DNA of 64,000 bases, from positions 372,001-436,000 of the forward strand of contig NZ_KZ319289.1 of NCBI RefSeq assembly GCF_002744755.1, in the 5' to 3' direction. This DNA comes from Leeuwenhoekiella nanhaiensis (GTDB taxonomy: Bacteria; Bacteroidota; Bacteroidia; Flavobacteriales; Flavobacteriaceae). The notes below the pieces were generated by a model that saw nothing but the letters and a program-made list of their open reading frames with translations, searched no databases and was not told the origin of the DNA. A program made the translations under genes and the position numbers. The stretch's first letter is position 1; every line of letters begins with the position of its first letter. This document shows positions 1 through 64,000 of this stretch, piece by piece.

Positions 1-2342
1 CTTAAATCATTTCGCAGTCGCGAAAGCGTGCCACGCATCAAGGCACTTACGTCTGATTTCAGGATTTCATCATCATTAGCTTTTTCTTTATTGATATAGT
101 CTGAAGCGATATCAATAAAACTGCGTTGCAGGTTTCGTCGGTAGGCATCGGTTTTTTGACCTCGATACAACTCGCTGAAAATTCCTGTACGTAAATCGGT
201 CATCAACTCCAGCGGAGTGTAAGCAGCAGCACCGTTGTTTTCGGTATTTTCAGCCATACGGTTTAGGCGGCTTGTGCTCAAAAGACCATTCAGTGCCCGC
301 GATTGAAGGCTTTCTATTCGCTCGATGGCACCGGTTGATTCAATTCGGTTTAAAAGCGTTTCATTTAATAACCAATCCGGAGTTGTAAAGGCGTGATCAT
401 TTAAAAAACGCACGGCCCGCTCCTGAATTTCTTTAGGCACCGGCTCGTAAACCGCTCCATCCTGATCTGCCGTTTTGATGGTCTCGTAGTAACCGCCCAC
501 ATTGGTAATGACGTGGTAAATATACCCACGCCATAAACCGGTAAGTTCGCCATAGACTTCATCGAGACTGTCATAGTCATAACCGTCTTTAGTCGTCCAG
601 TCAATCAGATTAGGCACTACTTTTTTGAGATTAGCCAGACCGTATTCGCTGGCTTTGATGTTGTCGTCACCTAAACTCTCGGTTTGGGAGCGTGGGTCAA
701 CGCCGTCTGAACTGCCAAACTGATACCAGGGGTTGTCTGCCTTGTCCAGGATCCATTGGTCCAGAGTTTCCTTCTCTGCTTCAGGAGAATCAGCTTCGGG
801 TAAGTAGCGGTATCCCCAGTTTACGGCATACATATCGTAAGGTCCCATCATGCGGATGTAGCGAACCCCGTCATCACCGGGTTGCGCCACGTAGTTAACC
901 CGGGCATAATCCATTATAGAAGGCGTGAGGCCGTACTTTTGGGTAAACGAAGCCACGCGCAACGAATCGGTAGGATAGGCCGAGCTGGCCTTCATATTGT
1001 GCGGAAGGCCAATGGCATGACCTACTTCGTGAGCGATGACCATACGCATCATTTCGCCAATTTCCTCTTCGGGAGTGTTGAGCGTGCGGGCATCGGGATT
1101 TTGAGCGCCGGCTTCAATCATAAAACGGTTACGATAGGAGCGCAGGTGGTTGTGGTACCAGATTACATCACTTTCCAGAATTTCACCTGTTCGCGGGTCT
1201 GCAACAGAAGGTCCTACGGCGTTCCGTGTGGTGCTGGCTACATAGCGTATAACCGAGTAGCGCACATCTTCCGGACTGAACTCAGGGTCTTCTTCAGCAG
1301 TTGGCGGATCTTTGGCAATGATGGCATTCTTAAAACCGGCGCCTTCAAAGGCTTTATTCCAGTCTTCAATACCCTGCTTAAAATACGGGCGCCACTTCAT
1401 TGGAGTTGCGGGATCCAGATAATACACAATAGGTTTTACGGGTTCAACGAGTTCGCCGCGCTTATAGGCTTCTATATCTTTTGGCACCAGTCTCCAGCGT
1501 TTCAGGATTCGGTAATCGTCAGATTTGAGTTCGTCTGAATCGTAATCGTATTTTCTAAGCGTAAACCAGCCTACACGTGGGTCTGCCAGTCGCGGTTGCA
1601 TTTTATCATCGGGAAGTAGAATCATAGACTGATTCATCAGGAAGGTCAAAGTCCCGGCCTGATCGCGTGATGGTGGATCTTCGGCCTCATAGGTCATTAC
1701 ATGTTTAACCTCGATATTCATAGGATAGGCATTTGCCGATTCGATATACGAACGGTCGCTGTCGAGTCTTTTGATGCCGTATTGCTTGCGGCTTCGGGAA
1801 GATACCGGGTTAATTGCACTGATATCTTTACTGAAGAAATCGGTGATGTCTACTACGGCCGAAGAATCTTTGGAAAAGGTTTTGATGTCTGCGCTAAATA
1901 AAATGGGGTAGAAGTTGTTAGCCAATACCGATTTGGTAATGGGGCTTTCGGTATCGCTTTCATTTTCAAAACTGATGACTTTTACATCAACTTTATTTCC
2001 TCTGCGTTCCCAGCGAATAACCTGCTCATTTACTTTAGAACCGGCATTCACATAACCACCGCCGTATTCTGAAGGTACTTTAGCAATACGGCTCACGAGC
2101 AACATATCTTTATTAAGTAGCGAGTCGGGAATCTCGAAGTATAATTTCTCATCTACACGATGGGTGGTAAAGAGTCCGGAGTCAGAGACTGCTTCTTTGG
2201 TAATCACCTCATTATACAATTTGAACTTGGAATCTTTGGTTTTAGCCTTTGCAGCATCGGCTGATGCGGTGGCTTTTTGTTGTGTTTTACAACCCAAAGA
2301 AAGCAGGGTCGCAAAAGCGACTAGAGTAATACGTTTCAGCAT
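1..2342 (-). CDS. Zinc-dependent metalloprotease lipoprotein (DUF5117/DUF4953 type), 3' end cut by window
   Basis: About 780 codons are visible; the C-terminus lies before base 1. The ATG at 2342 starts a lipoprotein signal (hydrophobic stretch ending in LLSLGC, then KTQQK), so the protein is probably anchored at the outer membrane or periplasmic face. The zinc site is HEVGHAIGLPH (last His of HEVGH at 1017-1019, first at 1029-1031), a full HEXXHXXGXXH metzincin-type motif, followed by a Met-turn-like SIMDYARVNY. This layout is that of the large Bacteroidetes zinc-dependent metalloprotease family with DUF5117 and DUF4953 domains (usually about 800-850 aa); the substrate is unknown. No partner gene is adjacent. 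A long antisense open frame at 882-1538 is a shadow. Confidence 0.88.
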   Translation of the reverse strand, partial: MLKRITLVAFATLLSLGCKTQQKATASADAAKAKTKDSKFKLYNEVITKEAVSDSGLFTTHRVDEKLYFEIPDSLLNKDMLLVSRIAKVPSEYGGGYVNAGSKVNEQVIRWERRGNKVDVKVISFENESDTESPITKSVLANNFYPILFSADIKTFSKDSSAVVDITDFFSKDISAINPVSSRSRKQYGIKRLDSDRSYIESANAYPMNIEVKHVMTYEAEDPPSRDQAGTLTFLMNQSMILLPDDKMQPRLADPRVGWFTLRKYDYDSDELKSDDYRILKRWRLVPKDIEAYKRGELVEPVKPIVYYLDPATPMKWRPYFKQGIEDWNKAFEGAGFKNAIIAKDPPTAEEDPEFSPEDVRYSVIRYVASTTRNAVGPSVADPRTGEILESDVIWYHNHLRSYRNRFMIEAGAQNPDARTLNTPEEEIGEMMRMVIAHEVGHAIGLPHNMKASSAYPTDSLRVASFTQKYGLTPSIMDYARVNYVAQPGDDGVRYIRMMGPYDMYAVNWGYRYLPEADSPEAEKETLDQWILDKADNPWYQFGSSDGVDPRSQTESLGDDNIKASEYGLANLKKVVPNLIDWTTKDGYDYDSLDEVYGELTGLWRGYIYHVITNVGGYYETIKTADQDGAVYEPVPKEIQERAVRFLNDHAFTTPDWLLNETLLNRIESTGAIERIESLQSRALNGLLSTSRLNRMAENTENNGAAAYTPLELMTDLRTGIFSELYRGQKTDAYRRNLQRSFIDIASDYINKEKANDDEILKSDVSALMRGTLSRLRNDL

Positions 2343-2414
2343 AAAATAATTTTTGCTGCTGAAGTTACTCAATTCGTGTTTAAAATACCCTTAAATTTAA
2401 GCCTAAAGGAGTAA

Positions 2415-3014
2415 TTAATAGTAGTGTCTCAGGCAGAACGCGTAGGTCTGAGAAAGTTCTCTCAGCTTTCGGCTGAAGTCCTTGTCTAATTCTGCCTTAC
2501 CTACTTCTTTACCGTCGCTGGCTTTTGCACTGTAGCTGTGCACTAAATCTTTCTTAAATAGTTCGGCTTCTTCCTCAGTGATTTGTGCACGTAGATTGCA
2601 CGCATATTTTTTTGATCTCCCAAAATTTTCAGCTGGCGTCTCAAGTTTAAGGCTTAGTTCCTGATCATTTTTAAAATGGAAGGTAATCTGGTCGCCAGAA
2701 TTTAGTGCTGTAAGTTTTTGGCGTAAGCCGAAAATGATATAGTGCTGATCTCTGATCGATTGAAACCCGATGTGGATTTGATTATCATTTTCAGGAGTAA
2801 ATTTATTGGATTTGGAAGTGCGGCTGCGTTCAAAGTAAAGTCCTTTACCTTCTGGTGTTTCTTCAATAACCAATATAGAGTGTCCTCCGAAAATATAGCG
2901 TTTAGCCTTACTAATCTCTTCTGTGGTGATAAGATAATTGGGCGCAAATAGGATATGACGCTCCATATTCTTATCTAAGGTGTCATTTCTTTTAAAGAGG
3001 TTTGAAAAAAACAT
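2415..3014 (-). CDS. Hypothetical protein, 199 aa, cytoplasmic
   Basis: I do not recognise a family. The product has no signal peptide or membrane segment; it is charged, with alternating short beta-like segments in the first two thirds (HSILVIEET, QIHIGFQSI, QITFHFKND) and a helical, Lys/Glu-rich C-terminal third ending in LRHYY. The ATG at 3014 gives MFFSNLFKRND. A TAnnTTTG motif about 146 bases upstream would drive it with a long leader. It stands alone between the metalloprotease gene and the tRNA genes, which gives no functional clue. The middle part could be a PilZ-like or other small beta-barrel, but this is only a guess from the secondary-structure pattern. Confidence 0.7.
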   Translation of the reverse strand: MFFSNLFKRNDTLDKNMERHILFAPNYLITTEEISKAKRYIFGGHSILVIEETPEGKGLYFERSRTSKSNKFTPENDNQIHIGFQSIRDQHYIIFGLRQKLTALNSGDQITFHFKNDQELSLKLETPAENFGRSKKYACNLRAQITEEEAELFKKDLVHSYSAKASDGKEVGKAELDKDFSRKLRELSQTYAFCLRHYY

Positions 3015-3159
3015 AGGGGTTCAGGGATTTAGTATAAAAGAGACTTTATTAAAGTTCTAAAATGCCGGTGATTCAACGGGGCAATTCTAAATCCGGAGTT
3101 TGGTAGGGGCTGTCCGGGCTTTAAATTAATTTTTCTCAGTTTTTAGCATTAATTTTTTA

Positions 3160-3167
3160 CAAATATA
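3160..3167 (-). promoter_or_regulatory. -7 promoter element (TATATTTG)
   Basis: On the minus strand the bases read TATATTTG, an exact match to the Bacteroidetes -7 consensus TAnnTTTG. It would start the transcript of the hypothetical gene at 3014, with a leader of about 140 nt that holds only a weak CCGGA/TCCGG hairpin. No well-placed -33 TTTG was found. Confidence 0.45.
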
Positions 3168-3242
3168 CAAAAGCCAAAAATTACAAGTAGCTATAAATTT
3201 TTACAGATTGATCAATTTTATAAACATTAAATACGTTAAAAA

Positions 3243-3278
3243 TAAAAAACCCTCAAAATCAAAAGATAGTGAGGGTTT
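3243..3278 (-). terminator. Rho-independent terminator after tRNA-Leu
   Basis: AAACCCTC (3247-3254) pairs with GAGGGTTT (3271-3278); on the minus strand the hairpin is followed by a U-rich stretch. It sits 3 bases past the tRNA-Leu 3' end and so ends the tRNA transcript. Confidence 0.75.
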
Positions 3279-3281
3279 AAG

Positions 3282-3365
3282 TACTCGGGACGGGACTTGA
3301 ACCCGTACGAACTAATGTTCATTGGATTTTAAGTCCAACGTGTCTACCAATTCCACCACCCGAGC
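3282..3365 (-). tRNA. tRNA-Leu (anticodon TAA)
   Basis: The minus strand folds as an 84-nt class II tRNA: acceptor GCTCGGG/CCCGAGT with discriminator A at 3282, D arm with GGTAGACAC, anticodon stem GGA/TCC with loop CTTAAAA giving anticodon TAA, a long variable arm and the T arm GGGTTCAAGTCCC. CCA is not encoded. It reads UUA/UUG leucine codons. It lies downstream of tRNA-Gly but is separated from it by its own terminator hairpin. Confidence 0.95.
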
Positions 3366-3373
3366 CGGGCTTT

Positions 3374-3403
3374 TAAAAAAAAACTCCATGTCAAATGGAG
3401 TTT
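3374..3403 (-). terminator. Terminator between tRNA-Gly and tRNA-Leu
   Basis: AAACTCCAT (3381-3389) pairs with ATGGAGTTT (3395-3403), loop of 5; on the minus strand it is followed by nine or more U residues. It should stop or attenuate transcription from tRNA-Gly before tRNA-Leu, unless tRNA-Leu is made by read-through. Confidence 0.75.
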
Positions 3404-3407
3404 CTAC

Positions 3408-3482
3408 TGGAGCGAAAGACGGGATTTGAACCCGCGACCCTCACCTTGGCAAGGTGATGCTCTACCCCTGAGCTACTTTCGC
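3408..3482 (-). tRNA. tRNA-Gly (anticodon GCC), CCA encoded
   Basis: The minus strand gives acceptor GCGAAAG/CTTTCGC, D loop AGGGGTAGAGC, anticodon stem CACCT/AGGTG with loop TGCCA and anticodon GCC, and T arm CGGGTTCGAATCCCG. The discriminator is T at 3411 and CCA is encoded at 3408-3410, unlike the neighbouring tRNA-Leu. It decodes GGC/GGU glycine codons. Confidence 0.95.
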
Positions 3483-3514
3483 ATATGTGCCAGACCTAAC
3501 GTCTAATGCGGATG

Positions 3515-3544
3515 CAAATTTACAAGATTTCTTTAATCTGCAAA
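3515..3544 (-). promoter_or_regulatory. Promoter of the tRNA genes
   Basis: The minus strand has TTTG (3544-3541), an 18-bp spacer, then TAAATTTG (3522-3515). Both boxes fit the Bacteroidetes -33/-7 consensus. The predicted start near 3509 is about 27 bases before tRNA-Gly. Confidence 0.6.
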
Positions 3545-3571
3545 GTAAAATTCCTAAAAAAATAAAATTGA

Positions 3572-6199
3572 TTAAGAAACCTTGTTTTTTGAGCTGCGCA
3601 CCAGCATACGTTTGATTTCATTGAGCTTCATTAGGGCTTCAACGGGAGTGAGTGTATCTATGTCAGTATGAAGTATTTCGTCTTTAATTTCCTCCAATAG
3701 CGGGTCATCCAGATTGAAAAAGCTCAGCTGCATTTCGTCTTCGGTTGCTTTGGCTAAAGCTGATTTTTGATCTTCCTTGCGTGTTGAATTTTCGAGTTGC
3801 ACAAGCATTTTATTGGCTCGGTGCAATACCTGTTGAGGCATACCGGCCATTTTGGCCACGTGTATTCCAAAGCTGTGTGCGCTACCGCCTGGAACCAGTT
3901 TTCGCAGAAACAGCACATTGTCTTTGAGTTCTTTTACCGAAACATTAAAATTTTTGATGCGTTCAAAAGTCTTACTCATATCATTGAGCTCGTGATAATG
4001 CGTCGCAAATAAGGTCTTTGGTCTGCCGGGATGCTCGTGCAGGTATTCGCTAATCGCCCATGCGATCGAAATGCCGTCATAGGTACTCGTGCCCCTACCT
4101 ATCTCATCCAGTAAAACCAGACTGCGTTCTGAAAGGTTATTTAGAATACTAGCTGTCTCATTCATTTCAACCATAAAGGTAGACTCACCCATCGAAATAT
4201 TATCACTGGCCCCCACGCGGGTAAAAATGCGGTCTACAATTCCTATTCGTGCAGCTTGTACAGGCACAAAGCTTCCCATTTGAGCTAAAAGCACGATGAG
4301 TGCCGTTTGTCTCAGGATGGCGGATTTACCAGACATGTTTGGTCCGGTAATCATAATCATCTGTTGTTCTTTTCGGTCTAAAAAGGTGTCGTTGGCTATA
4401 TAAGGTTCTCCCAGAGGCAGCTGTTTTTCGATAACCGGATGCCGGCCTTCTTTGATTTCCAGATCAAAAGATTCGTCAATTTCGGGCCTAACGTAGTTAT
4501 TTTCTTTTGCGAGGCAGGCATAAGATCTCAGGCAGTCCAGTCTTGCGATGGTATTGGCATTGGTTTGTACGGGTTCAATAAATTGTGTAATCCATGAAAC
4601 AAGCTGGCCAAAAAGTTGCTGTTCAATACCCAAAATACGCTCTTCAGCCCCTAAAATTTTAGCTTCGTATTCTTTAAGCTCTTCGGTAATATAGCGCTCT
4701 GCATTCACTAAAGTCTGCTTGCGAATCCATTCCTGAGGGACTTTATCTTTGTGGGTGTTGCGCACTTCGATATAATAGCCAAATACGTTGTTTGAAGCAA
4801 TTTTTAAGGAAGTAATCCCGGTGCGTTCGGTTTCCCGTTGCAGCATTTGATCCAAATAATCTTTACCGCTGGTGGCAAGACCGCGTAATTCATCAAGTTC
4901 TTCGTGAAATCCCGGGGCGATCGTGTCTCCTTTTAAAACGCTTACCGGTGCTTCTTCGTTCAGGGTTTCTTTTATTTTGGAACGCAGATGTTCGAGGTTG
5001 TTTATTTTGTTAGCCAGCGTTTGTAAAGCCTCATTCTCAGATTGTGAAGCCAGGGCTTTAATGGGAACCATCGCTTCCAGCGAGTTCTTAAGCTGAATAA
5101 CTTCACGAGGGGTCACTTTTGCTGTAGCCACTTTGGAAATAAGCCGCTCTACATCGCCAATTTTTTTGATGTGCTGGGAAAGCTTGTCATAAAAATCAGG
5201 ATGTTTCAGCATATATTCTACCACCTCCAGACGCTCTTCAATGGCGGGTATCGACTTAAGTGGAAGGGCGAGCCAGCGTTTGAGTAAGCGAGAACCCATA
5301 GGAGAGATGGTCTTGTCAATAACATCAAGCAGGGTGATGGCTTTGGCTGAAGTACCCTGGTATAATTCGAGATTTCTGATGGTAAAGCGATCCATCCAGA
5401 TGTAGGCATCTTCAGCAATACGGCTTATGCGTGCAATATGCTGTAGTTTATGATGCTGGGTTTCGCTGAGGTAATGCAGAGCGGCTCCCGCGGCGATAAT
5501 ACCTTCCTCCAGATGCTCAATGCCAAAACCTTTTAGCGATTTGGTATTGAAATGTTTGTTGAGGCTTTCGTAGGCAAAATCGGTTTGAAAAACCCAGTCC
5601 TCCTGAAAAAATAAGTGGTAATCTGAGCCAAAATCCTCTTTAAAATCTTTTTTATGTTTTTTACTGATGAGTAATTCGCTGGGGCTGAAATTTTGAAGCA
5701 GCTTATCGATGTAGGCCACATCACCCTGAGTGGTTAAAAATTCGCCGGTTGAAACATCAAGAAATGAAAGACCCAATAGTCTTTTGCCGTAATGCAGCGC
5801 TCCTAAAAAGTTATTGCTTTTGGCCTGAAGTACCTCGTCATTGAGCGCAACTCCCGGTGTTACCAGCTCGGTAACGCCACGCTTTACGATCGTTTTGGTT
5901 GCTTTAGGGTCTTCGAGCTGATCGCAAATCGCCACCCGGCAACCTGCTTTTACCAGTTTGGGCAGGTAGGTGTTGAGCGAATGGTGCGGAAAACCTGCCA
6001 GTTCGGTGCGCTCGCTGCCGTTATTTCTGTTGGTAAGTATAATGCCCAGAATTCCGGCAGCTTTTACAGCATCTTCTCCAAAAGTCTCATAAAAATCACC
6101 CACTCTAAACAAAAGCAAGGCATCGGGATATTTGTGTTTTATCCCGTTGTATTGTTTCATAAGCGGTGTTACCCCCTTGCTTTTTCCTTTTTTAGCCAT
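3572..6199 (-). CDS. mutS: DNA mismatch repair protein MutS
   Basis: 875 aa from the ATG at 6199 (MAKKGKSKG). A TTG seven codons upstream would extend the frame, but homologues normally begin at MAKK. MutS binds base mismatches as a dimer and recruits MutL. The mismatch-wedge motif is GDFYETFG with Phe36 and Glu38. The ATPase core has Walker A GPNMSGKS near residue 620 and Walker [17 protein letters not shown] near residue 695, followed by the FATHYHEL H-loop. The C-terminus ends with the helix-turn-helix dimerisation segment (MLVQLENS, then LEEIKDEIL). Length is normal for MutS1. It is transcribed away from the SpoU methyltransferase gene, and 89 bases separate it from the upstream tRNA-Gly promoter. 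Confidence 0.97.
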
Positions 6200-6378
6200 A
6201 AAAAACTGCGTTTTTTGCAAATTACCGAACTGGCTAAAATTAAAAAATCAACGCTTCCTCAGGGTGTTTTAATCCCGGGAGTTATTGTTTTTTTTCAACA
6301 ATAGTAAACCTGATGTAGATTCTGTTTTTCGCGGAAAACTTTACGAAAGATCTAAGCGGCATTGGTTATTTTTGCAGG

Positions 6379-6918
6379 ATGAATCGAAAGTTAAAAAACA
6401 GCGAACTCGATCGCAAAACGGTAGACGAGTTTAAGTCGTCAAGCAAAAGTCTGGTAGTAGTGGTGCTTGATAATATACGCAGTCTCAATAATATTGGTTC
6501 GGTTTTTAGAACCGCAGATGCTTTTTTAATAGAAGCAATCTATTTATGTGGAATTTGTGCACAGCCGCCGCATAAGGATATCACCAAAACCGCTCTGGGC
6601 GCTACCGAATCTGTTGCCTGGCACTATTATAGTTCGACTTTAGATGCGGTAAATCAACTTAAAAAAGAAGGTTATACCATTATTTCAATCGAGCAGGCAG
6701 AACAGGCAGTCATGTTGAATGATTTTAAGATAGCAGATGATGAGCGCTACGCTATTATTTTTGGTAATGAGGTAAAAGGCGTGGCGCAAGAGGTGGTCAA
6801 CATGTCTGATTATGTCATTGAAATTCCGCAATCAGGGACTAAGCATTCCTTAAACATTGCCGTAAGTGCCGGGGTTGTTTTATGGGATTTTTACGCCCAA
6901 ACAATTTTAAAAAGTTAG
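6379..6918 (+). CDS. SpoU/TrmH-family RNA 2'-O-methyltransferase
   Basis: 179 aa, a bare SPOUT domain with no N-terminal RNA-binding extension. It should transfer a methyl group from SAM to a ribose 2'-OH in tRNA or rRNA as a knotted dimer. The three SpoU motifs are present in order: motif 1 NIRSLNNIGSVFRTAD (residues about 32-47), motif 2 IIFGNEVKGV (about 128-137), motif 3 IEIPQSGTKHSLNIAVSAG (about 148-166). The short form is close to TrmL/TrmH-like proteins; which nucleotide it modifies cannot be told. It is divergent from mutS and stands alone. The start ATG at 6379 fits motif 1 spacing. Confidence 0.88.
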   Translation: MNRKLKNSELDRKTVDEFKSSSKSLVVVVLDNIRSLNNIGSVFRTADAFLIEAIYLCGICAQPPHKDITKTALGATESVAWHYYSSTLDAVNQLKKEGYTIISIEQAEQAVMLNDFKIADDERYAIIFGNEVKGVAQEVVNMSDYVIEIPQSGTKHSLNIAVSAGVVLWDFYAQTILKS

Positions 6919-7034
6919 AAAAAGGGCTAATTATTGTTAATAATCATAAAGCTTTCCTAAAGTTTCTTTAAAAGCGGGCTGAGTCACAATTTTAAGGTGA
7001 AGATTTGCGTTACCAACTTTAAAATACCCAACTC

Positions 7035-7169
7035 ATGAAAGCTAATGATTTTCACTACGATTCGTATCAGAGAGGCAGCAAGGATGGCCGAAAGCTGGGC
7101 ATCGCTGTAGGTGTCTTAATCGCTACGGCGGTTATGATTATTTTACTTGCCTTGATTTACTACAGATAG
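7035..7169 (+). CDS. Small single-pass membrane protein, 44 aa
   Basis: The ATG at 7035 opens a 44-codon frame ending at TAG 7169: a polar, charged N-terminal half (MKANDFHYDSY, then QRGSKDGRK) followed by one strong transmembrane helix (LGIAVGVLIATAVMIILLAL) and a short IYYR tail. The positive cluster before the helix predicts a cytoplasmic N-terminus. It lies between two well-supported genes, ends 4 bases before the stop of the convergent folK-dNK gene and does not overlap another gene. No family is recognised. The clean membrane profile makes it likely to be real even at this length. Confidence 0.55.
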   Translation: MKANDFHYDSYQRGSKDGRKLGIAVGVLIATAVMIILLALIYYR

Positions 7170-7173
7170 GAGT

Positions 7174-8298
7174 TCAACTAAACTGCCTTAGAATACTTAA
7201 ATAGTCTTCCCGGTTTTTTACAAAGTCAAGTTCTGAGATGTCTATAATTTTCACATTATCCTGAGCTTTGTTTTTTATCCAGTTGAGATAGCCCTGATTG
7301 ATTTTAAGCAGGTAATCTTCAGAAATGTTTTGCTCGTAATCCCTTCCTCTTTTTTTAATATTTGCTAATAAACGCTCGGTGTTTTGGTAGAGGTAAATGT
7401 ATAAATCTGGCTTTACCAGTTCTTTATACATAATCTGATGCAGTTTTTTATAAAGCGCATATTCTTCTTCTGCCAGGGTTACCCGTGCAAAAATGAGTGA
7501 CTTGTAGCTGTCGTAGTCGGCAATCATAAAGTCTTTAAATAAGTCATATTGACCTATGTCATCCAGGAGTTGCTGATAGCGATCGGCTAAAAAAGACATT
7601 TCAAGCGGAAAGGCATACCGCGCCTGATCTTCATAGAATTTAGGTAAAAAGGGATTGTCTTTAAAGCGTTCCAGGATCAGCTTGGCATTAAAATCTTCAG
7701 CAATCATCGTTGATAGCGTGGTTTTACCGGCGCCAATATTTCCTTCAATAGTGATGTAATTGAAGTTACTGAGCGGGAATTCCTGCTGTGGATTTCTGAG
7801 CCATCTGGATTGTCTTTCCAAAGAGGCTTCGTCAGGTGATGCTTTTAGCAACTCTTCCATACTCTGGTTAAGAACCGGATGCCTTAAATCTTTAGCTATA
7901 TCGCAAAGCGGAAGCAAAACAAAATTACGCAGATGCAGTCTGGGGTGCGGAAGGATTAGGGCTTGAGATTCAAGAATTTGATCCTCATAAAAAAGCAGGT
8001 CGATATCTATAACACGGTCTGCATACTCTGAAGTATTTCCGCGTTTACGACCCAGTTGTTTCTCAATTTCAAGGCAGGTAATTATAACATCCTCAGCCTG
8101 AAGGCGTGTGCCGATACTTAGCGTGCAGTTGAGATAATCCTGACCTTCATATCCCCAGGATTTAGATTTATAAACCGGTGAAATCTGCTTGATAACACCA
8201 AGTTTGTTAAACAGTAAATCAACTGCTTTTTGCAGATTATCAAAGGAGTTTCCCTGATTGCTTCCCAGAGATAAGTAAATGTTTTGTAGCGAGTTAAT
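7174..8298 (-). CDS. folK: FolK-deoxynucleoside kinase fusion, apparent ATT start
   Basis: One open frame joins two enzymes. Residues about 1-150 are 6-hydroxymethyl-7,8-dihydropterin pyrophosphokinase (folate pathway): IYLSLGSNQGN at the start, the signature RVIDIDLLFYED and then LPHPRLHLRNF. Residues about 170-374 are a deoxynucleoside kinase with P-loop EGNIGAGKTTLS, ERFKDNPFL, the DRYQ motif and the RGRDYE lid. The frame is closed upstream by TAA at 8313-8311, and there is no ATG, GTG or TTG between that stop and codon 128, inside the dNK linker. The only plausible initiator before the conserved YLSLGSN is ATT at 8298, giving a 374-aa protein. Such fusions are common in flavobacteria. An upstream indel is the alternative. 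Confidence 0.85.
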   Translation of the reverse strand: MNSLQNIYLSLGSNQGNSFDNLQKAVDLLFNKLGVIKQISPVYKSKSWGYEGQDYLNCTLSIGTRLQAEDVIITCLEIEKQLGRKRGNTSEYADRVIDIDLLFYEDQILESQALILPHPRLHLRNFVLLPLCDIAKDLRHPVLNQSMEELLKASPDEASLERQSRWLRNPQQEFPLSNFNYITIEGNIGAGKTTLSTMIAEDFNAKLILERFKDNPFLPKFYEDQARYAFPLEMSFLADRYQQLLDDIGQYDLFKDFMIADYDSYKSLIFARVTLAEEEYALYKKLHQIMYKELVKPDLYIYLYQNTERLLANIKKRGRDYEQNISEDYLLKINQGYLNWIKNKAQDNVKIIDISELDFVKNREDYLSILRQFS

Positions 8299-8357
8299 AG
8301 GAGTGTGTGCTTAATATATTTTAAGAGCAATTTAAGTAAAAGCCCTTTACATTCTGC

Positions 8358-8365
8358 TAATTTTG
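8358..8365 (+). promoter_or_regulatory. -7 promoter element (TAATTTTG)
   Basis: Exact TAnnTTTG match. It lies inside the longest possible reading frame of the transporter downstream, so it argues that translation starts after it, at TTG 8395, and not at the GTG at 8305. Confidence 0.5.
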
Positions 8366-8394
8366 ACAAGAACCAAAAGCAAATCAAAACAAGA

Positions 8395-9129
8395 TTGACG
8401 CAAGAGACCTTAAACCAGCGCGATGCACTTGCGGCCTACCGCATTTATTTTATTCTGGGAGCTCTGTTCATTTGTTCTCTGGTAGTTTCTAACCTTATTT
8501 TTCAGAAGTTTTTTTACTGGGATTTTTTCGGATTGTATCGTTTTGAGATTTCAGTGGGTATTCTACCCTATCCCATTACCTTCTTAATAACCGATTTAAT
8601 CAGTGAAATTTATGGGCAGAAAAAAGCCAATCAGGTAGTAACCGCGGGCATCTTTGCTTCAGTTTTTTCGTTGTTAATTGTATATACCTCGGCTATTGTG
8701 CCTGCTACCAGCTGGTCTCCGGTAGATAATGCGCTTTTTGATAAAGTATTTGGAGCTACTGTAGTTGCCGTTATGGCGTCTATGATGGCGTATTTGTTTG
8801 CGCAATATATAGATATTCAGCTTTTTCATTTTTGGAAAAAGCTTACCAAAGGCAAGCATCTCTGGATCCGAAATAACTTCTCCACCTTTTTCAGTCAGTT
8901 TGTTGATACGGCTACTGTATTGCTTTTACTGTGCAGTTTCGGTAAAATAGACTGGGCGCTTTTTGGCTCCTTACTGTTAAGTGGTTTTTTATTCAAAGTT
9001 CTGGTTGCTATTTGTGATACCCCGTTTTTATATCTGGGCGTGTTTTTATTTCGCAAACGCTTCAATTTAGCTCCAGGGGAAGAAATAGGTAGTGATGTTA
9101 ATCATTATCAACAGATCGAAGAGGTCTAG
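8395..9129 (+). CDS. Queuosine precursor transporter (YhhQ/VUT family)
   Basis: 244 aa from TTG 8395; a GTG at 8305 would add 30 polar residues but precedes the -7 box. The YhhQ (ECF-type vitamin uptake) family imports 7-cyano-7-deazaguanine or 7-aminomethyl-7-deazaguanine for queuosine in tRNA. About six hydrophobic helices are visible: IYFILGALFICSLVVSNLIF, ILPYPITFLITDLISEIYG, VVTAGIFASVFSLLIVYTS, VVAVMASMMAYLFAQYI, FVDTATVLLLLCSF, and LLLSGFLFKVLVAICDTPFL. The pattern PYPITFLITDLISEIYG and the ISTFFSQFVDT-like segment are family signatures. It is divergent from folK with almost no gap if the GTG start were used. Function rests on family membership. Confidence 0.82.
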   Translation: MTQETLNQRDALAAYRIYFILGALFICSLVVSNLIFQKFFYWDFFGLYRFEISVGILPYPITFLITDLISEIYGQKKANQVVTAGIFASVFSLLIVYTSAIVPATSWSPVDNALFDKVFGATVVAVMASMMAYLFAQYIDIQLFHFWKKLTKGKHLWIRNNFSTFFSQFVDTATVLLLLCSFGKIDWALFGSLLLSGFLFKVLVAICDTPFLYLGVFLFRKRFNLAPGEEIGSDVNHYQQIEEV

Positions 9130-9145
9130 TAATCAATGAATGTAG

Positions 9146-9169
9146 GCCGCTATGACAGGCGGCATTTTT
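9146..9169 (+). terminator. Possible weak terminator
   Basis: GCCGC (9146-9150) pairs with GCGGC (9159-9163), followed by ATTTTTA. The stem is short, and the AsmA gene begins 14 bases later, so it may only reduce read-through from the transporter gene. Confidence 0.4.
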
Positions 9170-9182
9170 AAGTAAAAAAAAG

Positions 9183-11849
9183 ATGAAAAAGATATTTAAA
9201 ATACTGGCAATTGTACTGGGCGTTGTCTTACTAGCCCTTATTGCCGCTCCCTTTTTATTTAGGAGCCAGCTTGAAGATCTGCTCAAGCGATCTATCAATG
9301 AAAATCTCAATGCTACGGTAGATTGGGAAGAATTCGACCTAACCTTATTCAGTAGTTTTCCCGATGCAACGGTACAGGTAAAAAACTTCACGGTGATAAA
9401 CCACGAACCTTTTGCAGGAGATACCCTGGCAGCAGGCGAGTTGCTCGAGCTTGAGATGGGAGTAAAGCAGTTGTTTAAAACTTCAACAGATAAGCCTATA
9501 GCAGTTGATGCAATTGCCTTAGACCGGGCTTATGTAAATATTAAAGTAGATAGTCTGGGTAACGCCAATTACGACATAGCTAAAGAAAATCCGGGTGCGG
9601 TTAACGACACACTTGCAGATCAGTCCGGGAGTTTTGTTTTTGAAGTGCAGGAATATGCGATTACCAATTCGCGCATTAATTATCTTGATGAAAGTACTAA
9701 AACCTATTTACGGTTACGTGAAGTGAATCACGAGGGGAGTGGTGATTTTTCGGCAGATGTCTCTAATCTCACTACCAAAACCAATGCGTTAGCATCTTTT
9801 GATTTTGATGGTGTAAACTATTTAAACCAAAACAAAATCGCCCTGGATGCAGTGATTGAAATGAATTTGCCCCAACAGCGCTATACGTTTAAAGAGAATG
9901 AAGCTTTAGTAAATCAGCTTCCCCTTGTTTTTGAAGGATTTGTTCAGGTTAATGAAACCAACAATGAGCTCGATCTTTCATTTAAAACCCCATCAAGCGA
10001 CTTTAAAAACTTTTTGCAGGTAATCCCGGAGGTCTATGCCAAAAATCTGGATGGGGTGACCACAACCGGAGATTTTATTGTGAATGGCCGTATTAATGGT
10101 GTTGTTGATGAAGAGCGTATCCCGATGTTGAATATCGAAATTCAATCCAATAACGCCTCATTTAAATATCCTAATCTGCCCAAAACGGTACAGGATATCA
10201 TCATTGATGCGCGTATTGTGAATGAGACCGGTAATGTCGACGACACCTATTTAGGCTTAAACAATTTGAATTTTAGAATAGATCAGGATGTTTTTAATGC
10301 TAAGGGAACTATCAAGCGACTCACGACAAATGCACTTATCGATTTGGCCCTTAAGGGAAGACTTAACCTTGCCAATCTGGAGAAAGCTTACCCTCTTGAA
10401 CTGGAGCAGGATATTAACGGAATGCTAACCGTAGATATGACTACTTCTTTTGATATGGAAAGTGTAGATAAAGAACAGTATCAGAACATTAAAAGTAGCG
10501 GAACTGCAAGCTTAAAAGATTTTAAATACGTATCGCCAGAGTTACCGAATGCGCTAAACGTAGCAGAAGCGAATCTAAGTTTCAATCCGGGAACGATAAG
10601 TCTGCAAAATCTGGAAGCTCAAACCGGAAAGACGGATCTTAGTGCTAAGGGTAGTATTGAAAACCTGATTCCGTTTTTGCTTTCCAAACAGAACCTGAAA
10701 GGCCGTTTTACGGTAAATTCAAATACCGTTGATTTGGCGGACTTCAGTGTAGTTGAAGAGCCTGTAGCTTCTGATACTCCCAAAACGCAAACGGCAAAAG
10801 CTTCGGCAGAGACAGCGATTAAGATTCCATCATTCCTGGATGCGGGGATTGATTTCGCAGCCGGAACGGTAATTTACGATAACATCACTTTAAAAAATGT
10901 AAAAGGAAATCTATCCGTTGCTGATGAGACCGCCCGTCTAACTAATATACAATCTGATCTTTTTGGTGGAAGGATTGCACTTACCGGAAATGTAAGTACT
11001 AAGACGGCAACTCCAACTTTTGGGATGGATTTAAACCTAAGTAGCGTAAGTATTAGTGAATCTTTTGAAGGTTTGGAAATGTTTCAGCAATTGGCTCCTA
11101 TCGCAAAAGCCCTTCAGGGAGCTTTAAACACGACTATTACTTTAAACGGAAATCTGAATGATGACCTTACTCCCGTGCTGACCAGTCTTGCCGGGAATGC
11201 TTTAGCACAATTGCTTACCGTTGAAGTAAATCCTGAAAAAATGAAATTACTTCAGCTGCTTGACACCAATTTAGAGTTCATCAACCTCGACAGGCTCGAC
11301 CTCAGTAATCTAAAAACCCAATTCAGTTTTCAGGATGGCCTGGTTACCGTAAAACCTTTCGATTTCAACATCAAAGGAATTAACGTGGGCGTGAGCGGTA
11401 CGCATAGTTTAGAAAATACGATGAATTATACCTTAAATCTGGATGTGCCGGGAACCTATTTAGGATCTAAACTAGGAGGTGCCCTCGCAGGTTTGAGCAA
11501 TCAAAATCTGGATCAGTATACCGTAGACCTTCCTATTAAACTAACCGGCAGTTTTACAAATCCTCAGGTGGGTGTCAATACGCAGCAGGCTGTTTCAAGC
11601 CTCACTCAACAGATCATCGCCACCCAAAAGGAAAAATTAGGTCAACAGGGAGAAGATAAAATCAAAGATGTTTTAGGCGGAATTTTGGGTGGAGGTGCAA
11701 AACCTAAAGATTCTACACAAACCGGAACGACCCCAACAAAAAGAGATAGTGTTATCCAAAACACGGCATCAAAAGCAGTCAAGGATGTATTGGGAAGTTT
11801 GTTTGGAAAGAAGAAAACCGTGCAGGACAGCACAAAATCAAACAACTAA
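9183..11849 (+). CDS. AsmA-family envelope protein, 888 aa
   Basis: An N-terminal membrane anchor (IFKILAIVLGVVLLALIAAP, residues 4-23) is followed by FRSQLEDLLKRSINENLNAT and a long run of beta-rich repeats (residues about 40-790), the layout of AsmA/TamB-like proteins that bridge the inner membrane and the periplasm and are thought to move or organise phospholipids. The region around residue 790-840 (GTYLGSKLGGALAGL then LPIKLTGSFTNPQVG) matches the AsmA C-terminal domain. The tail from about 840 is Gly/Lys/Thr-rich (LGGILGGGAKPKDS) and low complexity. Size is typical for Bacteroidetes AsmA homologues. No partner gene is next to it; a strong bidirectional terminator follows. Confidence 0.87.
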   Translation: MKKIFKILAIVLGVVLLALIAAPFLFRSQLEDLLKRSINENLNATVDWEEFDLTLFSSFPDATVQVKNFTVINHEPFAGDTLAAGELLELEMGVKQLFKTSTDKPIAVDAIALDRAYVNIKVDSLGNANYDIAKENPGAVNDTLADQSGSFVFEVQEYAITNSRINYLDESTKTYLRLREVNHEGSGDFSADVSNLTTKTNALASFDFDGVNYLNQNKIALDAVIEMNLPQQRYTFKENEALVNQLPLVFEGFVQVNETNNELDLSFKTPSSDFKNFLQVIPEVYAKNLDGVTTTGDFIVNGRINGVVDEERIPMLNIEIQSNNASFKYPNLPKTVQDIIIDARIVNETGNVDDTYLGLNNLNFRIDQDVFNAKGTIKRLTTNALIDLALKGRLNLANLEKAYPLELEQDINGMLTVDMTTSFDMESVDKEQYQNIKSSGTASLKDFKYVSPELPNALNVAEANLSFNPGTISLQNLEAQTGKTDLSAKGSIENLIPFLLSKQNLKGRFTVNSNTVDLADFSVVEEPVASDTPKTQTAKASAETAIKIPSFLDAGIDFAAGTVIYDNITLKNVKGNLSVADETARLTNIQSDLFGGRIALTGNVSTKTATPTFGMDLNLSSVSISESFEGLEMFQQLAPIAKALQGALNTTITLNGNLNDDLTPVLTSLAGNALAQLLTVEVNPEKMKLLQLLDTNLEFINLDRLDLSNLKTQFSFQDGLVTVKPFDFNIKGINVGVSGTHSLENTMNYTLNLDVPGTYLGSKLGGALAGLSNQNLDQYTVDLPIKLTGSFTNPQVGVNTQQAVSSLTQQIIATQKEKLGQQGEDKIKDVLGGILGGGAKPKDSTQTGTTPTKRDSVIQNTASKAVKDVLGSLFGKKKTVQDSTKSNN

Positions 11850-11868
11850 ACGCTAAGGTTTTAGTTAA

Positions 11869-11905
11869 AAAAAGCTTCAGGCTCCTCAAGAACCTGAAGC
11901 TTTTT
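11869..11905. terminator. Bidirectional terminator
   Basis: A 13-bp perfect stem AAAAAGCTTCAGG (11869-11881) / CCTGAAGCTTTTT (11893-11905) lies between the convergent AsmA and OmpA genes, with A/T tracts on both sides, so it can end both transcripts. Confidence 0.85.
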
Positions 11906-11907
11906 AT

Positions 11908-13872
11908 TTAATATTCAATTACTATAAACTCAGATCTTCGGTTTAATTGGTGCTCTTCTTCAGTACAATCAACCCCGTTAGAACACTCATTTTTAAGTTG
12001 GGTTTCTCCGAAGCCCTGCCCGCTAATACGTGAGGGATCAATTCCTCTGCTTACAATGTAATTTGCAGTTGCTTTAGCGCGCTTATCTGACAGGGTCAGG
12101 TTATAGGCATCTCCACCACGGCTGTCTGTATGTGCCCGTACTTCCACTACAAGAGTAGGGTTTGATTCCATCACTGCCAGTACTTTTACCAGCTCTAGTG
12201 CGGCGTCAGGTCTTATATTGAAGCGGTCAAAATCAAAATAAATAGGTGCAAGATCTAAAAGTTTAGCCAAGTCATCTCCAGGATTTATACGGGTGATTCT
12301 TGGTTCGAGATTAAGATCAACCGTTTTGCTTTTATTTTCAAGTGGAGTTGTGACGAGTTCTTCTGCAGAATAATATTCGGGCTCTTCGGCTCTGATCAGA
12401 ATTTCAGTATTACACAGTGGGTTGAGTTCGTATTTACCGTTCTCGTCCACATCAGTTGTTTGTAAAACATTGCCATCCAGATCAAGCGCGCTTACCGTAG
12501 CGGTAGCGATAGGTAATAGGGTCTGGGCATCTCGAATAGTCCCTACGATACTTGTGCGACATTCGGGTATTACTTTTATTGTACGGGTGAATCTGAAAAT
12601 ATCATCGCCTCCCATCCCAAAATACCGATTGGTAGAAAAGTAGCCGGTATTACTAAACTCATCTACGATAAAAGCAAAATCGTCTTGCGGACTGTTTATG
12701 GGTTTGCCCAGATTAATGATGTAGGCAATATCTCCGTTTTTGCGGGTGGCGGCCACGTAAATGTCTAATCCTCCGAGTCCCGGTCTGCCGTCAGAAGAAA
12801 AATAAAGATTACCTTTTTTACTGATGTATGGAAAGTTTTCGCGGCCTTCTGTATTGACCTTGGGTCCCAGATTACGAGGCTCGCTGTATTCATTATCGCC
12901 TGAAATATCAACTACCCAAAGATCAGAGAAGCCGGTTGTGCCGGGCATATCTGAAGCGAAATACAACTTTTTATTATCGGGGCTTAGAGCCGGGTGCGAT
13001 ACCGAGTATTCATCATTGTTAAATGGAAGTTCTACGGGATCAGACCAGCTGTCTCCGCGCTTTTCAGACTTATAGATTTTAAGCCTGATTGTTCCATTTT
13101 TATCTGTGCGCTTTACACCCTGCGCATAATTGTTACGGGTAAAATAGATGGTTCTGCCATCGTTGGTAAAAGCCGGCGAAGACTCATGATATCGGCTGTT
13201 AAGCTTATCTGCAAATCTTTCGACGGTGCCAAGTTCACCGGTCTCCCGATCTATTGGAGCCTGATAAAAATCAAGAAAAGGCTCATTATTCCACTTGTGT
13301 ACGTATTTCTTCGTTGTTCCCGTGTCCCGTGACGAAGAGAAAATGAGCTTGTTTTCGTAAAACATAGGCCCAAAATCTGAATAACGGGAGTTGGTTCTGC
13401 GCAAATTTTCAACCTCATATTCACTATCAGAATAGCTTATGTCTTCCAGATAATCAGGCTCTTCTTCAAAAAGCTCGGCACGGCTGTCTCCGCCTTTAGC
13501 TTTTCTGAAAGCTTCCATAATTTCATCAGACTTGCTGTAATTCTGAAGCGCTTTTAAGGCCTGCGCATAACGGAATAAATGTTCGGGAGAGACAGCGTCA
13601 GGATAGCGGTCTACAAGTTTTGCATACCACTGCGCGCTTTCTTCGTATTTAGCGTTGAAATAGTAAGAGTCTCCTAGTTTTTGAAAAAGTTCTGGCGATT
13701 CATAGCCATCACCGGCAAGGCGCAGATAGATTTTCTGAGCATCTATGAAAGCGTAGCTTTCAAATTTTTTATCCGCTTTACTTAATTCTTTCTCCTGAGC
13801 CTGAATTGTAAACAAGCCGCTGAAAACGAATAACGTAAGAAGCAGAATTTTGAAGTTGACCTGCATGACCAT
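11908..13872 (-). CDS. OmpA-family protein with TPR, PD40 propeller and SdrD/CarboxypepD-like domain
   Basis: Chosen start ATG 13872 (MVMQVNFKIL), giving 654 aa with a signal peptide ending FTIQAQ; a GTG at 13914 would place 14 odd residues before it. Domains in order: TPR-like helical repeats (about 25-120: AQKIYLRLAGDGY, LGDSYYFNAKYEESAQWYAK), a PD40/WD40-like beta-propeller (about 160-420, with repeats such as ALSPDNKKLYFASDMPGTTG), a carboxypeptidase-regulatory-like Ig fold (about 440-520: IVGTIRDAQTLLPIATATV), and an OmpA C-terminal peptidoglycan-binding domain (about 545-654: IYFDFDRFNIRPDAAL, VEVRAHTDSRG, NRRSEFIVIEY). Proteins of this build sit in the outer membrane; relatives include PorE of the type IX secretion machinery, but I cannot say this is that protein. 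Confidence 0.87.
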   Translation of the reverse strand: MVMQVNFKILLLTLFVFSGLFTIQAQEKELSKADKKFESYAFIDAQKIYLRLAGDGYESPELFQKLGDSYYFNAKYEESAQWYAKLVDRYPDAVSPEHLFRYAQALKALQNYSKSDEIMEAFRKAKGGDSRAELFEEEPDYLEDISYSDSEYEVENLRRTNSRYSDFGPMFYENKLIFSSSRDTGTTKKYVHKWNNEPFLDFYQAPIDRETGELGTVERFADKLNSRYHESSPAFTNDGRTIYFTRNNYAQGVKRTDKNGTIRLKIYKSEKRGDSWSDPVELPFNNDEYSVSHPALSPDNKKLYFASDMPGTTGFSDLWVVDISGDNEYSEPRNLGPKVNTEGRENFPYISKKGNLYFSSDGRPGLGGLDIYVAATRKNGDIAYIINLGKPINSPQDDFAFIVDEFSNTGYFSTNRYFGMGGDDIFRFTRTIKVIPECRTSIVGTIRDAQTLLPIATATVSALDLDGNVLQTTDVDENGKYELNPLCNTEILIRAEEPEYYSAEELVTTPLENKSKTVDLNLEPRITRINPGDDLAKLLDLAPIYFDFDRFNIRPDAALELVKVLAVMESNPTLVVEVRAHTDSRGGDAYNLTLSDKRAKATANYIVSRGIDPSRISGQGFGETQLKNECSNGVDCTEEEHQLNRRSEFIVIEY

Positions 13873-14038
13873 ATAAATAGGTTCAATTTTAGATTTAGGG
13901 GCTGTAAATATCACGAAATTAATGGAATTAATGAGATTTTACACGTAAAAAACGTCTATATCTTAAGGGGGTTTTTCCTGTTTATCATTGTTTTAGCTAT
14001 TGTTATTCCCTTATTTAATAAAAATTGAAGCCATTTCT

Positions 14039-14046
14039 TACTTTTG
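14039..14046 (+). promoter_or_regulatory. -7 promoter element (TACTTTTG)
   Basis: Exact TAnnTTTG match 25 bases before the TTG start of the nitroreductase; predicted transcription start near 14052 leaves a leader of about 20 nt. No -33 TTTG at ideal spacing. Confidence 0.5.
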
Positions 14047-14071
14047 AATTCACCTATTAAACTAGTAAAGC

Positions 14072-14632
14072 TTGAGACTTTTAAATATACTAAAATCACG
14101 TCGTTCTATTTTTCCCAATCAATTTACGAGCCAGAACCTGAGTAAAGATCAGATTTTGCAATTACTGGAAGCAGCAAACTGGGCTCCGAGTCATCGAAAA
14201 ACCAATCCATGGCGGTTTAAAGTGTTTCAGGGAGAATCATTAACTCTTTTAGCTGATAAGATCACGGCTGCCTATACGCGTACCACTCCGGAAAAGAATT
14301 TTTCGTCTTTTAAACTGAAGAAAAGTGTTGAAAAAGTGATGAGTAGTGGTGCTGTTATTGCCATTTGTATGCAACGCGATCTAAAAGACCGCGTTCCCGA
14401 ATGGGAGGAAATTGCGGCTACGGCGATGGCTGTACAAAATATGTGGCTGTTGACCGGCGAGTTAGGTTTGGGTGGCTATTGGAGTTCCCCGGGTTACATT
14501 AGTGATATGCAGGAAGAACTAAAACTAGCAGAAGGTGAACGCTGCCTGGGCTTTTTCTATCTGGGTGAATACCGGGATGAAAATCCTCAGGGAGATCGTG
14601 AACCGATTGAAGATAAAGTAACCTGGTTTTAA
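14072..14632 (+). CDS. Nitroreductase-family flavoprotein (TTG start)
   Basis: 186 aa, starting at TTG 14072 (MRLLNILKSRRSIF). The nitroreductase fold binds FMN and reduces nitro groups, quinones or enones with NAD(P)H. Visible family features: the N-terminal SRRS phosphate-binding Arg pair, LLEAANWAPSHRKTNPWRFKV (FMN ring contact region), AVAIC-like core SGAVIAICM, and AATAMAVQNMWLLTGELGLGG with the GYWSSPGY substrate loop. It is closest in pattern to the compact YdjA-type group. It converges with the amidohydrolase gene, 12 bases apart. The TTG start is supported by the short distance from the -7 box and by the lack of another start before SRRS. Confidence 0.85.
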   Translation: MRLLNILKSRRSIFPNQFTSQNLSKDQILQLLEAANWAPSHRKTNPWRFKVFQGESLTLLADKITAAYTRTTPEKNFSSFKLKKSVEKVMSSGAVIAICMQRDLKDRVPEWEEIAATAMAVQNMWLLTGELGLGGYWSSPGYISDMQEELKLAEGERCLGFFYLGEYRDENPQGDREPIEDKVTWF

Positions 14633-14644
14633 TAAGATTACTAC

Positions 14645-15919
14645 TTATTCCTTCACAACAACCTCCCCATTTTTCATTACAAAGCTCACATTAGTAAGCG
14701 TGCTGATATCTTCAAGGGGATCGTTGTCCACGGCAATGATGTCAGCTTTGAAGCCTGTGGCGATTTGACCAAGATCTTGTTCAGCCTTTAAAACCACTGC
14801 GCTGGTAAGTGTTGCACTTTGAATGGCTTGAAGCGGTGTCATTCCGGCTTCAACCATATAGATAAATTCCTTTGCATTTTCACCGTGAGGGAATACTCCG
14901 GCATCTGTTCCAAAGGCAATAGGAACTCCTTTTTTGTAGGCCATCGCAAATGTTTTTTGAAGTTGCGGACCTATTTCAAGGGCTTTGGGCACAATCACTT
15001 CCGGATAATAGCCTTTTATGAGAGCCTTGTCTGCCACGTACTTTCCAGCGCTTAGTGTAGGAACATAGTAGGTGTTATATTTGACCATCAGATCAGCGGT
15101 TTCTTCACTCATAAGTGTGCCGTGTTCAATAGTTTTTACTCCTGCCTTGATGGCGCGTTGCATGCCTTCATCGCCGTGGGCATGTGCCGCAACCTGAAGA
15201 TCATAATCTTTACCCGTTTGCACGATGGCTTCAATTTCTTCTGAGGTAAACTGCGGGTTTTGACCGTTTTTAGCGACACTGAGTACCCCGCCGGTAGCCG
15301 TAATTTTGATCCAGTCGGCTCCATTTTTATACCGTTGGCGCACGGCCTTACGGGCATCATCTGTATTATTTACGACACCTTCTTTAGGTCCGGGATCGTT
15401 CATAAGTTCTTTTTTGTATCCGTTAGTGGGGTCGGCGTGACCCCCTGTGGTTCCAATGGCTTTTTCTGCTGTAAAAATTCGTGGGCCAGTAACTTTGCCT
15501 GTATTAATAGCATTACGTAAAGAGACATTAATGCCGCTGCCACCCAGGTCCCTTACCGTGGTAAAGCCCGCCATTAAGGTTTTTTGAGCATACAGCTGCG
15601 CATTGTAAGCTACATCGGCATCGTTTAGGGTAAAAGTTTCCAGATATTTCGTTGGACTGGTTTCGCTTTCAATATGCACGTGCATATCAATGAGACCGGG
15701 TAAAAGGGTTTTATTCTGAAGATTGATAATAGTGCCTTTACCAAACTGATATCCGTCAAGTAGGTCTGCAATCGTATCTGCTTTTACGACAATCGTTTTT
15801 TCCTTTAGCATTTTGCCGGATTTTACATCCAATATTTTACCCGCCTGAATGTATGTGGTTTGTGCTAAAGCATTGAGATAACAAAAAGTTAGGGCGATAA
15901 AAACAAGTACGTTGCGCAT
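14645..15919 (-). CDS. Secreted metal-dependent amidohydrolase (Xaa-Pro dipeptidase-like)
   Basis: 424 aa with a signal peptide (MRNVLVFIALTFCYLNALAQ), so periplasmic or surface exposed. The amidohydrolase metal centre is complete: HxH in LIDMHVHIES (about 78-87), the bridging Lys in ADWIKITATGG (about 202-212), His in AAHAHGDEG, His in TIEHGTLMS, and Asp in AFGTDAGVFPHG. The order and the Lys ligand fit the Sgx9260/Xaa-Pro dipeptidase-like amidohydrolase group, which hydrolyses N-acyl or dipeptide substrates with L-Pro or hydrophobic C-termini; the true substrate is not known. The next gene upstream, 11 bases away on the same strand, is the DegT aminotransferase, so the two may share a transcript without an obvious shared role. 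Confidence 0.87.
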   Translation of the reverse strand: MRNVLVFIALTFCYLNALAQTTYIQAGKILDVKSGKMLKEKTIVVKADTIADLLDGYQFGKGTIINLQNKTLLPGLIDMHVHIESETSPTKYLETFTLNDADVAYNAQLYAQKTLMAGFTTVRDLGGSGINVSLRNAINTGKVTGPRIFTAEKAIGTTGGHADPTNGYKKELMNDPGPKEGVVNNTDDARKAVRQRYKNGADWIKITATGGVLSVAKNGQNPQFTSEEIEAIVQTGKDYDLQVAAHAHGDEGMQRAIKAGVKTIEHGTLMSEETADLMVKYNTYYVPTLSAGKYVADKALIKGYYPEVIVPKALEIGPQLQKTFAMAYKKGVPIAFGTDAGVFPHGENAKEFIYMVEAGMTPLQAIQSATLTSAVVLKAEQDLGQIATGFKADIIAVDNDPLEDISTLTNVSFVMKNGEVVVKE

Positions 15920-15930
15920 AGTTTCAGGTT

Positions 15931-17064
15931 TTAAGCATTTAAATATTCCAGGATGCTGTCACAGATGTATGCAATCTGCTCGTCATCCAGTTCGGTATGC
16001 ATAGGCAAAGAAATAACCTCTTTCGCCAGTTGATTAGTTACACTAAAATCGGCTTCATTGTAGCGAGAATCTGTGTAGGCTTTTTGTCTATGTAACGGGA
16101 TGGGGTAATATACTCCGCAAGGGATATCTTTCGAATTGAGGTGTTTTACAAGCCCATCGCGATCGCAGTCCTTCAGTCTCAAGGTATATTGATGAAAAAC
16201 ATGACAATCACATACATCGCAAATGAGCGGAGTCGTTATTTTATCGTGATCTTTCAGTCTTTCGGTATACTTACGAGCCGATTCTCTTCTCTTGGCGTTG
16301 TACGTGTCCAGATGAGGCAACTTTGCCCGAAGCACTGCTGCCTGAATCGAATCTAAACGCGAGTTTACGCCTACCACATCGTGATGATAGCGCTCGTACA
16401 TACCATGATTCACAATGCCTCTCAGCGTATGAGCCAGATCATCCTCGTTGGTAAATATTGCACCGCCGTCACCGTAGCATCCCAGATTTTTTGAGGGAAA
16501 AAACGAAGTGCTGCCTACGTGACCGATGGTTCCTGTTTTGACTTTTGACCCGTCTCTGCGGGTGTAATTGGCGCCAATACCCTGAGCGTTATCTTCGATA
16601 ACAAACAGGTTATGCTCGTCAGCGATTTCCATAATGGCATCCATATCTGCAACCTGACCAAAAAGATGAACCGGTACAATGGCTTTTGTTTTAGGGGTAA
16701 TCGCTCTTTTGATGGCCTCTACGTCAATATTGAAACCGTAAGGATTGACATCAACCAGTACTGGTGTAAGCTGTAAAAGTGCAATAACCTCTACAGTTGC
16801 TGCAAAGGTGAAATCGGCCGTGATGACCTCGTCGCCCGGTTTGAGCCCCAGACCCATCATAGCAATCTGCAGGGCATCGGTGCCGTTTGCGCAAGGGATG
16901 ACGTGTTTCACATTTAAATACTCCTCAAGTTCTTTTTGAAAACCGTGAACCTCAGGGCCATTTATGAATGCTGTGGTATCTATAACTTCCTGAATTGAGC
17001 GGTTTACCTGCTCTTTTATGGGTTCGTACTGACCTTTAAGGTCAACCATTTGAATTTTTTTCAT
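15931..17064 (-). CDS. DegT/DnrJ/EryC1/StrS-family sugar aminotransferase
   Basis: 377 aa, full length for the family of PLP enzymes that aminate nucleotide-linked keto sugars. The PLP Lys is Lys192 in SFFPSKNLGCYGDGG; Asp158 in VIEDNAQGIGA contacts the pyridine nitrogen; the N-terminus MVDLKGQYEPIKEQV and the ANGTDALQIAM phosphate loop are typical of WbpE/VioA-like members making amino sugars for O-antigen or capsule. A Cys-rich patch ICDVCDCHVFHQYTLR (about 284-299) is slightly unusual. It is not in a polysaccharide locus: the flanking genes are an amidohydrolase and, divergently, the KDO transferase, so the only envelope link is waaA. Confidence 0.9.
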   Translation of the reverse strand: MKKIQMVDLKGQYEPIKEQVNRSIQEVIDTTAFINGPEVHGFQKELEEYLNVKHVIPCANGTDALQIAMMGLGLKPGDEVITADFTFAATVEVIALLQLTPVLVDVNPYGFNIDVEAIKRAITPKTKAIVPVHLFGQVADMDAIMEIADEHNLFVIEDNAQGIGANYTRRDGSKVKTGTIGHVGSTSFFPSKNLGCYGDGGAIFTNEDDLAHTLRGIVNHGMYERYHHDVVGVNSRLDSIQAAVLRAKLPHLDTYNAKRRESARKYTERLKDHDKITTPLICDVCDCHVFHQYTLRLKDCDRDGLVKHLNSKDIPCGVYYPIPLHRQKAYTDSRYNEADFSVTNQLAKEVISLPMHTELDDEQIAYICDSILEYLNA

Positions 17065-17293
17065 CTAGTAAAATTTTGCCAGGCCTTTTAAAATCAAACG
17101 CTGATTGGGGCTGGGCTTTGTCAACTATTTAGGGGCCTCTTAAGGGCTGGTATTAATTTATTGATGCCGAAAAAATAGAACTAAGAATGGCAATTAAGCC
17201 TGTAAATAAGAAAATCTTCGGTATACGAAAGTACGAAATCTGCACCCTATACCCAATGTCTTTTTTTGAGGAAAAGGCTACTTTTACGCCGGT

Positions 17294-18535
17294 ATGCGAC
17301 AGCTCTATTCTTTTTTTATACAGGTCTTTGAATGGCTTTTGCCGGTTTTAGGGTTCTTTAGTGCTAAGCTGAAGGAATTCAGGCAGGTACGTCAGGGTGT
17401 TTTTTCCAGATTAAAATCAGATCTTAATCCAGGTGATCAGGTGATATGGGTTCATGCGGCCTCTCTTGGAGAGTATGAGCAGGCGGTTCCTGTACTTGAA
17501 GAGCTTCGCAAAAACTATCCTACCGCTAAAATCGTTCTCACTTTTTTCTCGCCATCGGGATATACCATTCGTAAAAACACACCTCTTGCCGATGTAGTCA
17601 CTTACCTGCCTTTGGATACCCCGGTAAATGCGAGGAAATTTGTAAAACTGGTCAACCCCAAACTGGTGCTCTTTGTGAAATATGAATTTTGGCCTAATTT
17701 TTTGGAGGAATTGAAAACTCACGACGTACATACGTTGCTTATTTCAGGGATTTTTAGGGAGAGTCAGCCGTTTTTTAAGTGGTACGGCAGCTGGATGAAG
17801 CAGAGTCTTAATACGTTCAGGCATTTTTTCCTTCAGAATAAAGAATCATTGAAAGCTTTAAAAAAAATGGGTTTTACCAATGCATCGGTAAGCGGAGATA
17901 CCCGTTTCGACCGCGTATCAAGACAGCGTACTTATGACAATTCGCTACAATTTATAGAAGACTTTAAGCAAGATCAATTGTTATTGGTTTGCGGAAGCAC
18001 CTGGCCTGAGGATGAAAAGCTGTTGATTGATTTTATAAACAGTACGAGCATCAAGGTAGTGGTTGCTCCCCATAAAATTGATGCCGAGCAAATAGCAGAC
18101 TTTATTAAACAGCTTAAGCGAAAAAGCGTCAACTATTCAGACTACAAACAAAAAGATTTGCCAGAGGCCGAGGTTTTAATCTTAAATCACGTGGGACTCC
18201 TTACTAAGGTTTATGCATACGCAGATATAGCCTATGTGGGCGGAGCTGCGGGTACGACGGGTCTGCATAACATTTTGGAACCGGCAACCTTCGGTATTCC
18301 CATAATTACAGGTACACATATCGATAAATTTCCGGAGGCACAGGATTTACGAAGGCTCGCCGGACTTTTCACTGTATCTGATGCAACCGAAACTGAGACT
18401 TTACTTAATAAACTGGTTTCTGAAGAAGATTTCAGAAATCAGACCGGAATGATTGCCGGTCATTTTATCTCCAGTCAGACGGGTGCAACTCAGGAGATCA
18501 TGAATTATCTGAACTCTCAGACGCTCACTGCCTGA
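17294..18535 (+). CDS. waaA: 3-deoxy-D-manno-octulosonic acid transferase
   Basis: 413 aa GT30 enzyme that adds KDO from CMP-KDO to lipid IVA during lipopolysaccharide core synthesis, bound to the cytoplasmic face of the inner membrane. The N-terminus has one hydrophobic segment (SFFIQVFEWLLPVLGFF). The catalytic Glu60 lies in VHAASLGEYEQ; the FVKYEFWPNFLEEL segment, SGDTRFDRV and the nucleotide-sugar site AYVGGAAGTTGLHNILEPA are all present. Length is normal. The last 19 bases overlap the end of the convergent DUF2461 gene. No other lipopolysaccharide genes are adjacent apart from the divergent DegT aminotransferase. Confidence 0.94.
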   Translation: MRQLYSFFIQVFEWLLPVLGFFSAKLKEFRQVRQGVFSRLKSDLNPGDQVIWVHAASLGEYEQAVPVLEELRKNYPTAKIVLTFFSPSGYTIRKNTPLADVVTYLPLDTPVNARKFVKLVNPKLVLFVKYEFWPNFLEELKTHDVHTLLISGIFRESQPFFKWYGSWMKQSLNTFRHFFLQNKESLKALKKMGFTNASVSGDTRFDRVSRQRTYDNSLQFIEDFKQDQLLLVCGSTWPEDEKLLIDFINSTSIKVVVAPHKIDAEQIADFIKQLKRKSVNYSDYKQKDLPEAEVLILNHVGLLTKVYAYADIAYVGGAAGTTGLHNILEPATFGIPIITGTHIDKFPEAQDLRRLAGLFTVSDATETETLLNKLVSEEDFRNQTGMIAGHFISSQTGATQEIMNYLNSQTLTA

Positions 18536-19173
18536 TTGAGGTACTTGCGAAAGGGCAGCATTTCCTTATAAACATCAACTACAATTCGTTCAAAGTCATC
18601 ACCGGTCACTATTTTCTGAGTAAGATCATATTGCACAGCAAATGATTTCAAGCGCAGCAATTCTATATACTTATGATCCTGTGAGAAACCTTTTGGAGCT
18701 GTTTTCAGGCTATCGCCATCATCTATCAGACTGCCAAATTTCTTCTTAAACGAGGGTTTCTCCAGAATTTCAATAAACTCTTCGCCATTGTAATCAAGAG
18801 CCTGTCTTATGCTATGCAGCAGGTCATTTTTCGGTTTATAAAACCCGCCAGCAATAAAACTTTCTGAAGTTCCCAGATGAATATAAAAGTCTCCGTGGTT
18901 TGGAGCCATATCGAGTCCTGCACCAAAATGGTCTTTATATACAGGTTTGTTGGGATGGTAGAGCAGGTTGTTGTTAATGCGGTTAATGGCTTTCTTGCCG
19001 GTGGTGGGATGATAATCAGGATCTACTTCTGCAAGCCGCATATCCATTTTATTTAACCAGTCAATGTAAAAATCACGTACTTCGTGATATTCACCGCGGT
19101 GTTCATCCATCCATTCTTTGGCGTTATTTTTCTGCAACTCCCGTAGAAAATCATACAATTTATAAAAGCTCAT
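18517..19173 (-). CDS. DUF2461 (TIGR02453) family protein
   Basis: 218 aa, matches the widespread DUF2461 family of unknown function. Recognisable blocks are LYDFLRELQKNNAKEWMDEH at the N-terminus, the YHPTTGKKAINRINNNLLY region, the FGAGLDMAPNHGDFYIHL core and the FIAGGFYKPKNDLLHSIRQA motif. No signal peptide or membrane helix. Its 3' end overlaps waaA by 19 bases tail to tail; upstream it is divergent from the first small lipoprotein. No biochemical role is established for the family. Confidence 0.9.
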   Translation of the reverse strand: MSFYKLYDFLRELQKNNAKEWMDEHRGEYHEVRDFYIDWLNKMDMRLAEVDPDYHPTTGKKAINRINNNLLYHPNKPVYKDHFGAGLDMAPNHGDFYIHLGTSESFIAGGFYKPKNDLLHSIRQALDYNGEEFIEILEKPSFKKKFGSLIDDGDSLKTAPKGFSQDHKYIELLRLKSFAVQYDLTQKIVTGDDFERIVVDVYKEMLPFRKYLNQAVSV

Positions 19174-19297
19174 TTTTCCACTAAAATTAATTGTATTCCC
19201 TCTGGGAAAGGGCTAAAACACACGTATTTAACGCATTGTTAAGCTAGTTTTGGCAATCATTTATAATTGTGATCTGCCCACGAAATCAAAATCCTGC

Positions 19298-19305
19298 TAC
19301 TTTTG
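19298..19305 (+). promoter_or_regulatory. -7 promoter element (TACTTTTG)
   Basis: Exact TAnnTTTG match 26 bases before the first lipoprotein ATG; likely starts the two-gene transcript 19331-19799. Confidence 0.55.
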
Positions 19306-19330
19306 ACTATTGAATAAAACCTAATTAATT

Positions 19331-19558
19331 ATGAAAAAAGCAATTTTATTTCTGACTTTAAGCCTTTCTGCTCTTGCAACTTTTTCATGTAGGGAAGCTG
19401 AAGACAAGGAAAAAGAAACGGTTATAGTAAAAGAAGTTGAAGTTGAAAGACCAGCAGAGCGTGAAGGAATTTTGGAGCGTACTGCTAAGAAAGTAGATCA
19501 GGAAGTTAATAAAGAAATTGATCAGGAGATCGATAACATCGGAGACGATAATAAATAA
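19331..19558 (+). CDS. Small acidic lipoprotein A (CRE family)
   Basis: 75 aa. The signal peptide MKKAILFLTLSLSALATFSC ends in a lipobox, and the mature part begins CREAEDKEKE. The rest is a highly charged, helix-forming chain (VIVKEVEVERPAEREG, then VDQEVNKEIDQEIDNIGDD). It shares the C-R-E start and Glu/Asp-rich helical make-up with three other short lipoproteins at 19566, 22893 and 23362. Lipoprotein B follows after 7 bases, so both are on one transcript ended at 19847. No known function; periplasmic or outer-membrane location inferred from the lipobox. Confidence 0.75.
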   Translation: MKKAILFLTLSLSALATFSCREAEDKEKETVIVKEVEVERPAEREGILERTAKKVDQEVNKEIDQEIDNIGDDNK

Positions 19559-19565
19559 GCGAAAT

Positions 19566-19799
19566 ATGAAACGTTATACCTATTTAGCAGCGGTGCTTCT
19601 CGGTTTGACTTTGTCAGTAACTTCTTGTCGCGAAAAAAGCGAAAAGGAAAAACTGATTGAAGAAATGAAGGAAGATGGCGCTACAATAAAAGAAAAGTCT
19701 GACGACGGCGATTATAAACTTAAAATGGAGACTGACGATAAGGAGGTCAAAATTAAGGAAGACGCTGACGGCGAAACCAAAATTAAAGTAGACAACTAA
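19566..19799 (+). CDS. Small acidic lipoprotein B (CRE family)
   Basis: 77 aa from ATG 19566 (MKRYTYLAAVLLGLTLSVTSC); the longer frame from 19518 overlaps lipoprotein A and lacks a signal. After the lipid-attached Cys the chain reads REKSEKEKLIEEMKEDGATI and ends with alternating charged beta-like segments (DYKLKMETDDKEVKIKED, ETKIKVDN), so the C-terminal half differs from the helical paralogues. Cotranscribed with lipoprotein A. Function unknown. Confidence 0.75.
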   Translation: MKRYTYLAAVLLGLTLSVTSCREKSEKEKLIEEMKEDGATIKEKSDDGDYKLKMETDDKEVKIKEDADGETKIKVDN

Positions 19800-19819
19800 G
19801 TTGAAATCACTTGAACTGA

Positions 19820-19847
19820 AAACCACCGGAAATCCGGTGGTTTTTTT
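19820..19847 (+). terminator. Terminator after lipoproteins A and B
   Basis: AAACCACCGG (19820-19829) pairs with CCGGTGGTTT (19834-19843), tetraloop AAAT, followed by a T7 run. Confidence 0.85.
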
Positions 19848-19900
19848 ATGGGTTAGTGCGAAATATCTGTGATTTGCGCTTCAAAATTATTACGCTTAGG

Positions 19901-20668
19901 TTATTGTAGATTACGCATCTGATTTTTTAATTCTTCCATGCCTTGTTGTAACTCCCGCAACAAACTGCTTTCTGATGGAGCATCAAGGTTAAATGTAAGC
20001 TTGCTGTTAACCTGCCACAATTCCTGAATATCGCTCACCTGCACTTCATAAGGCACGTATTCCTGATTGATCGAAATGAGAAGAACCTTGGAAGGATCGG
20101 GTAACTTCTGCAGTTTTTTAACTACAACGGCATCGGGCATAACCACAACATAAACCTTATTTGAGGTTACCTCATTCATGCTGGCAACAGCTTTCCCCAG
20201 GACCCAGTCATCAGGCATAAAATTAGGCAGCATACTGTCTCCTTCCACCTGAAAACCGCGGTAGGTGGCATTTCGGTATTGTGGAAGCGGCAAATCAAAA
20301 GCCGGTAACTGCTGATACCATTCTACATCCTGAACATTTTGAGGATAACCGGCAGCAGCCTTTTGGTTTACCATCACCAGGTTTTCCTGATCTGCAGAGT
20401 CTACGGTTACCACTTTAGGACTTACGTCTCCTTTACCGGCGTGTAGCAATTTCTGATTGCTGTACCCGAATAACCACAACGGATTTACGTTGTACAGGCG
20501 CAACAATTCGGTGACTATCTGGCCGGACAGTTTTGTTCTTCCACGCTCAATGTCTGCCGTAGAATTTTTAATGCCTAAAGCCTCCGCAAACTCGGTTTGC
20601 GTGAGATTTTGTTCTTCCCGTATCTGTTTAAATCGGCGAATATCGCCAGTTACATCGTTGATTCCCAT
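19901..20668 (-). CDS. LexA/CI-like repressor: XRE helix-turn-helix plus S24 self-cleavage domain
   Basis: 255 aa. Residues 10-70 form an XRE (HTH_3) DNA-binding domain (FKQIREEQNLTQTEFAEALG). Residues about 95-230 are a LexA/UmuD-type S24 domain: a putative Ala106-Gly107 cleavage site in NQKAAAGYPQN, catalytic Ser145 in VEGDSMLPNF and Lys184 in AVVVKKLQKL. All three self-cleavage elements are therefore present, which suggests RecA-stimulated inactivation as in LexA or CI. A short coiled tail (LLRELQQGMEELKNQMRNL) follows. It is divergent from a radical SAM DNA-repair gene with a dyad operator between them, so it likely represses itself and that cassette. No phage genes are nearby. The damage link is inference. 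Confidence 0.9.
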   Translation of the reverse strand: MGINDVTGDIRRFKQIREEQNLTQTEFAEALGIKNSTADIERGRTKLSGQIVTELLRLYNVNPLWLFGYSNQKLLHAGKGDVSPKVVTVDSADQENLVMVNQKAAAGYPQNVQDVEWYQQLPAFDLPLPQYRNATYRGFQVEGDSMLPNFMPDDWVLGKAVASMNEVTSNKVYVVVMPDAVVVKKLQKLPDPSKVLLISINQEYVPYEVQVSDIQELWQVNSKLTFNLDAPSESSLLRELQQGMEELKNQMRNLQ

Positions 20669-20688
20669 AACGTAAAAATAGTATTAAT

Positions 20689-20724
20689 CGGAATAAATCC
20701 TAATTAAAGTTAGGAAAAAATCCG
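20689..20724. promoter_or_regulatory. Dyad operator between repressor and repair genes
   Basis: A 36-bp imperfect palindrome centred at 20706.5: CGGA...TCCTAA-N6-TTAGGA...TCCG. It contains two GGA-N5-TCC sites (20690-20700 and 20713-20723) 23 bp apart. The likely -7 box of the repressor gene on the minus strand (TAACTTTA, 20712-20705, one mismatch to TAnnTTTG) lies at the dyad centre, so binding would block it. A TATTTTCG box at 20743-20750 could serve the plus-strand repair gene. Confidence 0.6.
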
Positions 20725-20840
20725 TAATATGGAAAAATTCTTTATTTTCGTAAATAATCCAAATCTAAGTTCAGCAATTCTTTAGTCATCTGGAATATGT
20801 TGTACGGAAGCCTTCTAAGAGTTGGATAAAAATTGAGGCT

Positions 20841-22100
20841 ATGAATTTTGAGCGCATTCGCGAAAAGTTGAACATACTTGCCGACGCGGCAAAATACGAT
20901 GTGTCCTGCTCCAGCAGTGGTAGCAAGCGAACCAATACAAATAAAGGATTGGGAGACAGTAGTGGGATGGGTATCTGCCATAGCTATACCGAGGACGGAC
21001 GCTGTATTTCACTTTTAAAAATTTTGTTGACTAACCACTGCATTTTTGATTGTGCCTATTGTGTGAGTCGAAAGAGTAATGACATCAAGCGCGCAGGTTT
21101 TAAAATTCAGGAGGTTGTAGATCTTACGATTAATTTTTACCGGCGTAACTACATTGAAGGTTTGTTTTTAAGCAGCGGGATTTTTTCCAGTCCTGATTAT
21201 ACGATGGAGCGACTGATTGCTGTGGCTAGAAAGCTGCGTCTCGAAGAAAATTTCAATGGGTATATACACCTCAAATCTATACCGGGTTGTAGTGATGAAC
21301 TGATGAAAGAGGCGGGGCTTTACGCAGATCGACTTTCGATAAATATAGAGATTCCTACCGTTTCGGGTCTTAAACTTTTGGCTCCTGAGAAAGATCATAA
21401 GGACTTCATCAAGCCCATGGAAACGGTTAAAAACAATATCGCGATCTATAAAAGCGAAAAGAAATTACTGAGAAGTACACCTGTTTATGCACCTGCAGGG
21501 CAAAGCACGCAGATGATTGTTGGAGCGACGGGAGAAAGTGATAAAGATATTATGTACAGTGCGGTGCATTATTACAGCACATATAAGATGAAACGAGTGT
21601 ATTATTCCGGATATGTGCCTGTTTTGGAAGATAACAGACTTCCCGCTTTAGGAACTGAAGTGCCTATGCTTCGCGAAAATCGCTTGTATCAAACCGATTG
21701 GTTACTGCGTTTTTATGGGTTTGATGTTCGCGAGCTTCTCAATAAAGACCATCCCAATCTGGATGTGGATATCGATCCTAAACTCAGCTGGGCGTTGCGC
21801 AATCTGCACCTTTTTCCGGTTGATATCAATAAAGCAGATAAGCGTATGCTTGCTAGAATACCGGGATTGGGAATGAAATCGGTTTATAAAATTTTGAATG
21901 CCCGCAAGTATCGCAAACTGAATTGGGAGCACCTTAAAGCCATTGGGATTGCGATGAATCGGGCTAAGTATTTTATGGTGTGTGATTCTAAAGACTGGGA
22001 ACGCAGGGACCTGGAACCGCAACGCATCAAAAGTATGATTTTGCAAAGCAGCCAAAGCAAGTATCAGAAGATGTACAATCAGCAATTGCAACTTTTCTAA
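20841..22100 (+). CDS. Putative DNA modification/repair radical SAM protein (TIGR03916 type)
   Basis: 419 aa. The radical SAM cluster motif CX3CX2C is Cys67-Cys71-Cys74 in LTNHCIFDCAYC. Further N-terminal Cys at 23, 46 and 55 are typical of this family. The C-terminus (about 327-365) holds a helix-hairpin-helix DNA-binding motif (DINKADKRMLARIPGLGMKS). This matches the family annotated as putative DNA modification/repair radical SAM protein, which occurs next to a DUF4130 protein or a uracil-DNA-glycosylase-like protein. The DUF4130 gene follows after 7 bases. The reaction is unknown; repair of a damaged base by radical chemistry, in the manner of spore photoproduct lyase, is a reasonable inference. 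It is divergent from a LexA-like repressor. Confidence 0.9.
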   Translation: MNFERIREKLNILADAAKYDVSCSSSGSKRTNTNKGLGDSSGMGICHSYTEDGRCISLLKILLTNHCIFDCAYCVSRKSNDIKRAGFKIQEVVDLTINFYRRNYIEGLFLSSGIFSSPDYTMERLIAVARKLRLEENFNGYIHLKSIPGCSDELMKEAGLYADRLSINIEIPTVSGLKLLAPEKDHKDFIKPMETVKNNIAIYKSEKKLLRSTPVYAPAGQSTQMIVGATGESDKDIMYSAVHYYSTYKMKRVYYSGYVPVLEDNRLPALGTEVPMLRENRLYQTDWLLRFYGFDVRELLNKDHPNLDVDIDPKLSWALRNLHLFPVDINKADKRMLARIPGLGMKSVYKILNARKYRKLNWEHLKAIGIAMNRAKYFMVCDSKDWERRDLEPQRIKSMILQSSQSKYQKMYNQQLQLF

Positions 22101-22107
22101 ATAGCTT

Positions 22108-22851
22108 ATGACCAGACTTGTTTACGACGAAACTTTTGAGGGCTTGCTCACCGCCATTTTTCAGGTATATGAGGAACGCCTGCAACAGGTTACTATTATT
22201 CCGGAAACAGACTTACAGCCTGATTTTTTCAGTGAAGATGTCACGGTCTATACCGATACAGGCAAGGCTGATCGCGTTTGGCGGGGATTGAAACCGTTCA
22301 GCCTTCTCAGGCAAATGATTTATAAAGCATATTTGAGAGAAGCATCTGGCGCTGAAAATACAATTTTGGAAGCGGTACGTTATGTCTTAAAAACTAAAAA
22401 TGAGAAGGATTATGGTCATCCGGCGATTTTACAATTGGCGAACTGGACTAAAGAAGTAGGCCGTGAGAAGCATAGGATGGAGGCATTTGTGCGATTTAAA
22501 CGAGCCCAGGACGATACCTATATTGCCGTAATAGAACCTGATTTTAATGTGCTTCCGCTTATTGCCAAACACTTTAAAAGCAGGTACGCTGATCAGGTTT
22601 TTATGATCTATGACCTAAAGCGCAATTATGGAATTTATTACGATCTACAAAAAGTAGATTTTATAAATCTTGATTCTGAAAGGCTAAAAAACCTGGATGC
22701 CATTACCCACGAGGAAGAAAAATGCTACGATGTAATGTGGCAGGATTACTTTAAAAGTACGGGTATCAAAAGCCGGGTGAACAAAAAATTGCATTTAAGA
22801 CACGTGCCCAAACGTTATTGGAAATACTTAAATGAAAAAAATCCATATTAA
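22108..22851 (+). CDS. DUF4130 (TIGR03915) putative DNA repair protein
   Basis: 247 aa, the usual partner of the radical SAM protein above and translated 7 bases after it. Family features include the start LVYDETFEGLLTAIFQVYE, the MIYKAYLREASGAENTILEA helix, HPAILQLANWTKEVGREKHR and the C-terminal CYDVMWQDYFKSTGIKSR and HLRHVPKRYWKYL blocks. In many bacteria this domain is fused to a UdgX-like uracil-DNA glycosylase; here it stands alone with no glycosylase domain. Function is unproven; the joint occurrence with the HhH radical SAM enzyme and the S24 repressor points to DNA damage processing. Confidence 0.88.
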   Translation: MTRLVYDETFEGLLTAIFQVYEERLQQVTIIPETDLQPDFFSEDVTVYTDTGKADRVWRGLKPFSLLRQMIYKAYLREASGAENTILEAVRYVLKTKNEKDYGHPAILQLANWTKEVGREKHRMEAFVRFKRAQDDTYIAVIEPDFNVLPLIAKHFKSRYADQVFMIYDLKRNYGIYYDLQKVDFINLDSERLKNLDAITHEEEKCYDVMWQDYFKSTGIKSRVNKKLHLRHVPKRYWKYLNEKNPY

Positions 22852-22892
22852 GGATATTTGAGTAATTTTAGTTTAAACAATAAACCATTATT

Positions 22893-23096
22893 ATGAAACG
22901 TATTTTTTTAAGTCTAGCGGTGCTTGCAATCGTAGCCACGACCTACTCGTGTAGAGAAACAACTCAGGAAAAAACCGAAGATGCAGTAGAAGCAATAGGT
23001 GAAGACATTGAGAACGCGGCCGAAGAAACGGGTGATGCTATTCAGGAAGGCGCTGATGAACTTAACGATGAAATTCAGGGGAATGATGATATGTAA
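22893..23096 (+). CDS. Small acidic lipoprotein C (CRE family)
   Basis: 67 aa: signal MKRIFLSLAVLAIVATTYSC with lipobox, mature start CRETTQEKTEDAVEAIGED, and an acidic amphipathic helix ending EIQGNDDM. It starts 41 bases after the DUF4130 stop and may be read through from that operon, though an imperfect TAnnTTTG box (TAATTTTA) lies in the gap. It is closely related to lipoprotein D at 23362 (same CRETT..EK.EDA start and E..GNDDM end) but lacks an internal segment of about 11 residues. Function unknown. Confidence 0.75.
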   Translation: MKRIFLSLAVLAIVATTYSCRETTQEKTEDAVEAIGEDIENAAEETGDAIQEGADELNDEIQGNDDM

Positions 23097-23134
23097 TTAA
23101 TATCATTTGGCCTTTTTGAGCCTATTCCAACTCA

Positions 23135-23176
23135 AAAAAAGCATCTTAAAATCTCATTTTAGGATGCTTTTTTGGT
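23135..23176 (+). terminator. Terminator after lipoprotein C
   Basis: AAAAAAGCATC...TAAAA (from 23135) pairs with TTTTA.GATGCTTTTTT (to 23176) with one wobble; T-rich tail. It closes the radical SAM-DUF4130-lipoprotein C segment. Confidence 0.75.
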
Positions 23177-23330
23177 TTTCAAATTAACGGGAATTTTAAA
23201 AAACTAAAATTCAAAATACTTATAATCATTAATTTATAGGATCTGTTGCATAATTTTTATCAAAAATGTAAATCGATGAAAAATTTAATAAAATTTAAGA
23301 ATAAGCCTATATTTATTATATACATTTGAC

Positions 23331-23338
23331 AGCAATTA
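23331..23338 (+). promoter_or_regulatory. -7 promoter element (TACATTTG)
   Basis: Exact TAnnTTTG match 24 bases before lipoprotein D, in a very A/T-rich 265-bp gap that holds nothing else I can identify besides the terminator at 23135. Confidence 0.55.
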
Positions 23339-23361
23339 ACGCTAATTAAATTAATACGATT

Positions 23362-23598
23362 ATGAAAAAATTTATGTTTAGTGCTTTCGCACTCTTACTA
23401 ATGGTTTCTGTTTCTGCTTGTCGCGAAACAACTGAAGAAAAAGCTGAAGACGCAATGGAAAGTGCTGCTGATGACATGGGTGATGCTATGGATGAAGCAG
23501 GAGACGCTGTTGAAGAAGCTGCTGACGAGACTGAAGCTGCTGTAGAAGAAGGTGCTCAGGAAGTAGAAGACGAAGTTGAAGGAAACGACGACATGTAA
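23362..23598 (+). CDS. Small acidic lipoprotein D (CRE family)
   Basis: 78 aa: signal MKKFMFSAFALLLMVSVSAC with lipobox, then CRETTEEKAEDAMESAADD and an Ala/Glu/Asp-rich helix built of 11-residue amphipathic units (DMGDAMDEAGD, AVEEAADETEA, AVEEGAQEVED), ending EVEGNDDM. It has its own promoter and a strong terminator, so it is a single-gene transcript, possibly abundant given GCT/GAA codon bias. It is the closest paralogue of lipoprotein C. Function unknown; the periodic helix suggests coiled-coil assembly or membrane-surface binding. Confidence 0.78.
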   Translation: MKKFMFSAFALLLMVSVSACRETTEEKAEDAMESAADDMGDAMDEAGDAVEEAADETEAAVEEGAQEVEDEVEGNDDM

Positions 23599-23617
23599 TC
23601 TCTTTAGAGAAATATAG

Positions 23618-23645
23618 AAAAAGCCCGGTTTTACCGGGCTTTTTT
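23618..23645 (+). terminator. Terminator after lipoprotein D
   Basis: AAAAAGCCCGG (23618-23628) pairs with CCGGGCTTTTT (23634-23644), loop of 5, then a T run; strong GC stem. Confidence 0.9.
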
Positions 23646-23741
23646 ATTGGCCTCTGGCCAAAGGGTAAATAAATGTTTACCTTAAAGTAACGATTTTTCA
23701 AAATTGGTTTACCTATACTTACAGGCAATAAACTTCAAAAG

Positions 23742-24623
23742 TTATACAGTAGCACTGCTGGTTTCCGCATTACGATCTACTTTTTTTACCAGACCCTGTA
23801 ATACTTTACCGGGACCAACTTCAATAAATTCGGTCGCACCGTCTTTCAGCATATTTTGAACACTTTGTGTCCATTTTACGGGTGCAGTCAACTGAAATAA
23901 CAGATTCTTTTTGATTTCTGCAGGATCGGTTACTGCAGTTGTGCTTACATTTTGATAAATAGGGCAGCTGGGTTCGCTAAACGTGGTTTTTTCAATCGCA
24001 GCAGCAAGTTCTTCGCGTGCAGGCTCCATTAATGGGGAGTGAAAAGCGCCACCCACAGGAAGCAATAAGGCTCGTTTGGCACCGCGTTCTTTCAGTCGCT
24101 CGCAGGCTTCTTCCACCGCTTTAATTTCGCCTGAAATAATTAGCTGACCGGGGCAATTGTAGTTTGCAGCCACTACTACACCATCTACATCTGCACATAC
24201 AGCTTCTACCAGTTCATCTTCAAGACCTAAAATGGCCGCCATAGTAGAAGGTACATTATCACAGGCTTTTTGCATGGCCTGAGCCCGCTGGGCTACAAGA
24301 CGTAATCCGTCTTCAAAACCCAAAACCCCATTGGCTACAAGTGCCGAAATTTCACCAAGCGAATGCCCGGCGACCATTTGAGGCTGAGCCTCATCACCCA
24401 AAGCTTTGAAAAGCGCCACTGAATGCAGAAAAATAGCCGGTTGCGTTACTTTAGTTTCTTTAAGCTCGTCGGCGGTGCCTTCAAACATTATTTTGGTCAG
24501 GTCAAAACCTAATATTTCATTTGCTTTTTCAAACAATTCACGAGCCGTTGCAGATGCTTCATAAACATCTTTACCCATTCCTGTAAATTGTGCTCCCTGT
24601 CCCGGGAAGATATATGCTTTCAT
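23742..24623 (-). CDS. fabD: Malonyl-CoA:ACP transacylase
   Basis: 293 aa, the normal FabD length. It moves malonyl groups from CoA to acyl carrier protein for fatty acid synthesis in the cytoplasm. The start MKAYIFPGQGAQFTGMGKDV is the family signature; nucleophile Ser88 lies in MVAGHSLGEIS, Arg113 in AQRAQAM, catalytic His195 in GGAFHSPLM. It is not in a fab cluster: neighbours are lipoprotein D and, divergently, a small secreted protein. A TAnnTTTG box lies 23 bases upstream of the ATG. Confidence 0.96.
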   Translation of the reverse strand: MKAYIFPGQGAQFTGMGKDVYEASATARELFEKANEILGFDLTKIMFEGTADELKETKVTQPAIFLHSVALFKALGDEAQPQMVAGHSLGEISALVANGVLGFEDGLRLVAQRAQAMQKACDNVPSTMAAILGLEDELVEAVCADVDGVVVAANYNCPGQLIISGEIKAVEEACERLKERGAKRALLLPVGGAFHSPLMEPAREELAAAIEKTTFSEPSCPIYQNVSTTAVTDPAEIKKNLLFQLTAPVKWTQSVQNMLKDGATEFIEVGPGKVLQGLVKKVDRNAETSSATV

Positions 24624-24646
24624 AGTTAGTGTGTTTCTTGATGTTG

Positions 24647-24654
24647 CAAAAGTA
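24647..24654 (-). promoter_or_regulatory. -7 promoter element of fabD (TACTTTTG)
   Basis: Exact TAnnTTTG match on the minus strand, giving a predicted leader of about 15 nt before the fabD ATG. Confidence 0.5.
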
Positions 24655-24719
24655 CGTATACCGTAAAGGATTTTGAAATTTAAAAGTTTCTTACCTTTAG
24701 AGATTAAGATACGTATCTA

Positions 24720-25085
24720 ATGAAACTCATTCTTTTAATCGGTTTTTTAACCCTGCCTTTTACCCAGATTAGTGCGCAAACTGAAAAACCCGATGAACTA
24801 CTTTTACAAACTTCAGCACCTAAAGATACCTGGAATGATTTCTCAAAAAAGACAGCGCTTAAAGAATTAAAAATGCAGGTGGAATATGCGCTAACCCGTC
24901 GTGATGCAGACTATTATGTCTTTATGGTTGACGGTCAGCATTTACCTCTGGCCAGCTTTAAAGATTACAAAAAGAGTATTTTAGATCAGGCTAAAAATAT
25001 TCATTTCGTTAAATCTATAGATAGCATTATGGGCTATCCGTCTCCCAGAAATCGCACGCTGGTTTTAATCACCACCCAGGATTAA
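24720..25085 (+). CDS. Small secreted hypothetical protein, 121 aa
   Basis: Signal peptide MKLILLIGFLTLPFTQISAQ followed by about 100 residues of mixed alpha/beta with the segments WNDFSKKTALKELKMQVEYA, YYVFMVDGQHLPLASFKDYK and SIDSIMGYPSPRNRTLVLIT. I recognise no family. There is no lipobox Cys, so it is probably free in the periplasm or exported. It is divergent from fabD and converges with the oxidase gene 4 bases away. Confidence 0.68.
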   Translation: MKLILLIGFLTLPFTQISAQTEKPDELLLQTSAPKDTWNDFSKKTALKELKMQVEYALTRRDADYYVFMVDGQHLPLASFKDYKKSILDQAKNIHFVKSIDSIMGYPSPRNRTLVLITTQD

Positions 25086-25089
25086 TGGT

Positions 25090-25590
25090 TTAGACATTTA
25101 AGGATCCGGTTTCACCTAAATCTGTTTTTTCACCGGTAACTGCACCGTATGCGATTTTAAGAAGGCTTACCAGTTTGTTGGACTTTGAATCCCAATATTG
25201 TGCACTTGTAGGTCTAAATCGAATAGCGGTTAAATTAGGGTCGTCTTTACCTTCAAACCACGCATCATCACTCTTACCATATAATTCGTCAAGAATAGCG
25301 CGATCACGCGTAATACCTGCCTCACCGTATACACTTAAAAATTCAAAATCTCCGGGCTTTGAGTAAAACAATTGCACTATAGCGTCTTTTTGAATATTTG
25401 CATTGTGATCGCTGTTTGCATTGCTTAAAAACCATATGGTCCCATCATCGTCAACCCTTTTTGTAGACATAGGTATCGCATCAATGGGCTGGTTTGAAAG
25501 GTCTGTGGCCATAAAGGCAAAGTCGATAGAAGTGGCTAATTCTTTAAGCTTTTTTAAAGCTTCGGTACTGGATAAATTTTTGGTGCTCAT
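25090..25590 (-). CDS. Pyridoxamine 5'-phosphate oxidase-like, general stress protein 26 type
   Basis: 166 aa from ATG 25590 (MSTKNLSSTEALKKL); an upstream TTG adds 12 basic residues and is less likely. It is a split-barrel flavin-binding fold of the general stress protein 26 group: IDFAFMATDLSNQPIDAIPM, DDDGTIWFLSNANSDHNANI, KDAIVQLFYSKPGDFEFLSV and YGEAGITRD, then the C-terminal FRPTSAQYWDSKSNKLVSLL. Members bind FMN or FAD and may detoxify or reduce unknown compounds; a true PdxH role is unlikely because the substrate loop is absent. It stands as a single gene. Confidence 0.85.
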   Translation of the reverse strand: MSTKNLSSTEALKKLKELATSIDFAFMATDLSNQPIDAIPMSTKRVDDDGTIWFLSNANSDHNANIQKDAIVQLFYSKPGDFEFLSVYGEAGITRDRAILDELYGKSDDAWFEGKDDPNLTAIRFRPTSAQYWDSKSNKLVSLLKIAYGAVTGEKTDLGETGSLNV

Positions 25591-25686
25591 AATTCTGATT
25601 TTTCTTTTAAAGGTAAGCGATAGCAAGCGCCTTTATTTTTAAGGCAAAGCCAAAACTTTAAGCTTAATGATAAAGTTTGTTAAGAA

Positions 25687-26536
25687 TTAGGAGTAGTTGC
25701 GAATTATCGCTTTCGCGGAAGCGTAATAGTGACCACCAAAAAGGTTTACATGTACCAGAATGTAATAGAGTTGCCAAAGCTTAACCCGTTCCTTCCAGTC
25801 TTCTGCAAGTGGAAATACCTGCTCATAACGGTCAAATACGGTATCTGAAAAGCCTCCGAAAAGTCGCATCAGGGCCAAATCCATTTCTCGCGGAGCGTAG
25901 CAGGTAGCGGGATCAATGAGTACGGGTTTACCCGCTTCGCTTACCATAAAATTACCGGACCACAAATCGCCGTGTATCAAAGCGGCCGGTTCGTCAGGAA
26001 TCAGTTTCTCAATGCTTTTATAGAAGTCATTTAGATTTTCAAAGGTATAACCACGTTCGCGGGCAAGCTTAAATTGAGGTTCAAGGCGTTGATTGATGTA
26101 AAATGAGACTGCATGGGGCTCTTCAGTGTTGTACTGCGGTAAACTGCCTATGTAGTTATCTTCCGTAAAACCAAAGGCGGCCGAAGTCTTATGCAATTGA
26201 GCAAGCTTTTCTCCAAATACGCGATCGAAGTCATTTGTTTTTTGAGGCACTTTCTATATGTTCCAGAATAAGAAAACTTTTGTTTTCAAAATTTCCTGTA
26301 TGCAAGGGTTGTGGAATGCGAAAGGTTTTTGTTTTTGCAAGCTCATTCAAACCCAGCTTTTCGAGCTCAAACATGTTGGGATAGGCTGGGGCATCATTGA
26401 TTTTAACAACGTAGCTTTTACTTGCTGTGTCTAATTTGTAAACATCATTAATATCACCTCCGGTAAGAACCGAAGTTTGCGTAACCGGGCTGTCTAAATA
26501 TTCCGAAAGGTGTTTTTTAAGGCTTTCGTTTAACAT
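25687..26536 (-). pseudogene. Fructosamine kinase family gene broken by a one-base frameshift
   Basis: Two overlapping frames carry one protein. The first (26536-26231) has the N-lobe (TQTSVLTGGDINDVYKLDTA, YVVKINDAPAYPNMFELEKL, FLILEHIESASKNK, stop TGA at 26233). The second continues from KTNDFDRVFGEKLAQLHKTS through ALIHGDLWSGNFM and LIDPATCYAPREMDLAL, the kinase catalytic and metal loops. The break is at an A6 run (minus strand; 26238-26243): removing one A joins ESASKTNDF in a single frame. Intact family members phosphorylate protein-bound fructosamines or other ketosamines for deglycation. It overlaps folA by 20 bases and belongs to that operon. Either a real homopolymer mutation or a sequencing error. 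Confidence 0.85.
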
Positions 26537-27011
26537 AAGTGAGGTACGTAAATGCGTAGTCGTGACGCTCGTCTATATCGTGAAACTGACTTGAAATCAG
26601 TTCCCAGGTTTCCGGATCAATTTCGGGAAAATAGGCATCTGCTTCAAAAGTGCCGTGTACTCGTGTAAGTTCAATATGAGTAGCCTGTTCTAAGGCAAGT
26701 TTATAAATCTCTCCGCCGCCAATAATCCATATTTGCTCTTCTTCTTCAGCCAGTTTAAGCGCTTCTTCAAGATTTTTGGCCACAAGAACACCTTCAAATT
26801 TTGGCTCGTAATTTTCTTGTCTGGTGATGACAATGTGGGTTCGGTTGGGTAATGGGGTTGGAAAAGACTCCAGCGTTTTTCTGCCCATAATGATATAATG
26901 ATGGGAAGTAAGCTTTTTAAAACGCTTAAAATCATCAGGCAAATGCCAGATCATCTCATTGTCTTTGCCTAAAGCATTATTTTCTGCAGCCGCCGCAATT
27001 AAAGTAATCAT
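26517..27011 (-). CDS. folA: Dihydrofolate reductase
   Basis: 164 aa, normal DHFR length. It reduces dihydrofolate to tetrahydrofolate with NADPH, needed here also because thyA at 31864 oxidises tetrahydrofolate. The start MITLIAAAAENNALGKDNEM, the proton donor Asp27 in IWHLPDDFKRFK, the IIMGRKTLESF NADPH loop and the QIWIIGGGEIYKLAL dinucleotide motif are all present. It is the middle gene of a run 2TM protein - folA - fructosamine kinase, with 6 bases upstream and a 20-base overlap downstream. Confidence 0.95.
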   Translation of the reverse strand: MITLIAAAAENNALGKDNEMIWHLPDDFKRFKKLTSHHYIIMGRKTLESFPTPLPNRTHIVITRQENYEPKFEGVLVAKNLEEALKLAEEEEQIWIIGGGEIYKLALEQATHIELTRVHGTFEADAYFPEIDPETWELISSQFHDIDERHDYAFTYLTYVKRKP

Positions 27012-27017
27012 AGATGT

Positions 27018-27446
27018 TCAGGAATTTAAAGGTCGGTCTGTTGAAGACGGTATGCTTGAACCACTTTTAGGAAGCGGATGTTCTTGTTCAACTTTGGTCT
27101 GAAGTTTAGCAATCCTGGCTTTTTGTTTGGCTACGAGTTTATCAAGCTGTTCATTTTCCCATTTTTTGTTCATAAATGTATTAAGCAAAAACACATTTAG
27201 GGCGTGAATGAGAAACAGGAAAAACCAGATCAATACAGCCCAAACAAACCAATCTACAGAAGCGGGTCTAAAAGCTGAACCAAAATCTAAAAATTTATTG
27301 AGTATAATAAAGAGTACACCACCTGCCAGGAAAACAATAAAGTGTCTAAACAGGTTCTTTTTCTGTTTTACGCGCTTTTGAGCGTATTCAATGAGTTCGC
27401 GTTGTTCGGGATCAATCTTTGAACTTTCCTGCTTTTTTGAAAACAT
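27018..27446 (-). CDS. 2TM domain-containing protein
   Basis: 142 aa. Two transmembrane helices (LFRHFIVFLAGGVLFIILNK and VDWFVWAVLIWFFLFLIHAL) close together, flanked by a charged N-terminus and a coiled C-terminal tail (LDKLVAKQKARIAKLQTKVE). This is the 2TM domain common in Bacteroidetes, sometimes attached to LytTR or histidine kinase sensors; here it stands alone. It heads the operon with folA. Role unknown. Confidence 0.85.
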   Translation of the reverse strand: MFSKKQESSKIDPEQRELIEYAQKRVKQKKNLFRHFIVFLAGGVLFIILNKFLDFGSAFRPASVDWFVWAVLIWFFLFLIHALNVFLLNTFMNKKWENEQLDKLVAKQKARIAKLQTKVEQEHPLPKSGSSIPSSTDRPLNS

Positions 27447-27580
27447 AACTAAAGGGTAAATGTGATGGTATAGATTCTGATTTTACAGTCAGACAGCAAT
27501 TTTTTAAAGTAAAGCGCTTAAAATTCTTTGGCTTTCTTAGAACAGGTTAAATTTACAAGAAATACTCAGGCTATTACCTT

Positions 27581-28651
27581 ATGAAAAACCTAAAAAAAGA
27601 ATTTCCCCTCACTTCCAGCTATGTACACCTCAATACCGCGGGCTCGGGATTGCTCTCGGAAACCGTTTTAGATTTCAGGCAGAATCACGATCTCGATTAT
27701 CTGGTATTAGGCAGTATTTTAAAAGATGAGCAGGGGGCTTTTATTGATAAGGTGCGCGAAGACGTTGCCCGGTTTTTTCACCACACACCGCAATACACCT
27801 CACTGCATCCCAGTTTTTCTATTGGCTTTAATGCCTTGCTGGAAGCTTTTGATGCAAAAACACGTTTTTTATTGCTAGACGCAGACTATCCTTCTATTAA
27901 CTGGGCGGTAGAGCAGCGAGGTTTTGATATCAATTATGCGCGAATAGACGAATGGCTTGAAGATAATATTGAGCAAGCGGTAATTAAGCATAAACCCGAT
28001 GTGCTTTGCCTGAGCCTGATTCAATATCTAAATGGAATACGCATTGATTTTGATTTTTTAAAGAAGCTCAAAGAAAGCTATCCTGACCTGCTGATTGTTG
28101 CAGACGGCACCCAATACGTAGGAATTGAAGACTTTGATTTTAGTCAAAGCGGAATTGATATTCTGGGAGCCAGTGCCTATAAATGGCTCAATGCCGGCTA
28201 CGGGAATGCTTTTTTTCTGTTTAAATCTGGCGTAGAGGAGCGGTTGAAGCCAAAAAATCTGGGTTTTGGTTCCGATAAAGGCAAGTATAAGTCTGAAGAC
28301 TTCAATTTAATAAGCCGAATGGAACCGGGACATCTGGACACCCTGAATTTTGGAAGTCTTCAGGCGGCGTTGGGTCTGGTAAAAAAAATAGGTTTTGATA
28401 CGATTGAAGCCCAAATTCAAAATTTACAGAAACTGGCTCTTGAAGCCTTTGCAGAGCGGAATCTTTTAGCTGATGAAGTGCTTAAACGTAAAATTCACGG
28501 GCCCTTTTTCAATATTAAGGGTGATGAAAAGACGTTTGAGAAGCTGCGCAGTAAGGATGTGATTTGCTCATTGCGCGGTGACGGAATACGGGTAAGTTTC
28601 CATTATTTTAATACAGAAAGCGATTTACAGAAGCTTTTGAAGTTAATTTAG
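27581..28651 (+). CDS. Class V aminotransferase-like PLP enzyme
   Basis: 356 aa, fold type I class V (cysteine desulfurase/kynureninase-like) fold. PLP Lys201 lies in LGASAYKWLNAGYGNAFF and Asp175 in VADGTQYVGIEDF; the N-terminal VHLNTAGSGLLSETV corresponds to the YLNNAA-type start. It lacks the Cys-bearing loop of cysteine desulfurases, so desulfurase activity is unlikely. The isopenicillin-N-epimerase/YcbU-like group is the nearest guess; the substrate cannot be told. It is a single gene with an imperfect TAAATTTA -7 box about 36 bases before the ATG. Confidence 0.85.
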   Translation: MKNLKKEFPLTSSYVHLNTAGSGLLSETVLDFRQNHDLDYLVLGSILKDEQGAFIDKVREDVARFFHHTPQYTSLHPSFSIGFNALLEAFDAKTRFLLLDADYPSINWAVEQRGFDINYARIDEWLEDNIEQAVIKHKPDVLCLSLIQYLNGIRIDFDFLKKLKESYPDLLIVADGTQYVGIEDFDFSQSGIDILGASAYKWLNAGYGNAFFLFKSGVEERLKPKNLGFGSDKGKYKSEDFNLISRMEPGHLDTLNFGSLQAALGLVKKIGFDTIEAQIQNLQKLALEAFAERNLLADEVLKRKIHGPFFNIKGDEKTFEKLRSKDVICSLRGDGIRVSFHYFNTESDLQKLLKLI

Positions 28652-28783
28652 CATTATTTACTGGTTTACAGTCGTTAATATTTTAACGAATTGGTTTTCA
28701 ATAACGATTTCGTAATTGTAAATCACGGAAAGAACGAGGGATTGATTGAGATTTTCGAAAAAATGCGCATAAATGCCTGATAT

Positions 28784-28816
28784 TTTGAGTTTTATACATT
28801 TCATGCCTTAAATTTG
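28784..28816 (+). promoter_or_regulatory. Promoter with -33 and -7 boxes
   Basis: TTTG (28784-28787), a 21-bp spacer and TAAATTTG (28809-28816): both boxes fit the Bacteroidetes consensus. The predicted start is about 15 bases before the ATG of the CBM48-like gene. Confidence 0.6.
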
Positions 28817-28838
28817 GCTCAACTAAAATGAATTTGTT

Positions 28839-29129
28839 ATGCCAATTACGAAACAATTTTTAAAATCTAAACCTGAGTGTAAAGTTACTTTTACGGTATT
28901 GGATACCGATGCAAATGCGGTTGCCGTTGCCGGAGACTTTAATGACTGGGAAAAGACAGAACTTAAAAAACTTAAGAATGGTTCTTTTAAGGGCCAGCTC
29001 AATATACCTGTAGATGCTACTTATGAATTTCGTTATTCAGTAGATGGCGAGTGGGTTAATGAGCCGGAAGCAGACGGGTACAAGTTTAATGACTTTGCCG
29101 GAGCTGAAAACAGTCTTTTAACGCTTTAA
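28839..29129 (+). CDS. Isoamylase early-set / CBM48-like glycogen-binding domain protein, 96 aa
   Basis: A single Ig-like domain of the AMPK-beta/CBM48 type: CKVTFTVLDTDANAVAVAGD, FNDWEKTELKKLKNGSFKG, then VDATYEFRYSVDGEWVNEPE. Trp in DFNDWEKT is the usual sugar-contacting residue of the family. No signal peptide, so cytoplasmic; no catalytic domain attached. Stand-alone copies are known in Bacteroidetes and presumably bind glycogen-like glucan or act as an adaptor. No glycogen gene is adjacent. Transcribed alone with a good promoter and terminator. Confidence 0.87.
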   Translation: MPITKQFLKSKPECKVTFTVLDTDANAVAVAGDFNDWEKTELKKLKNGSFKGQLNIPVDATYEFRYSVDGEWVNEPEADGYKFNDFAGAENSLLTL

Positions 29130-29150
29130 ACAAAAGCTGAAAAATTGAAG

Positions 29151-29188
29151 AAAAGCAATCAGAATCCTCGATTTTGATTGCTTTTTTT
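29151..29188. terminator. Terminator between CBM48-like gene and egtD
   Basis: GCAATCAGAAT (29155-29165) pairs with ATTTTGATTGC (29171-29181) with one G-T pair, followed by T7. It lies between convergent genes and is A-rich on the left, so it may serve both. Confidence 0.75.
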
Positions 29189-29196
29189 GTTTTTGA

Positions 29197-30171
29197 TCAG
29201 ACCTTTTTAAACACGTAGTCTGTAAAATAAGCCTGAGAATCCTGAAATTGAACGGAGACTTCCAGGCCGGCTTCCTGTGCAAGCCAGTCTACAATATGAT
29301 CGTCGTATTTTTGGGATATTTCGGTATGAATGCTTTCCCAGGCAGAAAAGCTTATTTCCAGATTGAGTTTATTGAGGCTTACTTTTTGGTCTTTGGTGCT
29401 CACTAAAAAGCTTTTGGTAGTACCGGTCTCGGGATCGTAAGTCGGCCAATGTTTAAAGCAATCAAGATCAAAATCAGCATCAAGGCTCGTATTGATGCGT
29501 TTCAAAACATTTTTATTAAACGCTTCAGTGACGCCTTGGGAATCATTGTAGGCATTTAAGATTACTGAAGGATCCTTTTTTTGGTCAAAACCCATAAAAA
29601 GTAAATCTTTAGAATTCATACATTTTCTGATGTCTGATAGAAATTTGATCGCATTCTCGTGATTGAGGTTTCCAATATTAGAACCCAAAACCATGATTAC
29701 AGTCTTTCTTTCACTTGACCTCTTGCAAAGATTTTCAAGAACTTCAAAATAAGTTCCCTGTTGGGTGACCATATCCAATTCGGGAAATGCGTTTAATAAG
29801 TCGTGTTCCAATCCGTCAAGAGCATTCTGGCTGATATCTATAGGCTTGTAGGTAAACGGAATTTTATGTTCAACCAGGTGTTTAAGCAGCACCTTGGTTT
29901 TTTTGCCATCACCGGCACCTAATTCTACCAGATCGAAACCCTGATCATCACTAAACAGCTGAGCAATCTCAGCGGTATGGGTATCCAGAATTTCATATTC
30001 GCAGCCCGTAAGATAGTATTCGGGCAAATGCATTATTTGCTGAAAGAGCTGGTCGCCTGTTTTATCGTAAAACCATTTAGAAGAAATGTATTTAGGAAAG
30101 GCAGTCAGGCCTTCGTAAATCTCTTTTTGAAAGATGGTGTCAAAATGTTGTTTCGATTTTTTCGTCTTCAT
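29197..30171 (-). CDS. egtD: L-histidine N-alpha-trimethyltransferase EgtD
   Basis: 324 aa. EgtD uses three SAM to convert histidine to hercynine, the first step of ergothioneine synthesis. The EgtD-type methyltransferase marks are present: FPKYISSKWFYDKTGDQLFQ near the N-terminus (Trp/Tyr contacts), the ITxLPEYYLTGCEYEIL segment, SAM loop VELGAGDGKKT (about 82-92), MVLGSNIGNLNHENA and the C-terminal FSAWESIHTEISQKYDD. The gene starts 9 bases after egtB, so the two are one operon. A DUF2260-only enzyme with another substrate is possible, but the EgtB neighbour fixes the assignment. Confidence 0.92.
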   Translation of the reverse strand: MKTKKSKQHFDTIFQKEIYEGLTAFPKYISSKWFYDKTGDQLFQQIMHLPEYYLTGCEYEILDTHTAEIAQLFSDDQGFDLVELGAGDGKKTKVLLKHLVEHKIPFTYKPIDISQNALDGLEHDLLNAFPELDMVTQQGTYFEVLENLCKRSSERKTVIMVLGSNIGNLNHENAIKFLSDIRKCMNSKDLLFMGFDQKKDPSVILNAYNDSQGVTEAFNKNVLKRINTSLDADFDLDCFKHWPTYDPETGTTKSFLVSTKDQKVSLNKLNLEISFSAWESIHTEISQKYDDHIVDWLAQEAGLEVSVQFQDSQAYFTDYVFKKV

Positions 30172-30180
30172 ATTCTTAAA

Positions 30181-31350
30181 TTATTCCGCCAGACGAATCC
30201 CTGTGAATTGCCAACGTAAATGGGGGTGAAAAAAATTGCGGTAGGTAGCACGCGTATGATTTGGAGAAGTGGCTGTAGAGCCGCCTCGAAGTGTTTTTTG
30301 ACTTACCATAAACTTGCCGTTGTATTCTCCCAGAGCTCCCGGTTCTTTTTCGTAACCCGGATAGGGGAGATAGGCACTTTCTGTCCATTCCCAGCGCTGT
30401 CCCCAGTTGAAATGTTCCTGAGCAACCTCCCACTCAAACTCTGTAGGTAAGCGTAAACCGCGCCATTGGGCGTAGGCAAAAGCTTCGTAGTAAGAGATAT
30501 GAGTCACCGGTGTTTCAAGATTCAGTTTTTTATAGCCGGCCAGGGTGTAATTCATCCATTCACCGTCTTCGAGATGCCAGTATTGCGGAGCTTTTATTTG
30601 ATTTTCATTCACCCAGGCCCAGCCTTCGCTATGCCAAAGTAATGCATCCTCATAACCGCCGGCCTCTATAAATTGGAGATATTCAGCATTGCTAACCAAA
30701 CTACTCGAAATTTTAAAATCGTGCAGATATACCTTGTGTCTGCTCAATTCATTATCGTAGCAAAATCCTTCTCCCTGATGACCTATTTCATAAACACCTT
30801 CTTCGATAGAAATCCACTGAGTATTCTCTTGATCAGCCGTGTTCTCCTGATAGCTTTCAGCATAAGCCGGAAGCAAGGGATTATTTCCTAAAATGTATTT
30901 AATGTCAGTAAGTAGTAACTCTTGATGCTGCTTCTCGTGATGAATGCCTATTTCAACAAGTTTTTCCAGTTCACTGCTAATGGTATCTGAGTCGCTTAAT
31001 AACTCACGTAATTCTGCAGTGACATACTTGCGATATGCATAGATTTCGTCAACGGTAGGTCTCGAAAGATTTCCGCGATCGGTGCGTACCACTCGTGCAC
31101 CCATACTTTCGTAGTAGCTGTTAAAAACAAAAGCATATTGTTTATTGTATTCCTGATAACCCGGTTTGTGTTTTTTTAAAATGAAATCTTCAAAAAACCA
31201 GGTAGTGTGACCCAAATGCCATTTGGGAGGAGAGACGTCTACAATAGGTTGTACCACATAATCTTCAGTTTTTAAAGGTTTGCACAAGGTCTCGCTGTAG
31301 TTGCGCGTTTCCAGAAAAAAGTCGAGAAGAGAAGTGGTGCTAACAATCAT
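30181..31350 (-). CDS. egtB: Hercynine-oxidising sulfoxide synthase EgtB
   Basis: 389 aa. EgtB is a non-haem iron enzyme that joins hercynine to a thiol donor with O2 to form the sulfoxide precursor of ergothioneine. The N-terminal DinB-like domain has the iron ligands His48 (LGHTTWFFEDF) and the HX3HXE motif His138-His142-Glu144 (IHHEKQHQELLL). The C-terminal FGE-sulfatase domain has ISYYEAFAYAQWRGLRLPTE, GQRWEWTESAYLPYPG and LRGGSTATSPNHTRATYRN. It is shorter than the actinobacterial form and lacks a fused methyltransferase, so it is not OvoA. Whether it takes gamma-Glu-Cys or Cys is unknown; no egtC or egtE is nearby. Confidence 0.92.
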   Translation of the reverse strand: MIVSTTSLLDFFLETRNYSETLCKPLKTEDYVVQPIVDVSPPKWHLGHTTWFFEDFILKKHKPGYQEYNKQYAFVFNSYYESMGARVVRTDRGNLSRPTVDEIYAYRKYVTAELRELLSDSDTISSELEKLVEIGIHHEKQHQELLLTDIKYILGNNPLLPAYAESYQENTADQENTQWISIEEGVYEIGHQGEGFCYDNELSRHKVYLHDFKISSSLVSNAEYLQFIEAGGYEDALLWHSEGWAWVNENQIKAPQYWHLEDGEWMNYTLAGYKKLNLETPVTHISYYEAFAYAQWRGLRLPTEFEWEVAQEHFNWGQRWEWTESAYLPYPGYEKEPGALGEYNGKFMVSQKTLRGGSTATSPNHTRATYRNFFHPHLRWQFTGIRLAE

Positions 31351-31361
31351 ACCAATGCATT

Positions 31362-31387
31362 ATAACTAAGAGTTATTCTCAAAGTTA
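31362..31387 (-). promoter_or_regulatory. egtB promoter with overlapping palindrome
   Basis: On the minus strand TAACTTTG (31387-31380) matches TAnnTTTG. At the predicted start lies the palindrome ATAACT-AAG-AGTTAT (31362-31376). A second perfect pair, TCATACCAAT (31347-31356) and ATTGGTATGA (31400-31409), brackets the region and includes the egtB start codon. These look like operator sites; the regulator is unknown. Confidence 0.5.
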
Positions 31388-31431
31388 CAGCATAAAAGTA
31401 TTGGTATGAATTTTAAGAAGTTAAGCCCGAG

Positions 31432-31845
31432 TTAAAACGTAAAGGGCATCGAGTACTTTATGGCGCGTGGTTTACCGCCTGCCTGCCCCGGAGTCATTTG
31501 CGGGATTGCCATAATGTTACGCTTGGCTTCTTCCTGTAGCGGTTTAGTGCCTCCTTTTACTCCAAGAATCTGTGGTTTTCCTTCTTCGTTGATTACAAAA
31601 TCAACAATTACAGGTTCTTTTACGGTTCCTTTTTTATAGCCTTCCGGAAACCGGAAATTAGTCACCACGTGATTTACGAGTTGCTTTTTAAAGCAGGCTT
31701 TCTTTTCTGCTTCAGAACCGGAACAGCCCGGCCAAACAGGAGGAATTTCGCGTATGCTGAGCGCATTTCCAGAAACCGTAATCCCTTCTTGGGCATACGT
31801 GTTGCCGAAAAATATCAGGAGGGCAATAACGAATAGTTTTTTCAT
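31432..31845 (-). CDS. Periplasmic TonB C-terminal-like protein, 137 aa
   Basis: Signal peptide MKKLFVIALLIFFGNTYAQ, then the short motif PPVWPGCSGSEAEKKACFKK and a TonB C-terminal fold (PVIVDFVINEEGKPQILGVK, then AKRNIMAIPQMTPGQAGGKP). This is the energy-transducer-like module frequent in Bacteroidetes, but here without any membrane anchor or ExbBD neighbours, so it is not a working TonB by itself. Two Cys (in PGCSG and KACFK) could form a disulfide. It starts 18 bases after thyA and is probably co-transcribed with it. Confidence 0.82.
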   Translation of the reverse strand: MKKLFVIALLIFFGNTYAQEGITVSGNALSIREIPPVWPGCSGSEAEKKACFKKQLVNHVVTNFRFPEGYKKGTVKEPVIVDFVINEEGKPQILGVKGGTKPLQEEAKRNIMAIPQMTPGQAGGKPRAIKYSMPFTF

Positions 31846-31863
31846 GACTTGAAGATTTTGGGG

Positions 31864-32715
31864 TTAAATAGCCACAGCGCCCTTGATATGGGGATGTGGA
31901 TCGTAATTTTCTAAAGTAAAGTCCTCAAACTGAAAACTGAATAAGTCTTTTACTTCAGGATTTATTTTAATAGTCGGTAAGTTGCGTATTTCTCGGCTCA
32001 ATTGCAAATTTAACTGCTCAATATGATTGTTGTAGATGTGTGCATCACCAAAGGTGTGTATAAAATCACCCGGAGCATAATCACAAACCTGAGCAACCAT
32101 CATAGTAAATAAAGCGTAAGACGCGATGTTAAAAGGTACTCCCAGAAATACATCTGCACTACGTTGATAAAGCTGGCAGCTGAGTCTGGGTCGTTTATCT
32201 TCGGCATCAGGATTACTAGGAGCTACGTAAAATTGAAAAAAAGCGTGACAGGGAGGAAGAGCGGCTTTGCCGTAAGCAACGTTTTCTGCAAAAGACTTCC
32301 GGGTGTCTGGCATTACGCTGGGGTTCCAGGCAGAAACGAGCATACGTCTGCTATTGGGATTATGCTTCAGCGTTTCAACAACTTCGGTAATCTGGTCGAT
32401 TTCTTCGCTGTTCCAGTTGCGCCATTGATGACCGTATACAGGGCCCAAATCGCCGTTCTCATCAGCCCATTCATTCCAGATGCGTACGCCATTTTCCTGA
32501 AGATAGGCAATATTAGTATCCCCTTTTAAAAACCACAACAACTCGTAAATGATCGATTTCAAATGCAGTTTTTTAGTGGTTACCATCGGGAAACCCTCGC
32601 TCAGATCAAAGCGCATCTGGTAACCAAAAACGCTCAGCGTACCCGTGCCCGTACGATCTCCTTTTTGAATACCTTCCTCTAAAATGTGTTTTACTAAATC
32701 GTGATACTGCTTCAT
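31864..32715 (-). CDS. thyA: Thymidylate synthase
   Basis: 283 aa. ThyA methylates dUMP to dTMP with methylene-tetrahydrofolate, giving dihydrofolate that FolA (26517) recycles. Catalytic Cys156 is in [14 protein letters not shown]; Arg and Asp contacts appear in [28 protein letters not shown] and [16 protein letters not shown], and the C-terminus [12 protein letters not shown] is the conserved closing tail. Slightly longer than the 264-aa E. coli enzyme because of an insertion around [20 protein letters not shown] (about 133-150), seen in many Bacteroidetes. Followed by the TonB-like gene. Confidence 0.96.
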
Positions 32716-32846
32716 TTTTCTTCAATTTTCAGCCTTTAAAATTAAATATTAGCTTCGCTTTATAACTGCATATCTGTAATTTTTACTAAATACTTATTAA
32801 CGTATATTCGCTGACTAGTATTTACAATAATTTGTTATTTTATTCG

Positions 32847-33215
32847 ATGCTGTTAAAAACAATCAACTACCCTTTCGGAGTGGCTAAATACTATGCCAAG
32901 TTTATTCATTTTAAGTTCAATGAAGACTTGAAGGAAGTTGTGCTCGAATATTCTAAACAAATTTTTGACGATCTTGAGAACTTTTACGGTTCTGACAAGT
33001 ATGTATTTATTTCTGAAAGAGGTTTGGAAACCTCACTAGACCCTAGTTTTATCAAATCGCTGAATCTTTCTAAAATGAAGGCGTTAGCGGTTGTTTCTCC
33101 GGATGCTGCTGAAAGACGTGAAGAACTTATTAAGGAGCAGGATCATATAAAAGGTTCTTTTGCCTTTTTCACAAGCTACGAAGCTGCAGAACACTGGGCG
33201 CGAACTTTCGACTAG
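32847..33215 (+). CDS. Hypothetical protein, 122 aa, possibly STAS/SpoIIAA-like
   Basis: Start at ATG 32847 (MLLKTINYPFGVAKYYAKFI); a TTG five codons upstream also fits. The product is soluble, with alternating beta and helix: YAKFIHFKFNEDLKEVVLEY, YVFISERGLETSLDP, KMKALAVVSPDAAERREELI, GSFAFFTSYEAAEHWARTF. The last block (hydrophobic strand then EAAEHWA helix) resembles the end of SpoIIAA-like STAS domains. I am not sure of the family. It is divergent from thyA and ends 19 bases before the convergent nucleoside transporter. Confidence 0.65.
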   Translation: MLLKTINYPFGVAKYYAKFIHFKFNEDLKEVVLEYSKQIFDDLENFYGSDKYVFISERGLETSLDPSFIKSLNLSKMKALAVVSPDAAERREELIKEQDHIKGSFAFFTSYEAAEHWARTFD

Positions 33216-33234
33216 CCTTTTCCTCTCTGGCTTC

Positions 33235-34647
33235 TTAGCCTATAATCATCCCGGCTATCGTTGCAGAAAGCAAGGATGCCAGTGTGCCGCCAATTACGGC
33301 TTTTAAACCAAACTCAGAAAGGGTTTTGCGTTGCGTGGGGGCCAAAGAACCTATACCGCCTATTTGTATCCCTATTGAAGCAAAATTGGCAAATCCACAA
33401 AGCATGTAAGTTGCCATAATTACTGATTTCTGATAGGTAAAGCTCAGTTCATTGAGCGGATTTTTAAGCTCAGCAAGTTGAATGTATCCTACAAATTCAC
33501 TAGCAGCGAGTTTGATACCCAGCAATTGCCCCATCAGCATCACATCTTCCGAAGCCACGCCAATTAGCCACATAAGTGGTGCAAATACAGTTCCTAAAAC
33601 AGACTCTAAAGAGAATACGGAATATGGAGTGTTTGCCGCAAGGAAGTCATTAAGCGTGGTTACCTCACCTATTTTTTCAAAGCCGTAGTTGATCATCGCT
33701 ATAAATGCTACAAAAACCAAAAGCATAGCCCCTACGTTTGCGGCAAGTTTTAAACCTTCGGTAGTACCGGTGGCGATAGCGTCGAGAATATTGGCGCCAA
33801 TTTTATCCTGTGAAACTTCTACTCTAGAGTCAATAGGCTCCTGCTGCGGATATAAGAGTTTTGAAATTACAATAGCACCCGGTGCTGCCATCACCGAAGC
33901 TGCCAATAAGTGTCTTGCAAATTCAAGGCGTAAGGCATTATCATCACCTCCTAAAAATCCGATGTAAGCCGCGAGAACTCCACCAGCCACAGTCGCCATC
34001 CCTCCGATCATGACCAAAAGTATTTCAGAACGCGTCATACGCTCTAAATAGGCTTTGATCATCAAAGGAGCTTCGGTCTGGCCTAAAAAGATATTTCCGG
34101 CAACCGATAAACTTTCGGCACCTGAGATATTCATAAGTTTAGTAAGTACCCAGGCCATTCCCTTAACAACAATCTGTACAATTCCCAGATAGAAGAGCAC
34201 AGAGGTGAGGGCGGAAAAGAATATAATTGTTGGGAGCACCTGAAAGATAAAAATGAAGCCATAACTGTCCACATCCATCATTCCACCTAAAAGAAACTCA
34301 CTACCTGCTGCGGTAAAATCGAGAATCTTTACGAATATTTTCCCTACAAATTCAAAAGCTTTCTGAACAAAAGGTACGCGCAATACACCTATGGCCAATA
34401 AAAGTTGAGCACCAAGACCTACACCTACAGTCTTCCAATTAATTGCTTTTTTGTTTGTACTTAATAAATAGGCAATGAGTAAAAGGCAAATCATCCCTAA
34501 AACCCCACGCCACAAACTGTCAAAAGAAAAACCGGCATTGGGTATGATGTCCCGGGCAGGTGCTACGGGTAGCGTTTCCTGAATATTTTGGGCAAATGTG
34601 CTGACTGAACTAAAAAGAAGGATGAGTAACGGGAGTAATTTTCGCAT
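33235..34647 (-). CDS. CNT-family concentrative nucleoside transporter
   Basis: 470 aa from ATG 34647. A signal-like N-terminal helix ending TFAQ and a periplasmic loop come first, then the NupC/CNT core. Family motifs: AESLSVAGNIFLGQTEAPLM (the GQTEAP substrate motif), VIMATYMLCGFANFASIGIQ and GGIGSLAPTQRKTLSEFG. It imports nucleosides with Na+ or H+ across the inner membrane and would feed the two deoxynucleoside kinases in this window. The N-terminal cleavable-looking segment is typical for Bacteroidetes members. It begins 5 bases after the bifunctional nuclease gene, so the two form one operon. Confidence 0.93.
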   Translation of the reverse strand: MRKLLPLLILLFSSVSTFAQNIQETLPVAPARDIIPNAGFSFDSLWRGVLGMICLLLIAYLLSTNKKAINWKTVGVGLGAQLLLAIGVLRVPFVQKAFEFVGKIFVKILDFTAAGSEFLLGGMMDVDSYGFIFIFQVLPTIIFFSALTSVLFYLGIVQIVVKGMAWVLTKLMNISGAESLSVAGNIFLGQTEAPLMIKAYLERMTRSEILLVMIGGMATVAGGVLAAYIGFLGGDDNALRLEFARHLLAASVMAAPGAIVISKLLYPQQEPIDSRVEVSQDKIGANILDAIATGTTEGLKLAANVGAMLLVFVAFIAMINYGFEKIGEVTTLNDFLAANTPYSVFSLESVLGTVFAPLMWLIGVASEDVMLMGQLLGIKLAASEFVGYIQLAELKNPLNELSFTYQKSVIMATYMLCGFANFASIGIQIGGIGSLAPTQRKTLSEFGLKAVIGGTLASLLSATIAGMIIG

Positions 34648-34652
34648 CAAAT

Positions 34653-35264
34653 TTAATTGCGTTTAGAAATTTCGTCTCTGATTTTTGCGGCAGCTTCATA
34701 GTCTTCAGCTGCAACCGCCTGCTCCAGAAGCGAATTAAGTTCGCTGAGCGAAAGTTTTTTATAATCACTAGCAGTGCTTTCCTCTTCAGGATCGTCAACG
34801 ACCAGTTGATCTACCAGAACATCATCTTCAGGTTTAGCATCTGATTCAGAACCTTTTAGGTAAATTCCTGCTTTTTCAAGGATGTTCTTGTAGGTGAAAA
34901 TAGGGGCGTTAAAACGCAGAGCCAGTGAGATGGCATCGCTGGTGCGGGCATCTATAATTTCTTCAGAGCCTTCCCGTTCACAAATAATACTGCTGTAAAA
35001 AACACCATCTACCAGCTTGTGAATAATCACCTGCTTGATCTGAATGTCAAATCGATCGGCAAAATTTTTAAAAAGGTCGTGAGTGAGGGGTCGCGGCGGT
35101 TTGATCTCTTTTTCTAAAGCGATGGCAATAGATTGAGCTTCAAAGGCTCCTATGACTATAGGCAACTTCCGGTCACCTTCTACTTCACTAAGGATTAAGG
35201 CGTATGCACCATTTTGCGTCTGGCTGTACGATATCCCTTTTATATTTAAGCGCACTAAACTCAT
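34653..35264 (-). CDS. Bifunctional nuclease (DUF151) family protein with UVR-like tail
   Basis: 203 aa. Residues about 1-135 are the DUF151 domain (LILSEVEGDRKLPIVIGAFE, AQSIAIALEKEIKPPRPLTH, IIDARTSDAISLALRF), described in other organisms as having DNase and RNase activity. A Glu/Asp-rich linker leads to a C-terminal UvrB/UvrC-type motif (LSELNSLLEQAVAAEDYEAA, AKIRDEISKRN), a protein-protein contact helix pair. This build is general in Bacteroidetes. It shares an operon with the nucleoside transporter, which suggests nucleic acid breakdown and nucleoside salvage, and it is separated from etfA by a terminator. Confidence 0.9.
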   Translation of the reverse strand: MSLVRLNIKGISYSQTQNGAYALILSEVEGDRKLPIVIGAFEAQSIAIALEKEIKPPRPLTHDLFKNFADRFDIQIKQVIIHKLVDGVFYSSIICEREGSEEIIDARTSDAISLALRFNAPIFTYKNILEKAGIYLKGSESDAKPEDDVLVDQLVVDDPEEESTASDYKKLSLSELNSLLEQAVAAEDYEAAAKIRDEISKRN

Positions 35265-35282
35265 AGGGTGTAAAAATATAAA

Positions 35283-35328
35283 AAAGGCTGTTTAAAACCG
35301 GATTAACATCACAATTTAAACAGCCTTT
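35283..35328 (-). terminator. Terminator after etfA
   Basis: A 14-bp perfect stem AAAGGCTGTTTAAA (35283-35296) / TTTAAACAGCCTTT (35315-35328), followed on the minus strand by U-rich sequence. It splits etfBA from the nuclease-transporter operon. Confidence 0.82.
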
Positions 35329-35348
35329 ATCAGTTTAGGTACGTAAAC

Positions 35349-36317
35349 CTAGGAGTTGTTTGCCTTAAATTCTTTGAGTTTTTCATTTAAACGGGGTACC
35401 ACATCAAAGGCGTCTCCTACAATACCGTAGTCTGCCGCTTTAAAAAAGGGAGCTTCAGGATCTGTATTGATTACCACTTTAGTTTTTGATGCGTTTATCC
35501 CTGCAAGGTGCTGTATCGCTCCCGAAATACCAATAGCGATATACAGGTTAGAAGCTACAGGCTTACCGGTCTGACCTACGTGCTCGCTATGTGGTCTCCA
35601 GCCCATATCTGATACCGGCTTAGAGCAAGCGGTAGCTGCTCCCAGAATATCAGCCATTTCTTCAATCATTCCCCAGTTTTCAGGGCCTTTGAGTCCGCGA
35701 CCACCACTTACTACGATTTCTGCATCGGCAATGGTAACCTTGTCTTTAGCCTTATCAACAGATTTTACTTCAATATTGAAATGCTTGTCGTCAAGGCCGG
35801 GCTCAAAACCTTCTTCCGAAGCCTCTTTTTGAGACTCTTTAAGACCAAAACTGTTTTTAGAAAGGCCTACAATTTTCACATCGGTTTTGATTTCGGTGTG
35901 ATTAAAAGCCTTATTGGTAAAGGCTGTACGTTTTACTTTAAAAGGAGATTCGCTTTCCGGTAGCGCCACAACGTTTGAAGCATAACCTGCTTCCAGGTCT
36001 ATTGCTAATAAAGGAGCGAGGTATTTGGCATTAGCACTGCTGCTTACGACGATTACCTTGGCGCTTTCCTGTTTGGCCGCCTGAGTAAGCGCAGCAGCAT
36101 AGGCATTAGCATTAAATTTGCCCAGCTTGTCATTTTTCACATGCATTACCTTGTCTGCACCATAAGTGCCAAGGGATGCCGTCTCGTCTGCATTAAAAGC
36201 TACAGCGGTTACGGTTGTGCCCATCATATCTGCGATGCCACGTGCGTAGCTCACTACTTCGTAAGCGGTTTTTTTAAATTTTCCTTCTTCTGATTCTGTA
36301 TATACTAAAACTGACAT
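35349..36317 (-). CDS. etfA: Electron transfer flavoprotein subunit alpha
   Basis: 322 aa. With EtfB it carries electrons from acyl-CoA and other dehydrogenases to ETF:quinone oxidoreductase. The C-terminal FAD domain is intact: IVVSGGRGLKGPENWGMIEE, AATACSKPVSDMGWRPHSEH, VGQTGKPVASNLYIAIGISG and AIQHLAGINASKTKVVINTD, with the typical PFFKAADYGIVGD end. The N-terminal domain (about 1-190) is the usual Rossmann-like half. It lies 66 bases after etfB in the same direction; the gap holds a 16-bp perfect palindrome. Confidence 0.95.
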   Translation of the reverse strand: MSVLVYTESEEGKFKKTAYEVVSYARGIADMMGTTVTAVAFNADETASLGTYGADKVMHVKNDKLGKFNANAYAAALTQAAKQESAKVIVVSSSANAKYLAPLLAIDLEAGYASNVVALPESESPFKVKRTAFTNKAFNHTEIKTDVKIVGLSKNSFGLKESQKEASEEGFEPGLDDKHFNIEVKSVDKAKDKVTIADAEIVVSGGRGLKGPENWGMIEEMADILGAATACSKPVSDMGWRPHSEHVGQTGKPVASNLYIAIGISGAIQHLAGINASKTKVVINTDPEAPFFKAADYGIVGDAFDVVPRLNEKLKEFKANNS

Positions 36318-36336
36318 GTTTTCTAATTTTTAATGA

Positions 36337-36352
36337 TTTCGCAGCTGCGAAA
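36337..36352. repeat. Perfect 16-bp palindrome TTTCGCAGCTGCGAAA
   Basis: It lies between etfB and etfA. It belongs to a set of TTTCGC/GCGAAA-type palindromic words found across the window (10-28, 25708-25723, 47268-47280, 50790-50804, 61382-61395). It lacks a T run and is not a terminator. Confidence 0.5.
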
Positions 36353-36383
36353 AAAATACGTTTTGGTAATTATCTATATGGAC

Positions 36384-37130
36384 TTAGATAGCCTTGGCCT
36401 CGTTGTGAAGCAAGTCGATAAGTTGGTCTAGATTTTCAGGATCGATGAGTTTTACTTCCCCTTTAGGTGCCGGTTTTTCAAAAGAAACCGCTGCGGTTTC
36501 TACTGAAGCTCCGCTAGGTTCTTTCACGGTAAGTGGCTTCTTACGAGCCATCATAATTCCGCGCATATTTGGGATGCGTAAATCACTCTCTTCAACCAGA
36601 CCTTTTTGACCACCTATAACCAGAGGCAGTTTTGCAGAAACGGTTTCCTTACCTCCATCTATCTCACGTGTCGCGGTTGCAGTGTCGCCTTCTACTTCAA
36701 GGCTGATGCAGGTGTTTACAAAGCTGGCATCGATTAGATTGGCTAACATTCCGGGAACCATACCGCCGTTGTAATCAATAGATTCGCGCCCGGCAATAAT
36801 CAGGTCGTAATTACCTTCTTTAGCTACCGCGCTTAATTCTTTCGCAACCTGAAAACCATCAAGAGCTTCGGTATCTATACGTATAGCCGTATCAGCACCA
36901 ATGGCAAGCGCTTTACGCAGGGTAGGTTCGGTTTCAGGACCGCCTACATTTACAATATCTACTGTAGCACCCTGCTTTTCTTTAAACCACATAGCACGGG
37001 TTAAACCAAACTCGTCATTAGGATTGATCACAAATTGAACTCCGTTAGTATCAAATTTGGTGTTATCGTCTGTAAAATTGATCTTTGAGGTTGTATCAGG
37101 CACGTGACTGATGCACACTAAAATTTTCAT
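36384..37130 (-). CDS. etfB: Electron transfer flavoprotein subunit beta
   Basis: 248 aa, the AMP-binding partner of EtfA. Family features: MKILVCISHVPDTTSKINFT, NPNDEFGLTRAMWFKEKQGA, the ALAIGADTAIRID loop and the recognition segment DLRIPNMRGIMMARKKPLTV, including the Leu-containing loop near residue 185-195 that docks onto dehydrogenases. First gene of the etfBA operon. A near-consensus -7 box (TATTTTCG on the minus strand, about 37165-37172) lies upstream. Confidence 0.95.
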   Translation of the reverse strand: MKILVCISHVPDTTSKINFTDDNTKFDTNGVQFVINPNDEFGLTRAMWFKEKQGATVDIVNVGGPETEPTLRKALAIGADTAIRIDTEALDGFQVAKELSAVAKEGNYDLIIAGRESIDYNGGMVPGMLANLIDASFVNTCISLEVEGDTATATREIDGGKETVSAKLPLVIGGQKGLVEESDLRIPNMRGIMMARKKPLTVKEPSGASVETAAVSFEKPAPKGEVKLIDPENLDQLIDLLHNEAKAI

Positions 37131-37254
37131 ATATATTGCTTTAAAAAGTAACTATTTCGTTTTCGCTACGAAAATAAGCATTAAAATCTGAAATTTGCTA
37201 TGCACGCATAACAAAATTTCGTTAAAAGCAATTCCTTGCCGACGATTTAATTCC

Positions 37255-37262
37255 TATTTTTG
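37255..37262 (+). promoter_or_regulatory. -7 promoter element of pdhB (TATTTTTG)
   Basis: Exact TAnnTTTG match; the predicted start leaves a leader of about 130 nt before pdhB. A TTG at 37236-37238 is 16 bp upstream, slightly close for a -33 box. Nothing else is seen in the 270-bp gap. Confidence 0.45.
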
Positions 37263-37400
37263 CTCTCCCTGTTTAAAATGGGGTTTTTCCTCAATATGCA
37301 GTGCAAAATAAGACGTTTTTAAGTAGGATTACATTTCACTTTTTAGAGCGTTTACAATAAAATCAGTTGATAAAAAGACACGTTACATCCATTTTTATTT

Positions 37401-38378
37401 ATGAAAACAATACAATTTAGGGAAGCCGTTTGCGAGGCTATGAGTGAAGAAATGCGTCGTGATGAGGCCGTTTACCTTATGGGTGAGGAAGTGGCAGAAT
37501 ACAATGGTGCTTACAAAGCGTCAAAGGGTATGCTAGACGAGTTTGGTCCTGACCGCGTTATAGATACTCCCATTTCTGAGCTTGGTTTTGCCGGAATTGC
37601 GATAGGTAGTGCTATGAACGGTTGCCGCCCTATTGTAGAATATATGACCTTTAACTTCTCACTGGTAGGTATTGATCAGATCATCAATAACGCTGCAAAG
37701 ATACGCCAGATGTCAGGGGGTCAGTTTAACTGTCCTGTTGTATTTAGAGGTCCTACGGCTTCTGCCGGTCAGCTGGGTGCTACGCACTCTCAGGCTTTTG
37801 AAAACTGGTTTGCAAATACTCCCGGTCTTAAAGTTATTGTACCTTCTAATCCTGCTGATGCTAAAGGATTATTGAAATCGGCTATACGTGACGACGATCC
37901 GGTTATCTTTATGGAAAGTGAGCAGATGTATGGCGACAAGGGTGAAGTACCGGAAGGTGAGTACCTGATTCCAATAGGCGTTGCGGACATCAAGCGTGAA
38001 GGTACTGATGTGACTATCGTTTCTTTCGGTAAAATCATCAAAGAAGCCTACGCAGCTGCTGAAGAACTTGAAAAAGACGGAATCTCATGTGAAATTATTG
38101 ACTTGCGTACGGTAAGACCATTAGATATTGATGCCGTTCTCAACTCGGTTAAGAAAACAAACCGTTTGGTAATTTTGGAAGAGGCTTGGCCTTTTGGTAA
38201 CGTATCTACCGAGATCACGTATCAGGTTCAGGAAAAAGCATTTGATTATCTGGATGCTCCAATCGTAAAAATAAATACTGCAGATACACCTGCACCGTAT
38301 TCACCGGTGTTGCTTAAAGAATGGTTGCCTAACAGCAATGATGTTGTTAAAGCGGTTAAAAAAGTAATGTACAGGTAA
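37401..38378 (+). CDS. pdhB: Pyruvate dehydrogenase E1 component, beta subunit
   Basis: 325 aa. It forms the alpha2beta2 E1 enzyme that decarboxylates pyruvate with thiamine diphosphate. The beta-subunit features are clear: REAVCEAMSEEMRRDEAVYL, MGEEVAEYNGAYKASKGML with the ThDP-activating Glu, DTPISELGFAGIAIGSAMNG, FRGPTASAGQLGATHSQAFE, and the C-terminal KTNRLVILEEAWPFGNVSTE and NTADTPAPYSPVLLKEWLPN. The alpha subunit (pdhA) and E2 are not adjacent, as is usual in flavobacteria. The gene has its own promoter and terminator. Confidence 0.94.
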   Translation: MKTIQFREAVCEAMSEEMRRDEAVYLMGEEVAEYNGAYKASKGMLDEFGPDRVIDTPISELGFAGIAIGSAMNGCRPIVEYMTFNFSLVGIDQIINNAAKIRQMSGGQFNCPVVFRGPTASAGQLGATHSQAFENWFANTPGLKVIVPSNPADAKGLLKSAIRDDDPVIFMESEQMYGDKGEVPEGEYLIPIGVADIKREGTDVTIVSFGKIIKEAYAAAEELEKDGISCEIIDLRTVRPLDIDAVLNSVKKTNRLVILEEAWPFGNVSTEITYQVQEKAFDYLDAPIVKINTADTPAPYSPVLLKEWLPNSNDVVKAVKKVMYR

Positions 38379-38397
38379 TCTGAGACTACTATCTTTG

Positions 38398-38432
38398 AAG
38401 CTTCATTTGATCATTCAGATGAAGCTTTTTTT
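38398..38432 (+). terminator. Terminator after pdhB
   Basis: AAGCTTCATTTGA (38398-38410) pairs with TCAGATGAAGCTT (38415-38427), one wobble, then a T7 run. Confidence 0.88.
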
Positions 38433-38506
38433 ATTCCTGCTCAATTCTTAACGAATAATTATATGTTGCCGGAGTAAGGAAGACCCCAAAAGCCTACTTA
38501 GTCTTT

Positions 38507-40999
38507 ATGAAGTATATTCTTTCTATTCTGCTGTTTTTTACAGCTCCCTTCTTTCTTTTGGCACAGACTAAGGCAGGCGGACTGGTTTTTGACCCGGGAG
38601 GAAATCCTATACCTTTTGCCAACGTGGTTTTCGCGGGTTCTACCGAGGGTACAATCACTAATGAGGACGGAAGGTTTTACATTCAGTCTGATGCCAATTA
38701 CAATCAATTGAAGGTTTCTTTTGTCGGCTTTGAATCTCTCGTAATTGATCTGCCACAGAAGGTAAATTACAATCTCGAAATTACACTTAAAGAAGAGACC
38801 GAAAGCCTAAGTGAAGTAGTCATTTATACCGGAAAACAATCTAAAAAGAATAACCCGGCGATTGATATCCTGCGAAAAATCTGGGCAAACAAACGCTCTA
38901 ACGGACTCAGTCAGTTTAAGCAATATGAGTACGATAAGTACGAGAAGGTAGAATTTGACCTTAATACGATTGACAGTTCGCTAATAAACAGCAAGATTTT
39001 CAATAAAATGGAATTCATCTTTGACCAGATGGATACCTCCCGAATTACCGGAAAAACCTACCTGCCCATCTTTATAAACGAGCGCAGCAGTAAGGTGTAT
39101 GGGGATAATGTTTTGGGTAAGGAAAAAGAAGAACTCGAAGGCAACCGAAACAGCGGTTTTAATACCAATCAAACCTTGATAGCTTTTATTCAGGAGTTGT
39201 ACAACGACTTTAATGTGTACGACAATTATCTGAAGTTTTTCGATAAAAGTTTTGTGAGTCCGCTTTCTACAACCGGTATTGATACCTATAATTATGTGCT
39301 TGCAGACAGTGCTTTCATCAAAAACAAATGGTGTTACAACATCATCTACTATCCGCGAAGACCGGCTGAACTCACCTTTAAGGGAGATTTTTGGGTAAAT
39401 GATACCACCTGGGCGATTAAAGAAATCAACCTGCAGGTTAATAAAAGTGCCAATATTAACTGGGTTAAGGAGATCTATATTGAGCAGGAATTTGAGGTGC
39501 TAAACGATTCGGTTTTTTTGATCACCCGGGATTACTTTCTTTCTGATTTCGCTTTGCGAAAAAAAGAAGGAAGTCGTGGTGTTTACGGCAAGCGTACCAC
39601 GCTTTTTGACGATTACAAGTTTGATCAAAAGCGCGAAGAAGATTTTTACGATGAGCGCGTCACTCAATATGATGAATCAGTTTATACCAAGCCCGATGAT
39701 TTCTGGGAAGAGAAACGCCTTGAGCCCTTAAGCAAAGACGAAAAAGGAGTTTATGTAATGCTCGATTCTCTCAAAAAGGTTCCTAAGTTTCAGCGCTTCT
39801 ACGATGCCGGAGCAATGCTGGTAAGCGGTTATTATGAGTGGGATCGTGCAAATCTGGATATAGGCCCTATCTTTTCGGTGTTTGGTTTTAATGATGTGGA
39901 AGGTTTACGTTTGCGCCTGGGCGCCCGCACCTATTTTGGTCAGAATGATCCCTGGCGACTGGAAGGTTTTGGAGCCTACGGCTTTAAAGATGAGAAATTT
40001 AAGTTTGGTATTTCGGGTAAGGTATTGCTGGATGCTAAATCAAGACTCATTTTGAGTGGCGGTTACCGCCAGGATGTGGAGCAAATTGCCGCAAGTCTCA
40101 CGACTTCTACCGATGTTTTGGGCAGAAACCTGGCCTCGTCTTCGCTCGTAACGGTGGGGAATAACGACCAGCTAACGAGTATTAAGTTGGCTAACTTTGC
40201 GATTGAAGCCGAATTTTTAAAGAACCTGAAAGTGCGTTATGATTTGTCGTATCGCACGCTTGAATCTGCATCGCCTACCTTCAATCTGGATTATTATACT
40301 GATTTTACGCAGAGCGAAATCAAATCACAGGTAAAGCAGACCGAGATGGTGGTAAGCACCATTTTTGAACCGGGTAAGCGTACTTCGGGATACGGGGTAG
40401 AGCGTACCACGAGTAATGAGTGGTTTCCTACCATTTTTGTAGGCTACACCAAAGGGGTCGAAGGGCTTTTTGAAAGCGATTTTGATTACGAAAAAATTCA
40501 ACTTTCGTACAGACAACCCTGGCGTATGGGCGGTCTGGGGACCTTTAGTTCGCTTATTGAAGCCGGTAAGACTTTTGGCGAAGTGCCATTAGGACTTATG
40601 AGTGTGATTCCGGGTAACCAAAACCTGTTTTCTATTTACGGTACGTTTCCTCAGTTGAATTTTTATGAGTTTGTGACAGACACTTATCTTACTGCGCATT
40701 TAGAGCATAATTTCGGCGGAAGAATCTTTGGTCGTATTCCCTTCTTGAGAAAATTAAATCTTCGTGAAATTGTGGGCGTTAAGGGTGCCTGGGGATCGGT
40801 ATCCGATGAAAACCGCCTTATCAATGCTTCGGGAGTTGACTATCTGGCACCTGACGATAAGCCCTATTACGAGTATAGTTTTGGAGTAGGGAATATTCTT
40901 AAGGTTTTACGCATTGATTTCAACTTTAGAGGCAATTATCTGGATTTGCCCGAGGCTCGTAAATTTGGAGTGACCGGAGCTTTAGAATTTTCATTTTAA
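38507..40999 (+). CDS. DUF5686 outer-membrane protein with CarboxypepD_reg domain
   Basis: 830 aa with signal peptide ending FFLLAQ. Residues about 22-95 are a carboxypeptidase-regulatory-like Ig domain (GLVFDPGGNPIPFANVVFAG, TNEDGRFYIQSD). From about 105 to the end is the DUF5686 region: YEKVEFDLNTID, FINERSSKVYG, YYPRRPAELTFKGDFWVNDT, and a C-terminal set of amphipathic strands ending in an aromatic residue (GALEFSF), the mark of an outer-membrane beta-barrel. Family members are widespread in Bacteroidetes and uncharacterised. The gene is alone between pdhB and ppa. Confidence 0.9.
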   Translation: MKYILSILLFFTAPFFLLAQTKAGGLVFDPGGNPIPFANVVFAGSTEGTITNEDGRFYIQSDANYNQLKVSFVGFESLVIDLPQKVNYNLEITLKEETESLSEVVIYTGKQSKKNNPAIDILRKIWANKRSNGLSQFKQYEYDKYEKVEFDLNTIDSSLINSKIFNKMEFIFDQMDTSRITGKTYLPIFINERSSKVYGDNVLGKEKEELEGNRNSGFNTNQTLIAFIQELYNDFNVYDNYLKFFDKSFVSPLSTTGIDTYNYVLADSAFIKNKWCYNIIYYPRRPAELTFKGDFWVNDTTWAIKEINLQVNKSANINWVKEIYIEQEFEVLNDSVFLITRDYFLSDFALRKKEGSRGVYGKRTTLFDDYKFDQKREEDFYDERVTQYDESVYTKPDDFWEEKRLEPLSKDEKGVYVMLDSLKKVPKFQRFYDAGAMLVSGYYEWDRANLDIGPIFSVFGFNDVEGLRLRLGARTYFGQNDPWRLEGFGAYGFKDEKFKFGISGKVLLDAKSRLILSGGYRQDVEQIAASLTTSTDVLGRNLASSSLVTVGNNDQLTSIKLANFAIEAEFLKNLKVRYDLSYRTLESASPTFNLDYYTDFTQSEIKSQVKQTEMVVSTIFEPGKRTSGYGVERTTSNEWFPTIFVGYTKGVEGLFESDFDYEKIQLSYRQPWRMGGLGTFSSLIEAGKTFGEVPLGLMSVIPGNQNLFSIYGTFPQLNFYEFVTDTYLTAHLEHNFGGRIFGRIPFLRKLNLREIVGVKGAWGSVSDENRLINASGVDYLAPDDKPYYEYSFGVGNILKVLRIDFNFRGNYLDLPEARKFGVTGALEFSF

Positions 41000-41089
41000 A
41001 AATCAAGATTCTGTAAATCAGTATTTAAGGTGTTTTGATTTACGAAAACGATATAAAAAGCTTCATGCTTTTCTTTTACCGTGTTTTAC

Positions 41090-41120
41090 TTGTGACACCC
41101 TGAGTTTTAATCTATTTTTG
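41090..41120 (+). promoter_or_regulatory. Promoter of ppa
   Basis: TTG (41090-41092), 20-bp spacer, TATTTTTG (41113-41120): a textbook Bacteroidetes promoter. The predicted start is about 37 bases before the ATG. Confidence 0.65.
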
Positions 41121-41162
41121 CACCCCCTTTTAAAGCAAAAAAGAAAATAAACCAGAAATAAA

Positions 41163-41690
41163 ATGACAGCAGATAAAATTACCACTTTTGATGTCCTGAT
41201 TGAGATTCCGAAAGGTAGCCGTAATAAGTACGAGTACGATTTCAAGCTGAAAAAAATACGTTACGACCGTATGATTTTCTCTTCGATGATGTATCCGGCA
41301 GATTATGGTTTTATCCCGAAAACACTTGCGTTAGATGGAGATCCACTGGATGTTTTGGTTTTAGTAACCGAACCTACTTTTCCGGGTTGTGTGATGGAAG
41401 TGAAGCCTATTGGTGTTTTTCATATGACCGATGAGAAAGGGCCTGATGAGAAAATCATTTGTGTGCCGGTAAGTGATCCTATCGCAAGCAGCACTACAGA
41501 TCTGAGTGAACTGAATCCGCATCTTATTAAGGAAATTGAGCATTTCTTCCAGGTTTACAAAGATCTTGAAAAGAAAAAAGTAGACGTAGGTGGTTTTGGT
41601 GATGTATCTGAAGCTAAAGAAATCATCAGTCAGTGTATAGACCGTTACCGTACCAGTGACGTACCTAAAGAAGAAGTAAGTATCGATTAA
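41163..41690 (+). CDS. ppa: Soluble inorganic pyrophosphatase (family I)
   Basis: 175 aa, the normal bacterial family I size. It hydrolyses pyrophosphate to phosphate with Mg2+, pulling biosynthetic reactions forward. Signature: IEIPKGSRNKYEYD near the N-terminus and the metal motif ALDGDPLDVLVLV (three Asp), with MMYPADYGFIPKTL and the HLIKEIEHFFQVYKDLEKKK region. A membrane pyrophosphatase gene follows 142 bases later behind a strong terminator, so the two are separate transcripts. Confidence 0.96.
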   Translation: MTADKITTFDVLIEIPKGSRNKYEYDFKLKKIRYDRMIFSSMMYPADYGFIPKTLALDGDPLDVLVLVTEPTFPGCVMEVKPIGVFHMTDEKGPDEKIICVPVSDPIASSTTDLSELNPHLIKEIEHFFQVYKDLEKKKVDVGGFGDVSEAKEIISQCIDRYRTSDVPKEEVSID

Positions 41691-41714
41691 TTGAGATACA
41701 CCTTATAAATTTAT

Positions 41715-41741
41715 AAAGGCCGCAATTTGCGGCCTTTTTTT
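41715..41741 (+). terminator. Terminator after ppa
   Basis: AAAGGCCGC (41715-41723) pairs with GCGGCCTTT (41729-41737), loop AATTT, followed by Ts. Confidence 0.9.
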
Positions 41742-41832
41742 GTTATATATTCTCGATGAATTAAGCTTAAGTTTATATTTATCGCATTTTTGCTACATTA
41801 GCACTTCAATTTTAACAATCAAATACTTATTT

Positions 41833-44181
41833 ATGGAACAAAATATCATCTACGTACCTATCGCGCTGGCCGTTTTAGGGCTGGTTTTTATGTTTATTAA
41901 AATGGCCTGGGTCAAAAAGCAGGCTGCCGGTAATGAACGTATGCAAAGCATTTCAAAAAGTATTAAGGAGGGAGCACTCGCGTTTCTGGCTGCAGAATAC
42001 CGCTTGTTACTCATCTTTGTAGTGATCGCTTCAGCCCTGTTATTTGGGATCTCGTATGTGGTAGATACCACCAGCTGGATGATTGTGCCCGCTTTTATCA
42101 TCGGTGCATTTTTCTCTGCACTTGCGGGAAACATCGGGATGCGTATTGCTACAGATGCTAACGCCCGTACTGCAGAAGCTGCAAAAACCAGTTTGCCACA
42201 AGCGCTTAAAGTAAGTTTTGGTGGTGGAACCGTTATGGGTCTGGGTGTTGCCGGTCTTGCGGTTTTGGGTTTGAGTCTGATATTTTTATTCCTAATGGGA
42301 AGCTTTCTTACCGAAGGTGGAAACTTCTATAACGAAATGACCATTGTTCTCGAAACCCTTGCCGGTTTCTCTCTGGGAGCAGAGTCTATTGCACTATTCG
42401 CCCGTGTGGGTGGTGGTATTTATACCAAGGCTGCCGATGTGGGTGCAGACCTGGTAGGTAAGGTTGAAGCAGGTATTCCTGAAGATGATCCGCGTAACCC
42501 GGCTACTATTGCCGATAACGTTGGAGATAACGTTGGGGACGTTGCCGGGATGGGTGCCGACCTATTTGGTAGCTATGTTGCAACCGTTCTTGCAGCTATG
42601 GTTTTGGGTAACTATCTGGTACAGGATATGTCTCAGGGCGCGCAGTTTACCGATGCCTTTAACAATATGGGGCCTATTTTACTTCCGGTAGTGATTGCAG
42701 GAGTTGGAATTTTGGCTTCCATCATTGGGACTTTCCTCGTAAGCATAAAAAATAATGAGGCTAAAGAACCTCAGGTTCAGAAAGCACTTGATTTAGGTAA
42801 CTGGGTTGCGATTATCCTAACCCTTATCGCTAGTTATTTCCTCATCGACTGGATGCTACCTGAAATGATGTCTATGCAATTCTTTGGTGAAGGCTATAAA
42901 GATATTCCGTCTCTAAATGTGTTCTGGTCTGCGTGTATTGGTCTTGCTGTAGGCGCGTTAATTTCGGTCGTGACCGCACATTACACCAGTCTGGGTAAAG
43001 GTCCCGTTCTCGACATCGTAAAAAATTCATCTACCGGAGCGGCGACTAACATCATCGCGGGTCTTGCGGTTGGGATGAAATCGACGTTCCTTTCCGTTTT
43101 ACTTTTTGCTGCTGCGATCTACGGTTCATATGAACTGGCCGGTTTCTATGGTGTTGCCCTTGCAGCTTCAGCGATGATGGCGACCACAGCGATGCAGTTG
43201 GCTATTGATGCTTTTGGTCCTATTGCCGATAACGCAGGTGGAGTTGCGGAAATGAGTGAACTCGAAGATCATGTGCGTGAGCGTACCGATATTCTGGATT
43301 CGGTAGGAAATACGACTGCTGCTGTAGGTAAAGGATTTGCAATTGCTTCTGCGGCTCTTACAGCTTTGGCACTTTTCGCTGCCTACGTAACCTTTACCGG
43401 AATTGATGGGATCAATATTTTTAAAGCCGATGTACTCGCGGCTCTCTTTGTAGGGGGAATGATTCCGGTTATATTCTCGGCTTTAGCGATGCAATCTGTA
43501 GGTAAAGCTGCGATGCAAATGGTGCAGGAAGTACGCCGTCAGTTCCGTGAAATCCCCGGAATCCTGGAAGGTACCGGTAAGCCGGAGTACGGTAAATGTG
43601 TGGCTATTTCTACGCAGGCTGCGCTGCGCGAAATGATTCTGCCCGGTTTGATAACCATCATCACGCCTATTCTTATGGGATTGATTTTTGGTGCGGAGCC
43701 TCTTGGAGGGTATATGGCAGGTGTTTGTGTTTCCGGGGTAATGTGGGCGATTTTTCAAAACAATGCCGGCGGTGCCTGGGATAATGCCAAGAAGTCTTTT
43801 GAAGCCGGAGTAGAAATCAACGGTAAAATGACCTATAAAGGGAGTGACGCACACAAAGCTGCCGTTACCGGTGATACAGTAGGTGACCCGTTTAAAGATA
43901 CTTCAGGACCATCAATGAACATCTTAATCAAGTTAACCTGTCTGGTAGGTCTTGTAATTGCACCTATTTTAGGCGGACACAGTGAAGATATGATGGCGAA
44001 TTCAAAAGAGGAAATAAAGCTTCAAGTGAAAATGGAAGTGGGAGATGATGCGATGGCAAAAGCCGAAGTAGTAAAAACAACCATCATCAACGGTGAAACG
44101 CAAGTTTCTAAAGAAATCCTTACCGGTACTGAAGACGAGGTAAAGGCTAAACTTGATCAAATTAAAGAAGCTCAGAACTAA
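41833..44181 (+). CDS. hppA: Membrane-bound ion-pumping pyrophosphatase, K+-dependent type
   Basis: 782 aa from ATG 41833 ([16 protein letters not shown]); the frame opens earlier but upstream residues are not conserved and overlap the ppa terminator. About 16 membrane helices. The active site motifs are present: [40 protein letters not shown] and [20 protein letters not shown]. The [10 protein letters not shown] segment carries Ala where K+-independent enzymes have Lys, so it should need K+; H+ versus Na+ pumping cannot be decided by eye. The last 60 residues (from about 720) are a soluble Lys/Glu-rich tail, seen in many Bacteroidetes forms. Confidence 0.95.
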
Positions 44182-44216
44182 GTGATGTTTTGGTCTATAA
44201 ATTTATAATACTGCAG

Positions 44217-44245
44217 AATCCCGGATGTACGTCCGGGATTTTTTC
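44217..44245 (+). terminator. Terminator after hppA
   Basis: AATCCCGGA (44217-44225) pairs with TCCGGGATT (44232-44240), loop of 6, then Ts. Confidence 0.88.
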
Positions 44246-44331
44246 TTTTTGATCGATAAGCTCCAGGGTTTTCGTAAGTTAAAAAAGGATTAATCTTTCG
44301 TGGTTTGTGTAAGAAGTGACTAACTTATAGC

Positions 44332-45360
44332 ATGCTTAAAGATGTATTACAACGCCTGAGATTACGGGCGAAAGACCCCCTGCAAATTCACGGTTACCAG
44401 AGTTATGGTACCGATGAACATTTATATCTTTTAGGTCGTGCCCTTGAAGACGAAGGAGTTGACCTTGAAAAAACAGGAATAGCCAGTGTTTTTAATAATG
44501 CCTGGCATCAGTTTCGCAGTGACGAACTGCCTCACGCAAAACTAAAAATTCGCCTGCCTGACGATCAGGTTGTATATACCCAAACCGATGCCGAAGGCTA
44601 TTTTAAAGTAGATCAAAAGGCTGAAGGCCTGCGTGCACTTACCAATGATCAGGGTTGGTTGCAGGTGGAACTCGCCTATGATGATGAAAATCAAAAACGC
44701 TTTATCAAAAACAACAACCGCTTTTCAGGACAGATGCTTATTCCTTCTGAAAAAGCAGAATATGGTGTGATCAGCGATATTGACGATACCATTTTAAAAA
44801 CCGGGGTGACGTCGCTTTTGAAATGGCGTGTCATTTTAAATACGCTTTTTACCGGAGTACAAAAGCGTTCGCCTTTTAAAGGGGCATCTCATTTTTATAC
44901 GAAACTACATCAGGGGAAATCAGGGGATGCGGCAAACCCTATGTTTTATGTAAGTAACAGTCCGTGGAATTTATACAAATACCTGGAAGCTTTTATTAAG
45001 CAGAATGACTTTCCAAAGGGAGCAATTCTACTTCGTGATTTTAGAACGCCATTTGACCGAACACCCAAACCTGAAAAGCCACACAAGCAGCACGAAATAC
45101 GCAATATTTTAAAAACCTATCCGGATATGCAATTTGTGCTCATAGGAGATAGCGGCGAGCACGATGCTGATATTTACATTGAGATTGCCGAGGAATACCC
45201 CGATCGGATCAAGGCCATTTACCTGCGTAGTGTGAATCACGAAAAACGGGTTTTTCGCGTACGCGGACTTCTGGAAAAATTTGAACTTACTCCGGCTTTG
45301 CTGGTTAAAGACAGCCAGACTGCTGAAGAACACGCAAGGGAGATTGGCCTTATTCAGTAG
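44332..45360 (+). CDS. App1-like phosphatase (DUF2183)
   Basis: 342 aa. The HAD-type catalytic motif DIDDT begins at Asp149 (YGVISDIDDTILKTG), followed by the conserved TLFTGVQKRSPFKGASHFYT, FYVSNSPWNLYKYLEAFI and VLIGDSGEHDADIYIEIAEE blocks of the App1 family, named after yeast phosphatidate phosphatase App1. The N-terminal part (about 1-135) is a beta-rich domain of bacterial members. No signal peptide. The substrate is likely a phosphorylated lipid or small molecule; not proven. Its end overlaps the convergent GH53 gene by 11 bases. Confidence 0.9.
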   Translation: MLKDVLQRLRLRAKDPLQIHGYQSYGTDEHLYLLGRALEDEGVDLEKTGIASVFNNAWHQFRSDELPHAKLKIRLPDDQVVYTQTDAEGYFKVDQKAEGLRALTNDQGWLQVELAYDDENQKRFIKNNNRFSGQMLIPSEKAEYGVISDIDDTILKTGVTSLLKWRVILNTLFTGVQKRSPFKGASHFYTKLHQGKSGDAANPMFYVSNSPWNLYKYLEAFIKQNDFPKGAILLRDFRTPFDRTPKPEKPHKQHEIRNILKTYPDMQFVLIGDSGEHDADIYIEIAEEYPDRIKAIYLRSVNHEKRVFRVRGLLEKFELTPALLVKDSQTAEEHAREIGLIQ

Positions 45361-46537
45361 GGATGGAATAGTTTTCTTCGTCAAAAAACTCAAAAACCGG
45401 CAATGCAGTGTTGCTTTTTGAAGCGTCAAAAAAGGTAGCGTTATCCCAGTGCGAACCGGTGCCCCAGGGTGTGGAACACGATGAAGTTACCCAGGCAGGC
45501 TCCCAATAAATAACTCCAAGGCCGCCGGCATTTAGAACATTTTGGGTAAGCTGCAACATATAGTTTTTTTGACCTTCATGAGTTGCGGGATAGCCTTCAA
45601 TCAAAGCATCTTCTCCCAGAATATTTCCGGCTGCATCGGCATTATCAAGACTATACGGATAGGCGGTTTCTACAATCACTACCTCTTTTTTAAACCGGGT
45701 CTTTAAAGAATCAATTGCAATCGACAACTTTTCAATAGGATACGTGGACCATTTGGAGTAATACGAAAGACCGATTATATCAAAATCAGTCACCCTGTTT
45801 TCTTCCGCTTTGCGAAACCAACTCAACGCATTTTCAGGCTGAGCGATGTGTAACACGCTTTTGATTTCGCTTGAAAAAGCCTTTTCTGCATCGCTTACGG
45901 CTTTCAAACCGCTGTTAAGCAGCATCGCGTTGCGAGACCAGTTAATGGTATCAGTAATGATGGTGTCTAAGGGCTGAAGGATTTCAATATTGGTCTCATT
46001 ACCTACCTGAACCCATTGCGGTAACAGGTTTTCTTCAGCAAGACTGGCCAGAGTTTCAAAAGTGTAGTTGTAAATACTATCTGCCAAAATACGATCATCG
46101 GTAATACCTGCCCAGGCTTTGGGTCGCACCTGTTTATGCGGGTCTGCCCAAAAATCGGAATAGTGAAAGTCAAGCAACACAGCGACTCCAGCCTCGTGCG
46201 CCCGTGTGATTGATTTCTTGACATCTTTAAAGTTAGAATAGGGCGAGTGCACGGGAGCGTGCCACAAGCGTAACCGAATCACATTCGCTCCCCGCTCAGC
46301 AAAATAGGAGTAGGGATCAATCGTATCTCCTTCTGCAGTAAAATAGGCGCCACAGTCTTCAATCTCATTGACGTAAGAAAGGTCGGCTCCTAATATAGGT
46401 ATTTGCGGCTGGGTAATGGTTTTGGTTGTAGGTTTTTCACTCTGGCAGCCTGTAATAAAGCCTATCAGTACTATAAAAACCCGGAAATAGTTCAAAGCGA
46501 TGCCGTTTTGGTTAAAAAAGTCCGTTAATCTCGGCAT
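45350..46537 (-). CDS. GH53 arabinogalactan endo-beta-1,4-galactanase lipoprotein
   Basis: 395 aa from ATG 46537. GH53 enzymes cut beta-1,4-galactan side chains of pectin. Catalytic acid/base Glu181 (WVQVGNETNIEIL) and nucleophile Glu290 (EVVIVETAYPYS) are both present, with GADLSYVNEIEDCGAYF at the start of the barrel. A lipobox (LIGFITGC, Cys31) predicts anchoring to the outer membrane. A TTG at 46495 would give a shorter, cleaner signal peptide (about 16 residues), and the ATG lies inside the upstream dNK gene, so the start is uncertain. No SusC/SusD or other polysaccharide genes are adjacent, unusual for this type of enzyme. Confidence 0.9.
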   Translation of the reverse strand: MPRLTDFFNQNGIALNYFRVFIVLIGFITGCQSEKPTTKTITQPQIPILGADLSYVNEIEDCGAYFTAEGDTIDPYSYFAERGANVIRLRLWHAPVHSPYSNFKDVKKSITRAHEAGVAVLLDFHYSDFWADPHKQVRPKAWAGITDDRILADSIYNYTFETLASLAEENLLPQWVQVGNETNIEILQPLDTIITDTINWSRNAMLLNSGLKAVSDAEKAFSSEIKSVLHIAQPENALSWFRKAEENRVTDFDIIGLSYYSKWSTYPIEKLSIAIDSLKTRFKKEVVIVETAYPYSLDNADAAGNILGEDALIEGYPATHEGQKNYMLQLTQNVLNAGGLGVIYWEPAWVTSSCSTPWGTGSHWDNATFFDASKSNTALPVFEFFDEENYSIPTE

Positions 46538-47126
46538 CAATCTTATTGATGATATTTCCCAAATCTTCGGGATTGTCTACAAAGTTTACGTTATCGACAT
46601 CAATGATTAGTAGATTTCCCTTATTGTAATCGTGAATCCAGGCTTCATAACGCTCGTTGAGTCGGCTTAGATAGTCAATAGAAATCGAATTTTCATACTC
46701 GCGACCGCGTTTGTGAATCTGGGCTACCAGATTAGGGATGCTGCTGCGCAGGTAGATCAGCAAATCAGGCCCTGCAACCACACTTTCCATCAGTTCAAAA
46801 AGGGAGCGGTAGTTATTAAAATCCCGGTTGGTAAGCAAGCCCATCGCGTGAAGGTTAGGAGCAAAAATATAGGCGTCTTCATAGATCGTACGATCCTGAA
46901 TCACGTCTTTGCCGCTGTCTTTAATCTCCAAAAGCTGTCTGAAACGGCTGTTTAAAAAGTACACCTGCAGGTTAAAAGACCAGCGCTCCATTGCGTTGTA
47001 AAAGTCATCGAGGTAAGGATTGTCTACTACATCTTCAAACTGCGGCTGCCAGTTGTAATGCTTGGCAAGAAGTCTGGTAAGGGTTGTTTTTCCTGCGCCT
47101 ATATTCCCGGCAATGGCTACGTGCAT
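46512..47126 (-). CDS. Deoxynucleoside kinase
   Basis: 204 aa, stand-alone dNK. It phosphorylates deoxynucleosides for salvage. P-loop MHVAIAGNIGAGKTTLTRLL at the very start, substrate Glu in FEDVVDNPYLDD, the DRTIYEDAYIFA motif, and the lid RGREYENSIS. It is clearly paralogous to the dNK half of the FolK fusion at 7174, so the organism has two. The adjacent GH53 gene overlaps its end by 26 bases; the upstream gene is 7 bases away on the same strand. Confidence 0.93.
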   Translation of the reverse strand: MHVAIAGNIGAGKTTLTRLLAKHYNWQPQFEDVVDNPYLDDFYNAMERWSFNLQVYFLNSRFRQLLEIKDSGKDVIQDRTIYEDAYIFAPNLHAMGLLTNRDFNNYRSLFELMESVVAGPDLLIYLRSSIPNLVAQIHKRGREYENSISIDYLSRLNERYEAWIHDYNKGNLLIIDVDNVNFVDNPEDLGNIINKIDAEINGLF

Positions 47127-47133
47127 GAGTATT

Positions 47134-47925
47134 TTATTTAGGTAGATTAAGGTTATAGTAGCTTATAAAAGCAGAACGGTAAAGATAGAGGATTCCGCCC
47201 TTGTAATAAAACTGAAAACCGGCTTCAGGGATGTTTTTTACGGGTAATAGGCTGTTTTGAGTTTTAGCTTTCGCGAAAAGTTTCCCGTTTTGAAGTCCGA
47301 ACAGTTGTTCATCGTAAAGCGCGATGCTGTCAAAATCTGCTATTGCCTGTTTGGAGATCAAACTGCCGTAGGCATTATATTGATACAAAGTCGTTTCTGT
47401 AAGTACCCAGCAGGTATTAAAATCGCTGGCCAGATCAAGCGCATTATCGGGTTGCGGAAGAAAATCACTCAGGATCCGGTTGTTGCGGTAATCAAAAAGT
47501 TCCAGGCGTTGCAAGTCGGTATTGAAAATCCAAAGCTGACCATCCCTTGCGGTGCGGGCGTGGCTTACGTTTCTGAAGTTTTCGAGTTCGCTAAAGGTAA
47601 CGCGGGTAATCTCATTGAGGGTGTTATCAAGAATAACAGCGGTCTGGGTTTCAGCATAAAAAGCGGTAATTTTTAATGGATTTAAAATATCTACCGTGCT
47701 AATTTCTCCCAGTCTCAAATCGCTAAACTGAATGCTTTGGTCTTTTCCGGCTTTAAAAAGTGCCCGTCCTTTGAGGTAATAGAGGTTGTTATAGGAATCA
47801 ACACCTATAAACTGATCTGCTTTAAGCGGTGTTAGCGTATCTAGGACATTTGCTGTAACAGCTGTGGTATCCTGAGCAAAGGATAAGCCGGGAAGCATGA
47901 GTAGTAAAAAGACCAGTAGCCGCAT
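47134..47925 (-). CDS. Secreted hypothetical, propeller-like, 263 aa
   Basis: Start at ATG 47925 (MRLLVFLLLMLPGLSFAQ), a clear signal peptide; an upstream start adds 5 residues. The mature chain has repeated short strands with the pattern hydrophobic strand - turn - Leu/Tyr (FIGVDSYNNLYYLKG, GQLWIFNTDLQRLELFDY, NTCWVLTETTLYQYNAYG, ALYDEQLFGLQNGKLFAK), which suggests a small beta-propeller. I know no family name. It may share a transcript with the downstream dNK (7-base gap), although one is exported and the other cytoplasmic. Confidence 0.7.
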   Translation of the reverse strand: MRLLVFLLLMLPGLSFAQDTTAVTANVLDTLTPLKADQFIGVDSYNNLYYLKGRALFKAGKDQSIQFSDLRLGEISTVDILNPLKITAFYAETQTAVILDNTLNEITRVTFSELENFRNVSHARTARDGQLWIFNTDLQRLELFDYRNNRILSDFLPQPDNALDLASDFNTCWVLTETTLYQYNAYGSLISKQAIADFDSIALYDEQLFGLQNGKLFAKAKTQNSLLPVKNIPEAGFQFYYKGGILYLYRSAFISYYNLNLPK

Positions 47926-48012
47926 TTCGGAAAAATACAAAAAAGGTGCTAAGTGCCCTCTAAAAAGTAACTCTGAAGATTAAACAGCCATACCGTTGTT
48001 TTGGTGCTGCTT

Positions 48013-48696
48013 CTAGCAAGTCAATTTATACCCGTAACCGCGTACGTTGATGATTTGGATGCTTTCATCCTGAGCCAGTTTTTTACGCAGTTTGGAGATA
48101 AACACATCCATACTGCGGGCGGCAAAAAAATCATCTGAATTCCACAGTTTGTTGAGAATCAGGCTGCGGTCAAGCACCTGATTTTTATTTTTGATGAGGT
48201 GAAACAGTAAATGTGCTTCGCGGTGGGTGAGCAAAACGAGTTCATCATCCCGATACTGCAAGGTTTGTTTGGGGAAGTTGAAAAGATAGCCACCTATCTC
48301 AAGCAATTCGGTATTCTTCTGAAGCTTTTTGCGGCTCACCAAATTGTGAATGCGCACGATAAGCTCTTCCATGCTGAAAGGCTTTTTGAGGTAATCGTTT
48401 CCGCCTATGCTGAAGCCTTCAACCACGTCTGCGGTTTGCGATTTTGCCGTGAGAAAAATGATGGGAATGCTATCGTCTTGCAAACGGACTTCCTTAGCCA
48501 GGGTAAAACCATCTTTTTTGGGCATCATCACATCGAGCACCAGGGCATCGTAGTCGTTTTGGGTAGCCAGTTTTAATGCCTTTTCCCCGTCTTCGGCAAG
48601 GTCAACCCTGAAATCCCGGGTTTCCAGGCTTTCTTTAACGATCAGGCCCAGAGCGGCTTCATCTTCAGCAAGCAGGATGTAAGTTTTTTCAGCCAT
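48013..48696 (-). CDS. OmpR/PhoB-family response regulator
   Basis: 227 aa. Receiver domain (1-120): acidic pocket ILLAEDEAALG, phosphoacceptor Asp55 in YDALVLDVMMPKKDG, Thr/Lys switch residues in IIFLTAKSQT and NDYLKKPFSMEEL. Winged helix (about 130-227): LTHREAHLLFHLIKNKNQVL, RSMDVFISKLRKKL, IINVRGYGYKLTC. It overlaps the downstream end of nothing but shares 8 bases with the sensor kinase that lies upstream, so the pair is translationally coupled. Similar in build to RprY of Bacteroides. Its probable target is the divergent operon at 50332, preceded by three 10-bp-phased TTAAC repeats. Confidence 0.93.
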   Translation of the reverse strand: MAEKTYILLAEDEAALGLIVKESLETRDFRVDLAEDGEKALKLATQNDYDALVLDVMMPKKDGFTLAKEVRLQDDSIPIIFLTAKSQTADVVEGFSIGGNDYLKKPFSMEELIVRIHNLVSRKKLQKNTELLEIGGYLFNFPKQTLQYRDDELVLLTHREAHLLFHLIKNKNQVLDRSLILNKLWNSDDFFAARSMDVFISKLRKKLAQDESIQIINVRGYGYKLTC

Positions 48697-50212
48697 GGGG
48701 AAGTTCGATTTTAAAAGTGGTTTGCGGCGCAGTCACAACGTTTATGCTGCCGCCGTGTTTTTCAATAATTTTTTTGGTGTAATAGAGCCCGATGCCGAAG
48801 CCTTTTACGTCGTGGGTATTGCCTTTGGGAACGCGATAGAATTTTTCAAAAAGCTGTTTGGCTTCGGTTTTACCCAGCGTATTGCCCGAATCTGCTACCT
48901 CGATCAAAACTCCCTGAGCGCTGGATTTTAAAGCTACCGAAATGATTTCGCCCCCATATTTCACCGCGTTATCCAGAAGGTTGTTGAGTGCGTTTTCCAG
49001 GTGAAAAAGATCGGCATTCAGAATGATGTCGTTTTCCGGATACTGAAACCTAAAGCTTTTTTGGGGAGCGAGCGTTTGATGTTTATTGATGAGGTTTTGT
49101 AAGAGTTCGTTTAGGCTGATGGCTTCGATGTTCAGCGAAAGATCATCGCCGTCAAGCGTGGCGGTTTCCAACAATTTTTCGACCATCATCGAGAGTTTGT
49201 TTAGCTGGTTTGCCGACGTATTGACGTAATTGCCGGTCTTCACCGGATCGTTTTCGGTATTGAAATTTTTAATGCCCTCCAGAGCGACACTGATGGTGGC
49301 GATGGGTGTTTTAAACTCGTGGGTAATGTTGCTGATGAGGTCGTTTTTAACTTCGGCGAGTTGCTTCTGGCGTTTGATGATGTTGAGTAAAAACAACAGG
49401 CAGGCAATGACCGAAGCGACCAATAATGCAGAAAGCAAAATGCCCAAAAGGTTGCGTTTGAGAATGACTCTCGAAATGTTTGTGAAATAAATGTCAAGAC
49501 TGCTGTTGTCTGGCAATAGCTTTGAGGCTGATGATGTTTTTAGGCTTTTTGGCTGAACAATCTCAGGATTTACTTTTTGAACGGTGCTGTCTTTAGCTAT
49601 AAATAAAATACCGTAATCAATATCGAGATTCTTTCGCGACAATTCCTGTCTTATTAGACTATCCATCTTGGTTGTTTCAATAGTATCTTCTTTAATTGAA
49701 ACAATGATCTGTGAGGCAAATATTTTCCAATTCGGTACAGAATCAGTCTGAAGTTTAAGACTTTGGTGTCTGGTCAGGTTTTTAATTTGAATCCCGCTAT
49801 CTCTATATTTTTTGTTGAGGATAAGATTTTGAGTCTTTTTTTCTCTAAAAAAGCTGTCATTTTTAGATGCTTTTAGAACGGTAATGTTGTCGATTTGACC
49901 ATTTTTTATCGAATCTAAACCTTTAAAGCCTTTACTGCTTTTATCAATACTTCGTATGAGGCTGTCGATTTTGGGATTTTCGAAGGGGTTCGCAGAAGAA
50001 TCATTTTCAAAATTGATTCCTACCGTATTCTTTTTAGCAAGAATAGTATAGTAATCATTGACGGCATTATCCAGACTTGCCTGTACTTCATTAATCAACT
50101 GCTGCTTACCTGCCTGATAATTCTTAAAATTCCAATACACCTGTATCGCCAAAGTCGCAGCAATCACTGCGGCAATAAAGTAAATCAGGTAGGTGTATTT
50201 CTTGTTTTGCAT
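48689..50212 (-). CDS. Sensor histidine kinase
   Basis: 507 aa. TM1 (YLIYFIAAVIAATLAIQVYW, about 6-25), a periplasmic sensor of about 225 residues with no recognised domain, TM2 (LLGILLSALLVASVIACLLF, about 255-275), then HisKA with the H-box LISNITHEFKTPIATISVAL and HATPase_c with N-box NALNNLLDNAVKYGG and G-box KGFGIGLYYTKKIIEKHGGS. It should phosphorylate the overlapping response regulator. A TATTTTTG -7 box on the minus strand (50224-50217) is only 5 bases before the ATG, so the mRNA may be nearly leaderless. The divergent operon of GLPGLI and barrel proteins is the likely regulated target and perhaps the sensed compartment. Confidence 0.93.
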   Translation of the reverse strand: MQNKKYTYLIYFIAAVIAATLAIQVYWNFKNYQAGKQQLINEVQASLDNAVNDYYTILAKKNTVGINFENDSSANPFENPKIDSLIRSIDKSSKGFKGLDSIKNGQIDNITVLKASKNDSFFREKKTQNLILNKKYRDSGIQIKNLTRHQSLKLQTDSVPNWKIFASQIIVSIKEDTIETTKMDSLIRQELSRKNLDIDYGILFIAKDSTVQKVNPEIVQPKSLKTSSASKLLPDNSSLDIYFTNISRVILKRNLLGILLSALLVASVIACLLFLLNIIKRQKQLAEVKNDLISNITHEFKTPIATISVALEGIKNFNTENDPVKTGNYVNTSANQLNKLSMMVEKLLETATLDGDDLSLNIEAISLNELLQNLINKHQTLAPQKSFRFQYPENDIILNADLFHLENALNNLLDNAVKYGGEIISVALKSSAQGVLIEVADSGNTLGKTEAKQLFEKFYRVPKGNTHDVKGFGIGLYYTKKIIEKHGGSINVVTAPQTTFKIELPHG

Positions 50213-50253
50213 AGTTCAAAAATAGGCCGAATATTTTTGTGCGGTCTTTTCGG

Positions 50254-50280
50254 TTAACACACGTTAACACTGGTTAATGG
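50254..50280 (+). promoter_or_regulatory. Three 10-bp-phased direct repeats (response regulator site)
   Basis: GGTTAACAC, CGTTAACAC and GGTTAATGG start at 50252, 50262 and 50272, exactly 10 bp apart. OmpR/PhoB-family regulators bind tandem direct repeats with one-turn spacing. A -7-like CAATTTTG lies at 50301-50308, so the last repeat sits at the -33 position, the place for an activator. The cognate regulator gene is the divergent neighbour. Confidence 0.6.
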
Positions 50281-50331
50281 TTTTACTGCAGCTGATTGAT
50301 CAATTTTGATCTGAACTTAAAAACAAAAATT

Positions 50332-50730
50332 ATGAAAACGCTTATTACTATTAGCCTGCTTTTTATCTCACTATCGGTTTTTGCTCAGGAAGAAAAAGTT
50401 ACGCTTAAGGAAGTTAACTATACTGACGCTACAGAGGAAGATCATCCAGCACCACAAACTACCGGAATGAGCATTTCAACCGACGATATAAAAGAATTAC
50501 GCAATTTAGATTGGGATTTGATGTTGTCTTCGTTTGAGGCTAACGATCCTGATCAGGAAATTAAGATTTCACTGGAGTTTAAAAATAGAAAGCACGCGAC
50601 AGATAAAGCCGGTTCAAAGGCAATTTCTGTTGCGATTTCCGGAAAGACCTCGGAGTTAGACAGCCTTAAAAAGCGAATGGAAAAGCTTACCGAAAAAATG
50701 GTTTCTTCGGTCGAAAAATGGAATAAATAA
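50332..50730 (+). CDS. Small exported protein, 132 aa, first gene of GLPGLI operon
   Basis: ATG 50332 gives the signal peptide MKTLITISLLFISLSVFAQ; the longer frame from 50296 starts inside the promoter. The mature part is charged: EEKVTLKEVNYTDATEEDHP, ELRNLDWDLMLSSFEAND, DQEIKISLEFKNRK and a C-terminal helix DSLKKRMEKLTEKMVSSVEK. No family is recognised. It is followed after 21 bases by the first GLPGLI gene, so it is probably cotranscribed and under the control of the adjacent two-component system. Confidence 0.75.
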   Translation: MKTLITISLLFISLSVFAQEEKVTLKEVNYTDATEEDHPAPQTTGMSISTDDIKELRNLDWDLMLSSFEANDPDQEIKISLEFKNRKHATDKAGSKAISVAISGKTSELDSLKKRMEKLTEKMVSSVEKWNK

Positions 50731-50751
50731 TCAATCAAAAATCGAACAGTT

Positions 50752-51573
50752 ATGAATTTTAAAATGTTATCTATCCTCGTCTTCGTTCTCGCTTTCGCGG
50801 AAGCATTAACCGCTCAGGATTTTCAGGGCGTCGCCACCTACAAGTCCAGACGTCAGATAGATCTTAAGATGGAAGGCAAGAATATGACCGATGCCATGCA
50901 AAAGCAAATCGCCGATCAGCTCAAAAAGCAATTTGAGAAAACCTATATCCTCACGTTTGACCGCAATCAATCCCTGTACAAAGAAGATGAAAAGCTGGCA
51001 AAACCTGACGTGGCTAATACCGGAGGGATGCAAATAAAAATCAGCCAAAGCCGGGATATTCTTTATAAGAACACTTCGGCCAGGCGCTACGAGCGGCAGG
51101 AAGATGTATTGGGTAAAATCTTTCTGGTGCAGGACAGCCTGCAGAAACCCGACTGGAAACTGGAAAAAGAAACCAAATCCATCGGCGATTATACCTGTTT
51201 TAAAGCCACCCGTACCGAAGAGGTGACCAGCCAGACGTTTGAGTCTGATTCGATGAAAACCAAAGACACCACCTTTACCAAAACCATTACCGCCTGGTAC
51301 ACGCCGCAAATTCCCGTAAGCCATGGCCCGGCGATGAACTGGGGTCTTCCAGGTCTCATTCTGGAAGTGCAGGACGGTAAACAAAGCATTCTGTGCAGCC
51401 AGATCGTGCTCAACCCCGAGGATAAGATTGCAATCGAAGCCCCTGAAGGCGGTAAAATTGTTGACGAAGCCAGTATGAAAGCCATTCAGGAAGAGAAAAT
51501 GAAGGAGTGGATTGAGCGCAACAGCAGCAACCGCGAGGACGGTAAAACCTTCACCATAAAAATTGGGGGTTAA
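50752..51573 (+). CDS. GLPGLI family protein 1
   Basis: 273 aa with a signal peptide ending EALTAQ. The family name motif appears as NWGLPGLILEV (about 202-212), preceded by the ITAWYTPQIPVSHGP strand and followed by ILCSQIVLN. The N-terminal GVATYKSRRQIDL and a long helix (MTDAMQKQIADQLKKQFEKT) precede FLVQDSLQKPDWKLEKETKS. Exported, probably periplasmic. GLPGLI proteins (TIGR01200) are specific to Bacteroidetes and have no assigned role. A paralogue follows 64 bases downstream. The sequence around 50790-50804 holds a TTTCGCGGAA palindromic word. Confidence 0.9.
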   Translation: MNFKMLSILVFVLAFAEALTAQDFQGVATYKSRRQIDLKMEGKNMTDAMQKQIADQLKKQFEKTYILTFDRNQSLYKEDEKLAKPDVANTGGMQIKISQSRDILYKNTSARRYERQEDVLGKIFLVQDSLQKPDWKLEKETKSIGDYTCFKATRTEEVTSQTFESDSMKTKDTTFTKTITAWYTPQIPVSHGPAMNWGLPGLILEVQDGKQSILCSQIVLNPEDKIAIEAPEGGKIVDEASMKAIQEEKMKEWIERNSSNREDGKTFTIKIGG

Positions 51574-51637
51574 GTTAAAAACTGCTGTTAAACCTATTTG
51601 AAAATCAGGAGTCCAAATGCGATAAACATTCTGACTT

Positions 51638-52465
51638 ATGAAAATCTACAGCATACTCCTGGCCTTTGCAGTATTACTTACTTTACCTGCTCAGGCTCAA
51701 AAATTTGATGGCGGCATCGCTACCTATCAGTCTAAAACTTCGTTCGATATGGACAATTTTGGCGGTCGCGAGATGAGCGAGCAGATGAAAAAGCAAATCG
51801 CCGAACGTATGAAAAGCCGTCTGGAGAAGACCTTTACGCTTTCCTTCAGTAAAGACGAATCGATCTATGAAGAGGAAGAAAAATTGGAAGCTCCCGGTGC
51901 GGGTGGCGGAATGCGCTTTATGGGTGGTGGTTTTTCGCAAGGCGGAATCTATAAAAATATCGCCGACGATATTTACGCACGTCAAAACGAACTCATGGGC
52001 AAAACCTTTCTCGTTAAAGACACGCTCGCCAAACTCGACTGGAAGCTCGAGAAAGAAAGCAAAATGATAGGTCAGTATGCGGCTTTTAAGGCAACTGCTG
52101 TTAGGAAAATAGAGCAGAATCCCTGGGAGGCGATGCGACGCAGTCGTAATGCCGATACTACGGCCACCGATGCGCCTAAGGAAATGGTGATCACTGCCTG
52201 GTATACTCCTCAAATCCCCGTAAGCCAGGGACCTGATGAATACTGGGGTTTACCCGGTTTGATTCTCGAAGTTAGCGCCGGTCCCACCGTGATTTTATGC
52301 AACAAAATTGTCATCAATCCTAAGGAGGGTCTCGACATCGAGATGCCTAAAAAAGGCGATGAGATTAGCCGTGCCGAATATGAAAAAGTGGTGGCCGAAA
52401 AAACCAAAGAAATGAGTGAGCGTTTTGGTGGAGGTCGTGGCGGCTCTAGAGGTGGCAGAGGCTAA
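51638..52465 (+). CDS. GLPGLI family protein 2
   Basis: 275 aa, signal peptide ending LPAQAQ. It is a clear paralogue of the preceding gene: GIATYQSKTSFDMDN, the helix MSEQMKKQIAERMKSRLEKT, KTFLVKDTLAKLDWKLEKES, MVITAWYTPQIPVSQGP and YWGLPGLILEVSAG. Unlike the first copy it has Gly-rich inserts (GAGGGMRFMGGG) and a Gly/Arg tail (RFGGGRGGSRGGRG). The barrel gene starts 36 bases later. The pair plus barrel suggests an exported or outer-membrane complex; no function is known. Confidence 0.9.
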   Translation: MKIYSILLAFAVLLTLPAQAQKFDGGIATYQSKTSFDMDNFGGREMSEQMKKQIAERMKSRLEKTFTLSFSKDESIYEEEEKLEAPGAGGGMRFMGGGFSQGGIYKNIADDIYARQNELMGKTFLVKDTLAKLDWKLEKESKMIGQYAAFKATAVRKIEQNPWEAMRRSRNADTTATDAPKEMVITAWYTPQIPVSQGPDEYWGLPGLILEVSAGPTVILCNKIVINPKEGLDIEMPKKGDEISRAEYEKVVAEKTKEMSERFGGGRGGSRGGRG

Positions 52466-52501
52466 GATCATATCATTTACACCTACAATCAACCAAAATC
52501 C

Positions 52502-55207
52502 ATGAAATATATTTTCACCTTTTTTCTGTTGCTTAGCCTTACGGCGAAAGCCCAAAGCGTACGCGTAAGCGGTACGGTAAAAGACAGCATTGGCACACCG
52601 CTCGAGCTGGCTAATGTTATCGCAACCCGCGCAGATACCGGCGAAATGGAATCCTATGCGATTTCCAATTCTGAAGGACGCTATCAGTTTAACCTCCCTG
52701 CCGGAGCAGGGTATTCGCTGGTCGCCAGTTTTCTGGGATTGGCACCCACTACAAAAGAACTTACGATTGCTAAAGATGCAGCAGATATCGATCTTGATTT
52801 TGTGTTGATGCCTGCGGCAAACCAGCTTGATGATGTGGAAATCGTTTACGAAATGCCGGTTGTGGTTCGGGGCGATACCATCGTTTACAATACCGACAGT
52901 TTTACCAACGGCACCGAGCAGAAACTGGGCGATGTGCTCAAAAAACTTCCGGGGGTGACTGTAGATGAAGACGGGCAGATTCAGGTGGAAGGGCAGACCG
53001 TGTCTAAGGTGATGATCGAAGGAAAGGACTTTTTTGACGGCAGCTCGAAGCTGGCCGTAAAAAATATTCCGGCTGATGCATTAAAGAAGGTTGAAGTGCT
53101 GAAAAATTACAACGAGGTTGACCAGATGCGAGGTTTGGGTAACGACCAGAACAATGTGGCGATCAACCTGAAGCTTAAAGAAGGCAAGAAGAATTTTTGG
53201 TTTGGCGAAGTGCAGGGCGGCATTGGCGACGGGGGAGAAACCCGCTATCTGGGCAGTGCCAAGTTGTTTTACTACAGCCCTAAAGGCAGCATCAATATTA
53301 TTGGGAATACTAATAATACCGGTGACGTGCCGTTTACGTTTCGGGATTACTTCAATTTTACGGGAGGTTTCCGCAATTTTAACCAGCGCGGCGGAACTTC
53401 ATTCAATATCTCAGACAGCGGGCTTGGCTTTTTGGTTACCCAAAATAACCGTGCTCAGATGATTGAGACCAATTTTGCTGCGGCCAACTTCAGTTATGAG
53501 GCTTCAGATGCCTGGGATTTGAGCGGCTTTACCTTATTTAGCGACAATTCAACCGATTTTATGCAGCGCTCCCTGCGTAATTACATCGCCACCGAAGCAA
53601 CAGAATTAAATTCTGAAACCAGTAATCAGAGTAACCAGCTGGCGATGGCAAAATTCAGCAGCATTTACAAGCCCAATGACAAGCTGCAAATAGATTACGA
53701 TGTTTTGGCCAAAAAATCGCAACAATTTGAAATGACCGATGCGCTTTCAATTTTCACCGATGAGGACGGCATCGTAAACAACCCGATCACCGAGCAAAAG
53801 GACAATGACCCCTTTAGCTTAAATCAAAACCTAAACGCGTACTATACCCTTGACGACAAGAATATTTTTGCCGGTTTTGTACAGCATTTGTATCAAAATG
53901 AAGATCCGTTTTACAATGCAGTGGTTTCGCAGCAGCCCTTTACAGCAATTCTTCCGCTAGACACACTTCAAAGCAAAACACGATTTGATATCAATCAGGA
54001 CAAGCTCATCAAGACCAGTAAGCTGGACAGTAAGATTGATTATTATTACGTAATTAACGATAAAAGCAATATCAATCTCACTGTTGGGACAACCCAAAGC
54101 AGACAGGATTTCAATTCCGGAATTTTTCAGATTTTAGAAGACGGGACCGTAAATAACTTTGTAGGAGACACGCTTAATAATGAGGTGACGTTTAAATTTA
54201 GTGACGTTTTTGTCGGGGCGCATTACAAGTTTAAAACCGGAATTTTTACCATTACGCCCGGTCTTACACTGCATAGATACGACGTGTCTTCGGTGCAATT
54301 AGGTAGAGAAACCAGTAGCAATCAGTACAAATTACTACCCGATCTGTTTGCAATCGCCCAGTTTAAGCAAAGCGAAAGCTTACGTCTCAATTATCAAATG
54401 ACGGCAGATTATACAGACGTCAACAATTTCGCCGAAGGCTACGTTTTTAATAACTATAATCGAATGTTTCGCGGTAACCGGGATATTGAGAACGCGATTT
54501 TTCATACGGCCAGCCTCAATTATTTCAACTTCAATATGTTCAACTTTACAAACCTGAATGGGGGCGTGAGTTATACCCGTCGTATTGATGCGATTAAGAG
54601 TCAGACCGCGATAAACAGCATCAACCAGGCCTCATCGCCCATCAACAGCAATTTTGTAGATGAGGTTTTAAGTGCAAACGGGCGTTTTCAAAAAACTTTT
54701 AGAAAGTGGAAAGCTAATTTAAGTGGAAACGTTTCGTATAGCGAACTCAATAATATTGTCAACAACGAGCCGGCTTTGTCGCAGAATTTTACACAGAACT
54801 ATACGGCAAGTGTGGAGACCAATTTTAAGAACGCGCCTAACTTTGAGGTGGGTTACAACCGAAGCATCAACAACTATCAAAACGGAAACAGCGATCGTAC
54901 CTTTTTTACAGACCGCCCTTTTGCCAATATAGATGTACGATTCTTAAAAGGCTTTACCTTCACAGCAGACTGGAGTTATTACAACTATTTTGACAAGGAT
55001 GACTCGGTGCAAAACGAGTATTCGTTTTTTGAAGCCTCGTTGCGCTATCAGAAACCTGAAAGCAAATGGGAATTCCGTCTGGATGGTACCAATTTGCTGA
55101 ATGTAGACTCGCTGAACAACGATAGTTTCAATGAAAATTTTAACACCACAACCGAGTATTTTGTGATGCCCCGCATCGTAATGCTCTCGGTGCGATACAA
55201 CTTATAG
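52502..55207 (+). CDS. TonB-receptor-like outer-membrane beta-barrel (OMP_b-brl_3)
   Basis: 901 aa, signal peptide ending LTAKAQ. A CarboxypepD_reg Ig-like domain (about 20-100: GTVKDSIGTPLELANVIATR) is followed by a plug-like region (DTIVYNTDSFTNGTEQKLGD, VLKKLPGVTVDEDGQIQVEG, DALKKVEVLKNYNEVDQMRG) and a long barrel of strands to a C-terminus ending MLSVRYNL. This is the group of large barrels often annotated outer membrane beta-barrel family protein or TonB-dependent receptor. No SusD partner follows; instead two GLPGLI proteins precede it. Ligand unknown. It ends the operon at a strong terminator. Confidence 0.9.
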   Translation: MKYIFTFFLLLSLTAKAQSVRVSGTVKDSIGTPLELANVIATRADTGEMESYAISNSEGRYQFNLPAGAGYSLVASFLGLAPTTKELTIAKDAADIDLDFVLMPAANQLDDVEIVYEMPVVVRGDTIVYNTDSFTNGTEQKLGDVLKKLPGVTVDEDGQIQVEGQTVSKVMIEGKDFFDGSSKLAVKNIPADALKKVEVLKNYNEVDQMRGLGNDQNNVAINLKLKEGKKNFWFGEVQGGIGDGGETRYLGSAKLFYYSPKGSINIIGNTNNTGDVPFTFRDYFNFTGGFRNFNQRGGTSFNISDSGLGFLVTQNNRAQMIETNFAAANFSYEASDAWDLSGFTLFSDNSTDFMQRSLRNYIATEATELNSETSNQSNQLAMAKFSSIYKPNDKLQIDYDVLAKKSQQFEMTDALSIFTDEDGIVNNPITEQKDNDPFSLNQNLNAYYTLDDKNIFAGFVQHLYQNEDPFYNAVVSQQPFTAILPLDTLQSKTRFDINQDKLIKTSKLDSKIDYYYVINDKSNINLTVGTTQSRQDFNSGIFQILEDGTVNNFVGDTLNNEVTFKFSDVFVGAHYKFKTGIFTITPGLTLHRYDVSSVQLGRETSSNQYKLLPDLFAIAQFKQSESLRLNYQMTADYTDVNNFAEGYVFNNYNRMFRGNRDIENAIFHTASLNYFNFNMFNFTNLNGGVSYTRRIDAIKSQTAINSINQASSPINSNFVDEVLSANGRFQKTFRKWKANLSGNVSYSELNNIVNNEPALSQNFTQNYTASVETNFKNAPNFEVGYNRSINNYQNGNSDRTFFTDRPFANIDVRFLKGFTFTADWSYYNYFDKDDSVQNEYSFFEASLRYQKPESKWEFRLDGTNLLNVDSLNNDSFNENFNTTTEYFVMPRIVMLSVRYNL

Positions 55208-55234
55208 AAACCAGTTTTAGTAGCGTTAAGAAGA

Positions 55235-55269
55235 AAACCCGGAGACTCCAGTGAAGTTTCCGGGTTTTT
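55235..55269. terminator. Bidirectional terminator
   Basis: AAACCCGGA (55235-55243) pairs with TCCGGGTTT (55259-55267), followed by Ts; A-rich on the left, between the convergent barrel and transglutaminase-like genes. Confidence 0.82.
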
Positions 55270-55273
55270 GATT

Positions 55274-57868
55274 TTATAAAGAGCTTTGTTGGCTTGGGCT
55301 TATTTCGGGGGTATTAAACTCGTAAACCTCGGGTTCAGAATGGGTTTTGTTGGTTTTGGTAAAGGTATTTTTAACCCGCTCTGAAAAGGCAAAATAGCAA
55401 ATTACGATACCAGCTTTGAACATCACACCTATGATTTCCCCATACATACTTTGAGTTTCGGCAGGATCAAATTGATCAGGAGCAAGCTGAAGTAGGGCAA
55501 CATTATCTAAAGTGAATAGGATTACGACGGCCGCATTCATGATGATAATCATACGTGGGGCGATGGTACGCTTTTGAAAATAAAGGATGACGACAAATAG
55601 GGAAAAAATAAGGTAAGCCGAGTTGTAAAGCAGTTCTACAATCCCTATGAGGCCGAGTGCAAAACTTTGATCAAATAAATATTCCCAATTGGTTGCGTTT
55701 AAATGGAAATCTTCGTTGAAAAGTAAATTCCCAAGCACAATCAAAGGGGTGAGCACAATCCCAATACCAAAGAAAGCCACCCAGCCGCCTATAGGTTGTT
55801 GCCAGCGCTCATCAACGGTATTTGGCAGGTCGTAGGTGGTATACAGAAACCAGCAAAGCAGCGCGGTGAGTAAAGCCCCAAAAAAGATCAGAGAAATCGT
55901 CACAGTATAACTGTCTGCTGCAGCCTGAGGTGTTTTTAAAAAAGAGGCACCATAAGTCAACTGATAGGTAGATTGATTCTGGATTTGATTGTGCAGTTCA
56001 AGATATTTGGCCACCTGATCAGCCTCAAGATAATCGGTTTTACCCTTATAGTGATGTGTGATTTCTAAAGCAGCATTTTTATAGTCTATTTTATAATCAT
56101 AGCTAAAACCGGGATTGTCCAGATGCAGGCTTTCATTCTTTATATTCCAGGATTCGGGGAAATACACAACCGTTTTGTGTTCAAAATCGGCCTCTGCATT
56201 CGTCAGATAGGGCATACTACGCTCTGAACTGGTGACGGGATAGAGTAGATTTTCTAATGCCGAAGGATAGAATTGCGCAGCGACAATCTTATTATTATTG
56301 GGCAAAGGTTTCCACAGGCTGTCTATTTTATAGTTTTCTACTACCGTAAGCAAATTGTTCTTACGATCATCTTCAATGACCACCTCCTTGTTTACGCGAA
56401 TGCCGGGGTACATACTGCTGTAGAAATCAGTATAGGTTTTCTGAACAGATTCGGTGCTGGTTGTGTTGAAATAGGGGCGCATATTATCAGCATCACCGTC
56501 ATAATAGCGGGTTTCGATATCGAGTACCGCGCCGCCACCTGCTTTGTCTAACGAAAAGGTTTCTACTAAAACAGTCCTGGGTTTTTTTGACCTGGTCAAT
56601 GGGGTCAGCTCTGTTGTGTTTTTGTCCAGCACAAGTCCAAAATGATAGTTGGGCCAGTAGGTGGTTTGCAGCGAACCTCCCTGATCGCTAATGGTAGGAT
56701 CAATGTAGGCATCCTGACCAAGTTCAGTCTTATATTGAACGATGCAATGATCAAATACAAAAGGCGATGGTAACTGCTCATTCAGGGTCTTACCATTGAT
56801 GCTATGTACCAGGATGGGTTTTGCCTCAACACCATGGCTTTGAAGCAAGGTCGAAAGAAGCAGGGCTTTGTCTTTACAATCCCCAAAGCGTCTCTCTAGC
56901 ACCTCTCTCGGCTTGCTGGGCTTAAAGGAGTTTAGACCATCTTCAAAGCCCAAATAGCGTATGTCATCCTGAACAAAACGCACGAGAGCCGTAAGACTGT
57001 CTGACCGGTTTTTTTGTCCTTTTAAAATTGAAGCGGAAGCCTCTTTTAGAGCTTTCTTTTCCTGTTCACTTACCGCGTAATGCTTACTGTACTGTTTCGC
57101 GACGGCTGCCCAGGTTTCAAAAGAAGTAAATTCTACCCTTGGAGCAGGATAATACCAGCTGGGTGTATTGGTTTCATAAAGAATGGCTTCCGTATCTGTG
57201 GCGCTCCAGCTGTAACGGGTATGACTATTAGCACGCGTTACTTTAGCGTCTGGAGCACCATTGCCGGTTTTGATGAACAGGTCATAATTTTCCGGTTTAA
57301 GTACCGCAATGTGTATTTGAGCAACGGGTAGGGGATGTTGTAAAAAGAAGGTGGCACCTACTTTACCCTCGTGGATGGGGTTTCTTCCAACGGTTGTGTA
57401 TGCGTAATCAATAATATCACCTTCGCGAATGTCATAAAGATGATTTACCGCAGTTACCACACCGTTGTACAGGTGGCGCTCCAGATCTTCTTCCCTTTGA
57501 ATGATTCTGAAATCCTTAAGATCAAGCCGGTTGAGGGTTTTTCCGTCTCTAATGATTTCAAGCTTATGAAGTATGACCTTTTGATATTGCGGATCAAACT
57601 CAATACTGATGTCGCTCATTTCCTGAACGCCGTTTTTAGAGACTATTTTATAGGTAAAGCGTTCGTAATATTCTTTCCGTTCGATATTGTATTGATCGTC
57701 GAGAAGTAAGTAATAAAAGCCTGAAGCCTTGGCATCTTCAGCGGATGCAGTGTAGTCAGGAGTTGTATGTTCTACCCAATCAGGTATAGGTTTCTGGTTG
57801 AGATTCTGCGCATTTATTTGATATAGGGATAGGAAAAATAAAAGCTTAACGAATATGTGTCTAAGCAT
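55274..57868 (-). CDS. DUF3857-transglutaminase-DUF2569-like membrane protein
   Basis: 864 aa. Signal peptide ending YQINA; DUF3857 domain (about 45-230: YYERFTYKIVSKNGVQEMSD, IREGDIIDYAYTTVGRNPIH); transglutaminase-like core (about 275-400) with Cys near residue 331 in ERRFGDCKDKALLLSTLL, His in FVFDHCIVQYK and Asp in AYIDPTISDQGG, so the triad is complete. A beta-rich DUF3858-like part follows, then from about 690 four or more membrane helices beginning IGGWVAFFGIGIVLTPLIVL, which resemble DUF2569. The catalytic domain is thus periplasmic and tethered to the inner membrane. Activity is unknown; protease or cross-linking roles are possible. Confidence 0.88.
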   Translation of the reverse strand: MLRHIFVKLLFFLSLYQINAQNLNQKPIPDWVEHTTPDYTASAEDAKASGFYYLLLDDQYNIERKEYYERFTYKIVSKNGVQEMSDISIEFDPQYQKVILHKLEIIRDGKTLNRLDLKDFRIIQREEDLERHLYNGVVTAVNHLYDIREGDIIDYAYTTVGRNPIHEGKVGATFFLQHPLPVAQIHIAVLKPENYDLFIKTGNGAPDAKVTRANSHTRYSWSATDTEAILYETNTPSWYYPAPRVEFTSFETWAAVAKQYSKHYAVSEQEKKALKEASASILKGQKNRSDSLTALVRFVQDDIRYLGFEDGLNSFKPSKPREVLERRFGDCKDKALLLSTLLQSHGVEAKPILVHSINGKTLNEQLPSPFVFDHCIVQYKTELGQDAYIDPTISDQGGSLQTTYWPNYHFGLVLDKNTTELTPLTRSKKPRTVLVETFSLDKAGGGAVLDIETRYYDGDADNMRPYFNTTSTESVQKTYTDFYSSMYPGIRVNKEVVIEDDRKNNLLTVVENYKIDSLWKPLPNNNKIVAAQFYPSALENLLYPVTSSERSMPYLTNAEADFEHKTVVYFPESWNIKNESLHLDNPGFSYDYKIDYKNAALEITHHYKGKTDYLEADQVAKYLELHNQIQNQSTYQLTYGASFLKTPQAAADSYTVTISLIFFGALLTALLCWFLYTTYDLPNTVDERWQQPIGGWVAFFGIGIVLTPLIVLGNLLFNEDFHLNATNWEYLFDQSFALGLIGIVELLYNSAYLIFSLFVVILYFQKRTIAPRMIIIMNAAVVILFTLDNVALLQLAPDQFDPAETQSMYGEIIGVMFKAGIVICYFAFSERVKNTFTKTNKTHSEPEVYEFNTPEISPSQQSSL

Positions 57869-57956
57869 AAAAGAAAAATAGCATAAAGCCCAAATAAACG
57901 TTTTTAAGAGATAATTAACAAGTTTTTTTGAAGCTTAATCGATAAAATGCAGCTAT

Positions 57957-58883
57957 TTAATACCCCTTTTTCTGCGAAACTGTATTCTTTAATTCTTCGC
58001 CTTTTTCCATCCTTCGGTAATTCTCTGCGATTTGCGGTGCGACCGAAGCGGCGTTACTCATACTGGCAACGTGCGGTGTGATTAAAATGTCTTTTCGGTT
58101 CCAGAATGGATGATCCTGTGGCAAAGGTTCGTTGTGAAATACATCCAAAGCGGCACCGCTTAAGTGGTTGTTGTCTAAGGCTTCGATCAAATCTGCGTCA
58201 ACCAGATGTCCGCCGCGGGCTACGTTGATGAGGTAAGCCCCTTTAGGGAGTTTGCTGAACAAGGAGGCGTTTAAAATACCTTCTGTTTCTTCAGTCAGCG
58301 GGAGTAAACACACTAGAATTTCAGCTTGTGCTAAAAAATCATCCAGCTCATCCTGGGTATAGCTTTTGATACCTTCGACTTCTTTTCGCGAATGCGACCA
58401 ACCACTTACCTGAAAACCGGTTTGCTGAAGTGCCTTTCCTACCGCCTGTCCCAGGGTCCCAAAACCCAGAATGCCAATCTGCACATCGGGTACACGCTTA
58501 TATTGCGTTGGTTTCCATTGGGATTGATCCTGAAGGTTGCGGTACAACGGCAGATTTTTGATGTGGCTCAGGCATAAAGTCAGCACAAATTCCTGCATAT
58601 CGCTGGCAAGCTTTTCATCTACCACACGCGTCAGGGTGACATCTTTAGGCAAGGAGGGGTCGTTGAACAAATGATCAACTCCCGCACCCATAGAACCGAT
58701 GACTTTAAGATTGGGATAGGGCTCAAAACTGCCGTTTGGCGCTTTCCAGGTAACTGCCATAGTTATGGCCTTGGGGTCTTTTACCGTTTCGGGGGTTAAG
58801 ACTTCTAGTGAAGGATCGGCTTCGTGAAGGGCGTCAATCCAAGCCTCGTATTCTTTGTTGTTTCGAATAAGTAGAAGAGCCAT
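57957..58883 (-). CDS. GhrA-like D-2-hydroxyacid dehydrogenase
   Basis: 308 aa, close in pattern to glyoxylate/hydroxypyruvate reductase A. The NAD(P) loop is IGILGFGTLGQAVGKALQ; catalytic Arg in LINVARGGHLVDADL, Glu in LDVFHNEPLPQDHPFW, His in ILITPHVASMSNAAS. The GWSHSRKEVEG segment after the Rossmann strand (Ser-x-Ser-Arg) favours NADPH. It would reduce glyoxylate or hydroxypyruvate in the cytoplasm. Single gene; a two-hairpin repeat lies between it and metK. Confidence 0.9.
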   Translation of the reverse strand: MALLLIRNNKEYEAWIDALHEADPSLEVLTPETVKDPKAITMAVTWKAPNGSFEPYPNLKVIGSMGAGVDHLFNDPSLPKDVTLTRVVDEKLASDMQEFVLTLCLSHIKNLPLYRNLQDQSQWKPTQYKRVPDVQIGILGFGTLGQAVGKALQQTGFQVSGWSHSRKEVEGIKSYTQDELDDFLAQAEILVCLLPLTEETEGILNASLFSKLPKGAYLINVARGGHLVDADLIEALDNNHLSGAALDVFHNEPLPQDHPFWNRKDILITPHVASMSNAASVAPQIAENYRRMEKGEELKNTVSQKKGY

Positions 58884-58942
58884 ATATGGAGATGTTTAGG
58901 TACAATTTAGAAAAAAGTTCTCAATCGTATTTTTAAGTGGAA

Positions 58943-59020
58943 CATCCCCTCCAACCTCCCCTTCCAAGGGGAGGCTTTTTAAATTCGAGCTCCCTTCCTT
59001 TGAAGGAAGGGTTGGGGATG
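58943..59020. repeat. REP-like intergenic element: two hairpins inside a larger inverted repeat
   Basis: Hairpin 1 is CCTCCCCTT-CC-AAGGGGAGG (58955-58974), hairpin 2 is CCCTTCCTT-TG-AAGGAAGGG (58992-59011); both stems are perfect 9 bp. The ends CATCCCC (58943-58949) and GGGGATG (59014-59020) pair with each other. Hairpin 1 is followed by a T run and could also act as a terminator. The composition differs sharply from the surrounding A/T-rich spacers, as in dispersed palindromic elements. Confidence 0.7.
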
Positions 59021-59027
59021 GATGTTT

Positions 59028-60284
59028 CTAAACTATCCCAAAGGCTTCTTTAACCTGGTCCACATAGTCTAGTTTTTCCCAGGTAAATAATTCCACTTCT
59101 TTTTCTACGCGGCCGCTGTAAGGGCTTTCAAACACTTTGGTGATGGTTTGCGGGTCTTTACCCATATGGCCGTAAGCGGCAGTTTCACGGTAAATAGGAT
59201 TACGCAGCTTAAGGCGTTTTTCAATGGCAGCGGGACGCATATCAAACAACTCTCGCACTTTTGCAGCGATTTCACCATTGCTAAGCGATACATTTTTAGA
59301 ACCGTAGGTATCCACAAAGATTGAAGTGGGCTCAACCACACCAATAGCGTATGAAACCTGTACCAAAACTTCATCAGCAACACCGGCGGCTACCAGGTTT
59401 TTAGCGATATGACGCGCCGCGTAAGCCGCAGAACGATCTACTTTACTGGGGTCTTTACCGCTAAAAGCACCACCACCGTGCGCACCTTTTCCGCCGTAGG
59501 TATCTACAATAATTTTACGCCCGGTAAGACCTGAATCTCCGTGAGGACCGCCTATTACAAATTTTCCGGTTGGGTTTATGTGGTAGATAATCTCGTCGTT
59601 AAATAGTTTTGCAAGCTCTTCAGGCAATGCATCTTTCACCCGTGGGATCAATATCGAGATAATATCTTTTTTGATTTTAGCCAGCATTTTTTCGTCCTCA
59701 TCAAACTCATCGTGCTGGGTAGAAACTACAATAGCGACTATCTTTTGCGGCACATTGTCGTCAGAATATTCAATAGTCACCTGAGCTTTGGCGTCAGGAC
59801 GTAAATAGGTAATTTCTTTTTCCTCGCGGCGCAGCTTAGCCAGTTCGATCATAATGCGGTGCGAAATATCTAACGCCAGCGGCATATAATTCTCGGTTTC
59901 TTTCGTAGCATAGCCAAACATCATCCCCTGATCACCGGCACCCTGCTCTTCTTTTGAAGCACGGTCTACACCCTGATTGATGTCTTGCGATTGTTCGTGA
60001 ATAAGCGAAATCACCCCGCAGCTGTCACCGCTAAACTGATAGGCACCTTTGGTGTACCCAATGTCGTTGATTACGCCGCGTGCGATGTTTTGCACATCGA
60101 TATAGGTATTGCTTTTTACCTCTCCGGCAAGTACAACCTGACCTGTGGTTACCAGGGTTTCGCAGGCAACCTTAGACTCGGGGTCAAAAGCTAAAAAGTT
60201 ATCGAGTAGGGTATCGCTGATTTGATCTGCGATTTTATCGGGGTGTCCTTCAGACACGCTTTCTGAGGTAAATAGATAAGCCAT
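59028..60284 (-). CDS. metK: S-adenosylmethionine synthetase
   Basis: 418 aa. MetK makes SAM from methionine and ATP. Signatures: YLFTSESVSEGHPDKIADQI at the N-terminus, GAGDQGMMFGYATKETENYM, GGPHGDSGLTGRKIIVDTYG, and the P-loop-like GGGAFSGKDPSKVDRSAAYA. Slightly longer than the 384-aa E. coli enzyme because of an insert around KEEKEITYLRPDAKAQV, usual in Bacteroidetes. The ATG at 60284 is preceded by a leader of about 210 nt from a good promoter at 60500-60529; the leader holds a SAM-II-like aptamer and an anti-aptamer, so the gene should be turned down when SAM is high. Confidence 0.97.
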   Translation of the reverse strand: MAYLFTSESVSEGHPDKIADQISDTLLDNFLAFDPESKVACETLVTTGQVVLAGEVKSNTYIDVQNIARGVINDIGYTKGAYQFSGDSCGVISLIHEQSQDINQGVDRASKEEQGAGDQGMMFGYATKETENYMPLALDISHRIMIELAKLRREEKEITYLRPDAKAQVTIEYSDDNVPQKIVAIVVSTQHDEFDEDEKMLAKIKKDIISILIPRVKDALPEELAKLFNDEIIYHINPTGKFVIGGPHGDSGLTGRKIIVDTYGGKGAHGGGAFSGKDPSKVDRSAAYAARHIAKNLVAAGVADEVLVQVSYAIGVVEPTSIFVDTYGSKNVSLSNGEIAAKVRELFDMRPAAIEKRLKLRNPIYRETAAYGHMGKDPQTITKVFESPYSGRVEKEVELFTWEKLDYVDQVKEAFGIV

Positions 60285-60381
60285 CTAAGCAATTTTTAAC
60301 CACAATGTGGCACATTAAACGTTTTGAAACCAGATCTTTTCCGCGTTTTTAGCGCGCGTAAAAGTTGCTGAGAATCGTTTC

Positions 60382-60394
60382 GGAAAGATTTGAC
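60382..60394 (-). promoter_or_regulatory. Anti-aptamer of the metK leader
   Basis: The 13 bases here are the exact reverse complement of 60475-60487 inside the aptamer (GGAAAGATTTGAC in the minus-strand RNA pairs with GTCAAATCTTTCC). Pairing would destroy the aptamer 5' strand and its pseudoknot, so this looks like the switching strand of the expression platform. No clear T-tailed terminator is seen after it; control could be at translation. A second complementary pair, AACCACA (60419-60413) and TGTGGTT (60306-60300), reaches close to the start codon. Confidence 0.6.
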
Positions 60395-60419
60395 AAATGC
60401 CGCGTAGGGTAGTGTGGTT

Positions 60420-60491
60420 ACTGCCTTTAGCATTTTTTATACTGAAATAAATTCAGCATAAGAGGTTGCAATCAGTCAAATCTTTCCTCTT
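60420..60491 (-). promoter_or_regulatory. SAM-II riboswitch aptamer in the metK leader
   Basis: The minus-strand RNA has P1 AAGAGG (60491-60486) pairing with CCTCTT (60465-60460), loop sequence AAAGATTTGACTGATTGCAA that matches the SAM-II core pattern GATTT.AC..ATTGCAA, and a 3' segment ATGCTAAAGGCAGT whose CAGT (60423-60420) can pair with ACTG of the loop (60476-60473) to form the H-type pseudoknot. A 9-bp hairpin (TATGCTGAA/TTCAGTATA) is inserted between P1 and the 3' strand. Position right at the start of a metK transcript fits a SAM sensor. Assigned by eye from the known SAM-II consensus. Confidence 0.75.
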
Positions 60492-60499
60492 TTGAGCGG

Positions 60500-60529
60500 C
60501 AAATGTAGGGATTTTGAAAGTATTACAAA
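60500..60529 (-). promoter_or_regulatory. Promoter of metK
   Basis: Minus strand TTTG (60529-60526), 18-bp spacer, TACATTTG (60507-60500). The predicted start near 60494 is 3 bases before P1 of the SAM-II aptamer. Confidence 0.62.
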
Positions 60530-60648
60530 ACGCATGCTGCTATCTTGTGAAAAATTTACGTTTCCTAAAATTTCCCTGTTTTTGTTTGGATATCTATAAA
60601 AGGTTTTGCAATCTTTGTCGCTCACAAAGTTCAGACTTTTACTGAAAT

Positions 60649-60752
60649 GTTATCAAGAAAGGCGGAGGGATTAGACCCTGTGAAGCCTTAGCAACCCTTC
60701 CCCCGGGATGAAGGTGCTACATTCTACAACAGCGCAGCTGATGATAGATAAC
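60649..60752 (+). promoter_or_regulatory. SAM-I (S-box) riboswitch upstream of metY
   Basis: P1 is GTTATC (60649-60654) with GATAAC (60747-60752). Between them lie the S-box core blocks in order: AAGAAAGGCGGAGGGATTAG, ACCCTGTGAAGCCTTAGCAA, CC, and AAGGTGCTACATTC, then the P4 hairpin ending in GATGATAGATAAC. This is the SAM-I consensus (AGAG.GG.GGAGGGA...CCC..UGAA.CC..GCAACC...GGUGC.A.UUC). Downstream is an 8-bp hairpin AGTCATTT/AAATGACT (60758-60779) with a weak U tail that may be part of the expression platform. A likely promoter is TTTG 60585-60588 and AATCTTTG 60610-60617 (one mismatch). Confidence 0.9.
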
Positions 60753-60875
60753 TAACGAGTCATTTTTCTAGAAATGACTTTACTAATTTCTTAATAACAT
60801 TTTTCTTGTAAATGATGCCGAAGGCCGGCAGCAGACTTTGGGTTTAATTTATTTTCAACTCAAAAAAACAGAAAA

Positions 60876-62168
60876 ATGAGTACACACCAATTTTCGACTC
60901 AGGCGCTACACGCCGGTCACGACACCACAGTTAACGGCGGTACCCGCGCGGTGCCTATTTACCAAACCACCAGCTACGTTTTTAACGACTCAGATCACGC
61001 GGCGGGTTTATTTAACCTGTCGCAGCCGGGTTACATTTACACCCGTTTAAACAATCCCACAAACGATATTCTTGAGCAACGTCTGGCTGCTCTTGAGGGC
61101 GGTATCGGTGCGGTGGTGACCGCTTCAGGAACAGCGGCGATCAACACCGCCCTGCTTACCCTATTGCGTGCAGGGGATCACATTGTGGCTTCCAGCAGTT
61201 TGTATGGTGGAACCTACAATTTACTTAGCGTGACGCTTCCGCGATTTGGGATCACCACGACTTTTGTGGACCCTTCAGAGGCTTCTAATTTTAAAAACGC
61301 GGTACAGGAGAACACCCGTGCGGTTTTCGTAGAATCTTTAGGTAACCCAAAATTAGACGTACTGGATCTCGAAGCAATTTCCGCTGTCGCGAAAGAAAGC
61401 CGCGTTCCACTTATTGTAGACAACACCGTCGCTACCCCCGCTTTGCTGAACCCTATCAAACACGGGGCGAATATTGTGATTCACTCCTTAACCAAATACA
61501 TCAACGGCAACGGAACCTCATTAGGCGGCGTTATCATTGATGCCGGTACCTTTGACTGGTCTAGCGGGAAGTTTCCGGAGTTTACCGAGCCTTCTGCCGG
61601 TTACCATGGTTTGGTGTATCACGAGGCTTTAGGGCCCGCGGCTTTTATCGCGAAAGTGCGGGTTGAAGGTTTACGCGATCACGGTGCAGCATTGAGTCCG
61701 TTTAACGCGTTTCAGATCATTCAGGGATTAGAGACGCTGACGATACGCATCAAGCAACACAGTGAGAATGCTTTAGCCCTGGCCGAATGGCTCGAAGCTC
61801 AGCCCGAAGTAACCTGGGTAAACTATCCCGGCCTGAAGAGCAGTGCGTATTATGATTTGGCTCAAAAATACTTATCTAAAGGACAAAGTGGTATCGTGAC
61901 TTTTGGTCTGAAGAGCGGCTTTGAAGGCGCAAAAACCGTAGCCGATAAAACGCAGATTTTTTCCCTTCTGGCAAATATTGGGGATATCAAATCCTTAATT
62001 ATTCATCCCGCGAGCACCACGCATCAGCAATTGCCTGACGAGGCGCAGGAATCAACTGGTGTGACTAAAGATTTGATCCGTCTTTCGGTAGGTCTGGAAG
62101 ATGTTGAAGATTTAAAAAATGATTTAAAAGCAGCTTTTGCACAGATTAAACAAACGGCAAATGCTTAA
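60876..62168 (+). CDS. metY: O-acetylhomoserine sulfhydrylase
   Basis: 430 aa PLP enzyme of the Cys/Met metabolism family. It makes homocysteine from O-acetylhomoserine and sulfide, using the product of the downstream MetX domain. PLP Lys207 lies in VIHSLTKYINGNGTSLGG; the substrate/PLP contacts YTRLNNPTNDILEQRLAALE, SSSLYGGTYNLL and the VDNTVATPAL strand are typical of MetY, and the 430-aa length with the SAGYHGLVYHEALG insert separates it from the shorter cystathionine gamma-synthase/MetZ group. It is under the SAM-I riboswitch, so SAM should lower its expression. The metX gene follows 57 bases later. Confidence 0.94.
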   Translation: MSTHQFSTQALHAGHDTTVNGGTRAVPIYQTTSYVFNDSDHAAGLFNLSQPGYIYTRLNNPTNDILEQRLAALEGGIGAVVTASGTAAINTALLTLLRAGDHIVASSSLYGGTYNLLSVTLPRFGITTTFVDPSEASNFKNAVQENTRAVFVESLGNPKLDVLDLEAISAVAKESRVPLIVDNTVATPALLNPIKHGANIVIHSLTKYINGNGTSLGGVIIDAGTFDWSSGKFPEFTEPSAGYHGLVYHEALGPAAFIAKVRVEGLRDHGAALSPFNAFQIIQGLETLTIRIKQHSENALALAEWLEAQPEVTWVNYPGLKSSAYYDLAQKYLSKGQSGIVTFGLKSGFEGAKTVADKTQIFSLLANIGDIKSLIIHPASTTHQQLPDEAQESTGVTKDLIRLSVGLEDVEDLKNDLKAAFAQIKQTANA

Positions 62169-62175
62169 AATTTAG

Positions 62176-62207
62176 AAACAGCCTTTGGGTAACCGAAGGC
62201 TGTTTTT
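62176..62207 (+). terminator. Terminator or attenuator between metY and metX
   Basis: AAACAGCCTT (62176-62185) pairs with AAGGCTGTTT (62196-62205), extended by GG/CC, then Ts. Because the metX fusion has no other clear promoter in the 57-bp gap, it may only reduce downstream transcription. Confidence 0.72.
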
Positions 62208-62225
62208 CAAATAAATATCCCTAAA

Positions 62226-64000
62226 ATGTTACACAAACTGAACCTTCCCGGGTTTAAGACCTTATCCGGTTTTCAACTGGACCTGCCACTCAGCTACGAG
62301 ACTTTTGGTCAGCAACTGGGCACGGCGCCGGTGATTTTGGTCAATCACGCCCTTACCGGAAATTCGCACGTAAGCGGTCCTGACGGCTGGTGGAATGAAA
62401 TTATAGGTGACGATAAATGCATCGACACCCGCAAATACAGCATCCTGTCTTTTAATATTCCCGGTAACGGCTATGACGGTTTTTTAATCGAAAACTATAA
62501 AGATTTTGTTGCACAGGATGTCGCGCGAGCTTTTTTAGAAGGCCTTAAAGCTCTCGAGATTACAGAGCTTTTTGCCATTATTGGTGGTTCACTGGGGGGT
62601 GGTATCGCCTGGGAAATGGTGACCCAGCAACCGGCGATTACACAGCATTTGATTCCTGTGGCCTCCGATTGGAAATCAACCGACTGGCTTATTGCCAACT
62701 GCCAGATTCAGGAGCAGATTCTCAAAAACTCCTCGCAGCCCGTACACGACGCGCGTATGCACGCGATGCTTTGCTATCGCACACCGGAATCGTTTAAGAG
62801 TAAATTTCAGCGCAGCACTAATGAGGACCTCAATATCTTTAATGTGGAAAGCTGGCTCGATCATCACGGCCATAAGTTGAAAGACCGTTTTCAGCTTTCG
62901 GCGTATAGGTTGATGAATCAATTGCTGAAAACCATAGATGTCACCCGTGGCCGCGAAGGTTTTAATGAAATCCTGAGTCAGGTTGAAGCCAATATTCATA
63001 TCATCGGGGTAGATTCTGATCTGTTTTTCACGCCTGCCGAAAACCGCGAGACTTACAAGCAGTTGGCTCAGGTTAAAAATAATGTGACCTATGGCGAAAT
63101 CAATTCGGTACACGGGCACGATGCCTTTTTAATCGAATTTGAACAGCTTGAGCAACTGCTGTATCCTGTTTTTAGAGCCGATAGTGCAAAGCTGAAAATT
63201 CTCAAATTTGGCGGAAAATCACTCGCAAACGGAAACGGCCTTGACACGGTTTTGAATATTATTAAAACCAAAGTTGATACCGGTGAGCGCATCGCTGTAG
63301 TGCTTTCGGCACGTGGTGGCGCGACCGATGAATTGGAAGCCATTCTGGAAGCAGCAGCTTCCGGACTTGAGTTTCAGCATCAGTTTGAAGCCTTTAAAAG
63401 CTATCAACAAAGTGATTTTGATGTTGACCTTTCTGAAGAGTTCAGTGAGCTGAAGCGTTTGTTTGAAGGTGTGGCGCTTTTAGGCGATTACAGCAAGAAA
63501 GTAAAAGATGAAATCCTTTCTTACGGCGAATTGATTTCGGTGAAAACCGTAACCCATCTGCTGCAAAAACAAGGCGTCAAAGCCCATTTTGCCGATTCGC
63601 GTAAGCTTATTACCACCAACGGCACTTTTGGTAATGCTCAGCCCAATGACAAGCGCTCCAAAGAGCAGGTGGTGAAGCATTTCGCCAAATACAACGGCGA
63701 TACCGTAAACATTGTGACCGGTTTTATCGCCAGTAATGAAAACAACCAGACCACAACTTTGGGTCGTAATGGCAGTAATTACACAGCTTCGCTACTGGCC
63801 AATTATCTGGATGCGGGCGAACTACAGAATTACACCCATGTTGACGGTATTTTTACCGCCAACCCCGATCTGGTGCCCGATGCTCAGAAGATTGAACGCT
63901 TGACCTATAGTGAGGCAAACGAACTCGCGAATTTTGGGACATCGGTGTTGCACGCCAAGACCATTATTCCGTTGATTGAAAAGAATATTCCATTACGCAT
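62226..64000 (+). CDS. Homoserine O-acetyltransferase-aspartokinase fusion, 3' end cut by window
   Basis: The ATG at 62226 opens a frame with no stop to the window end (591 codons visible). Residues about 1-320 are MetX (alpha/beta hydrolase): nucleophile Ser122 in IIGGSLGGGIAW, Asp265 in IGVDSDLFF, His298 in VHGHDAFLIEF; it acetylates homoserine. From about 324 follows an aspartokinase: LKILKFGGKSLANGNG (KFGG with Lys where most have Thr), VVLSARGGATDELEAI, GELISVKTVTHLL, TTLGRNGSNYTASLL, HVDGIFTANPDL, NELANFGTSVLHAKTI. Codons run in one frame across the junction (63150-63210). The missing part may hold ACT domains and homoserine dehydrogenase as in ThrA. Follows metY after a weak terminator; SAM-I control likely covers both. 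Confidence 0.9.
   Translation, partial: MLHKLNLPGFKTLSGFQLDLPLSYETFGQQLGTAPVILVNHALTGNSHVSGPDGWWNEIIGDDKCIDTRKYSILSFNIPGNGYDGFLIENYKDFVAQDVARAFLEGLKALEITELFAIIGGSLGGGIAWEMVTQQPAITQHLIPVASDWKSTDWLIANCQIQEQILKNSSQPVHDARMHAMLCYRTPESFKSKFQRSTNEDLNIFNVESWLDHHGHKLKDRFQLSAYRLMNQLLKTIDVTRGREGFNEILSQVEANIHIIGVDSDLFFTPAENRETYKQLAQVKNNVTYGEINSVHGHDAFLIEFEQLEQLLYPVFRADSAKLKILKFGGKSLANGNGLDTVLNIIKTKVDTGERIAVVLSARGGATDELEAILEAAASGLEFQHQFEAFKSYQQSDFDVDLSEEFSELKRLFEGVALLGDYSKKVKDEILSYGELISVKTVTHLLQKQGVKAHFADSRKLITTNGTFGNAQPNDKRSKEQVVKHFAKYNGDTVNIVTGFIASNENNQTTTLGRNGSNYTASLLANYLDAGELQNYTHVDGIFTANPDLVPDAQKIERLTYSEANELANFGTSVLHAKTIIPLIEKNIPLR

Follow-up and report, generated by a model that had tools for sequence, protein, structure and literature searches.

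A non-canonical LexA of Bacteroidetes was published in 2021 (Sanchez-Osuna et al., PMC8565304), and the available text of that paper reports gel shifts and mitomycin induction for the family, with WP_075324850.1 of S. agarivorans as the tested regulator. One group within it, mainly from Flavobacteriaceae, combines HTH_3 and S24 domains, Ala-Gly and Ser-Lys cleavage residues, GGA-N5-TCC operators in multiple copies, and a regulon comprising recA, dinB, umuDC, a SplB-like radical SAM gene, and an exonuclease gene. The other published motif is CTAA-N5-TTAG, and a COG1573-COG4277 operon labeled "UDG" was predicted under both motifs. DUF4130 was predicted separately to be a mutagenesis-related enzyme associated with genes for an SplB-like radical SAM (rSAM) protein and a uracil-DNA glycosylase (UDG) (available text of Biol Direct 2013, PMC3765255). 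A third point of comparison is the sliding-clamp-binding motif QL[S/D]LF or QxxLF, described at or near the ends of polymerases and transposases in the portions consulted of PMC12309361 and PMC4549789.

The locus studied here lies in a window of 64,000 nucleotides, the whole stretch of Leeuwenhoekiella nanhaiensis DNA that was analyzed. We consider it highly probable that it joins an SOS repressor, subject to RecA-triggered cleavage, to a divergent and repressed SOS target operon encoding a clamp-tethered radical DNA-repair enzyme and its DUF4130 partner. Because the regulatory part of this scheme is already published, the chief contribution of the locus is a clear case in which the operator array is conserved, and it is the enzyme, more than its regulation, that would matter.

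The repressor and its operators

The repressor gene (19901..20668, minus strand) encodes a 255-residue protein with an N-terminal HTH_3 domain (PF01381, 43.9 bits against a Pfam cut-off of 23) and a C-terminal Peptidase_S24 domain (PF00717, 45.2 bits against 23.3). The canonical LexA model TIGR00498 gives it 19.9 bits, below the cut-off of 110.95. The self-cleavage set recognized in the sequence-only reading is complete, and Ala106, Gly107, Ser145, and Lys184 are invariant across all 31 repressors aligned. With its architecture, cleavage residues, multi-copy operators, and regulon, the protein fits a flavobacterial form of the Bacteroidetes non-canonical LexA, in the GGA-N5-TCC group (PMC8565304), and the earlier suggestion of an undescribed system is not supported. 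The arrangement of lexA divergent from an rSAM/DUF4130 operon, with operators in a 23/18 register, does not appear in the available text of that paper.

An HTH_3 plus S24 architecture is also CI-like, and a phage origin has been proposed for the LexA family (PMC8565304, available text), both of which would suit a prophage CI-type remnant stranded at a host repair locus. This origin is nevertheless extremely improbable, given that the cleavage residues are identical across the aligned repressors, the layout recurs in 17 of the 30 family loci, the regulon is a host SOS regulon, and no phage family was found among the neighboring ORFs scanned. The genome also encodes a second S24 paralogue (G000 C2; 28% identity). 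Its 5-kb locus has no clear published operator: the CTAA-N5-TTAG sites number 2 against 3.04 expected by chance, a perfect one about 2 kb away and one with a single mismatch within the start of the paralogue's own ORF.

A repair operon divergent from the repressor with operators between the two, as first proposed, is indeed what the locus contains. Operator 1 (GGAATAAATCC, 20690..20700) and operator 2 (GGAAAAAATCC, 20713..20723) are perfect GGA-N5-TCC sites in the repressor's own promoter region, with matrix scores of 19.2 and 15.4, and they lie 23 bp apart. A decayed operator 3 (GGAAAAATTCT, 20731..20741; one mismatch, score 13.6) follows 18 bp from operator 2, at the place of the third site in relatives. 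The dyad described earlier at 20689-20724 does exist, but it is imperfect (symmetric at 24 of 36 positions) and is better described as the two perfect palindromes. A TAnnTTTA sequence likewise sits at its center, where a -7 box of the repressor had been placed, but only 4 of the 26 loci with that spacing have TAnnTT[TC][GA] there, so it is not supported as the repressor promoter. The -7-like box that is conserved lies on the opposite side, before the rSAM operon (TATTTTCG, 20743..20750, plus strand), at +53 from operator 1, a register shared with most relatives. The Bacteroidetes consensus for such a box is TAnnTTTG. The 5′ leader, about 74 bases longer than that of the congener at locus L021, does not belong to a repeated element, since it occurs just once in the genome.

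Taken singly, GGA-N5-TCC sites show no enrichment in the window (8 against 10.8 expected), nor is GGA-W5-TCC over-represented genome-wide (48 against 63 for a reversed control pattern). Close pairs, at most 60 bp apart, are enriched, with 4 observed against 0.03 expected for 48 randomly placed sites; they sit at recA, at umuDC, at an exonuclease gene, and in the lexA/rSAM intergenic region. Regulation through CTAA-N5-TTAG is rejected for the window, which has no match to that motif; the halves of the inner CTAA/TTAG stand 6 bases apart.

The SOS regulon and its conservation

A motif trained on other genera, with a matrix that did not include the sites of locus L019, recovered, in this genome, recA, dinB, umuDC, the SplB-like radical SAM gene, and an exonuclease gene, the same members as in the published group (PMC8565304, available text). 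Thirteen sites have a score of 15 or more, and 10 of them belong to six SOS promoters, that of the lexA/rSAM region included; the other three are at threonine synthase, at an HTH/peptidase promoter, and inside an unassigned ORF. UmuC, UmuD, and the exonuclease score below the curated cut-offs of their NCBIfam models. The list is partial because the scan was limited to the 48 GGA-W5-TCC sites, and the regions around 47 of these were examined (all but the C26 site).

Since the repressor's motif also precedes these other genes, the rSAM operon is just one of several SOS targets, and the initial view of a small module outside classical LexA control is not supported. The divergent arrangement and shared operators might still suggest an autonomous damage-inducible unit whose local S24 repressor governs just its neighbor. 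The regulon evidence leads us to reject this very unlikely possibility. Loci elsewhere speak against it as well: L005, L010, and L012 (1.5-kb flanks) and L086 have rSAM and SOS sites with no neighboring repressor detected, as do 25 CTAA-N5-TTAG loci in flanks of up to 4 kb.

Regulation of the rSAM operon by SOS is well supported, and its damage-inducible control is supported by homology to the published, tested system. By that homology, LexA dimers bound to the operator array would shut off the promoter of the rSAM operon in undamaged cells, and probably the repressor's own promoter too. Upon DNA damage, RecA filaments would trigger cleavage of the repressor at Ala106-Gly107 through Ser145 and Lys184, freeing the rSAM operon along with recA, dinB, umuDC, the SplB-like gene, and the exonuclease gene.

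Among 149 genomes, this one included, rSAM is found in 33, and 30 loci were examined. The suggested analysis of TIGR03916 neighborhoods for S24 regulators gave a divergent repressor beside rSAM in 17 of the 30. All 17 have at least two GGA-N5-TCC sites, as do 3 of the 13 loci without a divergent repressor. Every one of the 33 loci with two or more sites, that of this genome among them, has a TAnnTTYG box downstream of its first site, and in 29 of them the box is at +52 to +55 from that site. The tally of 164 matches includes many weak, HhH-only matches, with 93 of 296 above the cut-off.

A survey of 80 named loci compared the 150 bases upstream of rSAM with shuffled sequence. GGA-N5-TCC occurred 40 times, spread over 13 loci, where shuffling gave a mean of 1.27 across all 80. 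CTAA-N5-TTAG occurred once in each of 25 loci (mean after shuffling 0.38), and no locus had both. Neither motif occurs in this interval in the other 42, among them Chryseobacterium, Acinetobacter, Psychrobacter, and four Flavobacterium records, so SOS control of rSAM is common but not universal. The loci were divided post hoc into 22 (L076-L096 and L105) and the remaining 58; the latter group contains the four Flavobacterium records, as well as Capnocytophaga and Paenimyroides, that have neither motif. With spacers of 3, 4, 6, and 7, neither motif had a site in the 22-locus group, while in the 58-locus group the GGA motif had 1, 2, and 3 sites with spacers of 3, 6, and 7 and the CTAA motif had 1 with a spacer of 6.

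The radical SAM protein and its C-terminal tail

The first gene of the operon (20841..22100, plus strand) encodes a radical SAM protein that matches TIGR03916 (rSAM_link_UDG) over the full model, at positions 1-415 (666.6 bits, cut-off 343.5). The sequence-only reading of a CX3CX2C protein with a helix-hairpin-helix (HhH) tail and a DUF4130 partner holds for the cysteines (C67-x3-C71-x2-C74) and for the partner; the HhH match at residues 327-356 scores 23.1, short of the Pfam threshold of 27. Three cysteines outside CX3CX2C, namely C23, C46, and C55, are also invariant and could possibly bind a second iron-sulfur cluster. A profile search for solved relatives returned only weak RuvA/ComEA-like and rSAM-core matches (best E value 0.0021).

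The protein ends in QLQLF (residues 415-419; 22083..22097, plus strand), a predicted sliding-clamp-binding motif that agrees with the published QL[S/D]LF / QxxLF pattern. Across 110 rSAM proteins, the Q and F of QLxLF are each kept in all 110 and the two leucines in 106 and 108, while the seven residues ahead of it are 22 to 48% conserved. QLxLF is exactly terminal in 51 of the 110, against 0 of 706 control ORFs, which were called mechanically with a minimum length of 100 residues and in many cases are not genes. One locus in a further set of 16 from Bacteroidota lacks the tail. A Gemmatirosa relative from the plasmid search (31% identity) has neither the cysteine pattern nor the tail. The position at or near the protein end is as in the published clamp-motif proteins; those are polymerases and transposases, whereas here the bearer is a radical SAM enzyme (PMC12309361, PMC4549789, portions consulted), and no radical SAM example was found in the literature searched. 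The apparent clamp-docking tag looks new, and the three additional invariant cysteines seem new as well. In so short a motif, conservation could also have some other cause.

If the rSAM protein is tethered to the clamp, as its tail suggests, it would dock on the replication clamp through QLxLF, hold DNA with its HhH tail, and, together with DUF4130, use radical chemistry to repair or process a lesion, either at the fork or behind it. The PA0069/SplB-like rSAM family, SOS-linked in this genome, carries the same tail, so SOS radical SAM enzymes in general may dock on the clamp. Only 4 of 30 PA0069-family genes in relatives have an upstream GGA-N5-TCC. We give roughly even chances to the broader proposal that TIGR03916 is a repair enzyme handed to the clamp at the time of the SOS response, with a possible second cluster at C23, C46, and C55, acting at the fork with DUF4130, and that such docking is perhaps general to SOS radical SAM enzymes. 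A clamp-docking tail would point to where in the cell to look.

The NCBIfam name speaks of modification as well as repair, and tethering to the clamp would be apt for marking DNA behind the fork, which makes it conceivable, if unlikely, that the enzyme modifies undamaged DNA as a stress-made epigenetic or protective mark and repairs no lesion. Repair agrees better with SOS control alongside recA and error-prone polymerases, and PADLOC has no defense family for the rSAM/DUF4130 pair. A role in phage defense was also considered and rejected, the repressor having only a generic HTH match in PADLOC.

The DUF4130 partner and the glycosylase question

The second gene (22108..22851, plus strand) matches DUF4130 and TIGR03915 above their cut-offs and has no UDG domain (PF03167). 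Nor was that domain found in any of the 61 partners scanned (from 78 at hand, own included; nearly all Bacteroidota, a few proteobacterial). In Paracoccus and Phaeobacter, both alphaproteobacterial partners scanned, the gene after rSAM is DUF4130 fused to UDG, and in Ketogulonicigenium it is annotated UdgX. The association with UdgX noted earlier thus applies to the two alphaproteobacterial partners and fails for the window and the 60 others. A profile search for solved relatives of DUF4130 gave nothing below an E value of 0.05 (best 0.059, S100-A6), and a QxxLF-like stretch, present in 36 of 61 partners, was too variable to claim as a clamp motif.

COG4277 is presumably the TIGR03916 family. 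The SOS-controlled two-gene operon predicted as COG1573-COG4277 (PMC8565304, available text) appears to be the rSAM/DUF4130 pair; the partner here is DUF4130 alone and the published operon is labeled "UDG," a label unfit for the scanned partners because all 61 lack the domain. The absence of a UDG domain seems to be a new point. The association of DUF4130 with rSAM agrees with the 2013 prediction, in which an SplB-like rSAM and UDG occur; the operators and clamp motif found here do not appear in the available text of that paper (PMC3765255).

That label and the family name rSAM_link_UDG, together with the fusions and the UdgX annotation, would argue for a uracil-DNA glycosylase base-excision system. 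We find this quite improbable for the operon, and as its core function here it is rejected on the strength of the 61 UDG-free partners; moreover, the genome's two UDG proteins are encoded on other contigs, and the loci fetched for them contain no GGA-N5-TCC. The lack of a UDG domain in the partner suggests that the essential part is not the glycosylase, and with the clamp tail it makes the question of substrate directly testable. No described reaction for the pair was found in the literature. The pair occurs in several phyla, and one or the other of the two published SOS operators precedes it in many Bacteroidota. A match labeled Acinetobacter phage MD-2021a adjoins glyS/glyQ genes and probably represents host sequence.

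A known regulator and its operators

The locus lies on contig C3 of the 4.37-Mb genome and consists of a minus-strand repressor of 255 residues, in which a domain search finds HTH_3 and Peptidase_S24 (19901-20668), and, across 172 intergenic bases, a divergent plus-strand operon of two genes, 20841-22100 for a radical SAM protein (TIGR03916; 666.6 bits) and 22108-22851 for the DUF4130 protein that partners it (TIGR03915; 256.9 bits). The closest named relatives of the radical SAM protein are in the Flavobacteriaceae (best, 82%, Croceivirga). The repressor scores 19.9 bits against the canonical LexA model, versus the 110.95 needed. The complete self-cleavage set (Ala106-Gly107, Ser145, Lys184) attributed to it by the sequence-only reading is present, and is identical in all 31 repressors aligned: that of the window, 16 encoded by family-sample genomes, and 14 by named ones.

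In the sections of the published work used here, Bacteroidetes S24/HTH_3 repressors run the SOS response via GGA-N5-TCC, mainly in Flavobacteriaceae, or CTAA-N5-TTAG, with support from gel shifts and mitomycin C induction (PMC8565304). The regulator of this locus is already known and its regulation is ordinary for the phylum; on the regulatory side, the earlier proposal of an undescribed system is not supported by what those sections report. Elsewhere in the genome, a second paralogue of the S24/HTH type (C2:308166) shares 28% identity with the window repressor; no clear published operator was found in the promoter of this paralogue. A radical SAM gene is also included in the LexA regulon table of Streptomyces venezuelae, in the excerpt consulted (PMC9380542).

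The stretch at 20689-20724, read earlier as a dyad, is present between the genes and encloses exactly two GGA-N5-TCC motif matches, operators 1 (20690-20700) and 2 (20713-20723); taken as a single palindrome, it matches at only 24/36 positions. The repressor -7 box placed at its center exists in the window but in only 4/26 loci. Operator 3 (20731-20741) carries one mismatch (GGA-AAAAT-TCT) and occupies the place where comparison with relatives predicts a third site. The Bacteroidetes -7 consensus is TAnnTTTG, and the operon has a TAnnTTYG box, TATTTTCG, at 20743-20750. Given these positions, operators 2 and 3 would cover the stretch immediately upstream of the -7 box of the radical SAM operon. 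Its 5' leader (20760-20840) is ~74 bases longer than in a congener, and the extra stretch is single copy in the genome.

Operators across relatives and across the genome

The radical SAM gene was found in 33/149 genomes of the family sample, and promoters were compared at 110 loci (30 listed family-sample loci, own genome included, and 80 named loci). At least two sites lie upstream of the gene in 33/110; the commonest spacing, 23 and then 18 bases, is exact in 11 of these, with others off by a base or two or missing one site. A TAnnTTYG box follows the first site in all 33, at +52 to +55 in 29. Within 150 bases upstream in the 80 named loci, there are 40 GGA-N5-TCC sites in 13 loci (shuffle mean, 1.27) and 25 CTAA-N5-TTAG sites in 25 loci (shuffle mean, 0.38); 42 loci, among them records from Chryseobacterium, Flavobacterium, Acinetobacter, and Psychrobacter, have neither motif there. 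Every GGA-N5-TCC site falls within a group of 22 loci, by title Flavobacteriaceae bar one "Bacteroidia" MAG, and every CTAA-N5-TTAG site within the other 58, a grouping set up after the motif results were known. With wrong spacers, the 22 yielded no site for either motif, whereas the 58 yielded 1 to 3 sites for three GGA spacers and 1 for one CTAA spacer. One operon is thus reached by two distinct operator motifs. A divergent repressor occurs in 17/30 listed family-sample loci, all with at least two sites, and in 14/22 loci of the GGA-N5-TCC group; two of these 14 (L091 and L095) have no site in the bases examined.

Single sites are not above chance, either in the window (8 GGA-N5-TCC versus 10.8 expected) or genome-wide (48 GGA-W5-TCC versus 63 for the reversed pattern). 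Site pairs less than 60 bp apart number 4 versus 0.03 expected under random placement, and they lie at recA, umuDC, the exonuclease gene, and the window locus; the signal is carried by close pairing and position, not by single sites. An operator matrix was built from 43 distinct sites in other genera, with the own genus excluded, and applied to the neighborhoods of 47 of the 48 GGA-W5-TCC sites. Thirteen sites reached a score of at least 15, 10 of them at six promoters: recA, dinB, umuDC, a PA0069-family (SplB-like) radical SAM gene, a DEDD-exonuclease/UvrC-like gene, and the window locus. RecA, one DinB model, and PA0069 passed NCBIfam cutoffs, while UmuC, UmuD, and the exonuclease gave clear matches below them. 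The remaining three of the 13 sites lie ahead of a threonine synthase gene, in the gap separating an HTH gene from a peptidase-like one that was identified by eye, and within an ORF without assignment. The regulon set agrees with the Bacteroidetes regulon in the published sections used (PMC8565304). The shared operator indicates that the window operon belongs to a regulon rather than forming a self-contained module, contrary to the suggestion of a small module outside classical LexA control.

Apparently new features of the radical SAM enzyme

The last conserved element in the 110 radical SAM proteins is a QLxLF tail (Q in 110, L in 106, L in 108, F in 110), preceded by seven residues of just 22 to 48% conservation. 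An exact C-terminal QLxLF ends 51/110 of these proteins versus 0/706 other ORFs of the named loci, and a relaxed pattern at most 3 residues from the end occurs in 93/110 versus 1/706. Other groups contributed eight plasmid- or phage-labeled records: the tail is retained, slightly altered, in seven (QLSLF, QLALF, QLKLF, QLALI, QLQLL, QLSLI, and QLSLGF) and was not found in one distant protein. Sixteen further Bacteroidota loci show QLxLF in seven, QLTLW or QLQLTF in two, QLxLPG or QMVLF in six of one distant family, and no tail in one (L194). The sliding-clamp-binding motif is given as QL[S/D]LF or QxxLF in the parts of the sources consulted (PMC12309361, PMC4549789), and the tail is a strong sequence hint that the TIGR03916 enzyme works at the clamp. 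No report of a radical SAM protein with such a motif was found in the literature searched, mainly open-access papers.

The PA0069-family protein, which has the operator in this genome (C1 from 217139), itself ends in QLSLF. In that family, 71/120 sampled genomes matched, and among the 30 loci listed from the matches, Q[LM]xLF ends all 30, with an upstream GGA-N5-TCC in only 4. In a record labeled Acinetobacter phage MD-2021a, the TIGR03916 gene and a "probable DNA metabolism protein" adjoin glyS/glyQ, so this record is probably mislabeled host DNA.

Three cysteines beyond CX3CX2C (C23, C46, and C55) are invariant in 110/110 proteins and could possibly hold a second iron-sulfur cluster. Tail and cysteines appear to be new features of an enzyme that belongs to a known family, for which the literature found describes no reaction.

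The DUF4130 partner and the flanks

We take COG4277 to be TIGR03916. The COG1573-COG4277 operon is labeled a UDG base-excision system in the published sections used (PMC8565304). Partners were available from 77 named loci and the window; the 61 scanned, a few from proteobacterial records, all contain DUF4130, and none contains a UDG domain. The Paracoccus and Phaeobacter partners are fusions of DUF4130 with UDG, annotated UdgX, and the Ketogulonicigenium partner is UdgX by annotation alone. The proposed UdgX association thus survives in the fusions but not in the scanned partners, and the common core appears to be the radical SAM protein plus DUF4130, with the glycosylase an add-on in some other groups. 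The genome's two UDG-superfamily genes both lie on contigs other than C3, and the loci fetched for them contain no GGA-N5-TCC. A variable QxxLF-like stretch near residue 37 (residues 37 to 41 of the DUF4130 protein), present in 36/61 partners, is possibly a second clamp motif.

Small charged lipoprotein-like ORFs flank the locus on either side (19331-19558, 22893-23096, and 23362-23598). The two downstream match Ag473/PG1828-type models below cutoff, and the flanking ORFs have similar N termini, with MK... and SCRE or ACRE.
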